Below are positions 1-64,000 of a stretch of DNA of 64,000 nucleotides, piece after piece; within the stretch, counting starts at the first letter, position 1, and each line of letters starts with the position of its first letter. The DNA is from Anaerolineales bacterium (GTDB taxonomy: Bacteria; Chloroflexota; Anaerolineae; Anaerolineales; UBA4823). Location of the stretch: positions 244,357-308,356 of the forward strand of contig JANXBJ010000001.1 in NCBI GenBank assembly GCA_025057645.1, given 5' to 3'. The translations under genes and the position numbers were made by a program. The notes below the pieces were generated by a model. The model did no database searches and was not told the origin of the DNA. It saw only the letters and a list, made by a program, of their open reading frames with translations.

Positions 1-978
1 CTCTTTACTCGCCGCGAGAAAGAGGAGGGAAAGATCAATTCTCTGTGGGCAGCCTCTCTGACGGATTTGGAGAAGCCGGCCAAAATGATCGACTTGAAAG
101 TCGCCAACGTGGTCCATTTTGCAGACTGGTATGCGCTACCGGGTGCCCTAAGGGTTTTCTTCTCGACTGTCGAACCCCGGCCGACAGCGCCGGGGTGGCA
201 GGCCAATAACGACCTGATCAGTTTGGATTTCAGTCCTAACGGGTGGGTTTCTAAGTGGAGGACTCTCGTGGATACTAACTCGGGGGGAATTTATGGCTGG
301 TGGGGAACCACCTTTGCTCTCGAACCGGGTGGTGAACGAATCGGGTTTGCAAGGCCCGATGGAGTTGGCCTCGTGAACGAGGGAGGAGGATTTGAAGTGT
401 TGCTAGACCTCGTCCCGTATCAGACCGGAGCCGATTGGGCTTGGGTGCCCGGTATTGCCTGGAGCCCAGATGGGCAGTTTCTGTATACCGTCAATCACGT
501 GGGTGAAGGAGGTCTGTCTAGTCCCGAGGGGTCGAGGTCGTTTGCGGTAACTGCCATCTCTTTATCCACCGGGCAGCCGATCCCTCTAGTGCAGCAAGCG
601 GGAATGTTTGCTTATCCTGTGCCCTCGCCGCTCCTGGAAACCGGGCAGGCACGGCGATACCGTATCGCTTATCTCCAAGCCATTCTGCCCGAACAAAGTG
701 ATGTCAGTCGTTATCGTCTAATGGTGATCGATCAGGATGGTTCCAATAGGCTTGCTGTGTTCCCCGCCGAAGCGGAAAGTGGCTTAGAACCTCAGATTGT
801 CAGTTGGTCGCCGTCACCAATGGAGGATACTGGCTTGTATGCGCTTGCTGTAATCTACCAGGGGAATTTGTACTTGGTGGACGTGCCCGAAGGAGAGACG
901 GAAGAAGGAAGGGTTCGACAAATCACCGGCGACGGCCTAGTTAGCCGGGTCGCATGGAGTCCAAATCAGGCGAGGTAA
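1..978 (+). CDS. Beta-propeller (TolB/WD40-like) protein, 5' partial
   Basis: The frame is open from the first base of the window, so the gene begins outside it; a TTG at 67 is only an internal codon. The visible 325 residues carry repeated strand patterns with 'SPDG' and 'WSP' signatures (for example IAWSPDGQFLYT and VSWSPSPM), typical of TolB/WD40-like propellers that often sit in the cell envelope. No catalytic motif is visible. It ends 3 bases before the UDP-glucuronate decarboxylase gene, so the two are probably co-transcribed. The exact function is unknown; the propeller fold is a pattern-based inference. Confidence 0.7.
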   Translation, partial: LFTRREKEEGKINSLWAASLTDLEKPAKMIDLKVANVVHFADWYALPGALRVFFSTVEPRPTAPGWQANNDLISLDFSPNGWVSKWRTLVDTNSGGIYGWWGTTFALEPGGERIGFARPDGVGLVNEGGGFEVLLDLVPYQTGADWAWVPGIAWSPDGQFLYTVNHVGEGGLSSPEGSRSFAVTAISLSTGQPIPLVQQAGMFAYPVPSPLLETGQARRYRIAYLQAILPEQSDVSRYRLMVIDQDGSNRLAVFPAEAESGLEPQIVSWSPSPMEDTGLYALAVIYQGNLYLVDVPEGETEEGRVRQITGDGLVSRVAWSPNQAR

Positions 979-981
979 AGG

Positions 982-1941
982 ATGCGTATTTTGATCACCG
1001 GAGCAGCAGGATTTCTAGGTTCTCATTTGTGCGATCGGTTGCTCGCAGAGGGGCACGAGGTGATCGGAATGGATAATTTCATCACTGGCAACGCAGAAAA
1101 CCTTGCCCATTTAGCCGGGCATGAGCGCTTTATGTTTATCCGCCATGACGTCTCCAATTTCATTTTCGTCCCCAAGCCCGTCGATGCGGTATTGCATTTT
1201 GCCTCTCCGGCCAGCCCAAATCCGGCTTCCCCTTATGGTTACGTCAACCTTCCAATTCAAACGATGAAGGCAGGTGCCTTGGGTACGCACAACACTCTTG
1301 GAGTAGCGCGGAAATATGGAGCGAAATACTTGCTGGCTTCGACAAGCGAAATTTATGGGGATCCTTTGGAACATCCTCAGAAGGAGAGTTATTGGGGGCA
1401 CGTAGACCCGATTGGTATCCGCTCGGTTTACGACGAAGCCAAGCGGTTTGCCGAGGCACTCACTATGGCTTATCATCGTTTCCATGGGATCGATACACGG
1501 ATTGCACGTATTTTTAACACTTACGGGCCACGCATGCACTTGGAAGATGGGCGTGTAGTCCCAAATTTCATCCAGCAGGCTCTGCGGGGCGAGCCCCTAA
1601 CTATATACGGTGATGGCAGCCAGACACGCAGTTTCTGTTATGTCGACGACTTGATTGAGGGAATTGTGCGCTTGCTTTACTCGGACGAACATTTGCCGGT
1701 GAACCTCGGCAATCCGGTAGAGACCAGTATCTTGGAGTTTGCTGAAGTGATCAATCGGATTGTCGGAAACAAAGCCGGTATTGTCTTTGTGCCCGAAGGA
1801 CGAGTTAAGGGCGATCCTCAACGCAGACAACCGGATATCCAACGGGCTAAAGAAATTCTGGGCTGGCAGCCTCGGGTTTCTCTCGAGGACGGATTGCGCG
1901 AAACCATCGCTTATTTTCGATATAAAATGGGACTAGTGTAG
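982..1941 (+). CDS. UDP-glucuronate decarboxylase-like NAD-dependent SDR epimerase
   Basis: Extended short-chain dehydrogenase of 319 residues. The N-terminal Rossmann motif GAAGFLG (residues 7-13) binds [11 protein letters not shown] (121-128) supplies the catalytic Ser/Thr and substrate contacts, and Y150-x3-K154 is the catalytic pair. The length and the motifs FNTYGPRM and GDGSQTRSF match UDP-xylose synthases, which oxidise and decarboxylate UDP-glucuronate to UDP-xylose for surface glycans. A related dTDP-glucose dehydratase or UDP-glucose epimerase is the main alternative. Its stop shares one base with the GTG of the following GtrA gene, indicating translational coupling. Confidence 0.88.
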
Positions 1942-2402
1942 TGTCGATCCTCTGCAACCAAAAGGAAAGAAGACGTTTTGTGCGCTTTGCGATTGTGGGA
2001 ACCGTGGGGAGCATGGTTGATTTCGGCTTCTTCAATCTCTTTGCCCATCTCATTCACCTAAATGCAGTCTTGTCGAGCATAGTTTCGTTTTGGCTAGCAG
2101 TGATAAACAATTTCACCTGGAACCGGCGCTGGATTTATCCCGATTCGCGCGCCAAATCCCCCGGGTACCAGTTTGCGTTATTTGCGCTAACCAACTTCAT
2201 CGGTTTAATTATTCGCACTCCTTTGTTTATTTTCCTCGAAGGCAAATTATTACGCATCTTTGGTCAGTTTGACTTCTTCCGCAACCTCCCTTTCCGTCCC
2301 ATTTGGATTGCCCACAATTTTTCGTTGGGCACTGCGATTCTCGTGGTGATGTTGTGGAATTTTTACCTCAATCGTTACCTCACCTTTAACGATGTTGCCT
2401 AG
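1941..2402 (+). CDS. GtrA-family membrane protein
   Basis: A 153-residue integral membrane protein with about four hydrophobic helices. The N-terminal pattern RFVRFAIVGTVGSMVDFG and the aromatic NNFTWNRRWIY motif are hallmarks of the GtrA family, which helps flip polyprenyl-linked sugars across the membrane for surface polysaccharide or teichoic-type glycosylation. The GTG start overlaps the stop of the upstream sugar-nucleotide gene by one base, so both probably act in one glycan pathway. The sugar donor cannot be read from the sequence. Confidence 0.85.
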   Translation: MSILCNQKERRRFVRFAIVGTVGSMVDFGFFNLFAHLIHLNAVLSSIVSFWLAVINNFTWNRRWIYPDSRAKSPGYQFALFALTNFIGLIIRTPLFIFLEGKLLRIFGQFDFFRNLPFRPIWIAHNFSLGTAILVVMLWNFYLNRYLTFNDVA

Positions 2403-2440
2403 CTTTTTCTAAAACCGAGGCGAATGAGGTTATCCAGACG

Positions 2441-2824
2441 ATGGAAAGCAAAGTTCGCAAGAAGATTATTGTAATTTATACTACGAGCGGCGATGCGGCG
2501 GCCTTCTTGGTCTACCCCTACATCTTTAATCGCCAGGGAGAGTGGATCGGATGGGTGACGCCCACGCGACAGGTCTACTCAGTTCACGGTCACTACGTGG
2601 GGTGGTTGAGCGATGAGCCGCGGATTTTACGCAAGCATTCTTCGGGTTACCTCAAGCCTCGTCTAACACCTCCCCCGCCGCCCAAACCGATCAAGCCGCC
2701 TGCCGTAACTCCATTGGCGCCGATGATGCCGGACCTTCCGATTGGCGCGTTTGATGTGCTGGAGGATAACCCAAGTTTATTGCCGCCGGTTGATTTTGGA
2801 GACCTGAAGGAAGACATGGACTGA
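2441..2824 (+). CDS. 4-fold beta-flower-like small protein with proline-rich linker
   Basis: 127 residues. The first half has repeated strand-turn units (NRQGEWIGWV, SVHGHYVGWL) with the G-x-x-x-G-W spacing of 4-fold beta-flower proteins. The middle is a proline-rich linker (PPPPPKPIKPP) and the end is acidic. No enzyme motif or signal peptide is visible. It ends 2 bases before the chelatase-like ATPase start, which suggests co-expression and possibly a partner role. The family assignment rests on the repeat pattern only. Confidence 0.6.
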   Translation: MESKVRKKIIVIYTTSGDAAAFLVYPYIFNRQGEWIGWVTPTRQVYSVHGHYVGWLSDEPRILRKHSSGYLKPRLTPPPPPKPIKPPAVTPLAPMMPDLPIGAFDVLEDNPSLLPPVDFGDLKEDMD

Positions 2825-2826
2825 AG

Positions 2827-4035
2827 ATGGAGGAAAATTCTTCGTCCCTCGTTGAAGCCATCGAGCGGCCGGATGAAACTACCGCAGAGGTGAGCGTAGA
2901 AATCACCAAGGGAGTGCGTTCGCTGCGAGACCTAATTGAGCGTGTGACGGGTAAGGGGCTTGTTGCCCCTGAGGTCCAAGAGGATGCTGGTCTCGCAGAG
3001 GTGATCCCTTTTCCTTTTCTCGCTATCGTCAACCAGTATGAAATGAAAATGGCCCTGATCTTAGCTCTCATCAATCCGGCCGTTGGGGGGGTTTTGCTGA
3101 TCGGTCCGCGAGGAACCGGGAAGACGACCGCTGTCCGGGGGTTACTGGACCTTCTCCCTTTGGTACCAAGGAGCTTATGTTACTATGGCTGCCTGCCCGA
3201 GGATATCGAGACAATGGGGATTGACGCAGTCTGTCCGGATTGTGCTCGCAAGTATGCTGAGGGAAAACCCTTAGCTGTAATGGATCGGGCTCGGCTAGTG
3301 GAATTGCCTTTGAACGCTCGACTGGAGGACGTTATCGGTGGGATCGATGAACGGGCGGCGATCCACCATCGTCTGCGGTTGCAGCGGGGAATTCTTTCCC
3401 AGGCTGATCGGAATGTGCTCTACGTGGATGAGGTCAACTTACTCGATGATGAGATCATCAATGCGCTACTAGATGCCGCTGCCCAGGGTAATTATACAGT
3501 TCGGCGGGGGCCGATTTCCGCTACATACCGCTCTCGTTTTATTCTGGTCGGCTCTATGAACCCCGAAGAGGGCTATCTACGGCCCCAAATTCAGGATCGC
3601 TTCGGTCTAAGAGTGATCGTCAAGGGATTGGAGGATGACAACGAGAGGTTAGAAGCCTATCGAAGGGTCAAGGCTTATTTAGCGAATCCACGCCTAACTG
3701 CAGCACAGTTCCGGGCAGAGACGGAGATCGCACGCGAAGAGCTTCAACTGGCTCGGGAGCTATTGCCCAAAGTGGAATTGCCGGATAGGGTGGCGAAGGT
3801 TGGTCTAAGATGGATCAAGGAACTGGGAATCGAGTCTTTGAGAGCGGAGATCACCCTCTTCGAGGCGGCGCGTGCCTTTGCAGCGGCTGATTCGCGTCAA
3901 ACTGTGGAGATCAGTGACTTGAAGCAAGTCGCCCCTATGGCGTTGCGGCTACGCAGATCCTCTTTTATGAGCGACTATCTAGACCACCAAGAGAAAGAAC
4001 AAGCGCAAATTAGGGCAATTATTGAAGCCACCTGA
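2827..4035 (+). CDS. Magnesium-chelatase ChlI/BchI-like AAA+ ATPase
   Basis: 402 residues. Walker A GPRGTGKT is at 93-100 and Walker B ending in DEVN at 201-204. A four-cysteine insert (C118, C122, C136, C139; ...CPDC) matches the ChlI/BchI family, as do NARLEDVIGGID and the sensor-1 GSMNPEEG motif. Family members drive Mg or Co insertion into tetrapyrroles, usually with a VWA-domain partner (ChlD) and a large H subunit. Neither is in this window and there is no bacteriochlorophyll cluster, so a generic MoxR/chelatase-type remodelling role is possible. An approximately 60-residue N-terminal extension precedes the core domain. Confidence 0.88.
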   Translation: MEENSSSLVEAIERPDETTAEVSVEITKGVRSLRDLIERVTGKGLVAPEVQEDAGLAEVIPFPFLAIVNQYEMKMALILALINPAVGGVLLIGPRGTGKTTAVRGLLDLLPLVPRSLCYYGCLPEDIETMGIDAVCPDCARKYAEGKPLAVMDRARLVELPLNARLEDVIGGIDERAAIHHRLRLQRGILSQADRNVLYVDEVNLLDDEIINALLDAAAQGNYTVRRGPISATYRSRFILVGSMNPEEGYLRPQIQDRFGLRVIVKGLEDDNERLEAYRRVKAYLANPRLTAAQFRAETEIAREELQLARELLPKVELPDRVAKVGLRWIKELGIESLRAEITLFEAARAFAAADSRQTVEISDLKQVAPMALRLRRSSFMSDYLDHQEKEQAQIRAIIEAT

Positions 4036-4060
4036 ACAGGTACGATGCCAAGAGGCGAAA

Positions 4061-4399
4061 ATGGGAGATGAGAGAAGAGGAGATGCGCGAGTGCTTTTCA
4101 ACAGCGCGTGGGCAGCTCATGCTCGGGGGGAGGATTCTGAAGCAGAGAAGCTGTTCCGCCAATCCCTAGAGCTTGAGCCCAACGCAGCAGAAACTCTGTA
4201 TGGTCTGGCTATGGTCTTAAAGGCTACCGGACGGGTGAGTGAGGCAATCCAGCTTTTTGAGGAAGTTGTATATAAGGTCGATAACCAAGGTTGGACTAAC
4301 CGGAATCGAGCGAAAATGCTGCGTAGGCTAGCCCTGGGGCAAATTAACTACTTGCGAGACCGAGACTGGAATTTGGAAAAGGAGATATGGCAACGATGA
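4061..4399 (+). CDS. Small TPR-repeat protein
   Basis: 112 residues from the ATG at 4061, which is preceded by a GAGGCGA ribosome-binding site; a longer TTG start at 4022 would overlap the previous gene. Residues from AHARGEDSEAEKLFRQSLELEPNAA through AETLYGLAMVLKATGRVSEAIQLFEE form two clear tetratricopeptide repeats, so this is a protein-protein interaction module without its own catalytic domain. It lies between a chelatase-like ATPase and a URO-D-family protein and overlaps the latter by 13 bases. Its partner is unknown. Confidence 0.78.
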   Translation: MGDERRGDARVLFNSAWAAHARGEDSEAEKLFRQSLELEPNAAETLYGLAMVLKATGRVSEAIQLFEEVVYKVDNQGWTNRNRAKMLRRLALGQINYLRDRDWNLEKEIWQR

Positions 4400-5382
4400 A
4401 TCTAACTCACCGCGAAAGAATTGAGGCCTGTTTATCCGGTAAAACCCTCGACCGAGTGCCCGTGATGCTGTGGCGCCACTTTCCAGTAGACGATCAGGAC
4501 CCATACCGGCTCGCTGCGGCTACCGTTCAATTTCAAAGACAGTTTGACTTCGATGCCGTCAAAGTAACCCCAGCCTCTTCCTTCTGTGTCAAGGATTGGG
4601 GTGCCGAAGACTTGTGGCAAGGAGACCCTGAAGGTACGCGCAACTATATCAAGTATCCAGTTCAGGAGGCTGGGGATTGGCTCAGTTTGAGAGTCCTTGA
4701 TCCCACAGCCGGATGGCTGGGTAAACAGCTGGTCTGCCTAAGGGAGATTGTGGCCGAATTGGGAAAGGAGACCCCGATCCTTCAAACCATTTTCAGCCCT
4801 TTGAGCCAAGCAAAAAATCTGGCCTCGAGAGACAAAGTTCTTGTGTGGATGCGGAAATACCCCGAAGTGTTCAGACAAGGCCTGAGGACAATCACCGAGA
4901 CCACCATTCGGTTTATCGAGGAGGCGCGCAAGACCGGAATCGATGGGATTTTCTACGCAGTGCAGCACGCTCAATATGGTCTGATGAGCGAAGAGGAGTA
5001 CCGCGAGTTCGGGTTACGATACGATTTAGAGATCTTAGAGGTTGCGAAACCTTTCTGGTTTAACATGTTGCATTTGCATGGTGAAGATATCATGTTCGAT
5101 CTCTTTGTGGATGCGCCAGTACAGGCGATCAATTGGCATGACCGAGAAACCCCTCCCAGCCTCGAAGCGGCGAAGGAAAAATTCAAAGGGGTGGTCTGTG
5201 GTGGTTTATTGCGCTATACGGGAATGGTCTTAGGAACCCCCGAAGAGGTAACTCGCCAGGCTAGAGAAGCCATTGAAGCCACAAAAGGCGAACGGTTTAT
5301 TCTAGGTACCGGCTGTGTTGTTCCGATTACTGCACCCTATGGGAATATCCTGGCGGCTCGGCAGAGCGTAGAAACCTCCTAA
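4387..5382 (+). CDS. Uroporphyrinogen decarboxylase (URO-D) superfamily protein
   Basis: 331 residues with the URO-D fold signature: N-terminal ERIEACLSGKTLDRVPVMLWRHF, central FIEEARKTGIDGIFYAVQ, and the C-terminal INWHDRE and GGLLR motifs. True HemE enzymes have a conserved RQAGR near the N terminus; here the position reads MLWRHFP, so haem-pathway HemE activity is unlikely. The superfamily also includes corrinoid-dependent methyltransferases (MtaA/CmuA/MtbA type), a more plausible class, but no corrinoid protein gene is adjacent. The ATG follows an AAGGAGA ribosome-binding site and the gene overlaps the TPR gene. Confidence 0.78.
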   Translation: MATMNLTHRERIEACLSGKTLDRVPVMLWRHFPVDDQDPYRLAAATVQFQRQFDFDAVKVTPASSFCVKDWGAEDLWQGDPEGTRNYIKYPVQEAGDWLSLRVLDPTAGWLGKQLVCLREIVAELGKETPILQTIFSPLSQAKNLASRDKVLVWMRKYPEVFRQGLRTITETTIRFIEEARKTGIDGIFYAVQHAQYGLMSEEEYREFGLRYDLEILEVAKPFWFNMLHLHGEDIMFDLFVDAPVQAINWHDRETPPSLEAAKEKFKGVVCGGLLRYTGMVLGTPEEVTRQAREAIEATKGERFILGTGCVVPITAPYGNILAARQSVETS

Positions 5383-5385
5383 GCA

Positions 5386-5946
5386 ATGCGAGTGATTTCT
5401 GGAAAGGCAAAAGGGCGGCGGCTCAAGGCGGTTCCGGGAGAAACCACACGTCCGATCACCGACCGCACGAAGGAGGCTTTGTTCAATATCCTCGGCGCAG
5501 ATATTGAAAACGCCAGTTTTTTAGACTGCTTTGCCGGCACTGGCAGTGTTGGCATCGAAGCCCTAAGTCGCGGAGCCTCCTTCGTCCGCTTTTACGACCT
5601 CAACCGCAAGGCGATTCAGACTATTCAGGAGAATTTGCAGCTCACCGGGCTAGTGCAGAACGCCCAGGTAATTCAGGCAGACGTGCTACGGGAGCTCCAA
5701 AAACCACCTGATCGCTCCTTCGATTACATTTACATTGCACCGCCGCAATATCAAGGTCTATGGAGCAAGACGCTCCAAATTCTCGACCAGAATCTCGGGT
5801 GGCTATCTGCAGACGGCTGGTGTATTGTGCAGATCCATCCTCTGGAATACGAAAATCTTACCGAGCATTCCCTCATCCGGCACTTGGTTGAATTCGACCG
5901 ACGGAAATACGGCAGTACGCTGTTGGTTTTTTACGAAAGGAGATAA
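5386..5946 (+). CDS. rsmD: RsmD-like 16S rRNA (guanine966-N2)-methyltransferase
   Basis: 186 residues, the usual length of RsmD. The start MRVISGKAKGRRLKAVPG, the RPITDRTKEALFNIL segment and the SAM-binding DCFAGTGSVGIEALSRGA are diagnostic of the family, which methylates G966 of 16S rRNA during 30S assembly. The catalytic motif IV, normally DPPY/DPPF, reads APPQY here, so the first acidic residue is replaced by Ala. Either the family tolerates this or activity is altered. It starts 3 bases after the URO-D gene. Confidence 0.85.
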   Translation: MRVISGKAKGRRLKAVPGETTRPITDRTKEALFNILGADIENASFLDCFAGTGSVGIEALSRGASFVRFYDLNRKAIQTIQENLQLTGLVQNAQVIQADVLRELQKPPDRSFDYIYIAPPQYQGLWSKTLQILDQNLGWLSADGWCIVQIHPLEYENLTEHSLIRHLVEFDRRKYGSTLLVFYERR

Positions 5947-5955
5947 GGCTCTTCA

Positions 5956-7011
5956 TCAGCCTTTGAGGAATTCCTCTAAAGCCTCCTTACTGATGCGGTA
6001 GGCATTCCCGATTTTTTTGGCCTTTAGCTCGCCGGCGTTGATTGCTGCGATAACGTCTTCTTCGGATACGCGCAGGAAAGCCGCCGCTTCGCTCGGGGTC
6101 ATGACCGGGGGGATCGTCGGGGGAGTGGAAGGAGGAGTAGGTGTGGGCGCCGTAGGTTGTCCGGGCTGCATTCCTTGCAAAGACTGGCTCAAGATGTTCC
6201 CGATGCCTAGTCCGGCGCCGATTCCGGCTGTCAACCCAGCACCCCCACTAGGGTTCTGAGCTGCCTCGCGCAGCGCATCGGCGGCTTGCAGTTGGGTGTA
6301 GGTTGCCATGTCCAACATACCCATCGCTCGAAGTTCTTCGGCCGATTTTGTCGAGGGTTTGAGATTCTCGATGTAGAAGGCCTTGAGCGTTAAGCCGAGG
6401 GCGGCGAAGTCGTCCTGCGCTTTTGCCCGCACTCCAGCGCTCAACTCCTCGGTCAGTCCAATCAGTTCGGGGACGCTGTATCTCGAAGCCGTTTCGCCCA
6501 ACAAATCGCTGAGTTTGGAGAGCAGGATCGAGCGTAACCGGTCTTCGATATCCTGTATCCGGTACTTCCCTTGTGCTCCAACGACCTGGGTGACAAACTG
6601 CTGGGGATCCCTGACCTGAAAGCCGTAAGTTCCAAAGCCCTGCAGCAGGGCAACCCCTAAGCCCATGTTGGGGTTACGGACGATAATCGGTTGAGGTGTG
6701 CCCCACTTTCGGTCGACAAACTCTCGCATGGAGACGAAGTAGACTTCCGCTGGGAAGGGAGTTCGTTCGTTGAAAAACGTCCTGCCGATTTTTTCGATCA
6801 GAAGCGGGATATTGAGAGTGGTAATCGTATGACGGCCTGGGCCAAAAACGTCCAATGCAGTGCCATCTCGGAAGAACACCGCCGTTTGAGTCTCACGCAC
6901 AATCACTTGGGAACCGATCCGGAAGTCACCAGGCCCGCTTTCGGGGAAGCGGTGCACTAGCTCGTCTTTCATCTCATTGGGGTATTCGATCACATCAAAT
7001 ATTCTGGCCAT
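5956..7011 (-). CDS. SPFH-domain protein with C-terminal excisionase-type HTH
   Basis: 351 residues. Positions of about 20-230 form an SPFH (stomatin/prohibitin-like) domain of the YdjI or 'virion core protein' type (GPGRHTITTLNIPLL, YGFQVRDPQQFV, FYIENLKPS). A glycine-rich segment (GGAGLTAGIGAGLGIGNIL) and a Pro/Thr linker follow. The last 50 residues (MTPSEAAAFLRVSEEDVIAAI...AYRISKEALEEFLKG) are a MerR/excisionase-like helix-turn-helix. Relatives usually end in a zinc ribbon, so the HTH replacement is unusual. The gene lies 28 bases downstream of a helical unknown protein on the same strand. Confidence 0.82.
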   Translation of the reverse strand: MARIFDVIEYPNEMKDELVHRFPESGPGDFRIGSQVIVRETQTAVFFRDGTALDVFGPGRHTITTLNIPLLIEKIGRTFFNERTPFPAEVYFVSMREFVDRKWGTPQPIIVRNPNMGLGVALLQGFGTYGFQVRDPQQFVTQVVGAQGKYRIQDIEDRLRSILLSKLSDLLGETASRYSVPELIGLTEELSAGVRAKAQDDFAALGLTLKAFYIENLKPSTKSAEELRAMGMLDMATYTQLQAADALREAAQNPSGGAGLTAGIGAGLGIGNILSQSLQGMQPGQPTAPTPTPPSTPPTIPPVMTPSEAAAFLRVSEEDVIAAINAGELKAKKIGNAYRISKEALEEFLKG

Positions 7012-7039
7012 ATTTTCCTACCTCTCTAACCTGTTTCAA

Positions 7040-7567
7040 TTATTCCTGAAAGATAGCTTTTGCTCGCCTTTCGTAGAGGTCGATGCAATGTTGGGCTGTG
7101 GTTCGCAAATGGCGAAGGGCAGCGGAAAAGCCGTCGCTGCCCAGAGACGCCTCTGCATTATCGATGGCCCGGCTGACATCTTCTGCAAGCGCAAAGAGAG
7201 CAGCGTCATATTGGTATAGCCGTTCGAGCTCATCCGTGTCGATCTTGACGGCGTCAAACAGACCGGAGTATCCTCTCGGGGCGCGCCGAATGCGATCAAT
7301 GAAGGAACGAAGCTTGATTGCTGCGCTTTCTAAATCATCGATCAGATGGAGTTCACCTTGCGAAATCACCTCGCGCTGGAGGGCAGAAATTCTCTGCCAG
7401 AGTTCTTCAAAGCGGGAAGCAATAGTATCGCGTAGGATTTTATCCTGATCACGTCGAATTTGACGATCAATATAGCCCTTGAAACCGGGAACATTGCTCA
7501 GAATTTTCTTGAAAGGGTCTAGATCCCCGGCAACCTTTCTGACGATTTGATCAATTTCGTCGCTCAT
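7040..7567 (-). CDS. Conserved helical protein of unknown function
   Basis: 175 residues, largely alpha-helical and charged, without transmembrane segments, cysteines or a recognisable catalytic motif. Helices such as QIRRDQDKILRDTIASRFEELW and the DDLESAAIKLRSFIDRIRR stretch suggest coiled-coil packing, and RAPRGYSGLFD sits mid-protein. The gene is upstream of and co-directional with the SPFH-HTH gene (28-base gap), so both are probably translated from one transcript and may form a complex at the membrane or scaffold. I do not recognise a family with certainty. Confidence 0.72.
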   Translation of the reverse strand: MSDEIDQIVRKVAGDLDPFKKILSNVPGFKGYIDRQIRRDQDKILRDTIASRFEELWQRISALQREVISQGELHLIDDLESAAIKLRSFIDRIRRAPRGYSGLFDAVKIDTDELERLYQYDAALFALAEDVSRAIDNAEASLGSDGFSAALRHLRTTAQHCIDLYERRAKAIFQE

Positions 7568-7685
7568 CCTTTCTCCTCAGCTTGCGGAAAAGTTAGTTTG
7601 ATTATAGTCTACGTTGTTTCGATCTGCAACAAATCTACGGCAAAAACCGATGAGAAGTTGCGGGCGGATTTCTGCACACTGGGGG

Positions 7686-7691
7686 TATAAT
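7686..7691 (+). promoter_or_regulatory. -10 box for the aldolase gene
   Basis: A perfect TATAAT lies 34 bases upstream of the aldolase ATG, followed by an AGAGGAG ribosome-binding site. No good -35 hexamer lies at 16-18 bases; TTGCGG at 7658-7663 is 22 bases away, so the -35 contact is uncertain. Confidence 0.45.
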
Positions 7692-7724
7692 CTTTAACAC
7701 AAACCCATTAGAGGAGAAAAAAAG

Positions 7725-9143
7725 ATGATAGCGTCAGAACTTCAGACGATTTTAGATCAGCTTGAAGGAAGTGTAGCCATCGAGCATGGAAAAGCGGTGA
7801 TTAAGGATCGGGCGACCTTACGTAAGAATGCCCACAGGTTAGCAGAGATTTCTGCCCTGGAGAAGGGAGCTCTCCAGGGGTGGGCGCGCTATTTGACGCG
7901 ATTGATCGCTCTAGAAGTGGGCTTGGTGCCTGCTTCGATTCACGATTTATATATGGCGCGCGGGAGGGGTGAGATTCCTCCGAACTTTACTGTGCCGGCG
8001 ATGAATCTACGGGCGCTCTCCTTTGACGCAGCAAGGGCGGTTTTCCGCACTGCGCTTTCTCTAAATGCCGGAGCTTTTATCTTTGAAATTGCCCGCTCCG
8101 AGATTGGCTACACTGATCAGCGTCCTTCCGAATATGCAACGAGCGTTTTGGCCGCCGGGATTGTCGAAGGTTATGAGGGTCCGGTGTTTATCCAAGGCGA
8201 TCACTTCCAGATTTCCGCTAAAAAGTATGCTGCAGACCCGGATAAAGAGTACAATGCGGTGGAAAGCTTGATCAAAGAGGCAATTAGTGCTGGCTTCTAC
8301 AACATCGACGTGGATACTTCTACGTTGGTGGACATCAGCAAACCGGATCTCGTAGAGCAACAACTCCTGAACACTAAACTCTCTGCTAGCTTGACGAAAT
8401 ATATTCGCTCCCTAGAGCCCGAGGGCGTGACGATCTCTGTCGGCGGTGAGATCGGCGAGGTGGGTGGAAAGAACTCCACGGAAGAGGAATTACGAGTTTA
8501 TATGGATGAATATAACAAGGAGCTGCGCTCGCTCGGGAATTACGTGGGAATCAGCAAGATCAGCATCCAAACCGGCACTACCCACGGCGGAGTGGTTCTA
8601 CCGGATGGGACGATTGCCCAAGTGAACGTTGACTTCGATACGCTCAAGAGACTCAGTCAGGTTGCCCGCTTAGAATATGGCCTAGCTGGTGCGGTTCAAC
8701 ATGGTGCCTCAACCTTGCCCGAGGATGCCTTTGGGAAGTTTGTCGAGAATGAGGCCTGCGAGGTGCACCTAGCGACTAACTTCCAGAATATGCTTTTTGA
8801 GCGCTTGCCCCAAGAGCTGAAAAACGAAATGTATGCTTACCTAGACCAGAATTTCGCCAGCGAGCGCAAGGAAGGTATGACTGATGAGCAGTTCTACTAC
8901 AAGACTCGGAAGAATGCCATCGGACCCTTCAAAGCGCAGACGTGGAACTTGCCTGCCTCCTTTAAGGAGGAAATCGGGAACGCGTGGCAAGCCCAGTTTA
9001 CCAAGCTCTTCCGCCTGCTTGGCGTCAGTGATACCCGCAAGTACGTTGAGCAAACGATTAAGGCGCCCAAGATTCAGCCCAACATCAAAGACTATCTGGG
9101 AGAGTGGGTGACCGAGCAGGATATTCGCGATTTGGCGGATTGA
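7725..9143 (+). CDS. Class II fructose-bisphosphate aldolase family protein
   Basis: 472 residues. The class II aldolase barrel is visible from the metal-binding strand VFIQGDHFQ, through INPxxD-like INIDVDTSTL, to GGEIGEVGG, then SIQTGTTHGG and the phosphate-binding YGLAGAVQHGAST. This family reversibly splits fructose-1,6-bisphosphate or tagatose-1,6-bisphosphate. The protein is about 130 residues longer than typical FbaA and carries an N-terminal helical extension and a C-terminal region (KTRKNAIGPFKAQTWNLP) seen in a long subgroup of the family. Substrate specificity is not determined. The gene is a single transcription unit ending in an intrinsic terminator. Confidence 0.8.
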   Translation: MIASELQTILDQLEGSVAIEHGKAVIKDRATLRKNAHRLAEISALEKGALQGWARYLTRLIALEVGLVPASIHDLYMARGRGEIPPNFTVPAMNLRALSFDAARAVFRTALSLNAGAFIFEIARSEIGYTDQRPSEYATSVLAAGIVEGYEGPVFIQGDHFQISAKKYAADPDKEYNAVESLIKEAISAGFYNIDVDTSTLVDISKPDLVEQQLLNTKLSASLTKYIRSLEPEGVTISVGGEIGEVGGKNSTEEELRVYMDEYNKELRSLGNYVGISKISIQTGTTHGGVVLPDGTIAQVNVDFDTLKRLSQVARLEYGLAGAVQHGASTLPEDAFGKFVENEACEVHLATNFQNMLFERLPQELKNEMYAYLDQNFASERKEGMTDEQFYYKTRKNAIGPFKAQTWNLPASFKEEIGNAWQAQFTKLFRLLGVSDTRKYVEQTIKAPKIQPNIKDYLGEWVTEQDIRDLAD

Positions 9144-9173
9144 GGTGCTTTCCAGACTTGGAAGATCAGGAGT

Positions 9174-9210
9174 GCCCCCGTTCCTCTCCTGAAGGGCCGG
9201 GGGCGTTTTT
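9174..9210 (+). terminator. Intrinsic terminator of the aldolase gene
   Basis: GCCCCCG (9174-9180) pairs with CGGGGGC (9198-9204) around a 17-base loop and is followed by GTTTTT. It lies 31 bases after the aldolase stop. Confidence 0.85.
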
Positions 9211-9245
9211 GCAAAGCCGGCATAGCAGAGACTGTTAAGGAAGAG

Positions 9246-9482
9246 ATGCGAAGCTGGATGAAGAAAAGGCGAAAAAGAGTTCCTTGGTGGCTTGCGCCCC
9301 TTTGGGTGGGATGGAGACTGGTTACGACAATTATGGAGTTTACCGGGCGAGTGGTTGCTGTGAGTTTAGGGTTTGTCTTGATGCTCGGAGGCATTTTGCT
9401 GAGTCTCACCCTTCTGGGCGCCATTATCGGAGTCCCGCTGATTTTCGTTGGAGTGCTCCTGGTCCTTTGCGGTATCTTTTAG
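9246..9482 (+). CDS. Small two-helix membrane protein
   Basis: 78 residues, with a strongly basic start (MRSWMKKRRKRVP) followed by one long or two short hydrophobic helices (VVAVSLGFVLMLGGILLSLTLLGAIIGVPLIFVGVLLVLCGIF). The ATG is preceded by an AGGAAGAG ribosome-binding site at good spacing, which supports a real gene. It is convergent with, and overlaps by 4 bases, the NERD-like gene on the other strand. No function can be assigned; it could be an envelope peptide of the small 'phage holin-like' size class. Confidence 0.62.
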   Translation: MRSWMKKRRKRVPWWLAPLWVGWRLVTTIMEFTGRVVAVSLGFVLMLGGILLSLTLLGAIIGVPLIFVGVLLVLCGIF

Positions 9483-10189
9483 TTCTTGGTTCCTTCTTCA
9501 TACTGAGCAAGGAAGGCGTTGATCTTTTCAACTTTTTCGAGTGAGATGGGTTTTTGTTTAGCTTCCTTGCGCAGGAAATCCTTGAGTTTGTCCAAATGAA
9601 GGGAGGGAGCAGGTGGATTTTCTGCAGGATCAATTTCTAAAGTGATTTTGGGATTAGTGAATACCAGCGCCGCTCGAACAGGGGGTGGAGTTTCTTCTGC
9701 AAAGAGTGGCTTGAGAAATTTTTGAATTTTCTCAATCTCATAAGGGAGTTCAAGGTCGGGACGGCCAAGAGTTTCCTTGCCAAAAAAGCGCAGAAAGGTG
9801 CTTCCTTTGTGACGCCAGCGTCCGTTTTTATAGGTGATTGTTCCGGTGAGGTGATAGGGGTAGAGAATCCATATTCCTGCAGGGCCGCTGAGCAAGTGAT
9901 AAGTTGGGGTATAGTAATGGCAAAGAGTGTACTTCTGATCTAAGCCCTTAAGAGCTTGGTTAATTAGTACATCGGTACTCGGATTTCTTCCCCAGCGGTT
10001 AGTAAAGAAGATCCCAATTTGTGCAAAGAGGAAGCCAAGAAGCAGAGCCAGCAACGAATAGGTGACCTGATCCGGGAAGCGCAGGGAGATAACGAGACCG
10101 CTGATCAGGATCGCCATTCCAATTAAGGTGGAGATGATGGCAATGCGGCGATTTCTCTTCTTTTTTCTCTCATTCGTGATGATCTTCAT
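9479..10189 (-). CDS. Membrane-anchored NERD-like domain protein
   Basis: 236 residues. A basic N terminus is followed by two transmembrane helices (about residues 17-37 and 43-63). The soluble part has DVLINQALKGLDQKYTLCHYY...HLLSGPAGIWILYPYHLTGTI, which resembles the core of NERD (nuclease-related) domains in its GPAGIWIL and preceding acidic-helix pattern. The usual catalytic Glu/Lys set cannot be confirmed by eye. The gene begins 27 bases after plsX on the same strand and is likely co-transcribed with it. A nuclease role is only a weak inference. Confidence 0.68.
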   Translation of the reverse strand: MKIITNERKKKRNRRIAIISTLIGMAILISGLVISLRFPDQVTYSLLALLLGFLFAQIGIFFTNRWGRNPSTDVLINQALKGLDQKYTLCHYYTPTYHLLSGPAGIWILYPYHLTGTITYKNGRWRHKGSTFLRFFGKETLGRPDLELPYEIEKIQKFLKPLFAEETPPPVRAALVFTNPKITLEIDPAENPPAPSLHLDKLKDFLRKEAKQKPISLEKVEKINAFLAQYEEGTKN

Positions 10190-10216
10190 ACCTTTTTCCT
10201 CTGGGAGGTACAGGGA

Positions 10217-11236
10217 TTAACCCTCAGATTGAACTGAAGGGAGAGCAGCTAGCTTCTCGGCAATTGCCGTTCGGAGTTCTTGGAGCAATCCCGCTTCTGC
10301 AGCCTGACGGGCAACGCGGATGGCATTAACTAGGGCATGGGCATCTGAGCGCCCGTGTCCGATGAAAACTAATCCATTCACACCCAGCAAGGGAGCTGCA
10401 CCAATCTCACCGGGATCCATTATCTTCTTTACATTGACAAAAGCAGGCTTTGCCAATAAAGCTCCTAGTTTTGTGCGAGTTGATTTGAGCATTTCTGCTC
10501 GGAGAAGCTCGGAGAGAAATTTTGCCGCTGCTTCGCTGGATTTGAGTAAGATGTTGCCGGTAAAGCCGTCGGTGACAACTACATCAGCTTCTCCGTTGAA
10601 AAGTTCTTTGGGCTCGACGTTGCCAATAAAGTTGGGGATCAACTCTTTGAGCAAGGGGGAGGTCTCCTTGATCAGTTGATTCCCTTTGCCGGTTTCTTCT
10701 CCATTGGATAGAAGGGCAACTCTGGGGGGAGATTTATGGAGAACTTTTTCAGCATAAACGCAGCCCATAATGGCAAATTGGAGTAAATGTTCTGGCTTGC
10801 AGTCGGTGTTGGCACCGATGTCGAGGACAATGCAATGGCCAGTGCGCACGGGAAATTGGGCAGTGAGAGCGGGGCGCCGCACACCGCGGATACGCCGTAG
10901 CTGAAACAGAGCAGTCGCCATAGCTCCGCCGGTGTTCCCTGCGGTGACAAACACATCTGCTTCGCCACGGCGAACAAGCTCCATGCCCACAGCCATCGAG
11001 GTGTCGGTTTTACTTCGGGCACTCTCGGCGGGTTTGTCGGTCATCTCCAAGACCTGGGAAGCGTGAACAATGTGCAAATTTGAGGGGGGCGAGAGGTCTT
11101 TGAGTTTTGTCTCTAGAAGGTCCTTAGGGCCAACTAAGAAAATCTCGTCATTAAGGATGCGGCCGGCTTCAATAGCTGCTCTGATTTCGGGATCTGGGTG
11201 GGCGTCGCTGCCCATTGCGTCAAGAACAATGCGCAT
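10217..11236 (-). CDS. plsX: Phosphate acyltransferase PlsX
   Basis: 339 residues, the normal PlsX length. MRIVLDAMGSDAHPDPEI, VFVTAGNTGGAMATALF, IVLDIGANTDCKPEHLLQFA, LLSNGEETGKGNQL and the C-terminal GVNGLVFIGHGRSDA are family signatures. PlsX converts acyl-ACP and phosphate into acyl-phosphate, the donor for PlsY in phospholipid synthesis. The ATG at 11236 follows an AAGGAG site. In many bacteria plsX sits with fab genes; here the fab genes (fabF, fabH, fabL) are about 33 kb away in the window. Confidence 0.95.
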   Translation of the reverse strand: MRIVLDAMGSDAHPDPEIRAAIEAGRILNDEIFLVGPKDLLETKLKDLSPPSNLHIVHASQVLEMTDKPAESARSKTDTSMAVGMELVRRGEADVFVTAGNTGGAMATALFQLRRIRGVRRPALTAQFPVRTGHCIVLDIGANTDCKPEHLLQFAIMGCVYAEKVLHKSPPRVALLSNGEETGKGNQLIKETSPLLKELIPNFIGNVEPKELFNGEADVVVTDGFTGNILLKSSEAAAKFLSELLRAEMLKSTRTKLGALLAKPAFVNVKKIMDPGEIGAAPLLGVNGLVFIGHGRSDAHALVNAIRVARQAAEAGLLQELRTAIAEKLAALPSVQSEG

Positions 11237-11353
11237 GATTTGACTCCTTAGGGGTTAAAGGGTGAATTGGGATCTGGGAGGCAAAGGGCGAAACGGGAGT
11301 CCATAGGACCGACTTAAGCGGAGGGGTTCGAGAATTGAAGAGGTTAAGAGTGC

Positions 11354-11381
11354 TTGACAGCAGGCAATTGCGGATTATAAT
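11354..11381 (+). promoter_or_regulatory. Sigma-70-type promoter of tRNA-Leu
   Basis: Perfect hexamers TTGACA (11354-11359) and TATAAT (11376-11381) are separated by 16 bases. The predicted transcription start lies a few bases before the mature tRNA 5' end at 11393. Confidence 0.88.
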
Positions 11382-11392
11382 ACAAAACGACT

Positions 11393-11474
11393 GCGCTGGT
11401 GCTGGAATTGGCAGACAGGCATGGTTGAGGGCCATGTGCCGCAAGGCGTGTGGGTTCAACTCCCACCCAGCGCA
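11393..11474 (+). tRNA. tRNA-Leu (GAG)
   Basis: A class II tRNA of 82 nt with a 7-bp acceptor stem (GCGCTGG/CCAGCGC). The D-loop contains the TGGAATTGGCAGAC pattern typical of Leu tRNAs. The anticodon stem CATGG/CCATG encloses loop TTGAGGG (anticodon GAG), and a long variable arm is followed by the T arm GTGGG-TTCAACT-CCCAC. The 3' CCA is not encoded; the gene runs into ATTTTT, which may help termination. A consensus promoter lies immediately upstream. Confidence 0.95.
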
Positions 11475-11497
11475 TTTTTACTTAAAGCTCGAGCCCG

Positions 11498-12814
11498 CTA
11501 CAGTGAATGAAGAGTGGGTTGGGATAGGGTTTCTAGATACAATACCTCTTGATCATCGTTGTAGGAAAGAAGCTCAGCATAGCGTCCCCAATTAATCAAG
11601 GTTTCCAGTTGCCGTTCAGCTTCTTCTCTGTGAAATTCAAGTTGAAGGGCAGTCAAGATCACCCCCACAGGCAGCGAGCGTTTCTCAGAGGAGCTTAGCA
11701 TGGTCAGCAGCCAGCGCACTAGGGGGAGACGCCGAATTCGTGTGGCGAAGATTTCTTTGCGGGCCAGGATGCTAGCCTCGGCAAAGGTCTCCCCTAGAGG
11801 AGTCAGAGTGATGTCCCCTTTGGCGATCGTCGCAAAACCTAGTAATTCGGCCGCCTCGGTGAGGCTGAGGATATGACCTGAATCGACGTTGAGTTCTTCG
11901 CTCAACCGGTAGATATCAGCGCGGTTCTGGGGCATCTCGGCTAGGTTTTCGAGAAAGCCGGCTAGGTCAGTAATTGTTACCTTAGGTAGGGAGCGGGTAA
12001 CGCCTGGTTCTCCCGGTGCGCTACCCAGTTCCACGCTTTCGGGTTGGGTTTGCCCGGCGAGCATACTGTAAACCTGGTCTACCAGCATTTGGAACTCCTC
12101 GGATTTTCGTTGTCTCGGATGGGGGAGAGTAATGGAAAGCTCGGAAAGGATACGCCCTGGCTCTTTATCCATCACTACGATCCGATCCGCCATAAAAACG
12201 GTCTCTTCGATATTGTGACTGACCATTAAGATTGCCTTTGTGGGAATCTTGCCTGTCGTCCATAGCTCCATTAGCTCGTTGCGTAAGGACTCTGCGCTGA
12301 GAACATCTAGGGCAGAAAACGGCTCGTCTAGGCAAAGCAATTCAGGCTCAACCGCCATAGCCCGAGCAAAGCCTACTTTTTGGCGCATTCCACCGGAAAG
12401 CTCGCGCGGATAAGCCGACTCAAAGCCATCCAACCCGACGCGGTCAATCAAGTCTAATGCGCGAGGCGTGCGGATATTTGCGGGTACGCCGCGCGCCTTG
12501 AGAGCCAGTTCTACGTTTTCTAGAACAGTGAGCCAAGGGAACAAGGCAAACGTTTGGAAGACAATCGAAGCATAGGGGTTCACTCCCTGTAGGGGTTGAT
12601 CGCGATAGAGGACCTTGCCTTCGGAAGGTTTCTGTAAACCGGTGATGATCCGCAGAAGTGTGCTTTTGCCGCACCCGGAGGGGCCGAGCAGGGCGACAAA
12701 TTCTCCTTCATAGACGGTTAGGTTGACGTCCTGCACGGCGACAAAGCGACGTGAACCGCTCGTGTAAATCTGATGAACATGGCGCAGCTTGAGTAAAGCA
12801 TTGCTTGTTCCCAT
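11498..12814 (-). CDS. Anion-type (NitT/TauT-like) ABC transporter ATPase with C-terminal AAA-associated domain
   Basis: 438 residues. The ABC domain has Walker A GPSGCGKST (44-52), the signature LSGGM (139-143) and Walker B LLCLDEPF (159-166), all closest to the nitrate/sulfonate/taurine importer class. About 170 extra residues follow. They contain a winged-helix-like segment (EELNVDSGHILSLTEAAELLGFATIAKGDITLTPLGETF) resembling the 'AAA-associated' C-terminal domain, presumed regulatory. The gene starts 5 bases after the fused permease gene, so the pair forms one transporter. No substrate-binding protein gene is adjacent. Confidence 0.88.
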   Translation of the reverse strand: MGTSNALLKLRHVHQIYTSGSRRFVAVQDVNLTVYEGEFVALLGPSGCGKSTLLRIITGLQKPSEGKVLYRDQPLQGVNPYASIVFQTFALFPWLTVLENVELALKARGVPANIRTPRALDLIDRVGLDGFESAYPRELSGGMRQKVGFARAMAVEPELLCLDEPFSALDVLSAESLRNELMELWTTGKIPTKAILMVSHNIEETVFMADRIVVMDKEPGRILSELSITLPHPRQRKSEEFQMLVDQVYSMLAGQTQPESVELGSAPGEPGVTRSLPKVTITDLAGFLENLAEMPQNRADIYRLSEELNVDSGHILSLTEAAELLGFATIAKGDITLTPLGETFAEASILARKEIFATRIRRLPLVRWLLTMLSSSEKRSLPVGVILTALQLEFHREEAERQLETLINWGRYAELLSYNDDQEVLYLETLSQPTLHSL

Positions 12815-12819
12815 GGGGT

Positions 12820-14544
12820 TTACTCCATGCGATACTTCTCTTCGGCAATGCGGTAGAGTCTTCGCCAGAAGAGGCGATTGACTAAGACAACAACTAAAAT
12901 CATGCTAAGGGTGGCGGCCAGAAGGAGCGAGTAATCGCCCACGGCAGTAGCGTGAGAGATCAACGCCCCGATGCCGATGGCCGAAATAGTTTGACCTCCA
13001 AAGTGGACGTATTCGGCGACAATACTTGCGTTCCATGCGCCGCCGCTTGCTGTGATCGCCCCAGTGATCAGGTAGGGGAACAGGGCAGGAAGGATCAAGG
13101 TGCGCCATCTCTCTTTCGCCGAGAGCTGCAGCAAAGAGGTGGTGTACTTTAGGTCCTGGGGAATGGCAGAGGCCCCGGCAATAATGTTGAAAAGCAGATA
13201 CCATTGCGTGCCCATCAACATCAGCAGAATGGCGGCTACATTTAGCCCCCCACTGACGTGGATTAAAAACATGAGAAGAATAGGAAAGATGGCCGTGGCG
13301 GGTACTGAAGCAGCAATCTGAATCAATGGCTGAACAACCCGGGCTAGATCAGGCTTCATGCCGATCACAACCCCGACGGGGACTGTCCAACATAAAGCGA
13401 TAAGCAGTGCAGTCATGACGCGAATAAAGGTGGCCACTAAGCCCAGTCCGATATCTAGCCATTGAGAGAGTGAAAGAGAGGTCAGCATCGTCAGGGCGCG
13501 ATACCCTCCGTAGGTAAGGGATACAGATAACACACCGTAGAAAACCAGAAGCCCTGGAGAAAAAGTGGTCTGAACTGCTGAGGATGCCACAGGAGAGGGG
13601 AACAGACGCAGCATCCATAAATCCATGCGTTCTCCAAGGGGGGTAAGCACAGACTTCTGTAACCGTTCATAGAGCTGAGATTTGTGGAGAAGCTCATAAA
13701 ACCATGAGGTAGTGGGGTTCTCACTTTCGACCATCTCGAGTTTGAAACGGTCGCTCCATGCTAGCAAGGGTCGCCAGATGAATTGGTCCAGAGCTACAAT
13801 AGTAACCACTAGAGTGAGCAATCCCCACAGAATGGCTTGAGTATCGCCCTGGTTTGCAGCTTCTTGGAGATAGGCTCCCAATCCCGCTAGGCGAAAGTCA
13901 CGATTGCCGACGGTGAAGATTTCGGCTGCCATTAGAAAGAACCAACCCCCGGCGAAGGACATGATACTGTTCCAAACTAGGCTAATCATGCCGAAAGGCA
14001 GTTCGAGTTGTTTGAAACGCAACCAGGTGTTCAAGCGAAAGATCGCACTGGCTTCGCGCAATTCGTATGGGATGGTAGTAAGAGATTGATACCAGCCAAA
14101 GGTCATGTTCCAGACTTGGCTGGTAAAGATCAATACAATCGAGGCGAGTTCTGCTGCTATTCTCTGGGGCAGAAAGGCGCTCAAACTGAGTAACACCACC
14201 GGTAGAAATGACAAGATAGGCACAGACTGGAGCACATCTAGCAACGGCATCAAGACCATCTCTGCGCGTCGGTTGTATGCGGCAGCACGTCCATAGGTGA
14301 GAGTGAAGAGGAGAGAGAGCGAGTAAGCTGCGCACATTCTGCCGAGCGATAGGAGTGCATACCATGGCAATGCTGCAATTGAGAGCGAGATTTGAGGGCC
14401 AGTGATGATCTCTGGCGCATGAATCGCCAGCCGGATTCCAGCATAGAGCAGGCTGGCGATCAGCAGCAGCACTACACCGTCTCCAAGGGTAAAGGTCTTT
14501 TCGAGGCGCTTTTGTGGTGGTAGAAGGTAGCGAAGAACTCCCAT
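12820..14544 (-). CDS. Fused double-domain ABC transporter permease (anion type)
   Basis: 574 residues built from two tandem BPD-type permease halves, each with about six transmembrane helices and an EAA-like loop (ELREASAIFRLNTWLRFKQLELPFGM and DLKYTTSLLQLSAKERWRTLILPALF). This duplicated arrangement matches 'anion transport system, duplicated permease' proteins paired with an ATPase carrying an AAA-associated tail, as here. The substrate is unknown. The ATG at 14544 lacks a good ribosome-binding site and follows a long structured leader, suggesting translation may be controlled or coupled to an upstream small ORF. Confidence 0.86.
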   Translation of the reverse strand: MGVLRYLLPPQKRLEKTFTLGDGVVLLLIASLLYAGIRLAIHAPEIITGPQISLSIAALPWYALLSLGRMCAAYSLSLLFTLTYGRAAAYNRRAEMVLMPLLDVLQSVPILSFLPVVLLSLSAFLPQRIAAELASIVLIFTSQVWNMTFGWYQSLTTIPYELREASAIFRLNTWLRFKQLELPFGMISLVWNSIMSFAGGWFFLMAAEIFTVGNRDFRLAGLGAYLQEAANQGDTQAILWGLLTLVVTIVALDQFIWRPLLAWSDRFKLEMVESENPTTSWFYELLHKSQLYERLQKSVLTPLGERMDLWMLRLFPSPVASSAVQTTFSPGLLVFYGVLSVSLTYGGYRALTMLTSLSLSQWLDIGLGLVATFIRVMTALLIALCWTVPVGVVIGMKPDLARVVQPLIQIAASVPATAIFPILLMFLIHVSGGLNVAAILLMLMGTQWYLLFNIIAGASAIPQDLKYTTSLLQLSAKERWRTLILPALFPYLITGAITASGGAWNASIVAEYVHFGGQTISAIGIGALISHATAVGDYSLLLAATLSMILVVVLVNRLFWRRLYRIAEEKYRME

Positions 14545-14717
14545 GGTTTCACTGTTTTGAAAGGACCCCGCCGCAACCGGCTAGCGGGGTTCCTCCTTTC
14601 CATGGGGTCTTTCTCCTCTAGCTCAATTGCGGTGGGCTACGTAATGAAGTTTTTAGTAATGATCTCCAAGTCGGAAGAACTTTCTTCCATAGCTCCGAAC
14701 TACAGGCACCTTGCAAC
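14545..14717 (-). promoter_or_regulatory. Structured 5' leader of the ABC transporter operon
   Basis: From the predicted start near 14717 about 173 nt of leader precede the permease. The 3' part holds a strong hairpin: on the plus strand ACCCCGC (14574-14580 region) faces GCGGGGT, and on the RNA an outer GAAAGG/CCTTTC extends it with a 4-nt bulge. It is not followed by a U tract, so it is not a plain terminator. Two short ORFs start in the leader, one with a GGAG site and one (43 codons, AGAGGAG site) that overlaps the permease start out of frame. I match it to no known riboswitch consensus. Confidence 0.5.
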
Positions 14718-14723
14718 ATGTAA

Positions 14724-14752
14724 AATATACTTTCCGAAAAATTCTTTGTCAA
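14724..14752 (-). promoter_or_regulatory. Promoter of the ABC transporter operon
   Basis: On the minus strand TTGACA (14747-14752) and TATATT (14724-14729) are separated by 17 bases, a near-consensus sigma-70 promoter pointing to the permease gene. Confidence 0.8.
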
Positions 14753-14887
14753 GAAATTCGCTAGACGCAATTGTCCTCAGGAACGAAGAAGGGATCGCAA
14801 ACTTGAAAGCTTAGGACTAGCCGTGGTTGCTAAGTGAAGATTCAGCAAGCTATCCACACCCTGCCCTAAGATTTTCCTCTTGTCCTC
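14753..14887. other. Intergenic stretch between divergent promoters
   Basis: The 431-base gap between the ABC permease and ffh contains the leader and promoter described separately on the minus strand and the ffh promoter on the plus strand. In the remaining central 135 bases I see no ORF with coding character, no tRNA and no clear repeat. Confidence 0.5.
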
Positions 14888-14916
14888 TTGACCTTTCTCT
14901 ACTTAACGTTTACAAT
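14888..14916 (+). promoter_or_regulatory. Promoter of ffh
   Basis: TTGACC (14888-14893) and TACAAT (14911-14916) with a 17-base spacer, 60 bases upstream of the ffh ATG. Confidence 0.75.
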
Positions 14917-14975
14917 CCAAACTTACTATCCTTGACTCTTAAGGGAGACTCAGCCAGCATCTTCGATAAAAGGCT

Positions 14976-16298
14976 ATGTTTGAGGAGCTAAGCAAGCGCT
15001 TTGAGGCGATCTTCAAACAATTGCGGCGCTATGGGAAGTTGACCGAGAAGGAAGTCGATGCAGCGTTGAGGGAAGTTCGGCTTGCCTTGCTGGAGGCCGA
15101 TGTGAATTACGCTGTCGTCAAAGACTTCCTGAACAGGGTGCGGGAAAGAGCGGTCGGCGCCGAGGTCTCGCGCGCCCTAAATCCAGCTCAGCAAGTGATC
15201 AAAATTGTCCACGAAGAGTTGGTTAACACTCTCGGCGCACCCCAGCGGCTCAACTTGAGCGGCGAAAAGCCACGCGCCATCGTTCTGGTTGGGCTTCAGG
15301 GCTCGGGTAAGACAACTGCGGCGGCCAAGCTGGCCCGACTTCTGCGCTCCCAGGGAGAGAGGGTCATGTTGGTTGCTGCAGACCCCTATCGTCCGGCAGC
15401 CGTGAAGCAACTCCAAACCCTGGGTGAGCAATTGGACGTCCCCGTGTACTTTGAAGAGGGTGTCAAGCCCCCCCAACTGGCAGCGAAGGCGCGGCAAAAA
15501 GCCGCTCAAGGGGGGTATTCTACGATAATTCTCGACACTGCAGGCCGATCTCAGCTCGATCAGGAACTGATGGATGAGTTGAATGCCGTTCAGCAGCAGA
15601 CCAAGCCGGTCGAGACCCTTTTGGTGGTCGATGCCATGATCGGTCAGGAAGCCGTGAATGTAGCTGAGGGGTTTCGACGCGTTGTTCCTCTGACCGGCTT
15701 AATTTTGACCAAAATGGATGGGGACGCTCGAGGTGGTGCCGCCATCTCGATCCGCTCGGTGACCGGAGTGCCGATAAAGTTTATTGGCACGGGAGAAGCG
15801 CTAGACGCCTTAGAGACCTACGATCCTGCTCGCTTGGCCTCGCGGATTTTGGGGATGGGCGATGTCATCGGGCTAATTCAAAAGGCGGAAGCAGCTTTTG
15901 ATCGGCAAGTTGCCCGTGAGCAAGCTGAGCGTCTCGTGTCCGGTGAGTTTACGCTGGAAGACTTTGCTCAACAGTTACGTCAGATCAAGCGCATGGGACC
16001 CTTAGCCCAGATCCTTGAAATGTTGCCTGGAGGCCTAGGACAAGTGGCGCGCCAAATTTCCCCCCAAGAGGCTGAAAGGCAGCTTAAGATCACCGAAGCA
16101 ATTATCAATTCAATGACTCCGCTAGAGAGACGCAGGCCGGAAATCCTCAATGCAAGTCGAAAGCGCAGAATAGCCCGCGGCTCGGGCACACAGGTTCAGG
16201 ATGTAAATCGCTTGATCAAGCAGTTCCGAGAAATGCAGAAGTTGATGAAGACGCTGAAGCAGTCGGGGATGAGGGGATTGACTCGTCTTTTCGGTTAG
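14976..16298 (+). CDS. ffh: Signal recognition particle protein Ffh (SRP54)
   Basis: 440 residues with the N domain (1-90), the G domain starting at GLQGSGKTT (106-114), then DTAGR, TKMDGDARGG and GTGEALDALE, and a methionine-rich M domain (RQIKRMGPLAQILEMLPG ... SRKRRIARGSG) that binds the 4.5S/SRP RNA and signal sequences. It targets membrane and secreted proteins co-translationally through FtsY. The neighbouring rpsP-khpA-rimM run is a common conserved association. The ATG has only a weak ribosome-binding site, but the family alignment supports this start. Confidence 0.97.
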   Translation: MFEELSKRFEAIFKQLRRYGKLTEKEVDAALREVRLALLEADVNYAVVKDFLNRVRERAVGAEVSRALNPAQQVIKIVHEELVNTLGAPQRLNLSGEKPRAIVLVGLQGSGKTTAAAKLARLLRSQGERVMLVAADPYRPAAVKQLQTLGEQLDVPVYFEEGVKPPQLAAKARQKAAQGGYSTIILDTAGRSQLDQELMDELNAVQQQTKPVETLLVVDAMIGQEAVNVAEGFRRVVPLTGLILTKMDGDARGGAAISIRSVTGVPIKFIGTGEALDALETYDPARLASRILGMGDVIGLIQKAEAAFDRQVAREQAERLVSGEFTLEDFAQQLRQIKRMGPLAQILEMLPGGLGQVARQISPQEAERQLKITEAIINSMTPLERRRPEILNASRKRRIARGSGTQVQDVNRLIKQFREMQKLMKTLKQSGMRGLTRLFG

Positions 16299-16411
16299 AA
16301 AAGCAGCTTTGTTTCCTTCGTTGAGTTGGTTTTGCCTTTTGTATTTTGTAACTCCGATTTCAACGTGCGAAATGTGAAGGCAGAGGAACATTAAGTTAGG
16401 AGAGAGGATGT

Positions 16412-16771
16412 ATGGTGCGAATTCGTTTGCGAAGAGTTGGCCTCAAAGGTCAGCCGAGTTACCGAATCGTGGTTGCGGATAAAGAAGCTCCGCGGGATGG
16501 TCGCTTTCTCGAGGTTGTGGGGTTTTATAATCCGCGCACCGATCCGCCGACCATCCAGGTGGCAGAGGATCGGGTTTACGAGTGGATGAGCAAAGGAGCG
16601 CAGCCGAGCGAGGCTGCGGCAAAGCTCTTTCAATCGATCGGCTTGCTACAGCGCTTTGAGAGATACAAAAAGGGAGAATCTTTGGAGGCGTTGCTCCAAG
16701 AGGCAGGAGCAGTTCAATCTACTCGTAATGTCCAACCGAAAACCAGTCTATCGGCCCAGAAACGCTCATAG
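16412..16771 (+). CDS. rpsP: 30S ribosomal protein S16
   Basis: 119 residues. The start MVRIRLRRVGLKGQPSYRIVV followed by DGRFLEVVGFYNPRTDPP and YEWMSKGAQPSEAAAKLF is unmistakably S16. The C-terminal 35 residues, after the conserved core of about 85, are an extra, poorly conserved tail. S16 is an early 30S assembly protein. It leads the rpsP-khpA-rimM-dprA group, and rimM in particular acts with S16-region maturation. An AGGAGAGAGG site precedes the ATG. Confidence 0.97.
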   Translation: MVRIRLRRVGLKGQPSYRIVVADKEAPRDGRFLEVVGFYNPRTDPPTIQVAEDRVYEWMSKGAQPSEAAAKLFQSIGLLQRFERYKKGESLEALLQEAGAVQSTRNVQPKTSLSAQKRS

Positions 16772-16813
16772 TGATGTGACCTACAACCTCCGGAGTGTTC
16801 GTTAGAGGTAAAG

Positions 16814-17050
16814 ATGAAATCCTTGGTTGAATACGTTGCTCGGTCTCTGGTTGACTCTCCCAATGAAGTCAGCGTTCGGGAGGTCCGTCGAGGGAGCGCA
16901 GTGAACGTCATTCTCCGCGTTGCCAAGAGCGATATGGGTCGGGTGATCGGCAAGAATGGTCGCGTAGCCAATGCTTTGCGCGTGCTGTTGAAGGTGGCAG
17001 CAGCGCGACAAGGATTGCGGGCCACTCTGGATGTCGAGGAGCCGCGATGA
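16814..17050 (+). CDS. khpA: KH-domain RNA-binding protein KhpA
   Basis: 78 residues, the standard size of KhpA (YlqC). The KH signature is GRVIGKNGRVANALRVLLK, with the GxxG loop as GKNG. KhpA is a small RNA-binding protein that pairs with KhpB (Jag) and affects division and envelope regulation in other bacteria. It lies between rpsP and rimM, its usual place, and its stop overlaps the rimM ATG (ATGA). Confidence 0.95.
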   Translation: MKSLVEYVARSLVDSPNEVSVREVRRGSAVNVILRVAKSDMGRVIGKNGRVANALRVLLKVAAARQGLRATLDVEEPR

Positions 17051-17601
17051 GCCCTGCCCCGACGCGGATCACTCTCGGCCAACCGGCAGGCTCGCCCAGC
17101 TCTAGCGAGCCTGTCTTCTTGGTGGTTGGGAAAATTCGACGCCCGCACGGTGTGCGAGGGGAAGTTCTTATGGAAGTTTACACCGATTTCCCGGAACGCC
17201 TTCAAGCGGGTGTGATCGTTTACGTCGGTGAAGAAGTGCGGCAACACGAAATTATCTCTCGGCGCTCCCATCGCGAGGGCTTGTTGCTGCGCTTTGCGGG
17301 ATATACAACTCCTGAAGCGGCCGGTGAACTGCGTAACCAATACGTCTATGTGCGTGCTGACGATCGCCCTCCACTCGAAGACGGCGAGTACTATCACCAT
17401 CAGATTCTCGGGATGTTCGTCCATGACGAACATCGTGGCTTCCTGGGGAGAGTCACTGAAATCCTGACCACGGGAGCGAACGATGTGTTGGTGATTACTG
17501 ACGAACAAGGCAAGGAGTGCCTGATTCCCTTCGCGGATGATTGGATTCAAGAGGTAGATGTGCCCCGGAGAACCCTTAGGGTGACCCTCTTACCAGAGTG
17601 A
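17047..17601 (+). CDS. rimM: Ribosome maturation factor RimM
   Basis: 184 residues. The N-terminal RimM domain is recognised by VGKIRRPHGVRGEVLMEVYTDFPERL and the C-terminal PRC-barrel by YYHHQILGMFVHDEHRGFLGRVTEI...NDVLVITDEQGKECLIPFADDWI. It assists 3' domain maturation of 16S rRNA near S19. A roughly 20-residue N-terminal extension precedes the domain. The start overlaps the khpA stop by 4 bases and the end overlaps the dprA start, indicating tight coupling. Confidence 0.95.
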   Translation: MSPAPTRITLGQPAGSPSSSEPVFLVVGKIRRPHGVRGEVLMEVYTDFPERLQAGVIVYVGEEVRQHEIISRRSHREGLLLRFAGYTTPEAAGELRNQYVYVRADDRPPLEDGEYYHHQILGMFVHDEHRGFLGRVTEILTTGANDVLVITDEQGKECLIPFADDWIQEVDVPRRTLRVTLLPE

Positions 17602-18722
17602 TTAGGATGGTTGATGAAAGGGAGAAAAAGTATTGGGTAGGTTTCAATTTGGTCAAGGGGGTTGGAGCAGTGCGTTTCCGGCGCTTGCTCAGCCGGTTTG
17701 GGGCTTTAGAGCAGGCCTGGCATGCTCCTCTTGAGTCCTTGCGTCAATCTGGCCTCGGCGACAAACATTTAGAACGCCTGTCTCAGATTCGCTCTCAAGT
17801 TGACCTTAACCGTTACTGGGACTTGCTCCGGTCCAAAGGTATTCAGGTGTTGACTTGGATGGATGAATCCTATCCTCGCTTATTGCGGGAGATTGACCAA
17901 TCGCCCCCTGTATTATATGTGCGCGGGGAAATCACCTCGGCAGACGAGGTGGCTGTTGCGGTCGTTGGAACGCGGCGAGTTACCAAATATGGGCGGCAGA
18001 CCACCGAGGAGATCGCTACAGGCTTAGCTCGAAATGGGGTGACGGTTGTCAGTGGTCTGGCTCGTGGCGTAGACGCGCTGGCTCATCATGCTGCTCTGGA
18101 GGCAGGAGGCCGCACAATTGCCGTTTTAGGTAACGGTTTGGATCGAGTCTATCCGCCGGAGCATCGACGTCTCGCCGAACAGATCGTCTCTCAGGGGGCA
18201 CTGGTAAGTGATTATCCGCTCGGAACTCAACCGGATGCCACCAATTTTCCCCCTCGCAACCGTATCATTTCCGGGTTGGCACTGGCAGTGATTGTCGTTG
18301 AGGCGGGCGAGAAGAGCGGTGCCTTGATCACCGCAAAGTTTGCCGTCGAGCAAGGAAGGGATGTCTTTGCGGTGCCGGGCAATATTCACGCTCCCCAGAG
18401 TATGGGAGCTAATCGGCTGATCCAACAAGGAGCGTTCCCTTTCCTAGGAATTTCTGATCTATTGGAAACTCTGAACATTGCAGTAAAAGTGCAGCAGAGT
18501 TCAGCGCGGCAGGCTTTGACGATGGATGAAAATGAAGCCTGTCTTCTCCAAAGCCTCTCCGACCAACCGCTCCATGTGGATGAACTTTCACACCTATGTC
18601 AAATGCCCGTTGCCCTAGTGAGCTCCACATTAGCCCTATTGGAGCTTAAGGGGCTTGCCAAATCGGTAGGAAACATGTGCTACGTTGTAGCCCGGGAGCG
18701 GGGTGGAGAATATCCTGCCTAA
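17598..18722 (+). CDS. dprA: DNA processing protein DprA
   Basis: 374 residues. An N-terminal SAM/HhH-like part (KHLERLSQI) is followed by the Rossmann-like DprA core with VAVVGTRRVTKYGRQTTEEIA, SGLARGVDALAHHAAL, TIAVLGNGLDRVYPPEHRRLA, NFPPRNRIISGLA and VPGNIHAPQSMGANRLIQQGA. A C-terminal winged helix (DQPLHVDELSHLCQMPVALVSSTLALLELKG) follows. It loads RecA on incoming single-stranded DNA in transformable bacteria. The GTG at 17598 overlaps the rimM stop; an ATG at 17607 is an alternative start. Confidence 0.94.
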   Translation: MIRMVDEREKKYWVGFNLVKGVGAVRFRRLLSRFGALEQAWHAPLESLRQSGLGDKHLERLSQIRSQVDLNRYWDLLRSKGIQVLTWMDESYPRLLREIDQSPPVLYVRGEITSADEVAVAVVGTRRVTKYGRQTTEEIATGLARNGVTVVSGLARGVDALAHHAALEAGGRTIAVLGNGLDRVYPPEHRRLAEQIVSQGALVSDYPLGTQPDATNFPPRNRIISGLALAVIVVEAGEKSGALITAKFAVEQGRDVFAVPGNIHAPQSMGANRLIQQGAFPFLGISDLLETLNIAVKVQQSSARQALTMDENEACLLQSLSDQPLHVDELSHLCQMPVALVSSTLALLELKGLAKSVGNMCYVVARERGGEYPA

Positions 18723-18744
18723 ACTTACTAGGGAGAAGCCGAGG

Positions 18745-19833
18745 ATGAGCGGTTCGTATTATGCAGTTATTATGGCTGGAGGGGGTGGCACACGTCTGTG
18801 GCCTCTTTCTCGCAAGGCTAGACCTAAGCAATTATTGCGCATTATTGAACAACGCAGCCTTTTCCAGATGGCCGTGGACCGCCTAGAGGGTTTGTTTGAT
18901 CCGAAGCAAATCTTTGTTGTGACCGTGCCGGAGCAGTTCCGGGAGTTGCATGAGCAATGTCCTCAGATTCCTGAAGAGAACTTCCTCCTCGAACCCGTGC
19001 CGCGGGGAACGGCTGCGGTGGTTGGGCTGGCGGCAGTTTGCCTTGCTCGGCTTGATCCAGAGGCAGTGATGGCGGTGTTAACCGCCGATCACTATATTGG
19101 CAATCAGGAGTGGTTTCATCGACTCTTGCAAGTGGCGGAGACTGTCGCCCGCCAGAATTACCTAGTCACAATCGGGATTCATCCCACTTTTGCGGCCACC
19201 GGTTACGGCTATATTCAACAGGGAAAGCTGCAAGGGAACTATCAGGGGGTAGATGTCTATCATGTGATTCGCTTTAAGGAAAAGCCTGATGAGTTCCAAG
19301 CTCAGGTGATGTTGGCTAGGGGGGATCACACTTGGAATTCGGGGATGTTTATTTGGAGAGTCGACCGGATTCGACAGGAGATCCGGGAACACCTACCCCA
19401 GTTGGAGAAGGCTTTGAATGAAATCGAGGCCCACTGGGGAAAGCCTACCTACTCTGCCGTCCTGGAACAGCAGTGGAGGGGATTAACTCCGGAAACCATT
19501 GATTATGGCATTATGGAACGGGCAAGAGACGTGGTGGTGATTCCGGCTGGAGCGCTGAAGTGGAGTGACGTTGGCAGTTGGGATTCGCTGTTTGACGTTT
19601 TGCCTTCCGATGCTCATGGCAATATTGTCATCGGTGGGCGGCATTTCTCGCTGAACACCCGTCATTCCTTGGTCTACGTCACTGAGGAGCATCGCCTCAT
19701 CGTCACGATCGGGGTCCGAGACTTGGTAGTAGTCGATACCGGGGATGTGTTACTGATTGTGCGCAAAGATGAAGCCCAAAAAGTGCGCCAGGTAGTGGAA
19801 TTGCTCAGGGAGAGCGGTGAAGACTATATCTGA
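18745..19833 (+). CDS. Mannose-1-phosphate guanylyltransferase
   Basis: 362 residues from the ATG at 18745; the GTG at 18703 would add 14 residues overlapping dprA. The nucleotidyl-transferase signature MAGGGGTRLWPLSRKARPKQLL and the later GYGYIQQG, FKEKPD, WNSGMFIWR and KWSDVGSWDSL motifs identify a GDP-mannose pyrophosphorylase. It makes GDP-mannose from mannose-1-phosphate and GTP for surface glycans. It is the single-domain form, without the C-terminal phosphomannose isomerase domain of long ManC proteins. Confidence 0.92.
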   Translation: MSGSYYAVIMAGGGGTRLWPLSRKARPKQLLRIIEQRSLFQMAVDRLEGLFDPKQIFVVTVPEQFRELHEQCPQIPEENFLLEPVPRGTAAVVGLAAVCLARLDPEAVMAVLTADHYIGNQEWFHRLLQVAETVARQNYLVTIGIHPTFAATGYGYIQQGKLQGNYQGVDVYHVIRFKEKPDEFQAQVMLARGDHTWNSGMFIWRVDRIRQEIREHLPQLEKALNEIEAHWGKPTYSAVLEQQWRGLTPETIDYGIMERARDVVVIPAGALKWSDVGSWDSLFDVLPSDAHGNIVIGGRHFSLNTRHSLVYVTEEHRLIVTIGVRDLVVVDTGDVLLIVRKDEAQKVRQVVELLRESGEDYI

Positions 19834-19853
19834 GGCAGGTATGGAGGTTTGCT

Positions 19854-22175
19854 TTGGAGACGCTAGAAGCCTATTGCGTAAAGTGCAAGGAAAAGAGACC
19901 GATCTCTGAACCGCGATTTATCTATACCAGTAGCGGCACGCCGGCAACAGAAGGAGTGTGCTCTGTTTGTGGGACAAGGGTCTTCCGGATGGGAAGAACC
20001 CTCGCCCATGGGGTGCTTTCGGGAGAGGAGGCTGAGAAACTAAAGCCCCGTCGTTCTGGTAAGTTGGTGATTGTCGAATCACCGGCCAAAGCCCGTACGG
20101 TGGGTCGCTTTTTGGGCAAGGAGTACACGGTTAAGGCTTCCATTGGGCACGTGCGAGACCTACTGCGCTCGCAACTCTCGGTGGATATCGAAAATGACTT
20201 TGAACCGAAGTATCGGGTGCCCAATGAGAAAAAAGCGGTGGTGAAGGAAATCAGGGAACTCGCAAAGTCGGCAGAAGAGGTGTACTTGGCTACTGATCCC
20301 GACCGAGAGGGAGAAGCGATTGCCTGGCATTTGATCGAGGCTGCCTCGATCGACCCGAAGATTGTGCGTCGAGTGGTCTTTCACGAGATTACCGAGCCGG
20401 CGATCAAGGAAGCCTTTGCCCATCCGCGGGGTATCGACCGGGCGCTGGTGGATGCCCAACAAGCCCGCCGGGTCTTGGATCGCTTGGTGGGGTATAATCT
20501 AAGCCCGTTGCTCTGGCGCAAGGTGCGCAGCCGCCTTTCGGCCGGACGTGTCCAATCCGTGGCGCTCAGGATGATCGTTGAGCGGGAGCGCGAGATCCAA
20601 GCCTTTGTTCCGGTGGAATATTGGTCGATCGCGGCTGAGTTCTTGCCCGAAGGGGGAGAGGAGACTTTTGTTGCCAAGCTGGCTCGCTTAGATGGAGAAG
20701 AGCCTTCTCTGGGCAATGAAGAACAAGTCCGACCAATTTTGCAGGACATGGAAGGAGCACGCTATTGGATCTCGCAAATCAAACAGGGCGAGAGACGGCG
20801 GAATCCGGCGCCCCCTTTTATTACAAGCACCTTGCAGCAGGATGCTTCGAGAAAACTAGGGTTTACCGCTAAGAGGACAATGGCCTTGGCCCAGCAGCTA
20901 TATGAGGGGATCGATATCGGCAGCGGTGGTTCGGTGGGCTTAATCACCTATATGCGCACCGATTCGACCAACGTCTCGGAGCTTGCTCAAGAAGAGGCCC
21001 GTCAGTATATTGCTCAGCGTTACGGAGAGACCTTCTTGCCTGCTAAACCTCCGCGTTACAAAACCAAAACCCTCGGCGCTCAAGAGGCTCACGAGGCGAT
21101 CCGCCCTACTTCGGTCTTCCGCACCCCTGAGTCGCTTCGAGAGTTCCTCAACCGCGATCAATTCCGATTGTACCAGTTAATCTGGCAGCGATTTGTGGCT
21201 TCTCAGATGAATGCAGCTATTTTTGACACCATTTCGGTCGAGGTTAGCGGAAGGAGTACAGCCCACGAGTATCTTTTGCGGGCTTCGGGCTCAGCCGTGC
21301 GATTCTCGGGATATATGGCAGTTTACGAGGAAGCGAAGGACGAAGACAGCGTGCCCGAGGAAGAAGCAACGCGCATCCCAAGCGGCTTGGCGGAAGGCCA
21401 AGTCCAGAAGTTGGTCCGGTTGATTCCAGAGCAGCACTTTACCCAGCCACCGCCGCGGTACACCGAGGCAACCCTCGTCCGGGCTTTGGAGGAATACGGC
21501 ATTGGAAGGCCGTCGACTTATGCGCCAATTCTTTCCACCATTCAGCAGCGCGGGTATGTGGTTCGAGAAAACAAGCGTTTGATCCCCACCGAGACCGGCA
21601 TGCTTGTAAATGACCTGATCGCCCAATATTTCCCGGAAATCGTGGACTACGGCTTCACAGCTCACATGGAGGAGGACCTAGATCGAATTGCGGCCGGAAA
21701 GGAGAGGTGGGTAGATGTCATTCGACAATTCTACACACCTTTTGCCCAGTTGGTCTCAGAAGCAGAAAGGGCAATCCCTGAGATGAAAGGTGAGCTCGAG
21801 CCTGTAGGTCGAAAATGCCCTGAATGTGATAGGGAACTGGTCATTCGCTTCGGACGATACGGGAAGTTTATCTCGTGTAGCGGTTTTCCGGAGTGTCGCT
21901 ATACCGAAGCATGGCTTGAGAAAATGGGAGTGCGTTGCCCTCGATGCGGCGGAGAGCTGGTGGAGCGAAAGACGCGACGCGGGCGAGTCTTCTATGGCTG
22001 TTCCAATTACCCTGAATGCGGTTTCACTTCATGGAAGAGACCTTTGCCGGCGCCTTGCCCCGAGTGTGGAGGACTGTTAGTAGTGGCCGATAAGAATAAT
22101 GCGCAGTGCCTCGATTGTGAAGAGCGGTTTCCCCTTGATGAAATGGTCGAAGATGAAATGGCCTCAACGGCATAA
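19854..22175 (+). CDS. topA: DNA topoisomerase I with extra N-terminal zinc ribbon
   Basis: 773 residues from a TTG with a GGAGG site. Residues 1-50 form a four-cysteine ribbon (YCVKCKEKRP...GVCSVCGTR) of the DUF5679 type, absent from standard TopA. The Toprim domain (KLVIVESPAKARTVGRFLG; DPDREGEAIAWHL) and the catalytic Tyr366 in LITYMRTDSTN follow. Three C-terminal CxxC ribbons (CPECDREL, CPRCGGEL, CPECGGLL) are the type IA zinc fingers. The enzyme relaxes negative supercoils. Confidence 0.96.
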   Translation: METLEAYCVKCKEKRPISEPRFIYTSSGTPATEGVCSVCGTRVFRMGRTLAHGVLSGEEAEKLKPRRSGKLVIVESPAKARTVGRFLGKEYTVKASIGHVRDLLRSQLSVDIENDFEPKYRVPNEKKAVVKEIRELAKSAEEVYLATDPDREGEAIAWHLIEAASIDPKIVRRVVFHEITEPAIKEAFAHPRGIDRALVDAQQARRVLDRLVGYNLSPLLWRKVRSRLSAGRVQSVALRMIVEREREIQAFVPVEYWSIAAEFLPEGGEETFVAKLARLDGEEPSLGNEEQVRPILQDMEGARYWISQIKQGERRRNPAPPFITSTLQQDASRKLGFTAKRTMALAQQLYEGIDIGSGGSVGLITYMRTDSTNVSELAQEEARQYIAQRYGETFLPAKPPRYKTKTLGAQEAHEAIRPTSVFRTPESLREFLNRDQFRLYQLIWQRFVASQMNAAIFDTISVEVSGRSTAHEYLLRASGSAVRFSGYMAVYEEAKDEDSVPEEEATRIPSGLAEGQVQKLVRLIPEQHFTQPPPRYTEATLVRALEEYGIGRPSTYAPILSTIQQRGYVVRENKRLIPTETGMLVNDLIAQYFPEIVDYGFTAHMEEDLDRIAAGKERWVDVIRQFYTPFAQLVSEAERAIPEMKGELEPVGRKCPECDRELVIRFGRYGKFISCSGFPECRYTEAWLEKMGVRCPRCGGELVERKTRRGRVFYGCSNYPECGFTSWKRPLPAPCPECGGLLVVADKNNAQCLDCEERFPLDEMVEDEMASTA

Positions 22176-22206
22176 GTCTTGCAACAAAATCCCTCGTAGG
22201 TTTGAG

Positions 22207-22235
22207 TTGCGCAATTAATGGCTTTCGTCTACAAT
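22207..22235 (+). promoter_or_regulatory. Promoter of the unknown membrane protein gene
   Basis: TTGCGC (22207-22212) and TACAAT (22230-22235) with a 17-base spacer, in the gap after topA. Confidence 0.5.
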
Positions 22236-22323
22236 TCAAGTGACGAGGTTGCCCTTGAAAAGAGGGGCTGGCGCATTGCCCTAGACCGGGGAGAGAAGCC
22301 GTGAGAAAGTGGAGAGTGAACAA

Positions 22324-23364
22324 ATGGACCGAATCCGCGAATACTTGAAAAGGCCGCCTGTCTTGGTCGGTGGTGGATTCCTAGTGGGGTTGATCCTAGG
22401 GTGGTTTGTCATTGGCTGGGGCATCTGGCCGGTTCAGTGGACGGATGCAGCGCCTCGACACCTGCGTCAAGACTTGAAGCTAGAGTACCTCAGTATGGCG
22501 GTGGATTCGTATATCCTGACCCAAAATGCTGAACTGGCCAAAAGACGCTTTGCCGAGTTCGGCGAAGAAGGAGAGGAACTGCTCAGGGAGATCGAAAAGC
22601 AGCGGCCCGAGCAAGCCGCAAACGTGGCTGCCTTTCGCTTAGCGGTAACCGGACAAGCCGCATTACCGGTTCCTACCCCGGTTGAAGGCGGAGTGGTACC
22701 CACACAGGAGGAAACGCAACCGGCTGCCAGAGGCGGCGCCTCGGTGATCCGCAATTTATTGCTCGTTTTTTGTGTTGCCTTTTCGCTTCTTTTGGTTGGA
22801 GCCGCCGTTTTCTTCTTCCTCCGCACGCGCAAGCCAGCCCTTCGCCCTAGTGGACATTCCACCTCTCAGAAGCCGTTTGCCTCGGATGTCGGTGAGAGTT
22901 GGGGAAGGACGGCAAGAACCGCGTCTGCTGCGGAACCCCCGATGATGCAATTCATGGCCTCTTACAAGTATGGTGATGACTTATTTGATGACTCGTTTAG
23001 CATCGACTCCCAAAGCGGGGAATTTCTCGGTGAGTGCGGCGTGAATATCTGCGAAACCATCGGGGTTGGTGAGCCTAAAAAGGTGACTGCGTTTGAGGTC
23101 TGGTTATTCGATAAAAGTGATATTCAAACTGTGACCAAGGTCTTGATGAGTGAACATGCCTACAATGACGAGGCTACTTACCAAAGACTGGCCGTAAAGG
23201 GCGAGCCGGTCCTCCTTCAGCCAGGATTGGAGACTGTCTTAGAAACCCGTTCACTGCAGCTTTTGGTTCGCGTGGTGGATATGGCCTACGGAGATGGAGC
23301 CATGCCACCCTCCAGCTACTTTACACAGCTTGTGCTGGAATTGGCGGTTTGGTCAAAGATGTAG
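22324..23364 (+). CDS. Bitopic membrane protein of unknown function
   Basis: 346 residues from the ATG at 22324, which has GGAG 9 bases upstream; a GTG at 22309 is possible. One transmembrane helix lies near the N terminus (VLVGGGFLVGLILGWFVIGWGIWP), followed by a periplasmic-side helical segment of about 90 residues, a Pro/Thr/Gln linker, a second helix (LLLVFCVAFSLLLVGAAVFFFL) and a soluble C-terminal domain. In the last domain DDLFDDSFSID...FLGECGVNICETIG is distinctive. I do not recognise a characterised family; scaffold or envelope roles are guesses. Confidence 0.75.
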   Translation: MDRIREYLKRPPVLVGGGFLVGLILGWFVIGWGIWPVQWTDAAPRHLRQDLKLEYLSMAVDSYILTQNAELAKRRFAEFGEEGEELLREIEKQRPEQAANVAAFRLAVTGQAALPVPTPVEGGVVPTQEETQPAARGGASVIRNLLLVFCVAFSLLLVGAAVFFFLRTRKPALRPSGHSTSQKPFASDVGESWGRTARTASAAEPPMMQFMASYKYGDDLFDDSFSIDSQSGEFLGECGVNICETIGVGEPKKVTAFEVWLFDKSDIQTVTKVLMSEHAYNDEATYQRLAVKGEPVLLQPGLETVLETRSLQLLVRVVDMAYGDGAMPPSSYFTQLVLELAVWSKM

Positions 23365-23627
23365 AATGAGCATGAGCACGCCATCGGATGTCCGAGTAGG
23401 CTAAACCGGTGGTGGCTTTCTCTTGTTGAACCGCTTTTGCGTTCTTCTCGATGGACGCCTATGGAAATGAAAGGGCTATCCGGCTTTGCGGGTAGAAGCT
23501 GAGTGAGCGCAGTGATCGAAGGATGGCCATTGTCGCTCACAAGAGATTGCTGCTCCAGGAAGCTCAATGTCAGTTGCCTTGATCGGAGTGGGAAGCGAGT
23601 CATAGGCAGGACGATGAAGGTAAAGGC
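23365..23627. other. Non-coding gap after the membrane protein gene
   Basis: The first 263 bases of the 340-base gap between convergent genes hold no ORF with a credible start and no clear structure. The rest is the terminator hairpin described next. Confidence 0.4.
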
Positions 23628-23686
23628 AAAGGCAAGAAGCTTTGTCGAAGGGCTTTTCCCTTCGGATTAGCAAGCTTCTTGCCTTT
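23628..23686. terminator. Large nested hairpin, probable bidirectional terminator
   Basis: A perfect 15-bp inverted repeat, AAAGGCAAGAAGCTT (23628-23642) against AAGCTTCTTGCCTTT (23672-23686). An inner 7-bp stem CGAAGGG/CCCTTCG is nested inside. It sits between convergent genes and ends in T-rich bases on one side and A-rich bases on the other, as expected for a terminator shared by both strands. Confidence 0.65.
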
Positions 23687-23704
23687 ATCGTTGTTCGAGC
23701 AAAA

Positions 23705-24202
23705 TTAGATGAAAATAATCTGCGCCCCTTCGGTGAGATCGATAAACTCGCTTGCCGTAACCACACCGTCTACTACGTCAAGGAAGTCCTCCTTGGTAAG
23801 CCTCATCATGTCCACAGTCATCTTGCAGCCGTAAATCTTAGCCCCGGCATCGTGAAGCATTTGGAGCATCTCCCGCACCGGGGGCACTTCCAACTCTTCC
23901 ATCTTCTTCTTCATCAACGTCGTGGCCACCGCAGTCATCCCGGGCAACACGCCTGCGATTTGGGGTATGCCAATGTTGATTGGGAAACCCATCATGCCGG
24001 TTTTCATGCTGGTGATTCCTACGGGGGCAATTTCTAGGTGATCGACGCGATGTTTATTAATCAAATCCAGACCCCAGAACGTAAAGAATAGAGTGACATC
24101 TACGCCGTTCCCCAGCGCTGCCCAGCCCATGATCAAAGCGGGGTAGGCCATGTCTAGGTTTCCCTTTGAGCAAATGAAAGCCATGTGACGGTTTTCGGAC
24201 AT
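23705..24202 (-). CDS. DsrE/F-like sulfur-trafficking protein
   Basis: 165 residues from the ATG at 24202, which follows an AAAGGAGAG site; the longer reading frame upstream is a read-through of the tusE gap. The sequence MAFICSKGNLDMAYPALIMGWAALGNGVDVTLFFTFWGLDLI and the later LHDAGAKIYGCKMTVDMMRLTKEDF match the DsrE2/peroxiredoxin-like DsrE family. The conserved Cys in YGCKM is the likely persulfide carrier. As the last gene of the sulfide operon it probably passes sulfane sulfur between SQR, the TusE/DsrC protein and downstream enzymes. Confidence 0.88.
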   Translation of the reverse strand: MSENRHMAFICSKGNLDMAYPALIMGWAALGNGVDVTLFFTFWGLDLINKHRVDHLEIAPVGITSMKTGMMGFPINIGIPQIAGVLPGMTAVATTLMKKKMEELEVPPVREMLQMLHDAGAKIYGCKMTVDMMRLTKEDFLDVVDGVVTASEFIDLTEGAQIIFI

Positions 24203-24266
24203 CTCTCTCTCCTTTTTGCAGCCCGAGTTTTGCTGGGAGACTGTATAGAACAGTCTCCCGAGAGAT

Positions 24267-24575
24267 TTAGATGCACCCCTCTGGTTTGCTAAGCCCGGCG
24301 ATCTTGGCCACCTTTTTGGCAGGGCCTTTCGGGAAGAGTTCAAACAGCTCCTTGGTGCTAAGCCCGGTGCCGGTGGTAATTTGGCGCAGGGTAGGGGAGG
24401 CACCGGTTTTAGCGGCAGCTTCGCGGCACCAACGGATTACCTGCCAGTGCTTTTCGGTTAGTTCGATCCCTTCCTGTTCGGCTAAAGCCTTGGCGATTTC
24501 CTCATTCCAGACCGAGGGATCGGTGAGGAAGCCTTCTTCGTTGAGGGAGACGTTAGCAAGGACACTCACGGCCAT
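24267..24575 (-). CDS. TusE/DsrC-family sulfurtransferase protein
   Basis: 102 residues. The family pattern NEEGFLTDPSVWNEEIAKALA, ELTEKHWQVIRWCREAA and the C-terminal GLSKPEGCI are clear. The penultimate Cys101 (CysA) of the flexible arm is present, but the second arm Cys found ten residues earlier in dissimilatory DsrC is Lys91. It is therefore of the single-cysteine TusE-like type and not a trisulfide-forming DsrC. With sqr and dsrE neighbours it is probably a persulfide acceptor. Confidence 0.9.
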   Translation of the reverse strand: MAVSVLANVSLNEEGFLTDPSVWNEEIAKALAEQEGIELTEKHWQVIRWCREAAAKTGASPTLRQITTGTGLSTKELFELFPKGPAKKVAKIAGLSKPEGCI

Positions 24576-24579
24576 AGTT

Positions 24580-25173
24580 TTACTCTCCTTTTAGGTTTTG
24601 GTGTTCGTTGGAATTCTGGGGCATTTCGCCCAGTACTTTCAGAAGATGAAGAACCCTGGCGATTCCAATGCGCACTTGCGGGTCTCGTAGGGCTTTGAGC
24701 AAGGCGAAAAAGGTCGTTTGCTCGGGTGCAACTTCAGCCGTCAGGGCTCGCCAGACTTTGCCCGGCACGGCAAAATACCCTTGTTGTTCTAAACGGTCTA
24801 GTTCCTTAACAGTGGTGTTGAAGACCGGTTTCATCAGCATGTTCAGTTCTTCACCTAAGCTCGTCAACGCTTCGAGCAGATCAAATGCCTGAAGTAGCAA
24901 AGGGGTGTCGCGTAGCAGACGTTTGAGCAGATAGAATAGATCTTCGGCTTTGAACTCATTCCCGATTTCGGCTAGTTCATCCATGGCGACTTTGATCATC
25001 TGATTAGCGATCGGGACCAACTCCTGTTTCAGCTCTTCCAGTTCTTCTGCACGGCGGTGCTGCTCGGCGAGGTAGTCTTCGAGCTGCTCCAGTCTTTTCT
25101 GGATCAAATCAAGTTGATCGAGACGACTCATTAGCAGTTCAAACCGGTCTAGGGTGAGGGTCGTGTCGGCCAT
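24580..25173 (-). CDS. DUF1641-family protein
   Basis: 197 residues, helical, with a coiled-coil-like N-terminal half (RLDQLDLIQKRLEQLEDYLAEQHRRAEELEELKQEL). The family core is ALTSLGEELNMLMKPVFNTTVKELDRLEQQGYF followed by ALRDPQVRIGIARVLHLLKVLG. DUF1641 genes commonly neighbour sulfide:quinone reductase-like genes, as here (10-base gap). Its biochemical role is unknown; a partner or membrane adaptor of the oxidoreductase is a reasonable inference. Confidence 0.85.
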   Translation of the reverse strand: MADTTLTLDRFELLMSRLDQLDLIQKRLEQLEDYLAEQHRRAEELEELKQELVPIANQMIKVAMDELAEIGNEFKAEDLFYLLKRLLRDTPLLLQAFDLLEALTSLGEELNMLMKPVFNTTVKELDRLEQQGYFAVPGKVWRALTAEVAPEQTTFFALLKALRDPQVRIGIARVLHLLKVLGEMPQNSNEHQNLKGE

Positions 25174-25183
25174 TGCAATACTC

Positions 25184-26416
25184 CTATACCCATTTTCCGG
25201 CCATGCTCATTTGTGATTCAAAAGGCGTCTCACTGCCTTTGAGCAACACGTTCCAGTAAATCCAGCGGAACATCATTTTACCCCAATGATTGGCATGCGA
25301 CTCCTTGAGTAAGGAGAACGGCCCGAAGCCGGGCAAGGGGAATTTTCCGGGCAGAGGTTCGACCTCATAATTGAAGTCGATTAGCAAGCCTTTGTTGAAC
25401 CCAGATTCGATAAAGCAGTTGGCATGCCCATCATACTTGGGCAGCAGTTCCAAGCCTTCGATGCTGCGGAGTAGATTCTCGACAAGTACATCCGCCATAT
25501 AGTGTGCCACCGAACCCGCTTTAGAGGTTGGAACGTTGCTGGCATCGCCAATAACAAAAATGTTTTCCCAATCTCGACTACGCAGAGTGTGCTTCTCGGT
25601 TGGGACATAGTTCAATTCGTCACCCATTTGGGAGCGTTGGATGACTTCGTCACCTTTGTTAGTTGGAATACTAATCAATAGGTCGTATTCTACCTCGATT
25701 TCGTCGTAGGAGCGAATCACTTGTTTGGCATTGTCCACTTCCATGATATTGAAATCGGTTACGGCGTGGATTCCTTTTGCTTCAAGCATCCCACCTAGAG
25801 TTTTTGCTGCGCGTGGTTTGGTGAAAACCTCAGAGAGGGGGGTGGTAAACACGAGCTCCACCTTGTCCCGCATCCCGCGCTCGGTGAAGAACCAGTCGGC
25901 CAGGAAGAGGAACTCCAGTGGGGCAACTGGGCACTTGATGGGCATTTCGGCAATGTTAACCACTAAGCGTCCGCCTTTCCAGTGCTTAAGAAAGTCGGCT
26001 AATTTGACTGCGCCTTCGAGGTTGTAGAAGGTAAAGATGTTTTTATTCCAACCCCCGTCGACCATGCCCTCAATTTCTTCGGGATGGATGTCGCTGCCGG
26101 TGGCGATGACGAGATAATCGTAATTCAGCGCTTGGTTGCCCTTTCGTAAGAGAACCCGGTTCTTTTCCGGCTCAATTACTTCAACCTCACTGAAGATCAC
26201 CTCAACAGTGGGGGGTAAGAAGTTACGTTTGGGCTTGACCACATCCCGTTGGGTATAGATTCCGAAGGGGATGAATAGATAACCCGGTTGATAATGATGG
26301 GCTTCGTCGCGGTCGACCACAATGATGCGCCATTCTTGTGGATCGAGCTGTTTGGCCATTTTGTTGGCGACCATGGTACCGCCGGTGCCGGCGCCGAGGA
26401 TGAGTAAGGTCTTCAT
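25184..26416 (-). CDS. sqr: Sulfide:quinone oxidoreductase-type FAD enzyme
   Basis: 410 residues. The FAD-binding GAGTGG (8-13), the ATG motif in YLVIATGSD and the second FAD motif IFVIGDASN are present. The only two cysteines, C162 in MPIKCPVAP and C334 in GHANCFIESG, match the redox-active pair of SQR enzymes (the C-x-AP motif is characteristic). SQR oxidises sulfide to persulfide/polysulfide and reduces the quinone pool at the membrane. The C-terminal amphipathic region (HWGKMMFRWIYWNVLLKG) may dock to the bilayer. Its ATG overlaps the arsR stop. Confidence 0.88.
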   Translation of the reverse strand: MKTLLILGAGTGGTMVANKMAKQLDPQEWRIIVVDRDEAHHYQPGYLFIPFGIYTQRDVVKPKRNFLPPTVEVIFSEVEVIEPEKNRVLLRKGNQALNYDYLVIATGSDIHPEEIEGMVDGGWNKNIFTFYNLEGAVKLADFLKHWKGGRLVVNIAEMPIKCPVAPLEFLFLADWFFTERGMRDKVELVFTTPLSEVFTKPRAAKTLGGMLEAKGIHAVTDFNIMEVDNAKQVIRSYDEIEVEYDLLISIPTNKGDEVIQRSQMGDELNYVPTEKHTLRSRDWENIFVIGDASNVPTSKAGSVAHYMADVLVENLLRSIEGLELLPKYDGHANCFIESGFNKGLLIDFNYEVEPLPGKFPLPGFGPFSLLKESHANHWGKMMFRWIYWNVLLKGSETPFESQMSMAGKWV

Positions 26417-26787
26417 AGGTCTGCATCTCCTTGAAACAATGGTTCAAATGGTACGGCGATGTTAAGTAGTTGGGCGCGTTCTTTCATAGTGTCCGCCAAA
26501 ATCTCGCGCAATAAGTTTAGCGCAGTGATTACGCGGGGATCCTTGAGACGGTAGTGAATAAATTGTCCTGCGCGTTCAAAAGTGACCAGTCCGATCTCAC
26601 GCAGCACTTTCAAATGGCGTGAGACAGTGGATTGATTCATGCCTAGTGCTTCGACAATCTCGGAAACGGTGCAATCTTTTTCTGCAAGGGTGTAAAGGAT
26701 CATTATGCGACTAGGATCTGCCAGTCCGCTACAGATATGAGCGTGCAGTTGGTGAATTTCTTCTTGTAGATTTTTCGGGAGGCTCAC
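26413..26787 (-). CDS. ArsR/SmtB-family repressor of the sulfide operon
   Basis: 124 residues with a winged HTH: LADPSRIMILYTLAEKDCTVSEIVEALGMNQSTVSRHLKVLREIGLVTFERAGQFIHYRL. It is the first gene of the sqr operon and overlaps sqr by 4 bases, so it very probably autoregulates the cluster. Cysteines occur at C18 and C39 only. The second C-terminal cysteine of persulfide sensors of the BigR/SqrR type is not present, so the sensing mechanism may differ; the inducer is inferred from context. Confidence 0.9.
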   Translation of the reverse strand: MSLPKNLQEEIHQLHAHICSGLADPSRIMILYTLAEKDCTVSEIVEALGMNQSTVSRHLKVLREIGLVTFERAGQFIHYRLKDPRVITALNLLREILADTMKERAQLLNIAVPFEPLFQGDADL

Positions 26788-26808
26788 AGTTCACTCCTTC
26801 GAAGAATT

Positions 26809-26836
26809 ATATGTGATTTAGCGCATATTCGCATAT
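26809..26836. promoter_or_regulatory. Probable ArsR operator
   Basis: ATATGTG (26809-26815) and CGCATAT (26822-26828) form a 7-6-7 palindrome with one mismatch, and a second CGCATAT copy lies at 26830-26836. The site sits just downstream of the minus-strand -10 box, the expected position for repression by the ArsR-family protein. Confidence 0.6.
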
Positions 26837-26842
26837 ACTTTT

Positions 26843-26871
26843 ATTATACAAAGAGCAAGAAGCATAGTGAA
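26843..26871 (-). promoter_or_regulatory. Promoter of the arsR-sqr operon
   Basis: On the minus strand a perfect TATAAT (26843-26848) and a weaker TTCACT (26866-26871) are separated by 17 bases. The -10 abuts the palindromic operator. Confidence 0.65.
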
Positions 26872-26879
26872 ATTATTCA

Positions 26880-27286
26880 CTTTTGGAGGAGATAAGTGTC
26901 ATATAAGGGGGGATTGCTTGCCAAAGAGGAAGATGATAGCAAGCCTTGCGATGCTTTATCATACCGGTTTGGAGTGAGCTTTAGTCTGTGGGCGTCTTCT
27001 GCTCTCAAGTGTGCGATAAGCCGCTTTTGGCCCATAGTATCTGGGCGCAGCGCAAGTCCTTTTAGTTATAGGTCGATTTGGCCTGCTCGTATTTTCTTTG
27101 CTCAGATCCCAAACAGGGCAGTGCGGCTTTGCAATTCGAAGGCAGGTGTAGTAAGAAGTTAGTCCGAATAACTGCCTAAAAGGGAAGCCCTGTGATTCTC
27201 TTTTCTGTGGAGTTACTAGTCGGAAGGACTTTGACTAATGTACTCGTCTCGCCAAAGAGGTTGAACCGGTTATAATTCCCTCTCTG
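26880..27286. other. Intergenic stretch with no convincing gene
   Basis: A GTG-start ORF of 88 codons (26896-27162) begins after a good GGAGGAG site, but its composition is not protein-like and it carries no recognisable motif. Otherwise only the methyltransferase -10 box is visible. It could be decayed coding sequence or a regulatory spacer. Confidence 0.4.
27271..27276 (+). promoter_or_regulatory. -10 box of a leaderless methyltransferase gene
   Basis: A perfect TATAAT ends 10 bases before the ATG at 27287, so transcription should start within a few bases of the start codon. There is no room for a ribosome-binding site. No good -35 is visible. Confidence 0.6.
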
Positions 27287-28162
27287 ATGGAGAACGTGAT
27301 CTACTTTGGTGACAACCTGTCAATTTTAGAGCGGTTACCCTCCGAGTCGATCGATCTGATCTATATCGATCCCCCCTTCAACACCCGAAAGATGCAGCGG
27401 CGCACCCAGATTCGCACTATCCGCTCGGAAGATGGTGATCGGGTAGGTTTCCAAGGCGCGCGTTACCGAACTATTCCTATTGGGACGAAAGCCTACTTGG
27501 ATTGGTTTGACGATTTCTTAGAGTTTTTAGAGCCGCGCTTGCGCGAGGCGCAGCGTTTGCTTAAGGAGCATGGCTCGCTGTATTTTCATATTGACTATCG
27601 CGAAGTGCATTATTGTAAGATACTCCTCGATGCGATTTTTGGGCGAGAATGCTTTCTAAATGAAATTATCTGGGCTTACGACTTTGGCGGCCGCACAAGA
27701 AGACGGTGGCCACCGAAGCATGACAACATCCTCGTTTATGTGAAAAATCCCCGGAAGTACCTCTTCAATTACGAGGAAATTGAAAGGATACCCTATATGG
27801 CCCCGGGGCTGGTGGGCCCGGAAAAAGCCCGGCGAGGGAAAACTCCCACAGACACCTGGTGGCATACGATTGTCCCCACGAACGGAAAGGAGAAAACAGG
27901 TTACCCAACCCAAAAGCCGTTGGGAATTTTAGAGCGCATCATCCGTGCTTCTAGCCCTAGGGGTGGGGTGGTTTTGGATTTCTTCGCTGGCAGTGGCACC
28001 ACTGGCGAAGCAGCTTGGAAGTTAGGGAGATACTTCATCTTGATTGATAATAACCCCGAAGCAATGCGGGTTATGGCGAAGCGCTTTCGAGACATCGATT
28101 CGATCCGCTGGGTTGGGTTCGATCCCCAAGGGTCTGACTGGGAAGAGCATAAGGGACTATAG
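27287..28162 (+). CDS. Orphan DNA methyltransferase (N4-cytosine/N6-adenine, beta class)
   Basis: 291 residues. Motif IV DPPF (28-31) comes before the SAM-binding FAGSGTTGEAAW near residue 238, the order of beta-class DNA amino-methyltransferases. The region between them (GGRTRRRWPPKHDNILVYVKN) is the target-recognition part; NGKEKTGYPTQKPLGILERII is also typical. No restriction endonuclease gene is adjacent, so it is probably a solitary regulatory or protective methylase. It converges with alr, overlapping by 6 bases. Confidence 0.92.
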   Translation: MENVIYFGDNLSILERLPSESIDLIYIDPPFNTRKMQRRTQIRTIRSEDGDRVGFQGARYRTIPIGTKAYLDWFDDFLEFLEPRLREAQRLLKEHGSLYFHIDYREVHYCKILLDAIFGRECFLNEIIWAYDFGGRTRRRWPPKHDNILVYVKNPRKYLFNYEEIERIPYMAPGLVGPEKARRGKTPTDTWWHTIVPTNGKEKTGYPTQKPLGILERIIRASSPRGGVVLDFFAGSGTTGEAAWKLGRYFILIDNNPEAMRVMAKRFRDIDSIRWVGFDPQGSDWEEHKGL

Positions 28163-29278
28163 GTTCAGGTAAATTCGCGGTACCCGCCTTCCAATCCCAC
28201 AGATCACCTCATAGTTGATGGTGCTCCAGAGGCCGGCGACCTCATCGGCGGTAATTTGTTGACCCCCCTGCTTGCCGATCAGGACGACCTCATCTCCCAC
28301 TTCGGCCTCTGGCACCCCATCTAACTGAACCATGCATTGATCCATGCAGACGCGGCCGACAACTGGCACTTTTTTCCCCTTGATCAGAACCATATTTCCC
28401 GGAACGCGCCGAAAGCCATCTGCGTAGCCGACGGGTAGAGTACCGATGCGCTCGTTTGTCTGTGTGACGTAGGCATGGCCGTAACTGATCCCTTCGCCGG
28501 GGGGCACGATCTTGACATGGCTTAGAACCGTTTTCCAGCTCAGAGCGGGCTTAAAGACCGGGGGAAGAGGGCGGTCTGGAGATGGATTCAAACCGTACAT
28601 AGCGATGCCGATTCGCACCATGTTGAAGAGCGTCTCTTTGTAGTTGAGAGTGGCCGCAGAGTTTGCAGCATGGATGCGCAGAGAGGTAGGGAGATAGGGG
28701 CGCATCTTTTCTAGTGCGTCGCAGAAACGCTGAAGCTGCCGCTGGGTTGGAGCGGGATCGTTCTCATCAGCGCGAGCGAAATGAGTATAGACCCCTTCCC
28801 AGACTAAATGCTTTGCTCGAGCAAGTTGCTTTGCAATCGCTCCCGCCTCTTGAGGGAAAGCCCCGATCCGTCCCATTCCGCTATCGATTTTCAAGTGAAC
28901 TGAAGCCCTTCGCCCAAGCTGTCTTGCACAGAGTTCAATCTCTTCGATGTGTTTAGGACTCCAAACGGTCAGAGAGATATCGGATTGGATTGCATGTTCG
29001 AGGAAGCCGTTTGACAAATACCCGAGAACGAGAATCGGCGCCGCAATCCCTGCATTCCTCAACTCCAAAGCTTCTTCGATCCGAGAAACCCCTAGCCAGG
29101 TAGCCCCACCCTGAAGAGCGGCGCGCGCAACGGGAACACTTCCATGACCGTAGCCATCGGCTTTGACGACCGCCATCACTGCGACACCGCTGTGCTCGAC
29201 AATCCAGCGCACGTTGTCGCGAATGGCCTGCAGATCGACTTCCACCCAAGTGGAATAGGGAGGGCTTGAGTTGGGCAT
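28157..29278 (-). CDS. alr: Alanine racemase
   Basis: 373 residues from the ATG at 29278, which lies 4 bases after the guaB stop; the longer frame upstream is guaB overlap. The PLP-binding Lys39 lies in VMAVVKADGYGHG, and GISYGHAYVT holds the second catalytic Tyr. MVRIGIAMYGLNPS and VCMDQCMVQLD are further family motifs. It makes D-alanine for peptidoglycan. Coupling to guaB suggests co-expression of two growth-linked enzymes. Confidence 0.95.
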   Translation of the reverse strand: MPNSSPPYSTWVEVDLQAIRDNVRWIVEHSGVAVMAVVKADGYGHGSVPVARAALQGGATWLGVSRIEEALELRNAGIAAPILVLGYLSNGFLEHAIQSDISLTVWSPKHIEEIELCARQLGRRASVHLKIDSGMGRIGAFPQEAGAIAKQLARAKHLVWEGVYTHFARADENDPAPTQRQLQRFCDALEKMRPYLPTSLRIHAANSAATLNYKETLFNMVRIGIAMYGLNPSPDRPLPPVFKPALSWKTVLSHVKIVPPGEGISYGHAYVTQTNERIGTLPVGYADGFRRVPGNMVLIKGKKVPVVGRVCMDQCMVQLDGVPEAEVGDEVVLIGKQGGQQITADEVAGLWSTINYEVICGIGRRVPRIYLNL

Positions 29279-29282
29279 CCCG

Positions 29283-30728
29283 CTATAGCACAGTAACGTC
29301 GTGGACTCCCGATTCGACTTGAGAAGAGTGGGTAATGCGGATAAACTCAGCTTTTTCAACCAGTTCAGTGAGGTTCGTGGCTCCGCAGTAGCTCATGCCG
29401 GAGCGCAGCCCGCCCAGCAATTGATGTAGTACCTCGTTAAGCGAGCCACGATAGGGCACGACAGCTTCTACCCCCTCAGGGACAATGTCACTCCACTCCT
29501 CCCAATCTACATCGTTTTGATGATCGAGCTTGCGACGAGTGATATTGGCGGTTAGAGAGGCCATGCCACGCACTACTTTGTAGGCCTGTCCATTGCGGAA
29601 GATGGTCGGCCCCGGGCTTTCCTTAGTGCCGCTGAGTAAGCTGCCCAGCATCACCGTGCTTGCTCCAGCGGCTAAGGCCTTAGTAATGTCCCCTGAATTG
29701 CGAATTCCCCCGTCAGCAATGATCGGCACGCCCAATCTGCGCCCGGCCTCGGCGCAATCGGCGATCGCCGTCAGTTGAGGCACACCGAAGCCGGTAACGA
29801 TTCGGGTGATGCAGATCGAACCCGAACCGACCCCCACCTTAACTGCATCCGCACCAGCTTGGTGGAGATCGGATACTCCTTCTGGGGTTGCTACGTTCCC
29901 AGCAATAATCGGGACAGAGGGGAATTCGCGTTTCAGTTGTTGGACCATACGAATGACGATTTCAAGATGTCCATGGGCGACGTCCACTACCAACACGTCC
30001 GCCTCTGCCGCAACGCAGGCCCGGGCGCGTTCTAGATCGGATGGATTCGCTCCGACAGCGGCTCCTACTCTTAGGCGACCTTTGGAATCTTTGGTTGCTT
30101 GGGGATGCTCTTGAATCTTGATAATGTCCTGAGCGGTGACTAGTCCGACCACTCGATCGTTGGCGTCCACTAGCGGAAGCTTTTCAATCCGGTGCTGGTA
30201 AAGTTTTTGGCGCGCAAGCGTAAGGGGTTCGTCTGCAGCAGCGACAACTAATCGCTCTCTAGGAGTCATGGCGTCCTGGACTTTTGCCGAGAGGTCCGGT
30301 GCGAGTAAAATGTCGCGGGTGGTGATTATTCCAAGGAGAGTGCCCTCAGCATCGGTTACAACGAGGCCTCCGATATCCGCCTGAAGCATTCGCCTGCGAG
30401 CCTCCTCAAGTGTAGCCGTGGGTGGAATGGTCAATGGATTTTCGACCACAAAGCTTTCGGCACGCTTGACGCGCTGAACCATCTCCGCTTGGCGCTGCAC
30501 CGTCATAAAGCGATGCAAGATCCCAATTCCACCCGCACGCGCCATAGCGATGGCCATTTCGCTCTCTGTGACGGTATCCATGTTAGCGCTGACGATCGGG
30601 ATGGCCAGTTGGATTTGGGGAGTTAGCCAAGCGGAGAGATCGATTTGCTTACGGCTGACAACAGCAGATCGCTTGGGGATAAGGAGAACATCGTCAAACG
30701 TTAGGCCGAGATCGGGTCTTAACTTCAT
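29283..30728 (-). CDS. guaB: IMP dehydrogenase
   Basis: 481 residues from the ATG at 30728 (site GGAGGTAGC). The start [21 protein letters not shown], the paired CBS domains (about 95-205) inserted in the barrel, the catalytic [15 protein letters not shown] loop and the C-terminal RGMASL motif are diagnostic. GuaB oxidises IMP to XMP with NAD, the rate-limiting step of GMP synthesis. The CBS pair allows allosteric control by purine nucleotides. alr follows as the next gene. Confidence 0.97.
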
Positions 30729-30836
30729 GCTACCTCCGAAACTTGCCGGCCAAAGCGCTTTAGCAGTTGGAGAGGCGTATGCTCTTGAAATGGTCGGAAG
30801 TCGGCAAGGCGTTTGTTTCCCAGAATTGCTTATTAT

Positions 30837-30866
30837 TATATACCCTTCGAGGAATCTGTTTGTAAA
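30837..30866 (-). promoter_or_regulatory. Probable promoter of guaB-alr
   Basis: On the minus strand TTTACA (30861-30866) and TATATA (30837-30842) are separated by 18 bases. A leader of about 100 nt follows, ending in a GGAGGTAGC ribosome-binding site. Confidence 0.5.
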
Positions 30867-30879
30867 AGGTGACAAAAAT

Positions 30880-30910
30880 GGCTCGGAAATCTTGTGTACT
30901 TTACCGAGCC
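30880..30910. repeat. Inverted repeat upstream of the aro promoter
   Basis: GGCTCGG (30880-30886) and CCGAGCC (30904-30910) form a perfect 7-bp inverted repeat with a 17-base spacer. It lies between the divergent guaB and aro promoters, 8 bases before the aro -35. It could be an operator or upstream activation site. Confidence 0.45.
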
Positions 30911-30917
30911 AAACTCC

Positions 30918-30946
30918 TTGACTTTGTTTTTCGTTTTCTATAGAAT
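30918..30946 (+). promoter_or_regulatory. Promoter of the aromatic amino acid operon
   Basis: TTGACT (30918-30923) and TAGAAT (30941-30946) with a 17-base spacer. The predicted start near 30953 is only about 2 bases before the ATG of the leader peptide. Confidence 0.85.
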
Positions 30947-30954
30947 TTAAGCAA

Positions 30955-31032
30955 ATGAGGACCTGGTTTGCTTCGTACCGCTACTTTTATTACTTTGGCA
31001 GGGTGCCCCCGGTTGCCGTTGGCGGTGCTTAA
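30955..31032 (+). CDS. Leader peptide of the aro operon attenuator
   Basis: 25 codons plus TAA. The peptide begins MRTWFASYRYFYYF and continues with a Pro/Val/Gly/Ala tail (residues 15-25). Of its first 14 residues eight are aromatic: Trp4, Phe5, Tyr8, Tyr10, Phe11, Tyr12, Tyr13, Phe14. The predicted transcription start is almost at the ATG and no ribosome-binding site is present, so it would be translated from a leaderless transcript. It ends 34 bases before an intrinsic terminator and 81 bases before aroH. The sequence fits a ribosome-mediated attenuator sensing Tyr/Phe (and Trp) tRNA charging. It is too short for standard gene callers. Confidence 0.85.
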   Translation: MRTWFASYRYFYYFGRVPPVAVGGA

Positions 31033-31082
31033 GCAAACGGAAGGTCTAGTTGCTGAAAACAATTTCCTGCGAAGCCAACGGC
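31015..31082 (+). promoter_or_regulatory. Antiterminator pairing of the aro attenuator
   Basis: GCCGTTGGC (31015-31023, within leader codons 21-23) is the exact complement of GCCAACGGC (31074-31082), which forms the loop and inner stem of the terminator. A ribosome stalled at the aromatic codons would leave the first segment free to pair. One that reaches the stop codon would cover it and allow termination. An upstream GGCAGGG (30997-31003) can also pair with parts of 31008-31017. Confidence 0.75.
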
Positions 31083-31097
31083 TTCGCAGATTTTTTT
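31067..31097 (+). terminator. Attenuator terminator upstream of aroH
   Basis: A 10-bp perfect stem CTGCGAAGCC (31067-31076)/GGCTTCGCAG (31080-31089) with a 3-base loop AAC, followed by A and seven Ts. It lies 16 bases before the aroH ATG, inside the operon leader, and so must be conditional. Confidence 0.92.
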
Positions 31098-31113
31098 ATT
31101 TAGGAGTCGAGAG

Positions 31114-31488
31114 ATGGCTTTGCGTGGGATTCGTGGCGCCATAGTAGTCGCAGAGGACACACCCGAAGCGATCCTTGCGGCTGCTCACCAGTTGCTGGAA
31201 GCGATTCTGATCGCCAATCCTTCTCTCCATCCTGAGGAGGTTGCAAGCTGTTTCTTTACGGTGACACCGGATTTGACAGCGGAATATCCAGCCAAGGCTG
31301 CGCGGCTTATGGGATGGTCGGAAGTTCCGTTGATCTGTGCTCAGGAGATGGACGTTCCGCATGGCCTGAAGCGCTGTCTCCGCATCCTCATTCATTGGAA
31401 TACGGAATTGAATCCCTCGGAAATAGAACATGTTTACCTCGGGGAAGCAGCTCGACTGCGACCTGAATGGGAGTTTCCAAGATCGTAG
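31114..31488 (+). CDS. aroH: Chorismate mutase, AroH class
   Basis: 124 residues. The trimeric AroH-type mutase converts chorismate to prephenate for Phe and Tyr. Residues matching the Bacillus subtilis active site fall at the same positions: Arg7 (LRGIRGA), Cys75 and Glu78 (CAQEMDV), Arg90 (CLRIL) and Tyr108 (HVYLG). It is the first structural gene of the operon and follows the attenuator with a TAGGAG site. No fused prephenate dehydrogenase or dehydratase domain is present; tyrA is two genes downstream. Confidence 0.96.
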
Positions 31489-31516
31489 TCAAATCTCGAA
31501 GAGAAAGGAGTGTAGG

Positions 31517-32557
31517 ATGATCATCATCATGAAAGCCCAAGCGACCCAAGCTCAGATCGAAGCTGTGGTGCGCCGCATTGAAGAGTGCGGTTTGCGCGCT
31601 CATCTTTCCCAAGGGGAAGAGCGCTGTATTATCGGTGCCATCGGAGATGACCGCCCTATCCCGAAAGATCCGTTCATGGTTCTGGATGGTGTTGAACAAG
31701 TTCTCCCGATTTTGAAGCCGTATAAGTTGGCCTCGCGGGATTTTCAGTCTACCAACACGGTCTTTCGTCTAGATGGGGTAACCATTGGCTCAAATTCGAT
31801 TGTGATTATCGCCGGGCCTTGTTCTGTTGAAGACCGCGTTCAATATATCGAAACCGCTTTCGCCGTCCGGGAGGCTGGAGCTCATGCCCTGCGCGGCGGA
31901 GCCTATAAGCCGCGCACCTCGCCCTACTCTTTCCAGGGGCTAGGTGAAGCCGGTTTGGAAATTTTAGCCGAAGCGCGAGAATTGACCGGCATGCCGGTGG
32001 TGACGGAAGTGATGGCTCCAGAGCAGGTGCCTTTGGTGGCCAAGTATGCCGATGTAATGCAGATCGGAGCGCGTAACATGCAGAATTACGCCTTGCTCCA
32101 CGCAGCCGGGAGAAGTCAACACCCAGTGTTGATCAAGAGGGGAATGAGCGCCACGATTGAAGAATTGCTGATGTCGGCCGAGTATGTTCTCTCCCATGGC
32201 AACCGGCGGGTGATCTTATGTGAACGAGGGATTCGCACTTTCGAGACGGCGACGCGCAACACCACCGATATCAATGCCATTCCGGTTCTGAAAGAAGCTA
32301 CTCACCTGCCGGTCATTTTAGATCCCAGTCATAGCACTGGCAAATGGGAGTACGTGACGGCGATTGCCAGAGCGGCTGTGGCGGCCGGCGCCGATGGCTT
32401 GATGATCGAAGTGCACCCGAACCCGGCAGAAGCCAAGTCGGATGGTGCGCAGTCCTTGAAACCGGAGCGTTTTGCAGAGCTGGTGCGTCAGGTACGGCTG
32501 GTTGCGGAGGCCGTGGGGAGAGACCTAAAGGCTTCGGAGCCTGCTCTTGCCCAATGA
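31517..32557 (+). CDS. aroF: DAHP synthase (3-deoxy-7-phosphoheptulonate synthase)
   Basis: 346 residues from the ATG at 31517 with an AAAGGAG site. Residues 1-80 form a ferredoxin-like regulatory domain, as in Thermotoga DAHP synthase, followed by the catalytic barrel ([61 protein letters not shown]). It condenses PEP with erythrose-4-phosphate, the first step of the shikimate pathway. The N-terminal domain usually confers Tyr/Phe feedback inhibition. The stop overlaps the tyrA ATG. Confidence 0.96.
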
Positions 32558-33414
32558 ACAGCCAGCTTCCGCTGTCTCTTGCACATTGTCGGGTCTTGAT
32601 CGTGGGGCTGGGGCTCATGGGAGCTTCCCTTGCCTTGGCCTTGCGAGGCAAGTGTAAGGCTCTCTATGGAGTGGATCGGAATGAGGACACTTGTCGTTTA
32701 GCTCTGATGCATGAAGTGGTGGATGCAGTTTGGCAGGATGCCACCAAGACCCGCCCGGTGGATATGATGATCTTAGCTGTTCCAGTAGGACAGATTTTGG
32801 GCTTGCTTGAACAAATTAACGAAGCGATTCTGACACCAACCGTTATTATGGATGTCGGTTCGACCAAGACGGTGATCTGCCGGGCAATGGAGAAACTGGC
32901 TGAGCATCTTGATCCCATCGGGGGACATCCGATGTGCGGCAAGGAAACCCTAGGGATCCAGTCCGCTGACGCAGCAATTTATCAAGGCGCTCCATTTGCA
33001 TTAGTGCCTTTAGAGCGTACCAGCTCCTACGCCAAGTCCCTCGCAGAGCAGTTGGTTGCAGCAATTGGTAGTCGTGTTGTTTGGCTGGATGCCGAAACCC
33101 ACGATCGGATAGTTGCTGCGGTAAGCCATTTGCCCTATCTGCTGGCGAGTGCCCTGACACTCAGTGTGCCCTTGGAGTTAACCTCTCTCATCGGGCCCGG
33201 TTTTCGCAGCAGCACGCGGTTGGCAGCCACGCCGACCACGATGATGTTGGATGTGCTAAAAACGAATCGCTCCTTTATTCTGGAAGCGGTTGAACGAGTG
33301 GAAGAGGAATTATCCCGCCTAAAGGCCTATCTTTACCGTGAGGAGTATGAACTCTTGAACTCTCGGCTGAATGTTGCTGCCGAACATCTGCAAAGAATCC
33401 TTCAGAAGGAATAA
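32554..33414 (+). CDS. tyrA: Prephenate/arogenate dehydrogenase
   Basis: 286 residues from the ATG at 32554 (ATGA overlap with aroF). The NAD(P)-binding [14 protein letters not shown] (17-30), [32 protein letters not shown] and [13 protein letters not shown] are TyrA motifs. It oxidatively decarboxylates prephenate or arogenate toward tyrosine. Cofactor and substrate preference cannot be read reliably. No C-terminal ACT domain is present, so regulation is likely at the level of transcription and DAHP synthase. Confidence 0.94.
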
Positions 33415-33418
33415 CTCG

Positions 33419-34744
33419 ATGAAATGTATTGTGAGAAGCGGAAAACCTCTTCGGGGTCGCATCCATCTCCCCGGGGATAAGTCCCTTTCCCATCGAGCAA
33501 TTTTGTTCTCTGCGCTGGCGGAAGGGGAGAGCGAAATCGAAAATGTCTTGCTAGCAGGGGTGACCAGGCCCATGCTCGAGGCATTGACGGCTTTTGGAGT
33601 GGGTTGGTCTTTGGTCGATCGACGCCTGACTGTCAATGGTAGAGGGTTGGAAGGCTGGCAGAGCCCAGGTACAGTGATTGATTGTGGCAATTCAGCAACG
33701 ACGATGCGGCTGCTCGCCGGAGCAATGGCGGCGACCAACGTGAGCGGTATACTGGATGGCACAGCCGGCCTAAGGCGGCGACCGATGGACCGCATTGTCA
33801 GACCCCTCCAGAGGATGGGCGTTGACATCCGATCTACAGAGGGTTTTGCTCCATTATTCCTGAGTCGCTCAGAACGGCCCCTACGGGGCATGGAACACGA
33901 GCTTTCGGTTGCCAGCGCGCAAGTGAAGACCGGCTTAATCTTGGCGGCATTAGTGGCAGATTCGCCTACTCATATTTACGAGCCCGCCCGCTCCCGCGAC
34001 CACACCGAGCGGATGCTTCGTAGTATGGGGGCTGAGATTGAGACGGGTCCGGTTGAGGGTGGGCGTTACGTTTACCAAACCCGAGTCCGCCCCTTGAGTA
34101 GCTCGCTAAAGCCGCTTCGCATGCGTCTGCCCGGGGATGTCTCGTCGGCCGCTTTCTTTGTAGTGAGCGGTCTGGTAGTCCCTGACTCGGAGATCGAGAT
34201 CGAAAATGTGGGGCTAAATCCCACCCGCACCGGGCTGTTGGACACTTTGCTCGAGATGCAGGCAATTCTCGAAGCTGAAGAGACAAGCGTGGAAGGGGGA
34301 GAGCCTTGTGGTCGCATCCGTGTGCGTTTTTCTTCCTTGAACGCAAGCAAGGTGAGCGGTGAGCGAGTGGTGCGAATGATCGATGAGTTCCCGGTATTGG
34401 GCGTAGCTGCGGCTTACGCCAGAGGCGAAACGCTCGTCGCCGATGCGCAAGAGTTGCGCTATAAGGAGTCGGACCGGATTGCAAGATTATGTCAAGAGCT
34501 GAGGAAATTGGGGGTGGAAGCGACTGAAACTCAGGATGGCTTTCGGATTGTCGGTAAAGGGAGGGTGGAAGGGGGAACTGTCGAAGCTCACGGTGATCAT
34601 CGCTTGGCAATGGCGCTGATCGTTGCCGGTCTGGCTTCAAAGGAGCCGGTGGTCGTCAACGGTGCAGAGGTGGTCGGTGAATCTTTGCCGGAATTTATCC
34701 CTCTCCTGCGCTCTTTAGGGGCAGAAGTGCTTTGTGAAGACTAA
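33419..34744 (+). CDS. aroA: EPSP synthase (3-phosphoshikimate 1-carboxyvinyltransferase)
   Basis: 441 residues from the ATG at 33419, after an AGAAGGAA site. The start PLRGRIHLPGDKSLSHRAILFSALAEG, the DCGNSATTMRLLAG and LRRRPMDRIVRPLQRMG motifs, RSRDHTERML and DHRLAMALIVAGL are all diagnostic. It transfers enolpyruvyl from PEP to shikimate-3-phosphate. The DCGNSATTMRLL loop has the class II-like Ala/Thr pattern, so glyphosate sensitivity is not obvious from sequence. Confidence 0.96.
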   Translation: MKCIVRSGKPLRGRIHLPGDKSLSHRAILFSALAEGESEIENVLLAGVTRPMLEALTAFGVGWSLVDRRLTVNGRGLEGWQSPGTVIDCGNSATTMRLLAGAMAATNVSGILDGTAGLRRRPMDRIVRPLQRMGVDIRSTEGFAPLFLSRSERPLRGMEHELSVASAQVKTGLILAALVADSPTHIYEPARSRDHTERMLRSMGAEIETGPVEGGRYVYQTRVRPLSSSLKPLRMRLPGDVSSAAFFVVSGLVVPDSEIEIENVGLNPTRTGLLDTLLEMQAILEAEETSVEGGEPCGRIRVRFSSLNASKVSGERVVRMIDEFPVLGVAAAYARGETLVADAQELRYKESDRIARLCQELRKLGVEATETQDGFRIVGKGRVEGGTVEAHGDHRLAMALIVAGLASKEPVVVNGAEVVGESLPEFIPLLRSLGAEVLCED

Positions 34745-34749
34745 GAAAG

Positions 34750-35634
34750 ATGGCTTACCGCTTTGGCTTGCTTGGGTACCCTTTGACCTATAGCCTTTCT
34801 CCTTATATCCATCAGGTGTTTCTAGAGGAGTGTGGCTTCCGAGGCGAGTATGAGCTAATTCCTATTGCGGTTGATGAACAGCTTGCCCAGCGACTTCAAA
34901 CCATTTTGGCAAGAATGCGCCAAGGAGAGTATGATGGGCTGAATGTGACCATTCCGCATAAGCAAGCTGTCAAAGGGTTTTTAGACTCTCTGGATGAAGA
35001 AGCAAAGGCGGTTGGTGCAGTGAATACGATTTACCGCCAGCACCCTCTTCTGGTGGGAACTAACACCGACGTGGAGGGTTTTTTGGTGGATCTGGAGAGG
35101 GGGATGCCCTTGGATGCGGGAGGGACGGCTCTGATCCTCGGCGCGGGCGGCGCAGCGCGAGCTGTGGCCTTTGGCTTGCTATCCAAGGGGTGGCGAGTCT
35201 TGATTGCGGCGCGGCGCCTTGCCCAAGCCCAGGAGGTCGTTTGCAATTTGCTCTCCCATCAGGACGTGAAAATGGAGCGGATAAAGGCCCTTCCTTTGAG
35301 CCATGAAATGGAACTCCCTCCGGAGGATTGGCAAGAGCTACGCTTGGTGGTTAATGCCACTCCCTTAGGGACGAAAGGACTGGAGCAGGGCTCGCCCCTC
35401 CCCTCCAAATTTCGTTGCCCTCGGAACACTTGTTTCTACGACTTGGTTTATAATCCGCCTGAAACGACTTTTTTGCGGCAAGCCCGGGAGCGAGGATGCT
35501 CTGCTCGGAATGGCCTAGGAATGTTGATCCATCAAGCTGCATTAGCCTTCGAGCATTGGACAGGCTGTAAGATTGCGGTCACGCCGCAACTTGAAGCCCG
35601 GATCATGGCGAGGATTTGGCAAGATGAGAATTGA
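34750..35634 (+). CDS. aroE: Shikimate dehydrogenase
   Basis: 294 residues. The substrate-binding start FGLLGYPLTYSLSPYIHQVF, the catalytic NVTIPHKQAVKGFLD (Lys in PHK), GAVNTIYR, NTDVEGF, the NADP-binding LILGAGGAARAVAFGL and NATPLG complete the AroE pattern. It reduces 3-dehydroshikimate to shikimate. The gene starts 5 bases after aroA and overlaps the aminotransferase by 11 bases. Confidence 0.96.
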   Translation: MAYRFGLLGYPLTYSLSPYIHQVFLEECGFRGEYELIPIAVDEQLAQRLQTILARMRQGEYDGLNVTIPHKQAVKGFLDSLDEEAKAVGAVNTIYRQHPLLVGTNTDVEGFLVDLERGMPLDAGGTALILGAGGAARAVAFGLLSKGWRVLIAARRLAQAQEVVCNLLSHQDVKMERIKALPLSHEMELPPEDWQELRLVVNATPLGTKGLEQGSPLPSKFRCPRNTCFYDLVYNPPETTFLRQARERGCSARNGLGMLIHQAALAFEHWTGCKIAVTPQLEARIMARIWQDEN

Positions 35635-36796
35635 AGCTGCGACACGAATGCAAACCCTGAGCACACAATTTTTTGCCGGCCTATCTGCGCGGATAGCCGC
35701 TCTGGAGGCTCAAGGGAACAGGGTAATCCGCTTGGATATCGGCTCTCCAGATTTACCACCTCCCTCTCCGATCTTGGATGCCCTTTACCGTTCGGCAAAC
35801 CGATCGGATACGCACGGATATCAACCCCACCGCGGAAGCGAGGCGTTGTTAAACGCTTGGTCGTATATGTATCGAAGTGCATATGGGGTCGAGATCGACC
35901 CAAAAAGCGAAGTGGTGCCCCTATTGGGTTCAAAAGAGGGTATCTTTCATTTCGTCCAAGCTTTCGTGAACCCAGGTGATGTAGTGTTGATTCCGGACCC
36001 GGGTTACCTAACGTACGAAGCAGCCGCTCGCTTTGCCGGAGGCGAAGTGTATCGCATGCCTCTACTCCCTGAAAACAACTTCTTGCCCGACTTTGAAGCC
36101 ATTCCCGCCGAAGTGGCTAGGCGGGCGAAACTGATGTGGCTCAACTATCCGAACAACCCAACGGCTGCTACGGCAACCCGCGAGTTCTTTGAGCGTGCTG
36201 TTGAATTCGCAAAAGGATATCAGATTTTGGTTTGTCACGATGCAGCCTATTCTCAGGTCACTTTTGATGGCTACCGATCTCCCTCAATTTTCGAAGTTGA
36301 TCGGGAAAAGGAGGTTGCGATTGAGTTTAACACCTTATCGAAGTCGCATAATATGGCAGGCTGGCGGGTGGGGGCTGCGCTTGGGAATGCAGAGACCTTA
36401 AAGACCCTTTACACCCTAAAGACCCAAGTAGACTCGGGACACTTCCGGCCAATTCTGGATGCGGCAGTCCAGGCGATGACGGGGGACCAAGGGTGGTTGC
36501 AAGAACGCAATCAGGTCTATCAGCGCCGGCGCGATCTGATTGTCGATGCCCTCAGGCGGGTTGGCGTCGAGGTGCGTGTTCCTCTGGCTTCGCTTTATGT
36601 TTGGATGCCTTTGCCAAGCGGCTGGAAGAGCGAGGAGTTTTGCCAAAGGTTGCTAGAGGAAGCGCATGTCAGTATTACCCCAGGTACGGTATTCGGCAAA
36701 TATGGCGAGGGCTCGGCACGCATTTGCTTTTGTTTGGCAGATGATCTAATCGTGGAGGCGATGGAACGCCTCACGCAGTGGATGAAGAAACTATGA
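35624..36796 (+). CDS. Class I/II PLP aminotransferase, aromatic amino acid or LL-DAP type
   Basis: 390 residues from the ATG at 35624; MQTL at 35648 is a later alternative. The PLP-fold motifs VIRLDIGSPDLPPP, LLGSKEGIFHF, WLNYPNNPTAA, CHDAAYSQVTFDG and the Schiff-base Lys in FNTLSKSHNMAGWRVG identify the aminotransferase I/II family close to LL-diaminopimelate aminotransferase-like proteins. Its place inside the aro operon, right after aroE and before aroC, favours a role in the last transamination to Phe/Tyr. That role is inferred from context. Confidence 0.88.
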   Translation: MRIEAATRMQTLSTQFFAGLSARIAALEAQGNRVIRLDIGSPDLPPPSPILDALYRSANRSDTHGYQPHRGSEALLNAWSYMYRSAYGVEIDPKSEVVPLLGSKEGIFHFVQAFVNPGDVVLIPDPGYLTYEAAARFAGGEVYRMPLLPENNFLPDFEAIPAEVARRAKLMWLNYPNNPTAATATREFFERAVEFAKGYQILVCHDAAYSQVTFDGYRSPSIFEVDREKEVAIEFNTLSKSHNMAGWRVGAALGNAETLKTLYTLKTQVDSGHFRPILDAAVQAMTGDQGWLQERNQVYQRRRDLIVDALRRVGVEVRVPLASLYVWMPLPSGWKSEEFCQRLLEEAHVSITPGTVFGKYGEGSARICFCLADDLIVEAMERLTQWMKKL

Positions 36797-37962
36797 GCTT
36801 GCGGTTCTTAACTGCTGGCGAATCGCATGGCCCTGCCCTAGTTGCCATTTTAGAAGGCATTCCCGCTGGTTTGCCCTTGGATTTGGAATTTATCAATCGG
36901 GAATTGAAGCGTCGTCAAGTGGGGTATGGCGCTGGACCACGGATGAAACTGGAAGAGGACCGTGCGGTTTTTCTGAGCGGAATCATGGAGGGGAGGACGA
37001 TCGGTGCTCCGTTGGCGATCCTGATTGAGAATTTAGACCATAGTCGTTGGAAAGGGAAAGCGATCGAGGCCATGACCATCCCGCGGCCCGGTCATGCCGA
37101 CCTCACTGCGACCTTGAAATACGGCTATCGGGACTTGCGTCCGGCGCTAGAAAGGGCTTCGGCTCGGGAGACCGCAGCAAGAGTTGCAGTGGGCGCGGTA
37201 TGTAAGTTATACTTGCGTCAATTTGACATCCGTGTTGAGGGGTATGTGTGTTCGATCGCCGAAATTGAAGCGCAGGTCGGTGACCTACCTTTGGAGAAGC
37301 GGTTTGAGCTTTCTGAGAGGTCGCCTCTCCGGTGTCCTGATGAAAGTGCGGCCCAGGCAATGCAAGAGCGCATTCGGCGGGCGATGGTAGAGAAGGAGAC
37401 GCTCGGTGGGGTTCTGGAGGTAATTGTCTTCGGAGCGCCACCCGGGCTGGGCTCGCATGTGCAGTGGGATCGCCGACTGGAGGCTCGGTTGGGTGCTGCC
37501 TTGTTGAGCATTCAGGCCATAAAAGGAGTGGAGATCGGGCCGGCCTTTGCGAATACCCGCCTTAGCGGCACGCAGGCCCAAGATGGGATCTTCCTAGAAG
37601 AAAAGCGTCTCGTGCGACGCACCCACCGCAGCGGGGGAATCGAGGGTGGAATCTCAACCGGCGAGCCAATTCTCGTGCGGGCTGCTATGAAACCAATTGC
37701 CACCACTCTAACCCCTCAACCTTCCGTGGATTTATTGAAGGGGGAAGAGACTTTCACCCGTTACGAGCGCTCCGATTTTTGCCCGGTGCCACGCGCAGTG
37801 CCGATCCTCGAGGCGATGGTTGCCTATGTGATCGCCGATGCCCTAATCGAAAAGTTGGGCGGCGACTCACTCCAAGAGCAATTGCAACGCTTTGCGCAAT
37901 TGCCCAAAATGACCCTTGATCACTTCTCTCTGGAGGGGAGCAAGCATCTCTTTTGGGAATGA
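36793..37962 (+). CDS. aroC: Chorismate synthase
   Basis: 389 residues from the ATG at 36793 (ATGA overlap). LRFLTAGESHGPALVAILEGIPAGLPL, the RRQVGYGAGPRMKLEEDRAVFLSGI segment, PRPGHADLTATLKYGYRDLRPALERASARETAARVA and RTHRSGGIEGGISTGEPI are diagnostic. The FMN-dependent enzyme eliminates phosphate from EPSP to give chorismate. It ends in an ATGA overlap with the aroK-aroB fusion. Confidence 0.97.
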   Translation: MSLRFLTAGESHGPALVAILEGIPAGLPLDLEFINRELKRRQVGYGAGPRMKLEEDRAVFLSGIMEGRTIGAPLAILIENLDHSRWKGKAIEAMTIPRPGHADLTATLKYGYRDLRPALERASARETAARVAVGAVCKLYLRQFDIRVEGYVCSIAEIEAQVGDLPLEKRFELSERSPLRCPDESAAQAMQERIRRAMVEKETLGGVLEVIVFGAPPGLGSHVQWDRRLEARLGAALLSIQAIKGVEIGPAFANTRLSGTQAQDGIFLEEKRLVRRTHRSGGIEGGISTGEPILVRAAMKPIATTLTPQPSVDLLKGEETFTRYERSDFCPVPRAVPILEAMVAYVIADALIEKLGGDSLQEQLQRFAQLPKMTLDHFSLEGSKHLFWE

Positions 37963-39542
37963 TGAACATTTACCTTTATGGTCCTCCGGCTTCGGGAAAA
38001 TCCACTGTGGGCGCCCGGCTGGCGGAACGTACCGGCCTTGCCTTTGTCGACCTAGATGAGCTAATTGAACGTAGTGCAGGTCAGAGTATTCCCCAAATCT
38101 TTGAGCGAGAAGGGGAGCAAGGATTTCGTAAACGTGAACGCGAGGCGTTGCGACGGGTGGCGGCTGCCACAAACCAAGTGGTCGCCTTGGGCGGCGGTGC
38201 CCTGCTCGACTTCAGGAATCGCAAGCTATGCGAGCAGAGTGGGAAAGTCTTTTGTTTACGGGCGAGTTACCCCGCCCTTCTGCGACGTCTGAGCTTGGAT
38301 CGAAACCAACGTCCGCTGTTGGCAGAAGATGCCGCAGTTCAGCTCGAGAGATTATTGAGTGAGCGCTTGCCCCATTACTTGTCTTTTGAATCCCAAATCG
38401 AAGTTGAGGCTCGCTCAGTCGAGGAGATTGTATGGGAGATTCAGCTAAAAGTGGGAATGTTTCGGGTGCAGGGCATGGGAGCAGACTACCCAGTGCGTAT
38501 TCAGAGCGGTGGACGATATAAGTTAGGCCAAATTCTACGCCAACAAGGGTTCGAGGGCTTGGCTTTCATCCTGAGCGATGAAAATGTAGCAAAGCATTAC
38601 CTCCGCGATGTAGAGCAAGCTCTTCACTCCGAAGGAATACGCTCTCATGCGATGATCCTCCCCGCTGGTGAGCAGACCAAAAATATTCACACCCTTCAGG
38701 AAGTTTGGACGGAGATGATCAGGGCGGGCGTTGACCGGACAAGCTGGCTAGTCGCTCTGGGCGGTGGAGTGATCGGCGATATTGGTGGCTTTGCTGCGGC
38801 TACTTATATGCGCGGTATCCCTTGGGTTGTGCTCCCCACAACCTTGCTGGCGATGGCTGATGCTAGCTTGGGAGGCAAGACCGGAGTGGATTTGGCCCAA
38901 GGAAAGAACCTTGTCGGTGCTTTTCATGCTCCACGCTTGGTCTTGGCTGACTTGGAAACCTTGGCCACTTTGCCGGAAGCCGAGTGGCGGGCCGGCATGG
39001 CCGAAGTGGTGAAAGCAGGGGTTATCGGTGATGCATACCTGTTTGAAGTTTGTGAGAGTGGGGAAGATGGGGTGCGTGGGAGAATGGCGGAGCTCTTGCC
39101 TCGGGCGATGGGGGTCAAGATCAAAGTGATCGAAGAAGATCCCTATGAACGCGGCAGACGGGCCGCACTAAATTTTGGGCATACAGTTGCTCATGCTATT
39201 GAAACGCTTTCAGGTTATCGAATTTTGCACGGCTTTGCGGTGGCGATGGGAATGGTTGCCGAAGCTCAGCTTGCCTACCAGATCGGTCTGGCACCGATGG
39301 AAATCAAAGAGCGTATCGAGGCAGCTCTGCGAGGCTTGGGGTTACCCACCCGCCTGCCTCGGCGCTTTGCACCTCAGGCGGTTCTGCAGGCCATGCAGGC
39401 CGATAAGAAGAAACAGCTGGGCGAATTGCGCTTTGCCTTACCAGAGCGAATCGGTTTTGTGCGGGTGGGCATCCGTCTCTCCGAAGAAGAGGAGCTGCTC
39501 GAAGCGCTCCGAGTTTGTCAGGAGGAAGGAACACTAGGATGA
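37959..39542 (+). CDS. aroKB: Bifunctional shikimate kinase / 3-dehydroquinate synthase
   Basis: 527 residues from ATG-ATG at 37959. Residues 1-165 are shikimate kinase: P-loop GPPASGKST (8-16), VDLDELIE, FRKREREAL and ALGGGALLD. Residues from about 170 are dehydroquinate synthase: LPAGEQTKN, ALGGGVIGDIGGFAAATYMRGI, VPTTLLAMADAS-type LPTTLLAMADASLGGKTGVDL, and the LNFGHTVAHAIE metal site. The kinase phosphorylates shikimate and the synthase makes 3-dehydroquinate from DAHP, so two separated pathway steps share one chain. Confidence 0.95.
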   Translation: MMNIYLYGPPASGKSTVGARLAERTGLAFVDLDELIERSAGQSIPQIFEREGEQGFRKREREALRRVAAATNQVVALGGGALLDFRNRKLCEQSGKVFCLRASYPALLRRLSLDRNQRPLLAEDAAVQLERLLSERLPHYLSFESQIEVEARSVEEIVWEIQLKVGMFRVQGMGADYPVRIQSGGRYKLGQILRQQGFEGLAFILSDENVAKHYLRDVEQALHSEGIRSHAMILPAGEQTKNIHTLQEVWTEMIRAGVDRTSWLVALGGGVIGDIGGFAAATYMRGIPWVVLPTTLLAMADASLGGKTGVDLAQGKNLVGAFHAPRLVLADLETLATLPEAEWRAGMAEVVKAGVIGDAYLFEVCESGEDGVRGRMAELLPRAMGVKIKVIEEDPYERGRRAALNFGHTVAHAIETLSGYRILHGFAVAMGMVAEAQLAYQIGLAPMEIKERIEAALRGLGLPTRLPRRFAPQAVLQAMQADKKKQLGELRFALPERIGFVRVGIRLSEEEELLEALRVCQEEGTLG

Positions 39543-39988
39543 GAGAGGTCCTTGTCTTACACGGTCCTAACCTCAATCTCTTGGGGCAACGAGAACCTCA
39601 AGTGTATGGGTCGCTGACACTGGAGGAGATCAACCGTCGGTTGATCGCCGAGGGGGAAAAGCTAGGGCTCAAAGTGCGTTGTTTTCAATCCAATTGCGAA
39701 GGGGTGCTAATCGATCAGTTGCAAGCAGCACAGAGCTGGGCTGCAGGAGTGGTCTTTAATCCAGGGGGCTATACCCATACTTCGGTAGCTTTGCGGGATG
39801 CGATCTCAGCTATTGGAATTCCGGTGATCGAAGTTCATCTTTCTAACGTTGATGCGCGCGAAGAATTTCGGCATCGCTCTCTAATATCTGGGGTATGCTG
39901 GGGGAAGATTTCGGGTTTTGGCTGGAAATCCTATTGGCTTGCTTTGCACGCCTTTGCCTTGCGCTTTCGCGAAGAGGAATTGCGATAA
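39539..39988 (+). CDS. aroQ: Type II 3-dehydroquinate dehydratase
   Basis: 149 residues from the ATG at 39539, again in an ATGA overlap. VLVLHGPNLNLLGQREPQVYG, CFQSNCEGVLIDQLQAA, FNPGGYTHTSVALRDAI and PVIEVHLSNVDAREEFRHRS are the type II signatures (the Tyr in QVYG and the His of EVHLSN are catalytic). It dehydrates 3-dehydroquinate to 3-dehydroshikimate, completing the shikimate set of the operon. Confidence 0.96.
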   Translation: MREVLVLHGPNLNLLGQREPQVYGSLTLEEINRRLIAEGEKLGLKVRCFQSNCEGVLIDQLQAAQSWAAGVVFNPGGYTHTSVALRDAISAIGIPVIEVHLSNVDAREEFRHRSLISGVCWGKISGFGWKSYWLALHAFALRFREEELR

Positions 39989-39998
39989 AATAAATTGA

Positions 39999-40943
39999 GT
40001 GAATATCCTAATTACCGGTGGAACAGGGTTCATCGGTCGAACCTTGGTGCGAAAGCTGGTGGAAGCTGGCCATCGGGTGCGATTGCTGATTCGGCCGGGC
40101 AGACATACCCCAAAGATGCCGAGAGATGTACCGGTTCAAATTGCCTTGGGCAGTGTGGTCGATGCGCGCGGGTTGCGTGCAGCGATGAGTGGAATGGAGG
40201 TGGTTGTTCACTTAGCCAGTGCAGAACGGCAAGGGGTATATGCCGACCTGATGCGCGTAGATATAAACGGAACCCGCCTTGTAGCGCAGATCGCCAAAGC
40301 AACCGGCGTCAAAAGATTGGTTTACTTAAGCCATTTGGGAGCTGATCGCTTCTCCGCTTTTCCGGTGAGTAAGGCAAAGGGACTGGCCGAGGAAGCGATC
40401 CGCACTTCTGGAGTTCGGTATACGATTTTTCGCTCCGGCGTAGCCTTTGGGAAAGGGGATATTCTGACGAGCGGTATTGCCCAACTCTTGAGTGCTATAC
40501 CGTTTTTGTTCTTTGTCCCCGGTGATGGTAAAGCCTTACTCCAACCGATCTGGGTTGAGGACCTATCGACAGTGATCACCTGGGCGATAGAGGACCCCCA
40601 AAGTACCGATCGAGTCTACGAAATCGGCGGGCCTGAGATGCTTAGTTTCTGCGAGATTGTGGAAACTGTCATGGAAGTACTGGGCCAGCGGAGACGATTT
40701 TTCTATCTGCCTCCCCCTCTGCTTAGAGGGGTAACGATCTTCTTAGAGACCAGCCTGCCTCGCTTTCCGGTTTCGGTATTTTGGTTGGATTATTTAGCGG
40801 TCAATCATGCTTGTGCTATCGATACCTTACCGCGTGTCTTTCAATTGAAGCCCAGCCGTCTTTCTCAGCGAATCGATTATCTGAAGGAGGTGAATTGGCG
40901 AAGAGTGTTCTGGAATCTCATTAGGGGTAAAGAGACAGGATGA
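39999..40943 (+). CDS. Atypical SDR, NDUFA9/NmrA-like NAD(P)-binding protein
   Basis: 314 residues from a GTG 10 bases after aroQ. The N-terminal ILITGGTGFIGRTLVRKLVEAGHRVRLLIR binds NAD(P), and VVHLASAE and RLVYLSHLGA follow. The YxxxK catalytic pair is not evident, typical of atypical SDRs such as complex I NDUFA9-like or quinone-related proteins. The co-directional spacing suggests it shares the aro transcript. Its substrate is unknown. Confidence 0.82.
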   Translation: MNILITGGTGFIGRTLVRKLVEAGHRVRLLIRPGRHTPKMPRDVPVQIALGSVVDARGLRAAMSGMEVVVHLASAERQGVYADLMRVDINGTRLVAQIAKATGVKRLVYLSHLGADRFSAFPVSKAKGLAEEAIRTSGVRYTIFRSGVAFGKGDILTSGIAQLLSAIPFLFFVPGDGKALLQPIWVEDLSTVITWAIEDPQSTDRVYEIGGPEMLSFCEIVETVMEVLGQRRRFFYLPPPLLRGVTIFLETSLPRFPVSVFWLDYLAVNHACAIDTLPRVFQLKPSRLSQRIDYLKEVNWRRVFWNLIRGKETG

Positions 40944-41863
40944 CCCAGAGGAAGTACCACCTGCGGATTCTCAGCGAACCTGAGGAGTTCTTAGCTGTCG
41001 AAGAGCTCCAACGCCTTATTTGGCCGGGGAGCGAAACGGAGGTGGTTCCCTCCCATTTGTTGATCTCGTCAGTCAAACATGGCGGGATCTGCATTGGTGC
41101 TTATGCGCCTGGGGACAATGACTCGAATCGGGATCATTTAGTCGGGTTTGTCTTCGGGATGCCGGCGATTTATCATACGCCGGATGGCCCGCGCCTGATG
41201 CATTATTCTCACATGTTGGGTGTGCATCCCAATTATCGAAATGAGGGCCTGGGGTTCTTGCTCAAGCGTGCTCAGTGGCAAATGGTCCGCAGGCAAGGTG
41301 TAGACCGGATTGCTTGGACTTATGATCCCTTGTTAAGCCGGAATGCCCACCTGAATATTGCGAAATTGGGTGCTGTGTGTAACACTTATCACTTCGATTA
41401 TTATGGCACTTTGCGAGATAGCCTAAATGCTGGAGTGCCCTCGGATCGGTTTGAAGTAGATTGGTGGGTACATTCACAACGGGTAAACCGCCGCTTGAGT
41501 CGCGAGGCGCGGCAGCCCTTGGACTTAGCCCATTACTTGGCTGCAGGGGCGGAAATTATCAATCCGAGCGGTTTGCGCTCCGATGGGTTGCCTTATCCGA
41601 GCAAAATCCGTTTTCCGTTCGATGTTCAGGTTTCTTCGCTGAAAGCGGAGGAGTATCCCGGAATTCTGCTCGTAGAAATCCCTTCCGATTATCCCCGGAT
41701 CAGAGAGGTTGATCTCAACTTAGCTATTGAATGGCGCTTACATACACGCCAAATCTTTCCGATCCTGTTCCAGCATGGTTATCTGGTCACCGACTTCATC
41801 TATTTGAAAGGGCATCCTGCGCGCAGCCTATATGTTCTGAGTCATGGAGAACACACCTTATGA
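40940..41863 (+). CDS. GNAT-family acetyltransferase (COG3375-like)
   Basis: 307 residues. The acetyl-CoA-binding region LMHYSHMLGVHPNYRNEGLGFLLKRAQWQ is a GNAT core, with LSRNAHLNIAKLGAVCNTYHFDYYG after it, and about 120 extra C-terminal residues. This long GNAT subgroup is often found beside menC/N-acylamino acid racemase genes, as here. The pair may process N-acylated amino acids. The start and end both use ATGA overlaps with neighbours. Confidence 0.85.
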   Translation: MTQRKYHLRILSEPEEFLAVEELQRLIWPGSETEVVPSHLLISSVKHGGICIGAYAPGDNDSNRDHLVGFVFGMPAIYHTPDGPRLMHYSHMLGVHPNYRNEGLGFLLKRAQWQMVRRQGVDRIAWTYDPLLSRNAHLNIAKLGAVCNTYHFDYYGTLRDSLNAGVPSDRFEVDWWVHSQRVNRRLSREARQPLDLAHYLAAGAEIINPSGLRSDGLPYPSKIRFPFDVQVSSLKAEEYPGILLVEIPSDYPRIREVDLNLAIEWRLHTRQIFPILFQHGYLVTDFIYLKGHPARSLYVLSHGEHTL

Positions 41864-42978
41864 GGATCGAGGAAATTGAAGTAGTGCACTTAAGGATGCC
41901 ACTGCGCACGCCTTTTGAGACCTCTTTTGGCCGATCCGTAACCCGTGATTGTCTTCTGCTGATCGTTCGCGCTGAAGGTCTAGAGGGGTATGGAGAGTGC
42001 GTTGCCGATTGGGAACCTGGGTATAGCCCGGAGACGGTTGGAACCGAATGGCATATCCTGCGCGAGTTTATCCTGCCGGCGGTTGTGGGGATAGAGTTTG
42101 AGCAACCGCAAGAGTTCTGCCAAAAAGTGGCCTGGATTCGCGGCCACCGCATGGCTAAGGCCGGTGTAGAGATGGCGCTATGGGATCTATACGGTAAACG
42201 CCACGGGCAGTCGCTGAGAGCCTTGTTAGGGGGGGTGCGCAACCGCGTTGAAGTAGGGGTTTCAGTGGGTATTCAAGAGACGCCACAAGTCTTAGTCAAG
42301 GTGGTGGAGAGCTACCTAAATCAGGGCTACAGGCGTATTAAGCTGAAAATAAAGCCGGGCAGAGACATTGATGATGTATTGGCCGTGCGACAAGCGTTTC
42401 CGACTTTGCGCCTTCAGGTAGATGCAAACTCGGCCTATACCTTGGAAGGAGCGCAAGCGTTGAAACCCCTGGATGATCTAAATCTCCTTTTGATCGAGCA
42501 ACCGCTAGGGGAAGAAGATTGGTGGGGTCATCGCTCTTTGCAACTGGACTTTAGGACCCCGATCTGTTTGGATGAGAGCATCCTCTCTTTACAACATGCG
42601 CGTCAAGCCCTGGAGATAGGAGCCTGCCGAGTAATTAACATCAAGGCCGGGCGAGTGGGGGGGCTTACCGAAGCGGTTGCGATTCACAACCACTGCCTTT
42701 CCCTAGCTGTGCCGGTCTGGTGTGGTGGCATGTTGGAGACCGGCGTGGGGCGGGCTTCCAATTTGGCTTTGGCAAGTCTGCCCGGCTTTACTTTGCCCGG
42801 CGATATTTCAGCGACCGAGCGTTATTATGAGGAAGATATTACTGAGGAAAGATTTACGCTGAACCCTGACAGCACCATCGACGTACCGGAGCGACCGGGT
42901 TTGGGGGTAAAACTTGACCAAAAAGCCCTGAAAAAGTACCAAGTCAACGTCTTTTCCTCCCGTGACCTTGTAAAATAA
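41860..42978 (+). CDS. o-Succinylbenzoate synthase / N-acylamino acid racemase (MenC family)
   Basis: 372 residues from the ATG at 41860. This enolase-superfamily barrel has RRIKLKIKPGRD (the catalytic Lys-x-Lys), the metal ligands in LQVDANSAY, LLIEQPL and CLDESI, and the second Lys in VINIKAGRVGGL. The subfamily contains both o-succinylbenzoate synthases of menaquinone synthesis and N-succinylamino acid racemases. The neighbouring GNAT gene favours a racemase role, and no other men genes are in the window, so the assignment stays open. Confidence 0.88.
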   Translation: MRIEEIEVVHLRMPLRTPFETSFGRSVTRDCLLLIVRAEGLEGYGECVADWEPGYSPETVGTEWHILREFILPAVVGIEFEQPQEFCQKVAWIRGHRMAKAGVEMALWDLYGKRHGQSLRALLGGVRNRVEVGVSVGIQETPQVLVKVVESYLNQGYRRIKLKIKPGRDIDDVLAVRQAFPTLRLQVDANSAYTLEGAQALKPLDDLNLLLIEQPLGEEDWWGHRSLQLDFRTPICLDESILSLQHARQALEIGACRVINIKAGRVGGLTEAVAIHNHCLSLAVPVWCGGMLETGVGRASNLALASLPGFTLPGDISATERYYEEDITEERFTLNPDSTIDVPERPGLGVKLDQKALKKYQVNVFSSRDLVK

Positions 42979-42979
42979 A

Positions 42980-43008
42980 TTGCATTTTTCGCCCTCATGA
43001 GCTATACT
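42980..43008 (+). promoter_or_regulatory. Promoter of the cyclase-family gene
   Basis: TTGCAT (42980-42985) and TATACT (43003-43008), spacer 17, immediately after menC. It is followed by a GGAGG ribosome-binding site. Confidence 0.65.
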
Positions 43009-43029
43009 ACTTATGGAATGGAGGAGGTT

Positions 43030-43662
43030 ATGAATATTTACGACATTACTCTCACCTTGTCTCCTGAGATCCCGACTTGGCCAGGCGATCCGAAGTTTGT
43101 CATGGAACGTTTCGACAAAATTGAGGCTGGAGATAATACTAATACAACTCGGATTGAAATGAGCGCGCATACCGGCACTCATGTAGACGCGCCCTATCAT
43201 TTCTTTAGTCACGGCAAAGGAGTGGACCAACTTTCGTTGAGAATCCTCAACGGGCGGGCTTATGTTCTTCATCTTCCCGAGGTTTCCGTAGTCACTGCGG
43301 CGGAGTTGGCAAGAGTCAATATTCCGCCGCGCACGCGACGCTTGTTGATCCGCACACGCAACAGTGAATACTGGGCGGCGGGCGTCAAGGAGTTTCGAAC
43401 CGATTTTGTGGGTCTGAGTGCAGACGCTGCTGATTACTTAGTCAGAAGGGGGGTTAAGCTGATCGGCGTGGATTACCTCTCGGTAGCGCCTTACAAGCAA
43501 AGCCGCCCAACCCACGAAGTTTTCTTGCGCAACGATGTGATCATCGTTGAGGGGTTGAATCTAGCTGAAGTGCCTCAGGGGCGCTATATGCTCTACTGCT
43601 TGCCGCTCAAGCTCAAGGGAGCGGATGGTGCTCCGGCGAGAGCGATCTTGATCGGAGTGTAG
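43030..43662 (+). CDS. Cyclase / kynurenine formamidase-like metal hydrolase
   Basis: 210 residues from the ATG at 43030 with a GGAGG site. The metal-binding HTGTHVDAPYHFF and the upstream TLTLSPEIPTWPGDPKF are hallmarks of the cyclase (KynB-like) family. GLSADAADYLVRRGVKLIGVDYLSVAP and EGLNLAEVPQGRYMLYCLPLKLKGADGAPARAI also match. It could hydrolyse N-formylkynurenine or another cyclic amide. No tryptophan catabolism genes are nearby, so the substrate is uncertain. Confidence 0.9.
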   Translation: MNIYDITLTLSPEIPTWPGDPKFVMERFDKIEAGDNTNTTRIEMSAHTGTHVDAPYHFFSHGKGVDQLSLRILNGRAYVLHLPEVSVVTAAELARVNIPPRTRRLLIRTRNSEYWAAGVKEFRTDFVGLSADAADYLVRRGVKLIGVDYLSVAPYKQSRPTHEVFLRNDVIIVEGLNLAEVPQGRYMLYCLPLKLKGADGAPARAILIGV

Positions 43663-43674
43663 AGTCTGGCGAGT

Positions 43675-44214
43675 ATGCATCGCCTCAGAGCCTTGTCTTT
43701 CTCCTTGCTCGTTTTGTTATTGGCCGCCTGTGGGCCAAGTGTTGTTCGTGTTTCGCAAGAGGAGGCCAAAATGAGCATTGAATTGATCAGCACGGCTTTC
43801 GCACCAAACGGTTTCATTCCGAAACGATATACCTGTGATGGAGAGAACCTTTCCCCACCCCTGATATGGAAAAACGTTCCACCAGAGACAAAGTCGCTTG
43901 CGATCATCGTGGACGACCCTGACGCCCCGGGGGGCACGTTCGTCCACTGGGTAATCTTCAATATCCCTCCCGAAGTGACAAAGTTTTCCGAAGGGGAAAA
44001 AGGGATCGGCACTGAGGGCATAAATGACTTCCGTAAAGTGGGCTACGGTGGACCTTGCCCTCCTCGGGGAACTACGCATCGCTATTTCTTCAAAATCTAT
44101 GCCTTAGATACTAAACTGAATTTAGACTCCACAGCCACGAAGAAAGACTTGGAAAAAGCCATGCAAGAGCATATCCTAGCCCAAGGCGAATTGATCGGCC
44201 GCTATAGTCGGTAA
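43675..44214 (+). CDS. PEBP/YbhB-like lipoprotein
   Basis: 179 residues. The N-terminal signal ends in a lipobox LLAAC, so it is a predicted lipoprotein. The mature part carries the Raf-kinase-inhibitor-like core: AFAPNGFIPKRYTCDGENLSPPLIWKNVPPETKSLAIIVDDPDAPGGTFVHWVIFNIP, then GYGGPCPPRGTTHRYFFKIYAL. PEBP proteins bind small anions or phospholipid headgroups; their role in bacteria is poorly defined. It sits 12 bases after the cyclase gene and is likely co-transcribed. Confidence 0.9.
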   Translation: MHRLRALSFSLLVLLLAACGPSVVRVSQEEAKMSIELISTAFAPNGFIPKRYTCDGENLSPPLIWKNVPPETKSLAIIVDDPDAPGGTFVHWVIFNIPPEVTKFSEGEKGIGTEGINDFRKVGYGGPCPPRGTTHRYFFKIYALDTKLNLDSTATKKDLEKAMQEHILAQGELIGRYSR

Positions 44215-44230
44215 TCCCTTTGACCCTGTT

Positions 44231-44311
44231 TCTTGGTGACTTTTGGTACGAAAAATAAAACACGGAGACACCAAGAATTTAGGTTACCTTTGTGTCTTCG
44301 AGTCTTGGTGT
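44231..44311. repeat. Small palindromic element between convergent genes
   Basis: Perfect inverted repeat ACACCAAGA (44268-44276)/TCTTGGTGT (44303-44311), with another partial copy of the right half at 44231-44239. The flanking CACGGAGACACC and TTTGTGTCTTCGAGTC words resemble the short palindromic 'cacggag...tctgtgt' elements scattered in many environmental genomes. It lies exactly between the stops of two convergent genes and may also act as a terminator. Confidence 0.5.
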
Positions 44312-44316
44312 TCCTT

Positions 44317-45093
44317 CTAAAGTGATTTGCCGGGTAAGCTGGCGCCGCCATCGATAGTGATAATCTGGCCGCGAATCATGCTGGCCTCAGGGGAACATAG
44401 GAACGCTACTAATTGGGCGACATCTTCTGGAGTTACTAAGCGCCCAGCGGGCGTCATGGCGGTGATTTTTTGGATCCATTGCGCATCGCTGCGGATGGCG
44501 TCAAAGTGTTTTAGGGCTTCGGTTTCCACCACGCCGGGCGAGACACCGTTGACAACAATATTTTTGGGAGCTAGCTCCACAGCAAGATAGCGCACCAGAG
44601 CTTCTAGAGCGGCTTTGCTGGCACCGACTACCACATAATCGGGTAATACACGGTGCGCACCGGGGCTAGAGATGGCTACCATTGCCCCTCCACCCGCTCT
44701 TTCCATCAGCGGCACGGCTTTCTGAGCGCAAAAGAGAAAGGCACGGGCGTTGATGTTCAGCGTCCAGTCCCAACCCTTAGGGCGTTGTTGCAGGGCAGGG
44801 CGGTTATACCCCGAAGCAGCGTTATTGATGAAGAAATCTAATTTACCGAACTCAGCTTCGATGGCTTGGAAGAGCCTTTCGATCTCGTCCAATTCGCCGA
44901 CGTTGGCTTTGACCAGCAATGCCTTTCGTCCCAAGGCCTGAATTTGGCGCTGGGTGTCCTCGGCGGGCTGCGGGTTACGAAAGTAATTGACAATCACATC
45001 CGCTCCACGACGGGCGAACTCCAATGCAATTGCCCGCCCGATCCCCCGCCCCGATCCGGTGACAAGACAGACGCGGTTTAGAAAGGGGAGCAT
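44317..45093 (-). CDS. fabL: Enoyl-ACP reductase III (FabL-type SDR)
   Basis: 258 residues. The cofactor motif TGSGRGIGRAIALEFARRGADVI and the segments FINNAASGYNRPALQ, DWTLNINARAFLFCAQKAVPLM, VVVGASKAALEALVRYLAVELAPKNIVVNGVSPGVVETEALKHF are very close to FabL of Bacillus, which reduces enoyl-ACP with NADPH. The Y-x6-K usual in ENRs is replaced by the V..SK pattern typical of FabL. A general FabG-like reductase is the alternative. Confidence 0.85.
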   Translation of the reverse strand: MLPFLNRVCLVTGSGRGIGRAIALEFARRGADVIVNYFRNPQPAEDTQRQIQALGRKALLVKANVGELDEIERLFQAIEAEFGKLDFFINNAASGYNRPALQQRPKGWDWTLNINARAFLFCAQKAVPLMERAGGGAMVAISSPGAHRVLPDYVVVGASKAALEALVRYLAVELAPKNIVVNGVSPGVVETEALKHFDAIRSDAQWIQKITAMTPAGRLVTPEDVAQLVAFLCSPEASMIRGQIITIDGGASLPGKSL

Positions 45094-45226
45094 GGTAAGG
45101 GGAATTATAAATTAAGGCTCGATTTTTTTCCTATTGGTTAGTCACGTATGGCGGAAGCACTTACTCTAGCCGTTGATCGGTTTCTCGGCCTCGATTTGGG
45201 TAGGTTTCGGACACCTTGCTCTAATA

Positions 45227-45266
45227 GAGGCATATGTGGAACTGGTTCCTGTTCCACATATGCCTT
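45227..45266. repeat. Long perfect hairpin between ftsH and fabL
   Basis: GGCATATGTGGAAC (45229-45242) and GTTCCACATATGCC (45251-45264) form a perfect 14-bp stem extended by one A-T pair, with an 8-base loop. It lies downstream of ftsH and upstream of fabL on the minus strand. There is no T tract on either side, so it may be an operator or an RNA processing/stability hairpin; it is not a plain terminator. Confidence 0.6.
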
Positions 45267-45277
45267 GAGTAGGTATC

Positions 45278-47167
45278 CTATGCAGGCTGCCCAGCGGGGG
45301 TTCGGTTTTGCTCTACCGGCACGGGTGTGCCACCGTTTTTGCTGAAAGGCGGCGGAAAGATCGCTTCGAATTCTTCGCGAGAGATGGTTTCAACCTCTAA
45401 CAAGCGTTGAGCAACGGCATCCAGTTTGTCGCGATATTGGATGAGGATGGCTTTGGCACGTTCATAAGCTTGATTGACCAGTTTGCGCACTTCTTCATCG
45501 ATTTTCTGCGCCACCGCTTCGGAATAGTCGCGTTGTTCGGCGATTTCTCGGCCGAGGAAGATCAGCTCTTCTTTTTGACCATACACAAGCGGCCCCAATT
45601 CTTCACTCATTCCTAGGCGGGTGACCATTGCCCGTGCCATACGCGTGACCCGCTCTAGGTCGTTGGCGGCACCGGAAGTAATGTCGTCGAAGACCAGCTC
45701 TTCTGCAGCGCGGCCGCCCAGCAAGCCGACCATATCGGCGATCATCTTCTTTCGTGGGATGAGCGTGCGATCTTCCTCGGGAAGAGCAATGGTATATCCG
45801 CCGGCCATGCCCCGAGCAATGATTGAGACTTTATGCACCGGATCGGCTTCCGGAAGGGCATTCATCACTACTGCATGTCCGGCTTCGTGGTAGGCGATGA
45901 TGCGCTTTTCTTCGGCGCTGATCAGGCGGCTTTTGCGTTCGGGCCCGGCAATCACGCGCTCGATCGCTTCTTCCAACTCTGCTTGCCCGATCATCTTCTT
46001 GTTGCGCCGCGCTGCCAGAATAGCGGCTTCGTTGACTAAGTTCTCGAGGTCGGCACCGACAAAGCCTGGGGTGGAACGGGCAATTACGGAGAGATCCACA
46101 TCCGGCGCTAGAGGCTTGCCGCGGGTGTGCACTTTGAGGATTGCCTCACGCCCGCGCATATCCGGGCGGTCGAGCACCACCCGGCGGTCAAAGCGGCCCG
46201 GGCGCAGCAGAGCTGGATCGAGGATATCAGGGCGGTTGGTTGCAGCGACAATGATCACGTTGGTGTCGGTGTCAAAGCCGTCCATCTCGACCAGCATTTG
46301 ATTCAAGGTTTGCTCGCGCTCGTCATGACTGCCGCCTAAGCCGGCACCGCGCTGACGGCCAACGGCATCGATCTCGTCAACAAACACAATACATGGTGAA
46401 TGGCGCTTGGCCTGATCAAACAGATCGCGCACGCGACTGGCGCCTACGCCGACAAACATTTCAACGAACTCCGAACCAGAAATAGAGAAGAAGGGCACGC
46501 CGGCTTCCCCACTTACGGCCTTGGCAAGCAAGGTTTTTCCTGTGCCGGGCGGTCCGACCAGCAAAACGCCCTTGGGAATTCGAGCGCCAAGGGAGATAAA
46601 CTTTTCCGGCTCGCGCAGGAATTCGACTACCTCTTGAAGCTCTTCTTTGGCCTCGTCAACACCGGCAACGTCCTGGAAGGTCACTTTAGGTTGGTCACCG
46701 GTGAACATCCGCGCGCGAGATTTGCCGAAGGACATCGCAGCGTTATTGCTGCCTTGCGCTTGCCGGAAGACAAACCAAAACACTCCTGCTAGAAACAAGA
46801 ACGGCAGAACGTAGCCGAGAATTGTAGCTACTCCTACCCATGGGGAAGGAGGCTTGACTTCGATCTTGATGTTGCTCGGCGAAAGCTGCTCGGTGGTGAC
46901 TCCGAAAGCTTTGAGTTGCTCAACTAATGTGGTCTCAGACTCCTTATGAGAGTATCGTTCTTTACCGTCTGAGTAAATGACTCGCAGCCGATTGTTGTCT
47001 TCAACAATGCGTTCTACAAGGCCACTTTGAATGTCGTTGGCTACCTTGTTAATCGGGATCACATCTTGGGTGGTAGGACTCTGTTGGAACTGGTATACCA
47101 CCAAGACGATGATTGCCACGAACAAGAGGAGATATACCAGAGAGGACCGATTCCGAGATGGACTCAC
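45278..47167 (-). CDS. ftsH: ATP-dependent zinc metalloprotease FtsH
   Basis: 629 residues. Two transmembrane helices (about 9-26 and 113-133) flank a small extracytoplasmic domain. The AAA domain has Walker A GPPGTGKT (205-212), [16 protein letters not shown] and the [12 protein letters not shown], and the zinc site HEAGH lies near residue 430 with the later Asp in DLERVT. FtsH degrades misfolded membrane and short-lived regulatory proteins. The gene has its own extended -10 promoter (47216-47224). Confidence 0.97.
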
Positions 47168-47215
47168 TTATAAACCTCCATACTCAATTCCAATCCAAAA
47201 GCTATACCCACTCAG

Positions 47216-47224
47216 ATTATACCA
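47216..47224 (-). promoter_or_regulatory. Extended -10 promoter of ftsH
   Basis: On the minus strand TGG precedes a perfect TATAAT (47216-47221); the -35 region is poor, as is usual when an extended -10 is present. The ATG is about 49 bases downstream. Confidence 0.6.
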
Positions 47225-47379
47225 ATCTCTGAACTGGAAGGGAATAACTTAGAGTGTCAGAGGATTGATTCTAACAACTCTCTAACAATTTCAGGCAAGT
47301 AGAGAAGCTCAAAGCCAGAGTGGGAAGCTCCCTACTCCATTTCCGCAGTGTTGCCCGTGCAAAGTTTGGTGCAGCAAGG

Positions 47380-48492
47380 CTAGGCTGCGTTTTTCCCCCA
47401 TAGGAAGCCCTCTATACGACGCCACCAACGCAAAAACCGGGAACGGAGACGGGAAAGCCAACGGTGGCGACGCCCAAAGATGCGTTTTCTCTTGGTTGTG
47501 AAGGGTCCACCCCATCGCACCAGCGTTGCGCCCCAGGTAAGCCCTGCTCCGAAGCCGACAAACACCACGTAATCCCCCGGCTTTAGCTTGCCCTCTTGGA
47601 TTGCTTCACAGGTCGCAATAGGGATGGAAGCTGTGGAGGTATTACCGTAGCGATGGATATTGGAGATGAATTTATCCACAGGAAGGTTTAGATTTTTTGC
47701 TGCTGTTTCAATAATGCGTTGGTTAGCTTGATGGGGAACAATCCACCCCACCTCTTGGAGGGTAAGTTTGGCCTTTTGAACCACCTCCAGGGTGGATTGG
47801 GCCATCACACGAGTGGCAAAGCGAAAGACCTCACGACCGTTCATGCGGATATAAGGCTGCCCATTTTGTACTATCGTTTGACCGAACGGGTATCTGCCTG
47901 CGCCAGAAGGAAGGGTGAGTAACTCTGCCCCCGATCCATCGGACCGCAACACCCCGGCGAGGATGCCACCGGGTTCTTCGCTGGCTTGAAGCACGAAAGC
48001 CCCGGCGCCGTCGCCGAATAGGATACAGGTGTTGCGGTCTTGCCAGTCGACAAACCGGGAAAGAGTCTCCGTACCGATGACCACTATAGTATCTGCTGCG
48101 CCACTACGGATAATCGAAGAGGCAACCTCCAAGGCATAGATAAATCCTGTGCAGGCAGCAGAGAGGTCAAATGCTCCAGCTCTCTTGGCTCCGATCTGAT
48201 CTTGCACAATACAAGCAGTTGCAGGAAAGATGTGTTCGGGAGAGGAGGTCGCAACAATGATCAAATCCACCTGCGACGGGTGTACGTTAGCGACTTCCAG
48301 AGCCCGGAGGGCAGCCTGAACGGCGAGGGATGCAGGAGTTTCGATCTCACTAGCAATCCTGCGTTCTTGGATGCCGGTGCGCGAGACGATCCACTCGTTT
48401 GAAGTCTCAACTATCTTTTCGAGTTCGAAATTGCTCAATACTTTTTTGGGAGTCGCCATCCCCCAACCGGTGATATGGGCGTATCTCGCCAT
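47380..48492 (-). CDS. fabH: 3-oxoacyl-ACP synthase III (FabH) with basic C-terminal tail
   Basis: 370 residues. Cys114 in SAACTGFIYA, His in VPHQANQRI and Asn in RYGNTSTASIP form the KAS III triad. The normal enzyme ends near GAGLTWGATLVRW; here about 40 further residues follow, rich in Arg, Lys and Trp (KRKRIFGRRHRWLSRLRSRF). FabH starts fatty-acid synthesis by condensing acetyl- or branched acyl-CoA with malonyl-ACP. It is downstream of fabF with a 5-base gap. Confidence 0.95.
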   Translation of the reverse strand: MARYAHITGWGMATPKKVLSNFELEKIVETSNEWIVSRTGIQERRIASEIETPASLAVQAALRALEVANVHPSQVDLIIVATSSPEHIFPATACIVQDQIGAKRAGAFDLSAACTGFIYALEVASSIIRSGAADTIVVIGTETLSRFVDWQDRNTCILFGDGAGAFVLQASEEPGGILAGVLRSDGSGAELLTLPSGAGRYPFGQTIVQNGQPYIRMNGREVFRFATRVMAQSTLEVVQKAKLTLQEVGWIVPHQANQRIIETAAKNLNLPVDKFISNIHRYGNTSTASIPIATCEAIQEGKLKPGDYVVFVGFGAGLTWGATLVRWGGPFTTKRKRIFGRRHRWLSRLRSRFLRWWRRIEGFLWGKNAA

Positions 48493-48497
48493 AGGTA

Positions 48498-49739
48498 CTA
48501 CTCCACAAAGCGGCTGAAGACAATCGAGGCATTATGTCCGCCGAAACCAAATGAATTGGAAAGGATGTGGTCGATTTTTGCCGCTCTGCCTAAATTGGGA
48601 ACGTAATCCAAATCACATTCTGGATCAGGAGTCTCATAGTTAATCGTGGGAGGAATAAACTGATGCTGTAGCGCTAGCACACAGATGACCGCTTCTAGGG
48701 CTCCCGAAGCACCTAATAAGTGGCCTGTCATGGACTTGGTTGAAGAAACGGGAATTTCATAGGCCCGCTCTCCGAACACGGTCTTAATCGCTTGAGTTTC
48801 GATCTTGTCGTTGAGCGGTGTGCTTGTGCCATGGGCGTTGATGTAATTGATCTGGTGAGTCTCCAATCGGGCGTCAGCGAGGGCTTGGCGCATGCACTGG
48901 ACAGCGCCGTATCCGTCCTCGGCGGGTGCAGAGACGTGGTAAGCGTCATTGGTATGGCCATACCCGCTGACCTCCGCTAGGATATTGGCCCGACGCGCTT
49001 TGGCAAACTCCAATTCTTCTAGGACCAGCACCGCAGCTCCTTCTCCCATTACGAAACCATCGCGATGTAGATCAAATGGACGCGAGGCGCGAGGGGGATC
49101 GTCATTACGGGTTGAGAGAGCTCCCATAACGCTCATTCCTGCCATCGCAACCGGTAGAATAGCAGCCTCGCTCCCCCCAGCAAGCATGACATCAGCTTGC
49201 CCGCGGCGGATCATTTCAGTGGCTTCTCCGATGGCGTTATTGCCGGTAGCGCAAGCGGTGATCACAGCTAGGTTTGGGCCTCGCAAACCAAAATGGATCG
49301 CTACCATACTCCCTGCGCTATCGGGTAACATCATAGGCACCAGGAACGGGCTGACACGATTTGGTCCTCTTTGGAGGAAGACCTGAAACTGATCGATCAG
49401 GGTGTGTATGCCCCCGATACCGGTCCCGATTACGACACCGATTCGATCGCGGTTCTGGTCGGTGATCGCCAACTGCGCTTGCTCGAGAGCCTGCTGGGCA
49501 GACGCAAGTGCAAACTGAGTATAGCGGTCCATTCGGCGAGCTTCTCGGCTGCCGAACAGCGCAACCCCGTCAAAGTTCTTTACTTCAGCAGCAATTTTGG
49601 ACTTATGTTCACTCGGGTCAAATTGGGTGATATAGTTGATTCCTGAAATGCCCTGGGAGATAGAAGCCCAGAGCGTCGGGATATCGTTCCCGACTGGGCT
49701 AACGCAGCCCAAACCCGTAACTACTACCCGACGGCGCAT
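48498..49739 (-). CDS. fabF: 3-oxoacyl-ACP synthase II (FabF)
   Basis: 413 residues. RRVVVTGLGCVSPVGNDIPTLW, the active-site Cys163 in VITACATGNNAIGEA, and the two catalytic His in NAHGTSTPLNDKIET and KSMTGHLLGASGA are diagnostic of KAS II. It elongates acyl-ACP chains with malonyl-ACP. fabF is the first gene of a fabF-fabH pair on this strand; no fabD, fabG or acpP is adjacent. Confidence 0.97.
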   Translation of the reverse strand: MRRRVVVTGLGCVSPVGNDIPTLWASISQGISGINYITQFDPSEHKSKIAAEVKNFDGVALFGSREARRMDRYTQFALASAQQALEQAQLAITDQNRDRIGVVIGTGIGGIHTLIDQFQVFLQRGPNRVSPFLVPMMLPDSAGSMVAIHFGLRGPNLAVITACATGNNAIGEATEMIRRGQADVMLAGGSEAAILPVAMAGMSVMGALSTRNDDPPRASRPFDLHRDGFVMGEGAAVLVLEELEFAKARRANILAEVSGYGHTNDAYHVSAPAEDGYGAVQCMRQALADARLETHQINYINAHGTSTPLNDKIETQAIKTVFGERAYEIPVSSTKSMTGHLLGASGALEAVICVLALQHQFIPPTINYETPDPECDLDYVPNLGRAAKIDHILSNSFGFGGHNASIVFSRFVE

Positions 49740-49939
49740 AATACCCTCCGCATAAAGGAATTTGACCTACCTTGCATATTAAACCCCGTGCTCCTGAGTT
49801 CGATATGTGCTGCCGAAATAAGGGTTTTCTCAATGGGTGTTGAGTGTCTAGAATTCTTTGTGCAAAGCAAGAGCAGAATGGGAATATCACTGCCAGGTTT
49901 GCTCGCCGCAGTGTGCGAAGCGGACTTTAGGAGACCGTG

Positions 49940-51142
49940 CTACTCTCCTTCGGTCCCCAAACTTATAGCTTGATTTTTGACGATTTGACGGATGTGGATG
50001 CGGTCGTGAGAGGCGATGATCCCAACTAGCTCTTGTATGGTCGTAGGGCCTAAGAGGGCATGACGCACCTTTTGTGCCCAAGTTTTTGGAGGTAGCTCTT
50101 GCAATATCCTCAGCAACTCAATTCGGGCTTGGATGAATTCATTCAGTGCTTGTTCTCCGCTTTGCTTTAGATAGTTTCTTTGCTCTGCCCAGGCGTCCGT
50201 GTCGATTCCGGGGATGAATGGGTTGAGTGTGGAGAGAGCTGTGCGGATGCGGGGCAGATTCACTTCGATTTCTACATCCCGTAAGTGGCATAAAATTTCT
50301 GTTTGGCACCATTCGCTACTCTGAAACCGGGTGTTCCATTGCTCGCTGGGGAGTTTCTGGCAAAGCAAAGGAAGAGCTGCGGGAGTGGACTTGAGGATGG
50401 CAAGCACTGCGTCTATCGATGAAAAATCGGGTTGGAATTCTGCTGGTGGAACTCGGTCAATCCAAGCTAGGAGGTTCTTAAGCTCTCCTCCGGACGAGAG
50501 GGGGTGATGAGGATCGGAAGAGATAAAAAAGGTTTGGATTCCCGCCTTTTTTGCCGGGAGAATATCTAGAGCGAGATCATTGCCGACCATGATAACCCCT
50601 TGTTCACGCCAACCATTGCGCGCCAAGAGTTCCATAAAAAAAGCCGGGTTGGGTTTGGCAAAGTGAAAGGTCTCGTAAGAGGCGATGAGCTTGAATGAGG
50701 GAATGGCCTCTGCAAGTCCAGCCCATCGCAGGCGGTGCAGATTGGCGATCAATGGAAACAAAGGATTGGTAGCGAGGATAAGCTCATAGCCTCTTGCCTG
50801 AGCCTCTCGAATCAATTCCGCTGCGCCGGGTACCGGACGTGTCAGGCTTTCCAGTTGGTTAAACTGGACCTGATAGAATTCCTCGATCTCTTGATGAAGT
50901 TGGCTTTCGTCGATCCCTAAGGCAGGGTAAAATGCTTGGTCAAAAACCTGCTTCAAGGTGCGATCTGGGCGGTCGTTCAACAGCATGGTTTCTGTGGCCT
51001 GCAGCAGGTGTTTTACCAAATGGTTCGGAGAAACCTTGGCAGCAAGGTGCTTTGATAAGGCTTGGAGGTAGGCCGGCACAAAGGTTTCCATGTTGTTTTG
51101 TAGGAGGGTATCATCAAGGTCGAGCAGCAGTGTTAGCTTCAT
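49940..51142 (-). CDS. HAD-family hydrolase fused to a DinB-like domain
   Basis: 400 residues from the ATG at 51142. The N-terminal half is a HAD phosphatase: LLLDLDDTLLQNN (motif I, DxD), LILATNPLF (motif II), FHFAKPNPAFF (the Lys) and VGNDLALDILPAKKAGI (motif IV). After a short linker the C-terminal ~140 residues (EQWNTRFQSSEWCQTEILCHLRDVEIEVNLPRI ... GIIASHDRIHIRQI) look like a DinB/YfiT four-helix bundle with the three-His metal pattern. The fusion is unusual; substrate is unknown. Confidence 0.78.
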   Translation of the reverse strand: MKLTLLLDLDDTLLQNNMETFVPAYLQALSKHLAAKVSPNHLVKHLLQATETMLLNDRPDRTLKQVFDQAFYPALGIDESQLHQEIEEFYQVQFNQLESLTRPVPGAAELIREAQARGYELILATNPLFPLIANLHRLRWAGLAEAIPSFKLIASYETFHFAKPNPAFFMELLARNGWREQGVIMVGNDLALDILPAKKAGIQTFFISSDPHHPLSSGGELKNLLAWIDRVPPAEFQPDFSSIDAVLAILKSTPAALPLLCQKLPSEQWNTRFQSSEWCQTEILCHLRDVEIEVNLPRIRTALSTLNPFIPGIDTDAWAEQRNYLKQSGEQALNEFIQARIELLRILQELPPKTWAQKVRHALLGPTTIQELVGIIASHDRIHIRQIVKNQAISLGTEGE

Positions 51143-51473
51143 CGTCTTCTCCGAAAAGGGCAAAGGGCAAAGGGTGACACTCGCCACAGCCGATAAAGGG
51201 TTCTGTAACAACTTGCCCGATTTTAGTGCAGTATGCTGTTACCTTGACTTCTTGGCGCAGAAATGGAAAAGGTCTGATCAAGCGCGGTCTGAGTTCCATG
51301 TGAGAGCAGGCGTTTGCCTGACGAATCTCGGGCACTGGGCAAGTGTAGCAATGGCTTGGTTTCCAGGGCAAGGGAGGATGGGCTGCGCTCAATAAGCGAC
51401 ATTCCTCGACTTTGCGGCCGCGATAATAATCCCCATAGAAGTAGGGGCACTCTTTGCCAGCAGGCGTTTTCAT
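51114..51473 (-). CDS. Cysteine-rich small protein coupled to EF-P
   Basis: 119 residues with eight cysteines (C9, C25, C42, C45, C56, C82, C96, C99), among them two CxxC pairs (CYTC and CGEC). This suggests one or two bound metal ions or an Fe-S cluster. Motifs TPAGKECPYFYGDYYRGR and TEPFIGCGECH look conserved in character. Its ATG overlaps the efp stop by one base (TAATG), so it is translated by re-initiation after EF-P, and its end overlaps the HAD-DinB gene by 29 bases. I do not recognise a characterised family. Confidence 0.75.
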   Translation of the reverse strand: MKTPAGKECPYFYGDYYRGRKVEECRLLSAAHPPLPWKPSHCYTCPVPEIRQANACSHMELRPRLIRPFPFLRQEVKVTAYCTKIGQVVTEPFIGCGECHPLPFALFGEDDEANTAARP

Positions 51474-52030
51474 TACACTCGAGTTACGTATTCACCGGTG
51501 CGGGTATCAACACGAATGGTGTCACCCACTTCGACAAAAATGGGGACTTGGACTTGGAGGCCGGTTTCCGTCGTGACGCGCTTGGTGACACCGGTAGCAG
51601 TGTCGCCACGCACAGCTACTTCGGCTTCGGTAACCACCATGTCAACTGTGGTAGGAAGTTCAATATCGATCGGCTCGCCGTTGTAAAAGGTGAGCTTGAG
51701 TTCGAGGCCCTCTTTGAGATAACCGGCGTTTTCACCGACCACTTCCGCCGGGATAGCCGGCTGTTCGTAAGTTTCGGTGTCCATAAAATGATATAAGCTG
51801 CCGTCAAAGTAGAGATATTGCACGTTATGATAGTCCAAACGGACGTCCTGAACGCGGTCGCCCGAGATAAACGTTCTTTCAATCGTGGCACCTGTTCGAA
51901 GGTCGCGAGCTTTGATGCGGATGGTCGCCTTTCCTCTACCCGGTTTATGGTGCTCATATTCAAGCACCTTATACAAATTGCCGTCTAATTCAAAGGTCAC
52001 TCCTTTTCGCAGGTCGTTTACATCAATCAT
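51473..52030 (-). CDS. efp: Translation elongation factor P
   Basis: 185 residues from the ATG at 52030. MIDVNDLRKGVTFELDGNLYKVLEYEHHKPGRGKATIRIK starts the KOW-like domain I, and two OB domains follow (NVQYLYFDGSLYHFMDTETYEQ; LTFYNGEPIDIELPTTVDMVVTEAE). EF-P rescues ribosomes stalled at polyproline. The loop-tip residue is Arg32 (PGRG) instead of the modified Lys of Escherichia coli-type proteins; no known modification enzyme is in the window. A consensus promoter precedes it. Confidence 0.97.
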   Translation of the reverse strand: MIDVNDLRKGVTFELDGNLYKVLEYEHHKPGRGKATIRIKARDLRTGATIERTFISGDRVQDVRLDYHNVQYLYFDGSLYHFMDTETYEQPAIPAEVVGENAGYLKEGLELKLTFYNGEPIDIELPTTVDMVVTEAEVAVRGDTATGVTKRVTTETGLQVQVPIFVEVGDTIRVDTRTGEYVTRV

Positions 52031-52064
52031 AGAACGCCTTTCCAAGAGGAGGTTTTTGAGGGTG

Positions 52065-52093
52065 ATTATATTCCACCTTACAAGGCATGGCAA
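52065..52093 (-). promoter_or_regulatory. Promoter of the efp operon
   Basis: On the minus strand TTGCCA (52088-52093) and a perfect TATAAT (52065-52070), 17-base spacer, 35 bases upstream of the efp ATG. Confidence 0.8.
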
Positions 52094-52202
52094 GTGCTAA
52101 TCCGAGCGCTGACCGCAAGTAGCCCCTGAGGTGTGATATTAGACCGGATTATGGTAAACTATGCCTTGACCGAGGGTCTTTGGCGGTAGAAAGAGGATAC
52201 CT

Positions 52203-52595
52203 ATGAAGAAAAAGATCGTCTATATCGAAGATGAAGCCGAGATGATCGACCTTGTGCGGTTGATTTTAGGGCGCAAGGGGTATGAAGTGATCGGCGCGAA
52301 TGGTGGTCGCGAGGGCATCCGTCTCATCCAAACGGAGCAACCCGACTTAGTGCTGCTTGACTTGATGATGCCCGATATAGACGGTTGGGATGTCTATCAT
52401 CAGTTGCGTGCTGACGAACGGACGAAGTCGTTGCCGGTGATCGTAATCACAGCTCGGGCTCAGAACATCGATCGCGTCTTGGGAATAGAGATTGCTAAGG
52501 TGGATGACTATCTCGCCAAGCCGTTTACGCCCCAGGAACTTCTCGAAAGCGTAGCAAAGGTTTTTGCAAGGCGGGATCAGACCCTTGCCTTATAA
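52203..52595 (+). CDS. Single-domain response regulator
   Basis: 130 residues, one CheY-like receiver domain: the acidic pair in VYIEDEAEM, the phospho-acceptor Asp in LVLLDLMMPDIDGWDVY, the Thr in VIVITARAQN and the Lys in DDYLAKPFTPQEL. There is no output domain, and no histidine kinase lies nearby, so it must relay by protein contact with a kinase encoded elsewhere. A GAAAGAGG site precedes the ATG. Confidence 0.93.
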   Translation: MKKKIVYIEDEAEMIDLVRLILGRKGYEVIGANGGREGIRLIQTEQPDLVLLDLMMPDIDGWDVYHQLRADERTKSLPVIVITARAQNIDRVLGIEIAKVDDYLAKPFTPQELLESVAKVFARRDQTLAL

Positions 52596-52610
52596 GGAGT
52601 AAGCGCTGTT

Positions 52611-52985
52611 TTGTGGGTCAAGTTGGGGCGCAATCGCCAACCTCTCGATCCGCCGCTCTCCCTAAGGGTGTGTCGCAGTTTTGTGATGCGCCTGCGGGGA
52701 TACCTTTTCTCTGCCCCGCCCACTTTTGAGCAAGGCTTGTTGTTCTGGTATTTGCGGCCCGGTCGCTGGAATACAGCGATCCACATGATAGGTGTGCCTT
52801 TTCCCTTAGCCGTGATCTGGCTTAATGAAGCACAGTTAATTGTCGACAAAAGGATGGCGCTCCCTTGGCAGGTGGCTCTGGTGCCCAAGCGCGCTGCCCA
52901 GTATGTGATTGAGTGCCATCCTCAACGCTTGATCGACTTTTCCGAGGGTGAAAAATTGGATTTTCTAGAAGAGGTAGATGGGTGA
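52611..52985 (+). CDS. DUF192-family protein
   Basis: 124 residues from a TTG, with an AAGGAG site upstream. The DUF192 core is recognisable: FWYLRPGRWNTAIHMIGVPFPLAVIWLNEAQLIVDKRMALPW ... AAQYVIECHPQRLIDFSEGEKLDF. The family is a small beta-barrel fold of unknown function, often exported. Here no signal peptide is evident. It overlaps the following LysM-M23 gene by 4 bases (GTGA), suggesting coordinated envelope roles. Confidence 0.82.
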   Translation: MWVKLGRNRQPLDPPLSLRVCRSFVMRLRGYLFSAPPTFEQGLLFWYLRPGRWNTAIHMIGVPFPLAVIWLNEAQLIVDKRMALPWQVALVPKRAAQYVIECHPQRLIDFSEGEKLDFLEEVDG

Positions 52986-54397
52986 TTGGCAAGCTAGTTC
53001 AGAGGTTATTAGTGGTTGCATTCTTGTTCATTCCCTTGTCTTTGGCTTGGGCGCAAGAAGGGTCGGTCGGCGCTACTTATCTCGTCCAAGCAGGGGATAC
53101 CCTCTGGAGCATTGCCCAGCGTTTTCGGGTTTCGGTAAGCGAACTGGCTGCCCTAAACAACTTGCAAAATCCCAACCAATTGACGGCGGGAACGGAATTG
53201 TTGATCCCGGCAATCGAAGGATTTTCCGGTCGTCTGACTGCCGTTCCTCTAGCACTGGGTGAGAATTTGGCAGGAGTCAGCCGGAAGTTTGAAATCCCTA
53301 TTGAATTGTTAATGCGCTTGAATCATATCGTTACATCGAACGAAATGTATGCTGGAGCTTCGCTAGTCCTGCCACAAGACAACTTGGATGCGACTCCACT
53401 GCCCTGCTTGGTTCTTCCCGAAGACCTCTCTCTGCTAGAGCTTGCTATTTTGACGGAAGCCAATCCATGGGAATTTGCGGTGCAGAATCAACTGACCCAG
53501 ACAGTCCAAATCCTTCCCGGCGAGCCCTATCGAGGAGGAATTGAGGCTCAGGGTGAGGTGATGAGCGAGCTGGCTTGTCCCTTTGTAGAGCTCAGTTTAT
53601 CTCCAACGCGCTTGTTGCAGGGCAAAACCGGGGTGATCCGCCTTAGGGGACGAGCGGGGATGAGTCTGCAAGCTCACTTTATGAATCGCATGATCCCGTT
53701 TGTTGAGGAGCTGGCTGGGGAATATGTCCTTTTGGTTGGGGTTCACGCCATGGCGCAACCCGGTTTGTATCCGTTGGAGGTTCAATGGGTCTCGGGCGAT
53801 ACGGTGGAGTATGCTTTTTCTCAAATGGTCAATGTGGGTAAGGTGGATTATCCATACGATAACCCACTTACAGTTGATCCTGAAACGATTGACCCGGCGG
53901 TCACCGAACCAGAGAACAAATTATGGGCTTCCTATGCCCAAGCGTTCACACCCACAAAGTATTGGCAGGGGGAGTTCGTTTTCCCATCCCCGCTTTCTAA
54001 AGAATATTGCCTCACGTCCGGGGATTGTTGGTCTTCTCGGTTCGGGAATCGACGCTCGTATAATGGCAGTACGTATGATTACTTTCATACTGGTTTGGAC
54101 ATTGTTGGAAGAGAGGGGACGGAGATCTACGCTCCTGCAGACGGTGTAGTGGTTTTTGCCGGGTCGCTTACCGTGCGCGGCAAGGCGACCATGATCGATC
54201 ACGGATGGGGAGTTTTTACCGGTTATTACCATCAAAAAGAAATTTATGTGCGAGCAGGGGAACGAGTAGAGGCCGGGCAGTTAATCGGTCTAGTGGGGTC
54301 CACTGGTCGCTCGCAGGGGCCTCATCTTCACTTCGAAGTGTGGGTAAATGGGGTACAGGTTGATCCCCTTGATTGGCTTAGCCAGACTTACCCTTAG
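52982..54397 (+). CDS. Secreted LysM-M23 peptidase
   Basis: 471 residues. An N-terminal signal peptide (LLVVAFLFIPLSLAWAQ) is followed by LysM 1 (YLVQAGDTLWSIAQRFRVSVSELAALNNLQNP) and LysM 2 (AVPLALGENLAGVSRKFEIPIELLMRLNHI). A linker of about 200 residues leads to the M23 domain, with zinc ligands in FHTGLDIVG and GPHLHFEVWVNG and the YAPADGVVVFAG segment. It is a peptidoglycan endopeptidase or a catalytically active cell-wall binding protein outside the cytoplasm. Confidence 0.93.
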   Translation: MIGKLVQRLLVVAFLFIPLSLAWAQEGSVGATYLVQAGDTLWSIAQRFRVSVSELAALNNLQNPNQLTAGTELLIPAIEGFSGRLTAVPLALGENLAGVSRKFEIPIELLMRLNHIVTSNEMYAGASLVLPQDNLDATPLPCLVLPEDLSLLELAILTEANPWEFAVQNQLTQTVQILPGEPYRGGIEAQGEVMSELACPFVELSLSPTRLLQGKTGVIRLRGRAGMSLQAHFMNRMIPFVEELAGEYVLLVGVHAMAQPGLYPLEVQWVSGDTVEYAFSQMVNVGKVDYPYDNPLTVDPETIDPAVTEPENKLWASYAQAFTPTKYWQGEFVFPSPLSKEYCLTSGDCWSSRFGNRRSYNGSTYDYFHTGLDIVGREGTEIYAPADGVVVFAGSLTVRGKATMIDHGWGVFTGYYHQKEIYVRAGERVEAGQLIGLVGSTGRSQGPHLHFEVWVNGVQVDPLDWLSQTYP

Positions 54398-54702
54398 TAC
54401 GAGTGATCTCCCTCTTCGCCGTTGGTCTCCGCTTGGGCTAGAAATATTTCTAAGTACTGTTTTGCTCTAGGAAAGTCTTGCTTGGAGACGATAATTTCTA
54501 TCTCAGATAGCTTTCCGAGGTGGACGGGATAGGCATACTGTCCCACGGCTTCCTGAGAAAGGTAGGCTGCAACTTGGTTCTCGCGCAAGAATTCAACCAG
54601 AAGATGAGAGAGCAGCGGATTGTTGGAGCGATAGAGGATAACCTCTTCTGAATGAAGGAAGAATTTTCTCAGAAATTCGAGCAATCGGAAAAGATAGAGC
54701 AT
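54394..54702 (-). CDS. DUF2007-like small protein
   Basis: 102 residues. After a hydrophobic, basic start (MLYLFRLLEFLRKFFLHSE) comes EVILYRSNNPLLSHLLVEFLRENQVAAYLSQEAVG and EIEIIVSKQDFPRAKQYLEIFL, the pattern of DUF2007, a small ferredoxin-like fold proposed to have a signalling role. It overlaps the convergent M23 gene by 4 bases. Function is unknown. Confidence 0.75.
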   Translation of the reverse strand: MLYLFRLLEFLRKFFLHSEEVILYRSNNPLLSHLLVEFLRENQVAAYLSQEAVGQYAYPVHLGKLSEIEIIVSKQDFPRAKQYLEIFLAQAETNGEEGDHSY

Positions 54703-54756
54703 GGATAGAGTATAATAAAAGCTTGGAAGAAAGAGAAGAAGATGTAAGGTGTAGAA

Positions 54757-56367
54757 ATGGTTATTGCGTCCACGGTCCTAAAAGAGGGTTACTGGGAGCT
54801 ATTCGAGCTGAAGGATCAGGACATCGAGTATCTTTATAATTACCTGCTCGAAAGCGAAACACCCCTTACCACGACAGAGCTGCTCTCGGTTTTGATTGAG
54901 GAGCGTTTCCGTCAAGAGAAACTCAGGCGGCAGATGGAACGCGGCCAAGGGTGCGATCTTTACCTCCCACGAGAGCGGTATCAGGTCGGGCAACGTTTAG
55001 TTTTTCCCGCTTTGGGTTGGAAGAAAGGGGTGGTCGTTGGCGTACGGGTCGGACGAAACCCGGATCTGGGTCCGTTTGAAGTGATTAAAGTGGAGTTCGA
55101 TCAGGGGGAAACTCGGGAATTTGCGGCAGCTTTGGATAACCATCCGTTGAATCAGCCTCCCCGGGTCGAAGAGGAGGAAGAGCAACTGGACCTTCAGGCT
55201 GTTCTCGACACCTACGGAGACCTTCTTAGCCGGCGGGTCGAGGAAGGTTTACGGGAGCATGCGGATTTTGTGCAAATTGCGGGCAAGTGGTTTCCGCGAG
55301 CGCTCTTGGTTGATATTAACATGGGTCACCTCAATTTGGCTGAAGCGGTCTTGGACATGGCCGGGGGTGGACCCTTGCCTACTGCAAAGATCCTCGAGCA
55401 GATTGAGTTGCAGAGCAATGTTAATCCAAAATTGCTCGAATTTTCACTAAATTACGCCCTCCAAGAGGACGATCGTTTTGATGAGGTGGGAGCTGCTGGT
55501 GAAGTTTTGTGGTTCCTAAGACGATTGGAGCCTCCCGCAGTCCTAGAACCTCCTTTGCATTTGCGATATTCCCCACTGGAAGAGGACCGCTCACTGTTTA
55601 CTGAGGAGATGCTTCGCTTAGAAGCTAGCTTACAGGATGAATTATCTCCACCGCCGGAGAAAGTGGTTAAGGTGGATGAGGTACAGATTGCCCTAATTTA
55701 TCCTCATTGGCGCGAAGGCACTTTGCCTTTGTCTGCACAGACACGGTTGCTTTTCCCCACGGCCTACGAAGCACCTCGGATTCGTTTTACCATCGTAGAT
55801 GGAGAGAGTAACGAGCGTTTCCCGGCATGGGTGGTGCGCAGGTATGGCTATGTCTACGGATTGAAGGAATGGTATGAGAAGCGCAGTTTGATTCCGGGTA
55901 GCTTGGTCAAGATCCAGCGAGGGAAGAACAAGGGAGAGGTTCTTCTCACGCCGCTAGCGCGGCGGCCGGGTCGAGAGTGGGTGCGCACGGTCTTGGTGGG
56001 ATCTGATGGAGGAGTGGTCTTTGCAATGTTGAAGCATCATGTGGCGACCCAATTCGATGAGCGAATGGCAATTATCGTGCCGGATGTCGAAGGGGTTGAT
56101 CGAGCATGGGAGAGGGTCTTACGGGAGCGTATCCCGTTTGAGAAAGTGGTGGTCAACATGGTGCGTGAGTTGTCTAAGCTAAATCCTCAGGGGCACGTGC
56201 ATGCGACTGAACTCTACGCTGCAGTCAACATTTTACGACGCAGCCCGCCAGGGCCTATCCTCTCCCTGTTGAATTCGCGATCGTATTTTGTCCATGTAGG
56301 TGACCAGTATTATCGCTACGTGGAAGGTGACGAATCCAGCGGAGAGGAGGCAAATTGGCTGAACTAA
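54757..56367 (+). CDS. Multi-winged-helix protein of unknown function
   Basis: 536 residues. Three segments resemble HARE/RNAP-delta-like winged helices: near residues 20-60 (SETPLTTTELLSVLIEERF), near 205-260 (PLPTAKILEQIELQSN ... DDRFDEVGAAGEVLWFL) and near the C terminus (GHVHATELYAAVNILRR). A beta segment around residue 85 (GWKKGVVVGVRVGRNP) is KOW-like. This suggests a nucleic-acid or RNA polymerase-associated protein. It overlaps a 145-residue gene by 13 bases. I recognise no characterised homologue. Confidence 0.78.
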   Translation: MVIASTVLKEGYWELFELKDQDIEYLYNYLLESETPLTTTELLSVLIEERFRQEKLRRQMERGQGCDLYLPRERYQVGQRLVFPALGWKKGVVVGVRVGRNPDLGPFEVIKVEFDQGETREFAAALDNHPLNQPPRVEEEEEQLDLQAVLDTYGDLLSRRVEEGLREHADFVQIAGKWFPRALLVDINMGHLNLAEAVLDMAGGGPLPTAKILEQIELQSNVNPKLLEFSLNYALQEDDRFDEVGAAGEVLWFLRRLEPPAVLEPPLHLRYSPLEEDRSLFTEEMLRLEASLQDELSPPPEKVVKVDEVQIALIYPHWREGTLPLSAQTRLLFPTAYEAPRIRFTIVDGESNERFPAWVVRRYGYVYGLKEWYEKRSLIPGSLVKIQRGKNKGEVLLTPLARRPGREWVRTVLVGSDGGVVFAMLKHHVATQFDERMAIIVPDVEGVDRAWERVLRERIPFEKVVVNMVRELSKLNPQGHVHATELYAAVNILRRSPPGPILSLLNSRSYFVHVGDQYYRYVEGDESSGEEANWLN

Positions 56368-56792
56368 AACGCGCACTGATTTCAAAGCCGACCCTTCACA
56401 CCCCCTTTCACATTGACTATGACTGGTGGAAGCAAAACGACCGGGATTGGCAAGTGTATCTTTACAATTTACTGTGTCCTGAGCATCAAAAACTCTTCGG
56501 CGATGGATCGGTCGACGAGATCATCGATTGGGTAGACCCGCAGACTGCAGAAGTGCACCCGGTGAATGGATTGCACCACGTGATTATGGAGCACTGCGCC
56601 AACCAACCTGAATTCTTAGCTCCCGGGACTCCCTTGGTAGACTTGATTTTCCGGGTATTCTTGGCAAACGGCAACACGCCGCTTACCCCTATTGAATTGA
56701 GTGAGCGCTTAGGCAGACCCGCCCAAACCATTTTGACCGTTTTATCAGGGAACCGGGTCTACCGTGGCTTGCGTCCTATAGTAGAATCCTGA
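56355..56792 (+). CDS. Small conserved protein paired with the winged-helix gene
   Basis: 145 residues from a TTG with a GAGGAGG site inside the upstream gene. It contains a core DWWKQNDRDWQVYLYNLLCPEHQ and a C-terminal helix-turn-helix-like segment (LTPIELSERLGRPAQTILTVLSGNRVYRGLRPI). The overlap with the upstream winged-helix gene and the shared HTH character suggest they act together. No catalytic motif or characterised family is recognised. Confidence 0.75.
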   Translation: MAELKRALISKPTLHTPFHIDYDWWKQNDRDWQVYLYNLLCPEHQKLFGDGSVDEIIDWVDPQTAEVHPVNGLHHVIMEHCANQPEFLAPGTPLVDLIFRVFLANGNTPLTPIELSERLGRPAQTILTVLSGNRVYRGLRPIVES

Positions 56793-56876
56793 ATTGCAAT
56801 GGAAGGTCGGAGGGGTTCTTGAACTAGGGTTCGGCGGCGGTGGATGGAGGTGTGTTAAGCTGAGTGGAGAGAGAAT

Positions 56877-56949
56877 GCCCCAGTAGCTCAACGGACAGAG
56901 CAGTAGCCTTCTAAGCTAACGGTTGTGGGTTCGAATCCCGCCTGGGGCG
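56877..56949 (+). tRNA. tRNA-Arg (TCT)
   Basis: 73 nt. The acceptor stem GCCCCAG/CTGGGGC, the D loop AGCTCAACGGACAGAGC, the anticodon stem-loop AGTAGCCTTCTAAGCTAAC with anticodon TCT, and the T arm GTGGGTTCGAATCCCGC are all recognisable. It reads AGA codons. No CCA is encoded. An inverted repeat GGAGTGT (56953-56959)/ACACTCC (56971-56977) just after the 3' end may be its terminator stem. Confidence 0.95.
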
Positions 56950-57011
56950 CTAGGAGTGTGCTTTGAGGCTACACTCCGAACCAGTTATACCGTTTTTGAA
57001 GGATGGTAGAG

Positions 57012-57536
57012 ATGGTCACTGAAAGAAAAGGACTCCTAAAGTTCCAAGAGCAAGATGTAACCATTATCGGTGAGGACCTTAAGGTCGGAGAGAAGGCACC
57101 GGATTTCTCGGTTCACACAGTGGACTGGAAGCCCTTTCGAGGCCTTGGGGATACGCAGGGAAAAGTGCGCATTATTGGTTCATTGCCTAGCTTGAACACT
57201 TCCGTTTGTGATCGGGAGACCCGCCGCTTCAACGAAGAAGCAAGTGCATTGGGGCCAGATGTGGTCATTGAGATGATCAGCATGGATCTGCCCTTCACTC
57301 TCAAGAACTGGTGTGCGGCGGCCGGTGTCGAGCGAGTGCTGACTCTATCCGATCATCTGTCTGCTGAGTTCGGTGAGCGGTATGGAGTGCTCATCAAGGA
57401 GCTGCGCATTCTCCGCCGGGCGGTCTTTGTGGTTGATCGTCAGGGTACTTTGACTTATGTGGCTTATATGCCGGCGCTTGGGGATGAGCCTGATTACGAG
57501 GCGGTCCTAGCTCATGCACGGGCCGCCTTGGGTTAG
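57012..57536 (+). CDS. tpx: Thiol peroxidase
   Basis: 174 residues from the ATG at 57012, which has GAAGGA 8 bases upstream; the ATG at 57003 would add three residues. The peroxiredoxin fold shows the peroxidatic Cys in LNTSVCDRETRRFNEEA, the resolving Cys in LKNWCAAAGV, and VGEKAPDFSV at the start. Tpx reduces hydrogen peroxide and alkyl hydroperoxides with thioredoxin, consistent with oxygen tolerance or defence. It follows tRNA-Arg. Confidence 0.95.
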   Translation: MVTERKGLLKFQEQDVTIIGEDLKVGEKAPDFSVHTVDWKPFRGLGDTQGKVRIIGSLPSLNTSVCDRETRRFNEEASALGPDVVIEMISMDLPFTLKNWCAAAGVERVLTLSDHLSAEFGERYGVLIKELRILRRAVFVVDRQGTLTYVAYMPALGDEPDYEAVLAHARAALG

Positions 57537-57572
57537 GTGCTTTTTGGACCTAGAATCTGTGGAGGGCGTTGA

Positions 57573-57998
57573 ATGTTCGAGCTCCACTTGAAGTCGAGTC
57601 TTTCTAGGCCGGGGGTATATATCTTAGAAAGTTTCCGCCGTTTGGAGGATACGTATCCACATGGATTTCTAATAGCACGGCCTCATCTTTGGCGACCCTC
57701 GACAGATGTCTTCGAGACCGAAGACGCCCTCATCGTTCGTATAGAAGTGGCAGGGATGCGGGAAGAGGATTTTACCATTTTGCTGGATAGTAAATACCTC
57801 ACCGTGCGCGGAGTCCGAGTTGATACCTCCGAGCGCAGGGCCTATCACCAGATGGAAATCCCTTTCGGCGAGTTTATCAGCGAGGTCGAGCTACCTTTTG
57901 CTGTGGATGCCGAGAGGATTGAGGCAGTATACCAAGCAGGATTTTTGCGCATTACTTTGCCTAAGAAACCTCCACAACACATCCCGATTCGCAAGTGA
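57573..57998 (+). CDS. Small heat shock protein (Hsp20/alpha-crystallin)
   Basis: 141 residues. The alpha-crystallin domain is visible as WRPSTDVFETEDALIVRIEVAGMREEDFTILLDSKYLTVRGVR, with the RAYHQMEIPFGEFISEVELPFAVDAERIEAVYQAGFLRITLPK tail and its terminal IPI motif (HIPIRK). It is a holdase chaperone that keeps unfolding proteins soluble. It lies immediately upstream of lon, an appropriate partner in protein quality control. Confidence 0.93.
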   Translation: MFELHLKSSLSRPGVYILESFRRLEDTYPHGFLIARPHLWRPSTDVFETEDALIVRIEVAGMREEDFTILLDSKYLTVRGVRVDTSERRAYHQMEIPFGEFISEVELPFAVDAERIEAVYQAGFLRITLPKKPPQHIPIRK

Positions 57999-58044
57999 GA
58001 GGTTCTGGATGTGATTATTTCGAGGACTCCTCTCTAAAAAGCAC

Positions 58045-60699
58045 ATGTCCGCGACACGCTGGTTATCGAACATGATGGAACTTTTGGGATACTTCGACAC
58101 GGAAGACCTTCTACTAAGCGAGTTAGTGCTTTCTGCTTCCTCCAATCCGGCTGAAAGCGGAGAGTCTGCGTCCAGTGACTCGGCCCGCCAGGAAGCCAAG
58201 AGAGAAGGAGAAATTCCGGAAGTCTTGCCTATTCTGCCGCTGAGGGGTCTGGTGGTCTATCCTCAGACCGTGGTGCCGTTGACTGTCGGGCAGCCACGGT
58301 CCATCCGCTTGGTGGATGATGTTGTTACGTCTGAGCAACGGATTATTGGATTGGTTGCTTCAAAGAATCCTGAATTGGAGCTACCCAATCCGCCAGATTT
58401 ATACGAGTACGGCACGGCGGCGGTCATTCATCGCCTTTTCCGGGCTCCGGATGGGACGATCCGCTTAGTAGTTCAAGGCATCTCCCGTTTCCGCACCCTT
58501 GAGTATGTCCAAGAGGAACCGTATCTCAAGGCGCGTATCGAGCTGCGCCCGGAGGTCGTTGAGGAAGGAACGGAGATCGAAGCTCTAGCGCGCAATGCTC
58601 GCTCTCAGTTTGAGCGTATAGCAGAGATGATCCCTTCTATCCCCCGCGAACTAGTGGCTGCTGTTCTTTCCCTTGAGGACCCTCTGCAAATCGTCTATAC
58701 AGTAGCTAACTTCCAGCGTATGGACCTCAGCGATGCAGAAGCGATCTTAGAGCTTGACTCTGTGTCGCAGAAATTGCACAAACTTGTCGCCATTCTGGCG
58801 CGAGAGATTGAGGTTCTGGAGATTGGACAGAAAATTCAAAACGAAGCTCGCTCTGAGATCGAAAAGGTGCAGCGAGAGTATTTCCTGCGCGAGCAGTTGA
58901 AGGCGATCCAAAGAGAGCTAGGCGAAGCCGATGAACAGCAGCAAGAAATTGAGGAATTCCGGAAGCGCATCGAAGCGGCGAAGATGCCCGAAGAAGCCGA
59001 GAAGCAAGCTCGGCGGGAGCTAGACCGGCTCTCAAGGTTGCCAACCGCTGCTGCAGAATATGGAGTGATTCGTACCTATTTAGATTGGCTGGTCAGTCTA
59101 CCTTGGTCAGTGACCACCGAGGACAATTTAGATATTGCTCATGCTCGACAGGTGCTCGACCAGGATCACTACGGCTTAGAGGATGTCAAGGAGCGTATTC
59201 TCGAATACCTAGCGGTTCGAAGGCGGCGTCTGGAACGCGCAGCCGAAGAAAGTGAAGCCGGAGTGCGGGATGAAATTCGTCGCGTAAGGGAAGGTGCGAT
59301 CCTTTGTTTTGTCGGTCCTCCAGGGGTGGGGAAAACCTCGTTGGGACGCTCGATTGCGCGCGCCATGGGGCGTAAGTTCGTGCGCATCTCTCTAGGCGGT
59401 GTGCGCGATGAGGCGGAAATTCGAGGTCACCGCCGTACATATATCGGTGCCTTACCCGGACGCATTATCCAGGCCTTGCGTCGCGTCGAAAGCCGTAATC
59501 CGGTTTTTATGTTGGATGAAGTGGATAAGCTGGTCTTCGATTTTCACGGTGACCCGGCTTCTGCTTTGCTTGAGGTGTTGGACCCGGAGCAGAATTCGGA
59601 GTTTCGGGATCATTACCTAGAGGTGCCTTTTGATCTTTCGCAGGTGTTATTTATAACCACAGCAAATACCCTAGAGACAATCCCAGGTCCGCTGCGCGAT
59701 CGGATGGAGATCATCCAAATCTCAGGCTACACGGATCGAGAGAAGATCGCCATTGCCCGCCATTATTTGATCCCTCGACAGATACGAGAAAACGGGCTGC
59801 GGCCGGAGGAAATCTCCTTTACTGATGAAGCGCTGGAAAAAATCATTCGCTCTTACACTCGAGAGGCCGGGGTGCGCAACCTGGAGAGAGAGATCGGAGC
59901 TGTTTGTCGTAAGGTTGTCACCCGCATCTCCGAGGGGAAAGAAACTTCAGTCCTCGTGACGCCTGAGAGAATTAGGGAGTTCCTCGGGCGAGAAAAATAC
60001 TTCGGCACTGAAGAGATTGCCGAGCGAACAGCTATTCCTGGGGTTGCAACCGGCTTAGCATGGACACCGGTGGGCGGAGACATCCTTTTTGTCGAGGCGA
60101 CTTCGATGCCTGGCTCGAAAGGATTCCAGTTGACAGGTTCCCTAGGGAATGTGATGCAAGAGTCGGCACGAGCGGCCTTATCTTACGTGCGATCTCGGGC
60201 TCAAGAGCTCGGCATTGATCCCAAAACCTTTGAGAAAATTGACATTCACTTGCACGTACCTTCAGGCGCTCAGCCTAAGGACGGCCCCTCAGCAGGCGTG
60301 ACCATGGTCACTGCGTTGGCTTCTGTGCTTACCCAACGACCGGTGCGCCCGGATGTTGCCATGACTGGGGAGATCACCTTGCGAGGTCAAGTCCTGCCGG
60401 TCGGTGGAATCAAAGAAAAAGTTCTGGCGGCCCATCGTTCGGGCTTGAAGGTGGTGATCCTGCCTTCGAAGAATAAACATGACCTTGAAGACCTTCCCGA
60501 AGAAGTGCGGAACTCGCTTCAGTTTATCTTCGTGGATACGGTTGACGAGGTGTTGAAAGTGGCTTTGGATTTGCCAATTGATGAGCCTAAGCCTCCATCA
60601 AGCAGCGATGGAAAGGCAAGCCCATCCAAGGCAAAGAGAACGTTGCGCAAGCGAAAGGAAATCCAGGAACATGTCGCCCCGCAAAGTGGTTCTGATTGA
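58045..60699 (+). CDS. lon: ATP-dependent protease Lon
   Basis: 884 residues. The N-terminal substrate domain ([32 protein letters not shown]) is followed by the AAA domain (Walker [19 protein letters not shown]) and the Ser-Lys protease ([15 protein letters not shown] with the catalytic Ser, and [16 protein letters not shown] with the Lys). Lon degrades misfolded and regulatory proteins. The first 55 residues are an unusual Ser-rich extension. Its C terminus is a basic tail that overlaps a response regulator gene by 29 bases. Confidence 0.97.
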
Positions 60700-61039
60700 A
60701 GACAACCAGATGATGCGAAATTTGCTAGGGGAATTATTGCGGATGGAAGGGCATCAAGTGGTCTCCCTGGCCTCGATTGAACCTGAGGAGGCAGTCATAA
60801 GGGAATTGGTTGACCAAAAGCCCGACTTGGTTTTCCTAGATGTCAATCTCAATGGACGAGATACCTTCGCCTTTGTGCAGAAATTGCGCTCTTCTTGCGG
60901 GGATATTCGAGTACTGATGTCTTCCGGAATGCCCTTAGAGGCAGAAAGCTTGGCGGTCGGTGCAGATGACTTCTTGATGAAGCCTTTCATGCCCGATGAA
61001 TTGCTGGATAAAGTCCGTTCTCTCCTGGGAACGGGGTAG
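60671..61039 (+). CDS. Single-domain response regulator
   Basis: 122 residues from the ATG at 60671, inside the last codons of lon. The receiver signature is [22 protein letters not shown], the phospho-acceptor Asp in [17 protein letters not shown], the Ser in VLMSSGM and the Lys in [14 protein letters not shown]. No DNA-binding output domain follows. The overlap with lon suggests co-translation; a link between the two functions is possible but unproven. Confidence 0.9.
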
Positions 61040-61154
61040 CAGGAGACCTCCTGACACCGAAAGAAAAGGTTAGACGGGCAAGATCGGCCGAGGAAAGGTA
61101 TATGTTAGCCTTCCTTCTTGGGGAAGTTTATGGTGGCCTATTGAGGTAACGGAG

Positions 61155-61628
61155 ATGGAATCTTCGCCGGATGGTCGAAACCAGTTGAAGAAGGAGGTTA
61201 AGAGGGATTTTAGGGTTCGTACCTTCGAGTTCCCTCAAGATTATGAGCCGGTGATAAGGCTTTGGCGAATAGCCGGGGGAGGAGTTCACCTCGGACCCTC
61301 TGATACCTACGAAGAAATTGCCAAGAAATTGCAGCGAGACCCTCAGTTGTTTCTGGTTGCTGAAAAGGAAGGGCATGTGGTTGGTGCGGTACTGGGAGGA
61401 TTCGATGGAAGAAGGGGTTTGGTTTACCACTTGGCTGTCCACCCCGCCGAACGCAATCGCGGGGTAGCCACTGCCCTAATGGAGGAATTAGAGCACCGCT
61501 TTAGGAAGATTGGCTGCAGGCGGGTCTATCTGCTAGTTGCTCCTGAGAATACAACAGCTCAGCAATTCTATGAGAGACGCGGGTGGCAGCGAATGGAGAT
61601 TTTGACTTATGGAAAAGATCTTGAGTGA
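61155..61628 (+). CDS. GNAT-family N-acetyltransferase
   Basis: 157 residues. A GNAT core is visible: LFLVAEKEGHVVGAVLGGFDGRRGLVYHLAVHPAERNRGVATALMEELEHRF (the acetyl-CoA Q/R-x-x-G-x-G/A motif as RNRGVA) followed by VAPENTTAQQFYERRGW. It resembles ribosomal protein RimI-like and small-molecule acetyltransferases. The substrate cannot be assigned. It overlaps the moaB/mogA gene by 20 bases. Confidence 0.88.
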   Translation: MESSPDGRNQLKKEVKRDFRVRTFEFPQDYEPVIRLWRIAGGGVHLGPSDTYEEIAKKLQRDPQLFLVAEKEGHVVGAVLGGFDGRRGLVYHLAVHPAERNRGVATALMEELEHRFRKIGCRRVYLLVAPENTTAQQFYERRGWQRMEILTYGKDLE

Positions 61629-62127
61629 GATTTGCTTTGGCGTGTTGACGGTTTCCGACCGAGCAGCCAAAGGGGAAAGGCAAGATGTCAGCGGGCCGGC
61701 ATTGAGGCAAACCATAGAGGCGCATGGTGGAAGCGTTGTGCTTCAGGCGATTGTCGCAGACGAGCAGAGCGAGATTATCCAGGTTTTGCGGAGTTGGTGT
61801 GATGAGCATGCTGTTGATGTGATCCTCACCACGGGAGGGACGGGCTGCGCGCCGCGCGACGTGACTCCTGAGGCGACTCTTGCTGTGCTCGAACGTTCTG
61901 TCCCGGGCATTGGTGAGGCTATTCGAGCCGAGAGTCTGAGGCAGACCCCCCACGCAATGTTATCCCGTGGGATTGCTGGGATCCGAAACCGCACTTTGAT
62001 CATCAATTTGCCCGGCAGTCCTAAGGGAGCGGTGCAGAGTTTGGAGGTGATATTGCCGGTTTTACCTCATGCAGTGCAGCTATTGCGCGAAGATCCGAGA
62101 GCTGAAGAGGGACACCTCCCGTCATGA
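61609..62127 (+). CDS. Molybdopterin adenylyltransferase, MogA/MoaB family
   Basis: 172 residues. FGVLTVSDRAAKGERQDVSGPAL, LTTGGTGCAPRDVTPEATL and LPGSPKGAVQSLEVILPVLPHAV are diagnostic of MogA/MoaB. Members bind molybdopterin and adenylylate it in molybdenum cofactor synthesis; a MoaB-type role cannot be separated from MogA by sequence alone. No other mo genes are visible in the window, so any molybdoenzyme is elsewhere. Confidence 0.92.
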   Translation: MEKILSEICFGVLTVSDRAAKGERQDVSGPALRQTIEAHGGSVVLQAIVADEQSEIIQVLRSWCDEHAVDVILTTGGTGCAPRDVTPEATLAVLERSVPGIGEAIRAESLRQTPHAMLSRGIAGIRNRTLIINLPGSPKGAVQSLEVILPVLPHAVQLLREDPRAEEGHLPS

Positions 62128-62151
62128 TTTTGATAGAATCAACCTAGTGCC

Positions 62152-62751
62152 ATGGACGAGTTTCGTTCTGAAGTTATACCCGATTCTCCGCCAGAAGAGG
62201 AGCAGAACCGAGCTGGCAAATTAAGACGCGCTCTGGTGGATGTGCTGGAGACGCTTCTCATATCGTTGTTGTTATATTTTGGCATTAATGCAGTGTCGGC
62301 GCGTATCCGCGTTGAGTCAATCAGTATGCTGCCCACCCTCGAATCGGGCAACTATGTGATTGTCAATAAATTGGCCTATAGGTTTGGCAAACCCTCCCGG
62401 GGGGACATTGTGGTGTTTCGTTATCCGCCCGATCCTAAGCGGGAGCCATACATCAAGCGCGTCATCGGCTTGCCCGGGGACGTTGTACGGGTCAGTGGAG
62501 GGGTTGTGTATGTCAATGAGCAGCCGTTGAGTGAACCGTATATTAGTGCTCCGCCGGATTATGAGGGGATTTGGACTGTACCGGAAGATTCGCTTTTTGT
62601 GCTCGGGGATAACCGTAATCGCTCCTCAGACTCGCATAGCTGGGGGATGGTTCCGCTCAAGAATGTGATCGGCAAAGCCTGGATTGTGTATTGGCCACCC
62701 CAAGATTGGAAAATTTTGGACTACCATATCGCCGTTGCTGCAGAGAATTAG
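62152..62751 (+). CDS. lepB: Signal peptidase I
   Basis: 199 residues. One N-terminal transmembrane helix (LLISLLLYFGINAVSA) is followed by the catalytic Ser58 in ESISMLPTLE, the catalytic Lys in REPYIKRVIGLPGD and the box GDNRNRSSDSHSWG. It removes signal peptides of exported preproteins at the outer face of the membrane, including those of envelope enzymes such as the LysM-M23 peptidase here. The usual number of membrane helices in Gram-positive-type enzymes is one, as here. Confidence 0.95.
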   Translation: MDEFRSEVIPDSPPEEEQNRAGKLRRALVDVLETLLISLLLYFGINAVSARIRVESISMLPTLESGNYVIVNKLAYRFGKPSRGDIVVFRYPPDPKREPYIKRVIGLPGDVVRVSGGVVYVNEQPLSEPYISAPPDYEGIWTVPEDSLFVLGDNRNRSSDSHSWGMVPLKNVIGKAWIVYWPPQDWKILDYHIAVAAEN

Positions 62752-63071
62752 GGAGCGAGTGAAAGACAGAGCTTGCTTGCGATGCCTAAGAGAACCGCTG
62801 GTTGCGATCCAGTGGTTAGCTTTTTGAGCATTGCAGCGCTAAGACTCCACCTGCTTTTTGTGCTCTCGACTGCCCGGCTATTTCCTTGCTGGTAAACCCG
62901 AGAGCGGGTAACCCAAGGGTCAGAACCTGTTGCTGGTTCGGTGCGTGCCAAGGTTGCGAACCCCTTGGCTGCCGTTCCAACCTACACCTTCTGCAAGGAG
63001 GAAGAGAGCACGGTGGGATTAGAGGGGTTTAGTGGCCTTGCGGCCGTTTCGAATTTGATGGGTTTAGCTTT
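62752..63071. other. Structured intergenic stretch between convergent genes
   Basis: About 320 bases without a supported gene. It has several strong stems: ACCGCTGG/CCAGTGGT with a 7-base loop, CCCG(AGAG)CGGG, and GCCAAGG/CCTTGGC near 62950. A 67-codon minus ORF covers part of it but looks accidental. I find no tRNA, tmRNA, RNase P or SRP RNA signature. It may be a small RNA, a terminator region or decayed sequence. Confidence 0.45.
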
Positions 63072-63644
63072 TCAGCTTGAGAGGCTTAATTGAGCACCTA
63101 TGCTGTAAGGATCAACAATAACCGTACAGCGACAGGCTGCTTCCCAAAGCTGCAGAAAACGCTTTTCTGTGAGCCAGTCGATCTCGGCTCGGGGAGATTG
63201 CGTGTTGGCGAATCCAAAACCATGCCCGGGGCGGTAGGCGATCAAGGTCACGATGTGTGCCCATAGCGGTTTCCAGGAAACGAGGATGGGTAAATGTAAA
63301 ATCGGCATTGAAAGCCGGCAAAGCAACTCTTGAACCGGTAGAAATAGCCGCCAGCTCGCCGACACTCCGTATTGACGCAGCACATCCACTACTCCCCAGG
63401 GAAAAGTTGCCCAATTGGGAATACGACGAATCACAGGCAGAAGTCCTCGCCAAGCTGGCCTGTTCATCTCCCGGGAAAGCTCAACCGGGTCGACCTTTTG
63501 GTTGGTAAAGGCGTGAATCAGTGTTGCTGCAGTAAACGGTGCGCAATCGTTGCGATTGCCTTGATAGATAAGATGCTGGATAATTTGAGCCGCAAATGGT
63601 GAGAAAATCTCGGTAGAAGAAAGCCTTCCCTCTTGGACGCTCAT
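63072..63644 (-). CDS. Papain-like (C39-type) cysteine peptidase-like protein
   Basis: 190 residues. The N-terminal half has GNRNDCAPFTAATLIHAF, where NDC plus a helix matches the catalytic-Cys motif of C39-like peptidases. Later LWAHIVTLIAYRPGHGFGFANTQ could supply the His and Asn of the catalytic set, followed by WLTEKRFLQLWEAA. No signal peptide or transmembrane helix is evident. No partner ABC exporter is adjacent. The fold assignment is motif-based. Confidence 0.65.
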   Translation of the reverse strand: MSVQEGRLSSTEIFSPFAAQIIQHLIYQGNRNDCAPFTAATLIHAFTNQKVDPVELSREMNRPAWRGLLPVIRRIPNWATFPWGVVDVLRQYGVSASWRLFLPVQELLCRLSMPILHLPILVSWKPLWAHIVTLIAYRPGHGFGFANTQSPRAEIDWLTEKRFLQLWEAACRCTVIVDPYSIGAQLSLSS

Positions 63645-63703
63645 CGGCAGTTCAATTCTAGCTCAAAAGACTTAAGGAGTCGAGTTTATTCGTTTTCTGC
63701 TGA

Positions 63704-63712
63704 TGGTAGAAT
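63704..63712 (+). promoter_or_regulatory. Extended -10 promoter of the terminal SDR gene
   Basis: TGG followed by TAGAAT (63707-63712) forms an extended -10; the -35 is weak. About 100 bases of leader precede the ATG at 63822. Confidence 0.5.
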
Positions 63713-63733
63713 CCTCAAGGGCGGAAACTCTCC

Positions 63734-63808
63734 CACATTCACCTATGTGGGCCTTTTGCTATGACAAGCCTTTGCAACGCAAAGGCTTCTACTTGCTTTT
63801 CAAAGTAA
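63734..63808 (+). promoter_or_regulatory. Hairpin-rich leader of the terminal SDR gene
   Basis: CCCACAT (about 63733-63739) pairs with ATGTGGG (63745-63751) just before CCTTTTGC. Then AAGCCTTTGC (63766-63775 region) pairs with GCAAAGGCTT around a 3-base loop, and CTACTTGCTT faces AAGTAAGTAG. A 26-codon ORF from 63745 (MWAFCYDKPLQRKGFYLLFK...) ends in TGA overlapping the SDR ATG. An attenuator or translational-coupling leader is plausible. Confidence 0.45.
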
Positions 63809-63821
63809 GTAGAGGAGAAGA

Positions 63822-64000
63822 ATGACTGTTGTGCTGATAACCGGAGCGTCTTCGGGAATCGGGGCAGGGATTGCTAGATTAGCCGCAGAGCGGGGTTATG
63901 ATTTGGCAATTACCGCCCGCCGTCTTGATCGGCTAGAAGCTTTACGCCGAGAGTGTGAAGTCTTCGGCGTGCGAGTGCTAACAATTCAAGCGGATCTGAT
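63822..64000 (+). CDS. Short-chain dehydrogenase/reductase, 3' partial
   Basis: The gene starts at the ATG at 63822 after an AGAGGAG site and runs off the window. The first 59 residues contain VLITGASSGIGAGIARLAAERGYDLAITARRLDRLEALR, the classical SDR Rossmann motif TGxxxGxG. Substrate cannot be inferred from the partial sequence. It follows the leader described above. Confidence 0.88.
   Translation, partial: MTVVLITGASSGIGAGIARLAAERGYDLAITARRLDRLEALRRECEVFGVRVLTIQADL

Follow-up and report, generated by a model that had tools for sequence, protein, structure and literature searches.

A predicted ribosome-mediated transcription attenuator with an aromatic-rich, probably leaderless leader ORF before the aro operon of Anaerolineales and their relatives

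Most of what is known of amino acid attenuators comes from Proteobacteria and Actinobacteria. In the trpL leader of Escherichia coli, the decision depends on the helices 1:2, 2:3, and 3:4, with termination as the default. The trpL leader senses Trp only, governs the trp genes, and has its antiterminator strand after the leader codons, and the leader that we describe here differs on each of these points. The antiterminator strand of E. coli pheL is likewise located downstream of its leader ORF. The present leader resembles pheL in that aromatic codons occur in a run, in that helices 2:3 and 3:4 are alternatives and, in the folding model described below, in antitermination only with the ribosome on or near the Phe codons. 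However, pheL senses Phe only, whereas the present leader carries Tyr, Phe, and Trp codons, and the regulatory codons are located 2–10 codons before the stop in pheL but 12–22 codons before it here, a shift explained by the location of the antiterminator strand within the last five codons. The closest known functional case, by its description, is aroR-aroF of Corynebacterium glutamicum, in which a Phe-Tyr-Phe leader precedes the DAHP synthase (aroF) operon (Neshat et al, 2014, via PMC11802643) and ribosome stalling at the Phe/Tyr codons leads to more transcription under Phe limitation (PMC11802643). As it is described there, aroR belongs to the Actinobacteria, whereas the leaders reported here have 5–9 aromatic codons, often with Trp, precede a complete shikimate operon, and occur in Chloroflexota. 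Attenuator leader mRNAs translated from the extreme 5′ end have been reported for trpL1, leuL, and ilvL of Streptomyces lividans (PMC8079986), which represent a different phylum and different amino acids, and leaderlessness in the present case is predicted from promoter position. The mechanism proposed for our element is classical trp/phe-type ribosome-mediated attenuation, and what appears undescribed is its occurrence in this phylum, its control of an entire pathway, and the placement of the antiterminator strand within the last codons of the leader. In the literature examined, we found no paper on attenuation in amino acid operons of Chloroflexota, and it is possible that the element was predicted earlier, in the survey of Lopatovskaya et al (2010) or by Neshat et al (2014).

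The locus was analysed in the window, the whole stretch of 64,000 nucleotides from a genome of the order Anaerolineales, and all the features given below are on its plus strand unless otherwise indicated. Inspection of the sequence indicated that the sigma-70-type promoter TTGACT-17-TAGAAT, which had been claimed in a sequence-only reading of this DNA, is present at 30918–30946, with the -35 hexamer TTGACT at 30918–30923 and the -10 hexamer TAGAAT at 30941–30946, and its position places the predicted transcription start at about 30953. The 25-codon ORF that the same reading had placed near this start, lacking a ribosome-binding site, was likewise found at 30955–31032, both in the sequence and by comparison with homologous leaders; it encodes MRTWFASYRYFYYFGRVPPVAVGGA followed by a stop codon, and its ATG is only 8 nt past the -10 hexamer, so that a Shine-Dalgarno sequence would not fit. 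The first 14 residues of the peptide contain 4 Tyr, 3 Phe, and 1 Trp, exactly as had been noted, and the regulatory codons W4, F5, Y8, Y10, F11, Y12, Y13, and F14 extend over 30964–30996, being codons -22 to -12 when counted back from the stop codon. The intrinsic terminator at 31067–31097 (segments 3:4) has a 10-bp stem, the loop AAC, and a U7 tract, being written CTGCGAAGCC(AAC)GGCTTCGCAG at 31067–31089 and then T7, and it ends 16 nt before the aroH ATG at 31114, in agreement with the original description. The Shine-Dalgarno sequence of aroH, AGGAG, was read at 31102–31106. Segment 2, the antiterminator strand GCCGUUGGCGGUGC, is located at 31015–31028 within the final five codons of the ORF, and its partner is the 5′ arm plus loop of the terminator. 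The perfect 9-nt complement pointed out before, GCCGTTGGC at 31015–31023 with GCCAACGGC at 31074–31082, is present, and the antiterminator is even longer than that, since past tandem GG/AA mismatches a UGC:GCG pairing adds 31026–31028 with 31069–31071. An addition to the earlier list of elements is a protector helix 1:2, in which segment 1, at about 30959–30979, pairs with a 3′ partner at 31024–31047 that spans the stop codon.

An ordinary terminator preceded by a chance ORF, with no regulation, would be the simplest explanation of such an arrangement, and from this single genome it would permit the ORF at about 1 in 1000: an ORF window of 12 codons with 8 aromatics occurred in 5 of 5000 dinucleotide shuffles, and, when strand 2 was shuffled, equally good pairing with the terminator arm was obtained in 11 of 5000 cases. 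The z-score of the window leader was -3.86. A chance origin of the ORF and the antiterminator in the window is unlikely on these values, and the decisive evidence is conservation. We sought AroH in an order-level sample of 151 genomes and read the upstream DNA, which gave 88 usable aroH upstream regions. As a result, an ORF with an aromatic cluster and then an intrinsic terminator was found in 78 of the 88, representing 14 of 15 labelled families, and five of the ten exceptions have the leader before aroF instead (four of f13 and one of f5; L175, L181, L182, L184, and L186). The conditions named beforehand as refuting the attenuator were thus not encountered, to the extent that sequence can address them. 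The density of Phe, Tyr, and Trp in the 78 leaders was 5–9 codons per 12, and clusters of 6–9 aromatics per 12 codons were present in 71 of the 88 upstream regions compared with 34 of 1760 shuffles. The leader is nearly identical in L031, the AroH of which is 80% identical to that of the window. With the coding selection and covariation presented below, which extend over 14 families of the order plus another class, the chance explanation is refuted and can be given almost no credence.

The composition of the leaders suggests what they may respond to. Codons -15 to -12 are aromatic in 64–68 of the 78 leaders, in which Tyr codons (267) and Phe codons (248) dominate over Trp codons (27, present in 27 of the 78 leaders). 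We therefore infer a pan-aromatic sensor that is chiefly responsive to Tyr and Phe; the proposal that one leader senses Tyr, Phe, and Trp would hold for the first two, but Trp is a minor component. When similar leaders were compared over the core, codons -19 to -12, the codon differences numbered 629, of which 414 were synonymous or aromatic-to-aromatic, whereas the same test gave 42 of 727 (6%) and 197 of 901 (22%) in the other two frames. By this comparative evidence, the leader ORF appears to be under coding selection and hence to be translated.

The strong conservation of the aromatic core could also be expected if the peptide itself were the effector, either by arrest of the nascent chain or by action in trans like peTrpL, rather than by reporting tRNA charging, and trans-acting attenuator peptides do exist (PMC7298713). 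However, Phe and Tyr swap freely at identical positions, accounting for 254 aromatic-to-aromatic differences, and the number and spacing of the aromatics vary. The conserved peptide end, AVGGA before the stop, is accounted for by the RNA. The sequences upstream of aroH in L015 and L042 constitute a natural experiment that separates peptide from RNA: ahead of the antiterminator strand, the reading frame is shifted by one base and runs into TAG a few nucleotides on, which alters the peptide end, and yet the RNA GCCGTTGGTGGTGCTTAAG or GCCGTTGGCGGCGCTTAAG is retained. Because these two leaders lose the peptide end but keep the RNA, the conserved end is best read as an RNA constraint, and we regard an effector peptide as highly unlikely.

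A promoter resembling TTGACN-17-TANNNT was found for 70 of the 78 leaders, and 48 of these promoters scored 10 or more of the 12 possible matches, compared with 4 of 74 control regions. In 49 of the 70 leaders with a promoter, the first in-frame ATG is only 6–14 nt after the -10 element (mode, 10), and this proximity to a near-consensus promoter leads to the prediction of a leaderless or near-leaderless mRNA. None of these 49 leaders has a Shine-Dalgarno match, whereas 7 of the 21 leaders with longer UTRs and 78% of aroH starts do. The leaderlessness first suggested for the window is thus predicted, from sequence comparison, to be conserved in most genomes, being apparent in about 49 of 70 by promoter position, but the remaining 21 have predicted 5′ UTRs of roughly 11–30 nt. 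A confinement of the predicted leaderlessness to the genus of the window was ruled out by the spacing of ATG and promoter across the 78 homologous leaders. The conserved predicted start could serve as a natural test of leaderless initiation coupled to attenuation.

The comparison of homologues also provided evidence for the RNA helices. The mean energy of the antiterminator duplex was -21.0 kcal/mol with its own partner, -18.5 kcal/mol (SD 0.3) with partners swapped between genomes, and -13.5 kcal/mol with shuffled ones, and 89% of the alignment cells of this helix were paired compared with 32–46% for slid versions. The 9-nt complement was kept in the homologues with compensatory change, as exemplified by CTGTTAG with CTAACAG in L008 and GAGCAGGTTGCTCC with GGAGCAACCTGCTC in L084. 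Two-sided changes in the terminator stem numbered 109 compared with 28 in shuffles. For helix 1:2, the duplex was at -17.0 kcal/mol with its own partner and at -12.1 kcal/mol (SD 0.35) with swapped partners, and this partner-swap test is its sole support, only 52.6% of the cells being paired in fixed alignment columns; the failure in fixed columns is due to the variable position of segment 1, which slides within the ORF. Three mutually exclusive helices, the protector 1:2, the antiterminator 2:3, and the terminator 3:4, are thus supported by covariation or partner-swap tests as the probable structures. A search of Rfam with the window and the leader gave no family at the gathering score, neither Phe_leader nor Trp_leader nor any other, and only a chance miRNA match (E = 2.1), and the alignment and the covariance model could become a new family of the Rfam type.

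That the 3:4 hairpin acts in termination was weighed against the alternative that the leader controls the initiation of aroH translation, with the hairpin hiding or freeing the ribosome-binding site. In the genus of the window, the aroH start comes only about 25 nt after the hairpin, as would be favorable for such control. However, a U tract follows the hairpin, the Shine-Dalgarno sequence is left unpaired, the distance of the hairpin to aroH is about 17 to 91 nt depending on the family, and the stem covaries as a terminator, all of which make control of translation initiation very unlikely. We consider that the aro operon is very probably under ribosome-mediated attenuation of transcription, the element having a translated-type ORF rich in codons for the products, an intrinsic terminator before the first gene, a covarying antiterminator exclusive with the terminator, and a protector helix 1:2 as indicated by the swap test. 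The attenuation reading as a whole is supported by conservation, coding selection, and covariation, which are comparative sequence evidence.

To relate the position of the ribosome to the RNA structure, we used a model in which the ribosome footprint was masked codon by codon and the RNA was folded up to the terminator loop. Averaged over the leaders, the probability of the antiterminator was 0.09 without a ribosome; it was 0.44–0.61 when the A-site was placed on codons -19 to -11 and 0 when the ribosome was anywhere between codon -5 and the stop. In the window leader, it was 0.97 at most aromatic codons and 0 from codon -10 through the stop; the aromatic codons end at -12, and the modelled antiterminator is lost from -10. 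The claim that a stalled ribosome frees the antiterminator strand and a ribosome at the stop codon covers it would agree with this constrained folding (0.97 vs 0 in the window). About half of the leaders never reached a probability above 0.5 in this simple model. As positive controls, E. coli pheL gave a probability of about 1.0 at Phe codons -10 to -4 and 0 at the stop, and E. coli trpL gave a weak signal in the same model. In full-length equilibrium folding, the terminator was always preferred (probability of about 0.9–0.97), so that, as for other attenuators, the control would have to be kinetic.

The proposed operation of the attenuator may be as follows. With transcription starting about 2 nt ahead of the ATG of the leader, a ribosome would initiate on the nearly leaderless mRNA. 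When Tyr-tRNA or Phe-tRNA, and here also Trp-tRNA, is short, the ribosome could stall in codons 4–14, covering segment 1 and leaving segment 2 free. At a time when the 3′ arm of the terminator does not yet exist, free segment 2 would pair with its 5′ arm plus loop, and the antiterminator so formed would allow RNA polymerase to continue into aroH and the whole operon. When aminoacyl-tRNAs are plentiful, the ribosome would reach the stop codon and cover segment 2, so that the terminator could form. In an untranslated leader, helix 1:2 would compete for segment 2, presumably resulting in termination by default.

The genes downstream of the leader, aroH to aroQ, are arranged head to tail in the window and were all confirmed by Pfam. 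They encode type I chorismate mutase (aroH, 31114–31488, PF07736), DAHP synthase (aroF, 31520–32557, PF00793), prephenate dehydrogenase (tyrA, 32539–33414, start approximate, PF02153), EPSP synthase (aroA, 33422–34744, PF00275), shikimate dehydrogenase (aroE, 34750–35634, PF08501), a class I/II aminotransferase (35624–36796, start approximate, PF00155), chorismate synthase (aroC, 36793–37962, PF01264), a fused shikimate kinase and dehydroquinate synthase (aroKB, 37962–39542, PF01202 and PF01761), and type II dehydroquinase (aroQ, 39542–39988, PF01220). No excess of promoter- or terminator-like sites was found within the aro operon compared with shuffled sequence. The order aroH-aroF-tyrA-aroA-aroE-aroC-aroKB-aroQ was observed downstream of the leader in 10 of the 13 relatives examined, and aroQ is displaced by about 3 kb in L165. 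The suggestion that the entire shikimate pathway is governed could therefore apply to the window and to those 10 of 13 sampled relatives, in which the operon is complete, but not everywhere. One short leader appears to set a whole pathway, from DAHP synthase to tyrosine, and the element would represent an attenuator conserved deep in a phylum other than the Proteobacteria and Actinobacteria.

The distribution beyond the order was determined with a covariance model, R2, built from the leaders, and at the thresholds used it matched 82 of the 396 genomes searched within the class and 34 of the 400 searched within the phylum; weak matches (E = 0.001–0.01) were counted only where the gene and leader were read. 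Among these weak matches, L188 and L197 looked like chance and were rejected as true leaders. The genome of the window itself has a single R2 site, the aro leader, and has no such leader before its trpE-like, aspartokinase, or pheA genes. In other Anaerolineae families, for which the class-level matches were read, the aromatic leader precedes aroH, and aroF or pheA comes next; in some of them (L130, L142, L143, L144, and L196), it precedes a pheA (prephenate dehydratase) operon and not the full shikimate set, with pheA adjoining aroH in most. Outside the class, aromatic aroH leaders with terminators and complementary strands were found in f82, f92, f118, and f121 (L198–L205), which appear to be Chloroflexia, and some cultivated Chloroflexia appear to carry the aromatic leader. 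No such leader was present in the samples read from f87, f100, f105, f113, f120, f135, and f147, and no aromatic leader was seen before aroH at loci of three Planctomycetes, two Streptomyces, and one other actinobacterium (L032–L037).

A similar scaffold was also observed before aspartokinase operons of class-level relatives (L125, L127, L128, L141, L145, and L176), with a GCCGTTGC strand, a GCGGAGCC terminator, and an ATG close to the promoter. These leaders are rich in Thr and Met, for example, MFEQRDSWMTTTMMTTTPKRVAVASS followed by a stop codon, and would be Thr/Met attenuators of aspartokinase operons in Chloroflexota. It is about an even chance that an old scaffold is common to Anaerolineae and Chloroflexia, mostly leaderless, with the antiterminator in the last leader codons and with exchangeable regulatory codons, aromatic for whole shikimate operons and Thr/Met for aspartokinase operons.

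On the other side of the promoter, an ORF on the minus strand at 29283–30875, which resembles IMP dehydrogenase (guaB) as named from its translation, is divergent from the aro operon, and its upstream region thus abuts the attenuator promoter. A putative site-specific DNA methyltransferase, also named from its translation, is located at 27287–28162 on the plus strand, beside alanine racemase and guaB.
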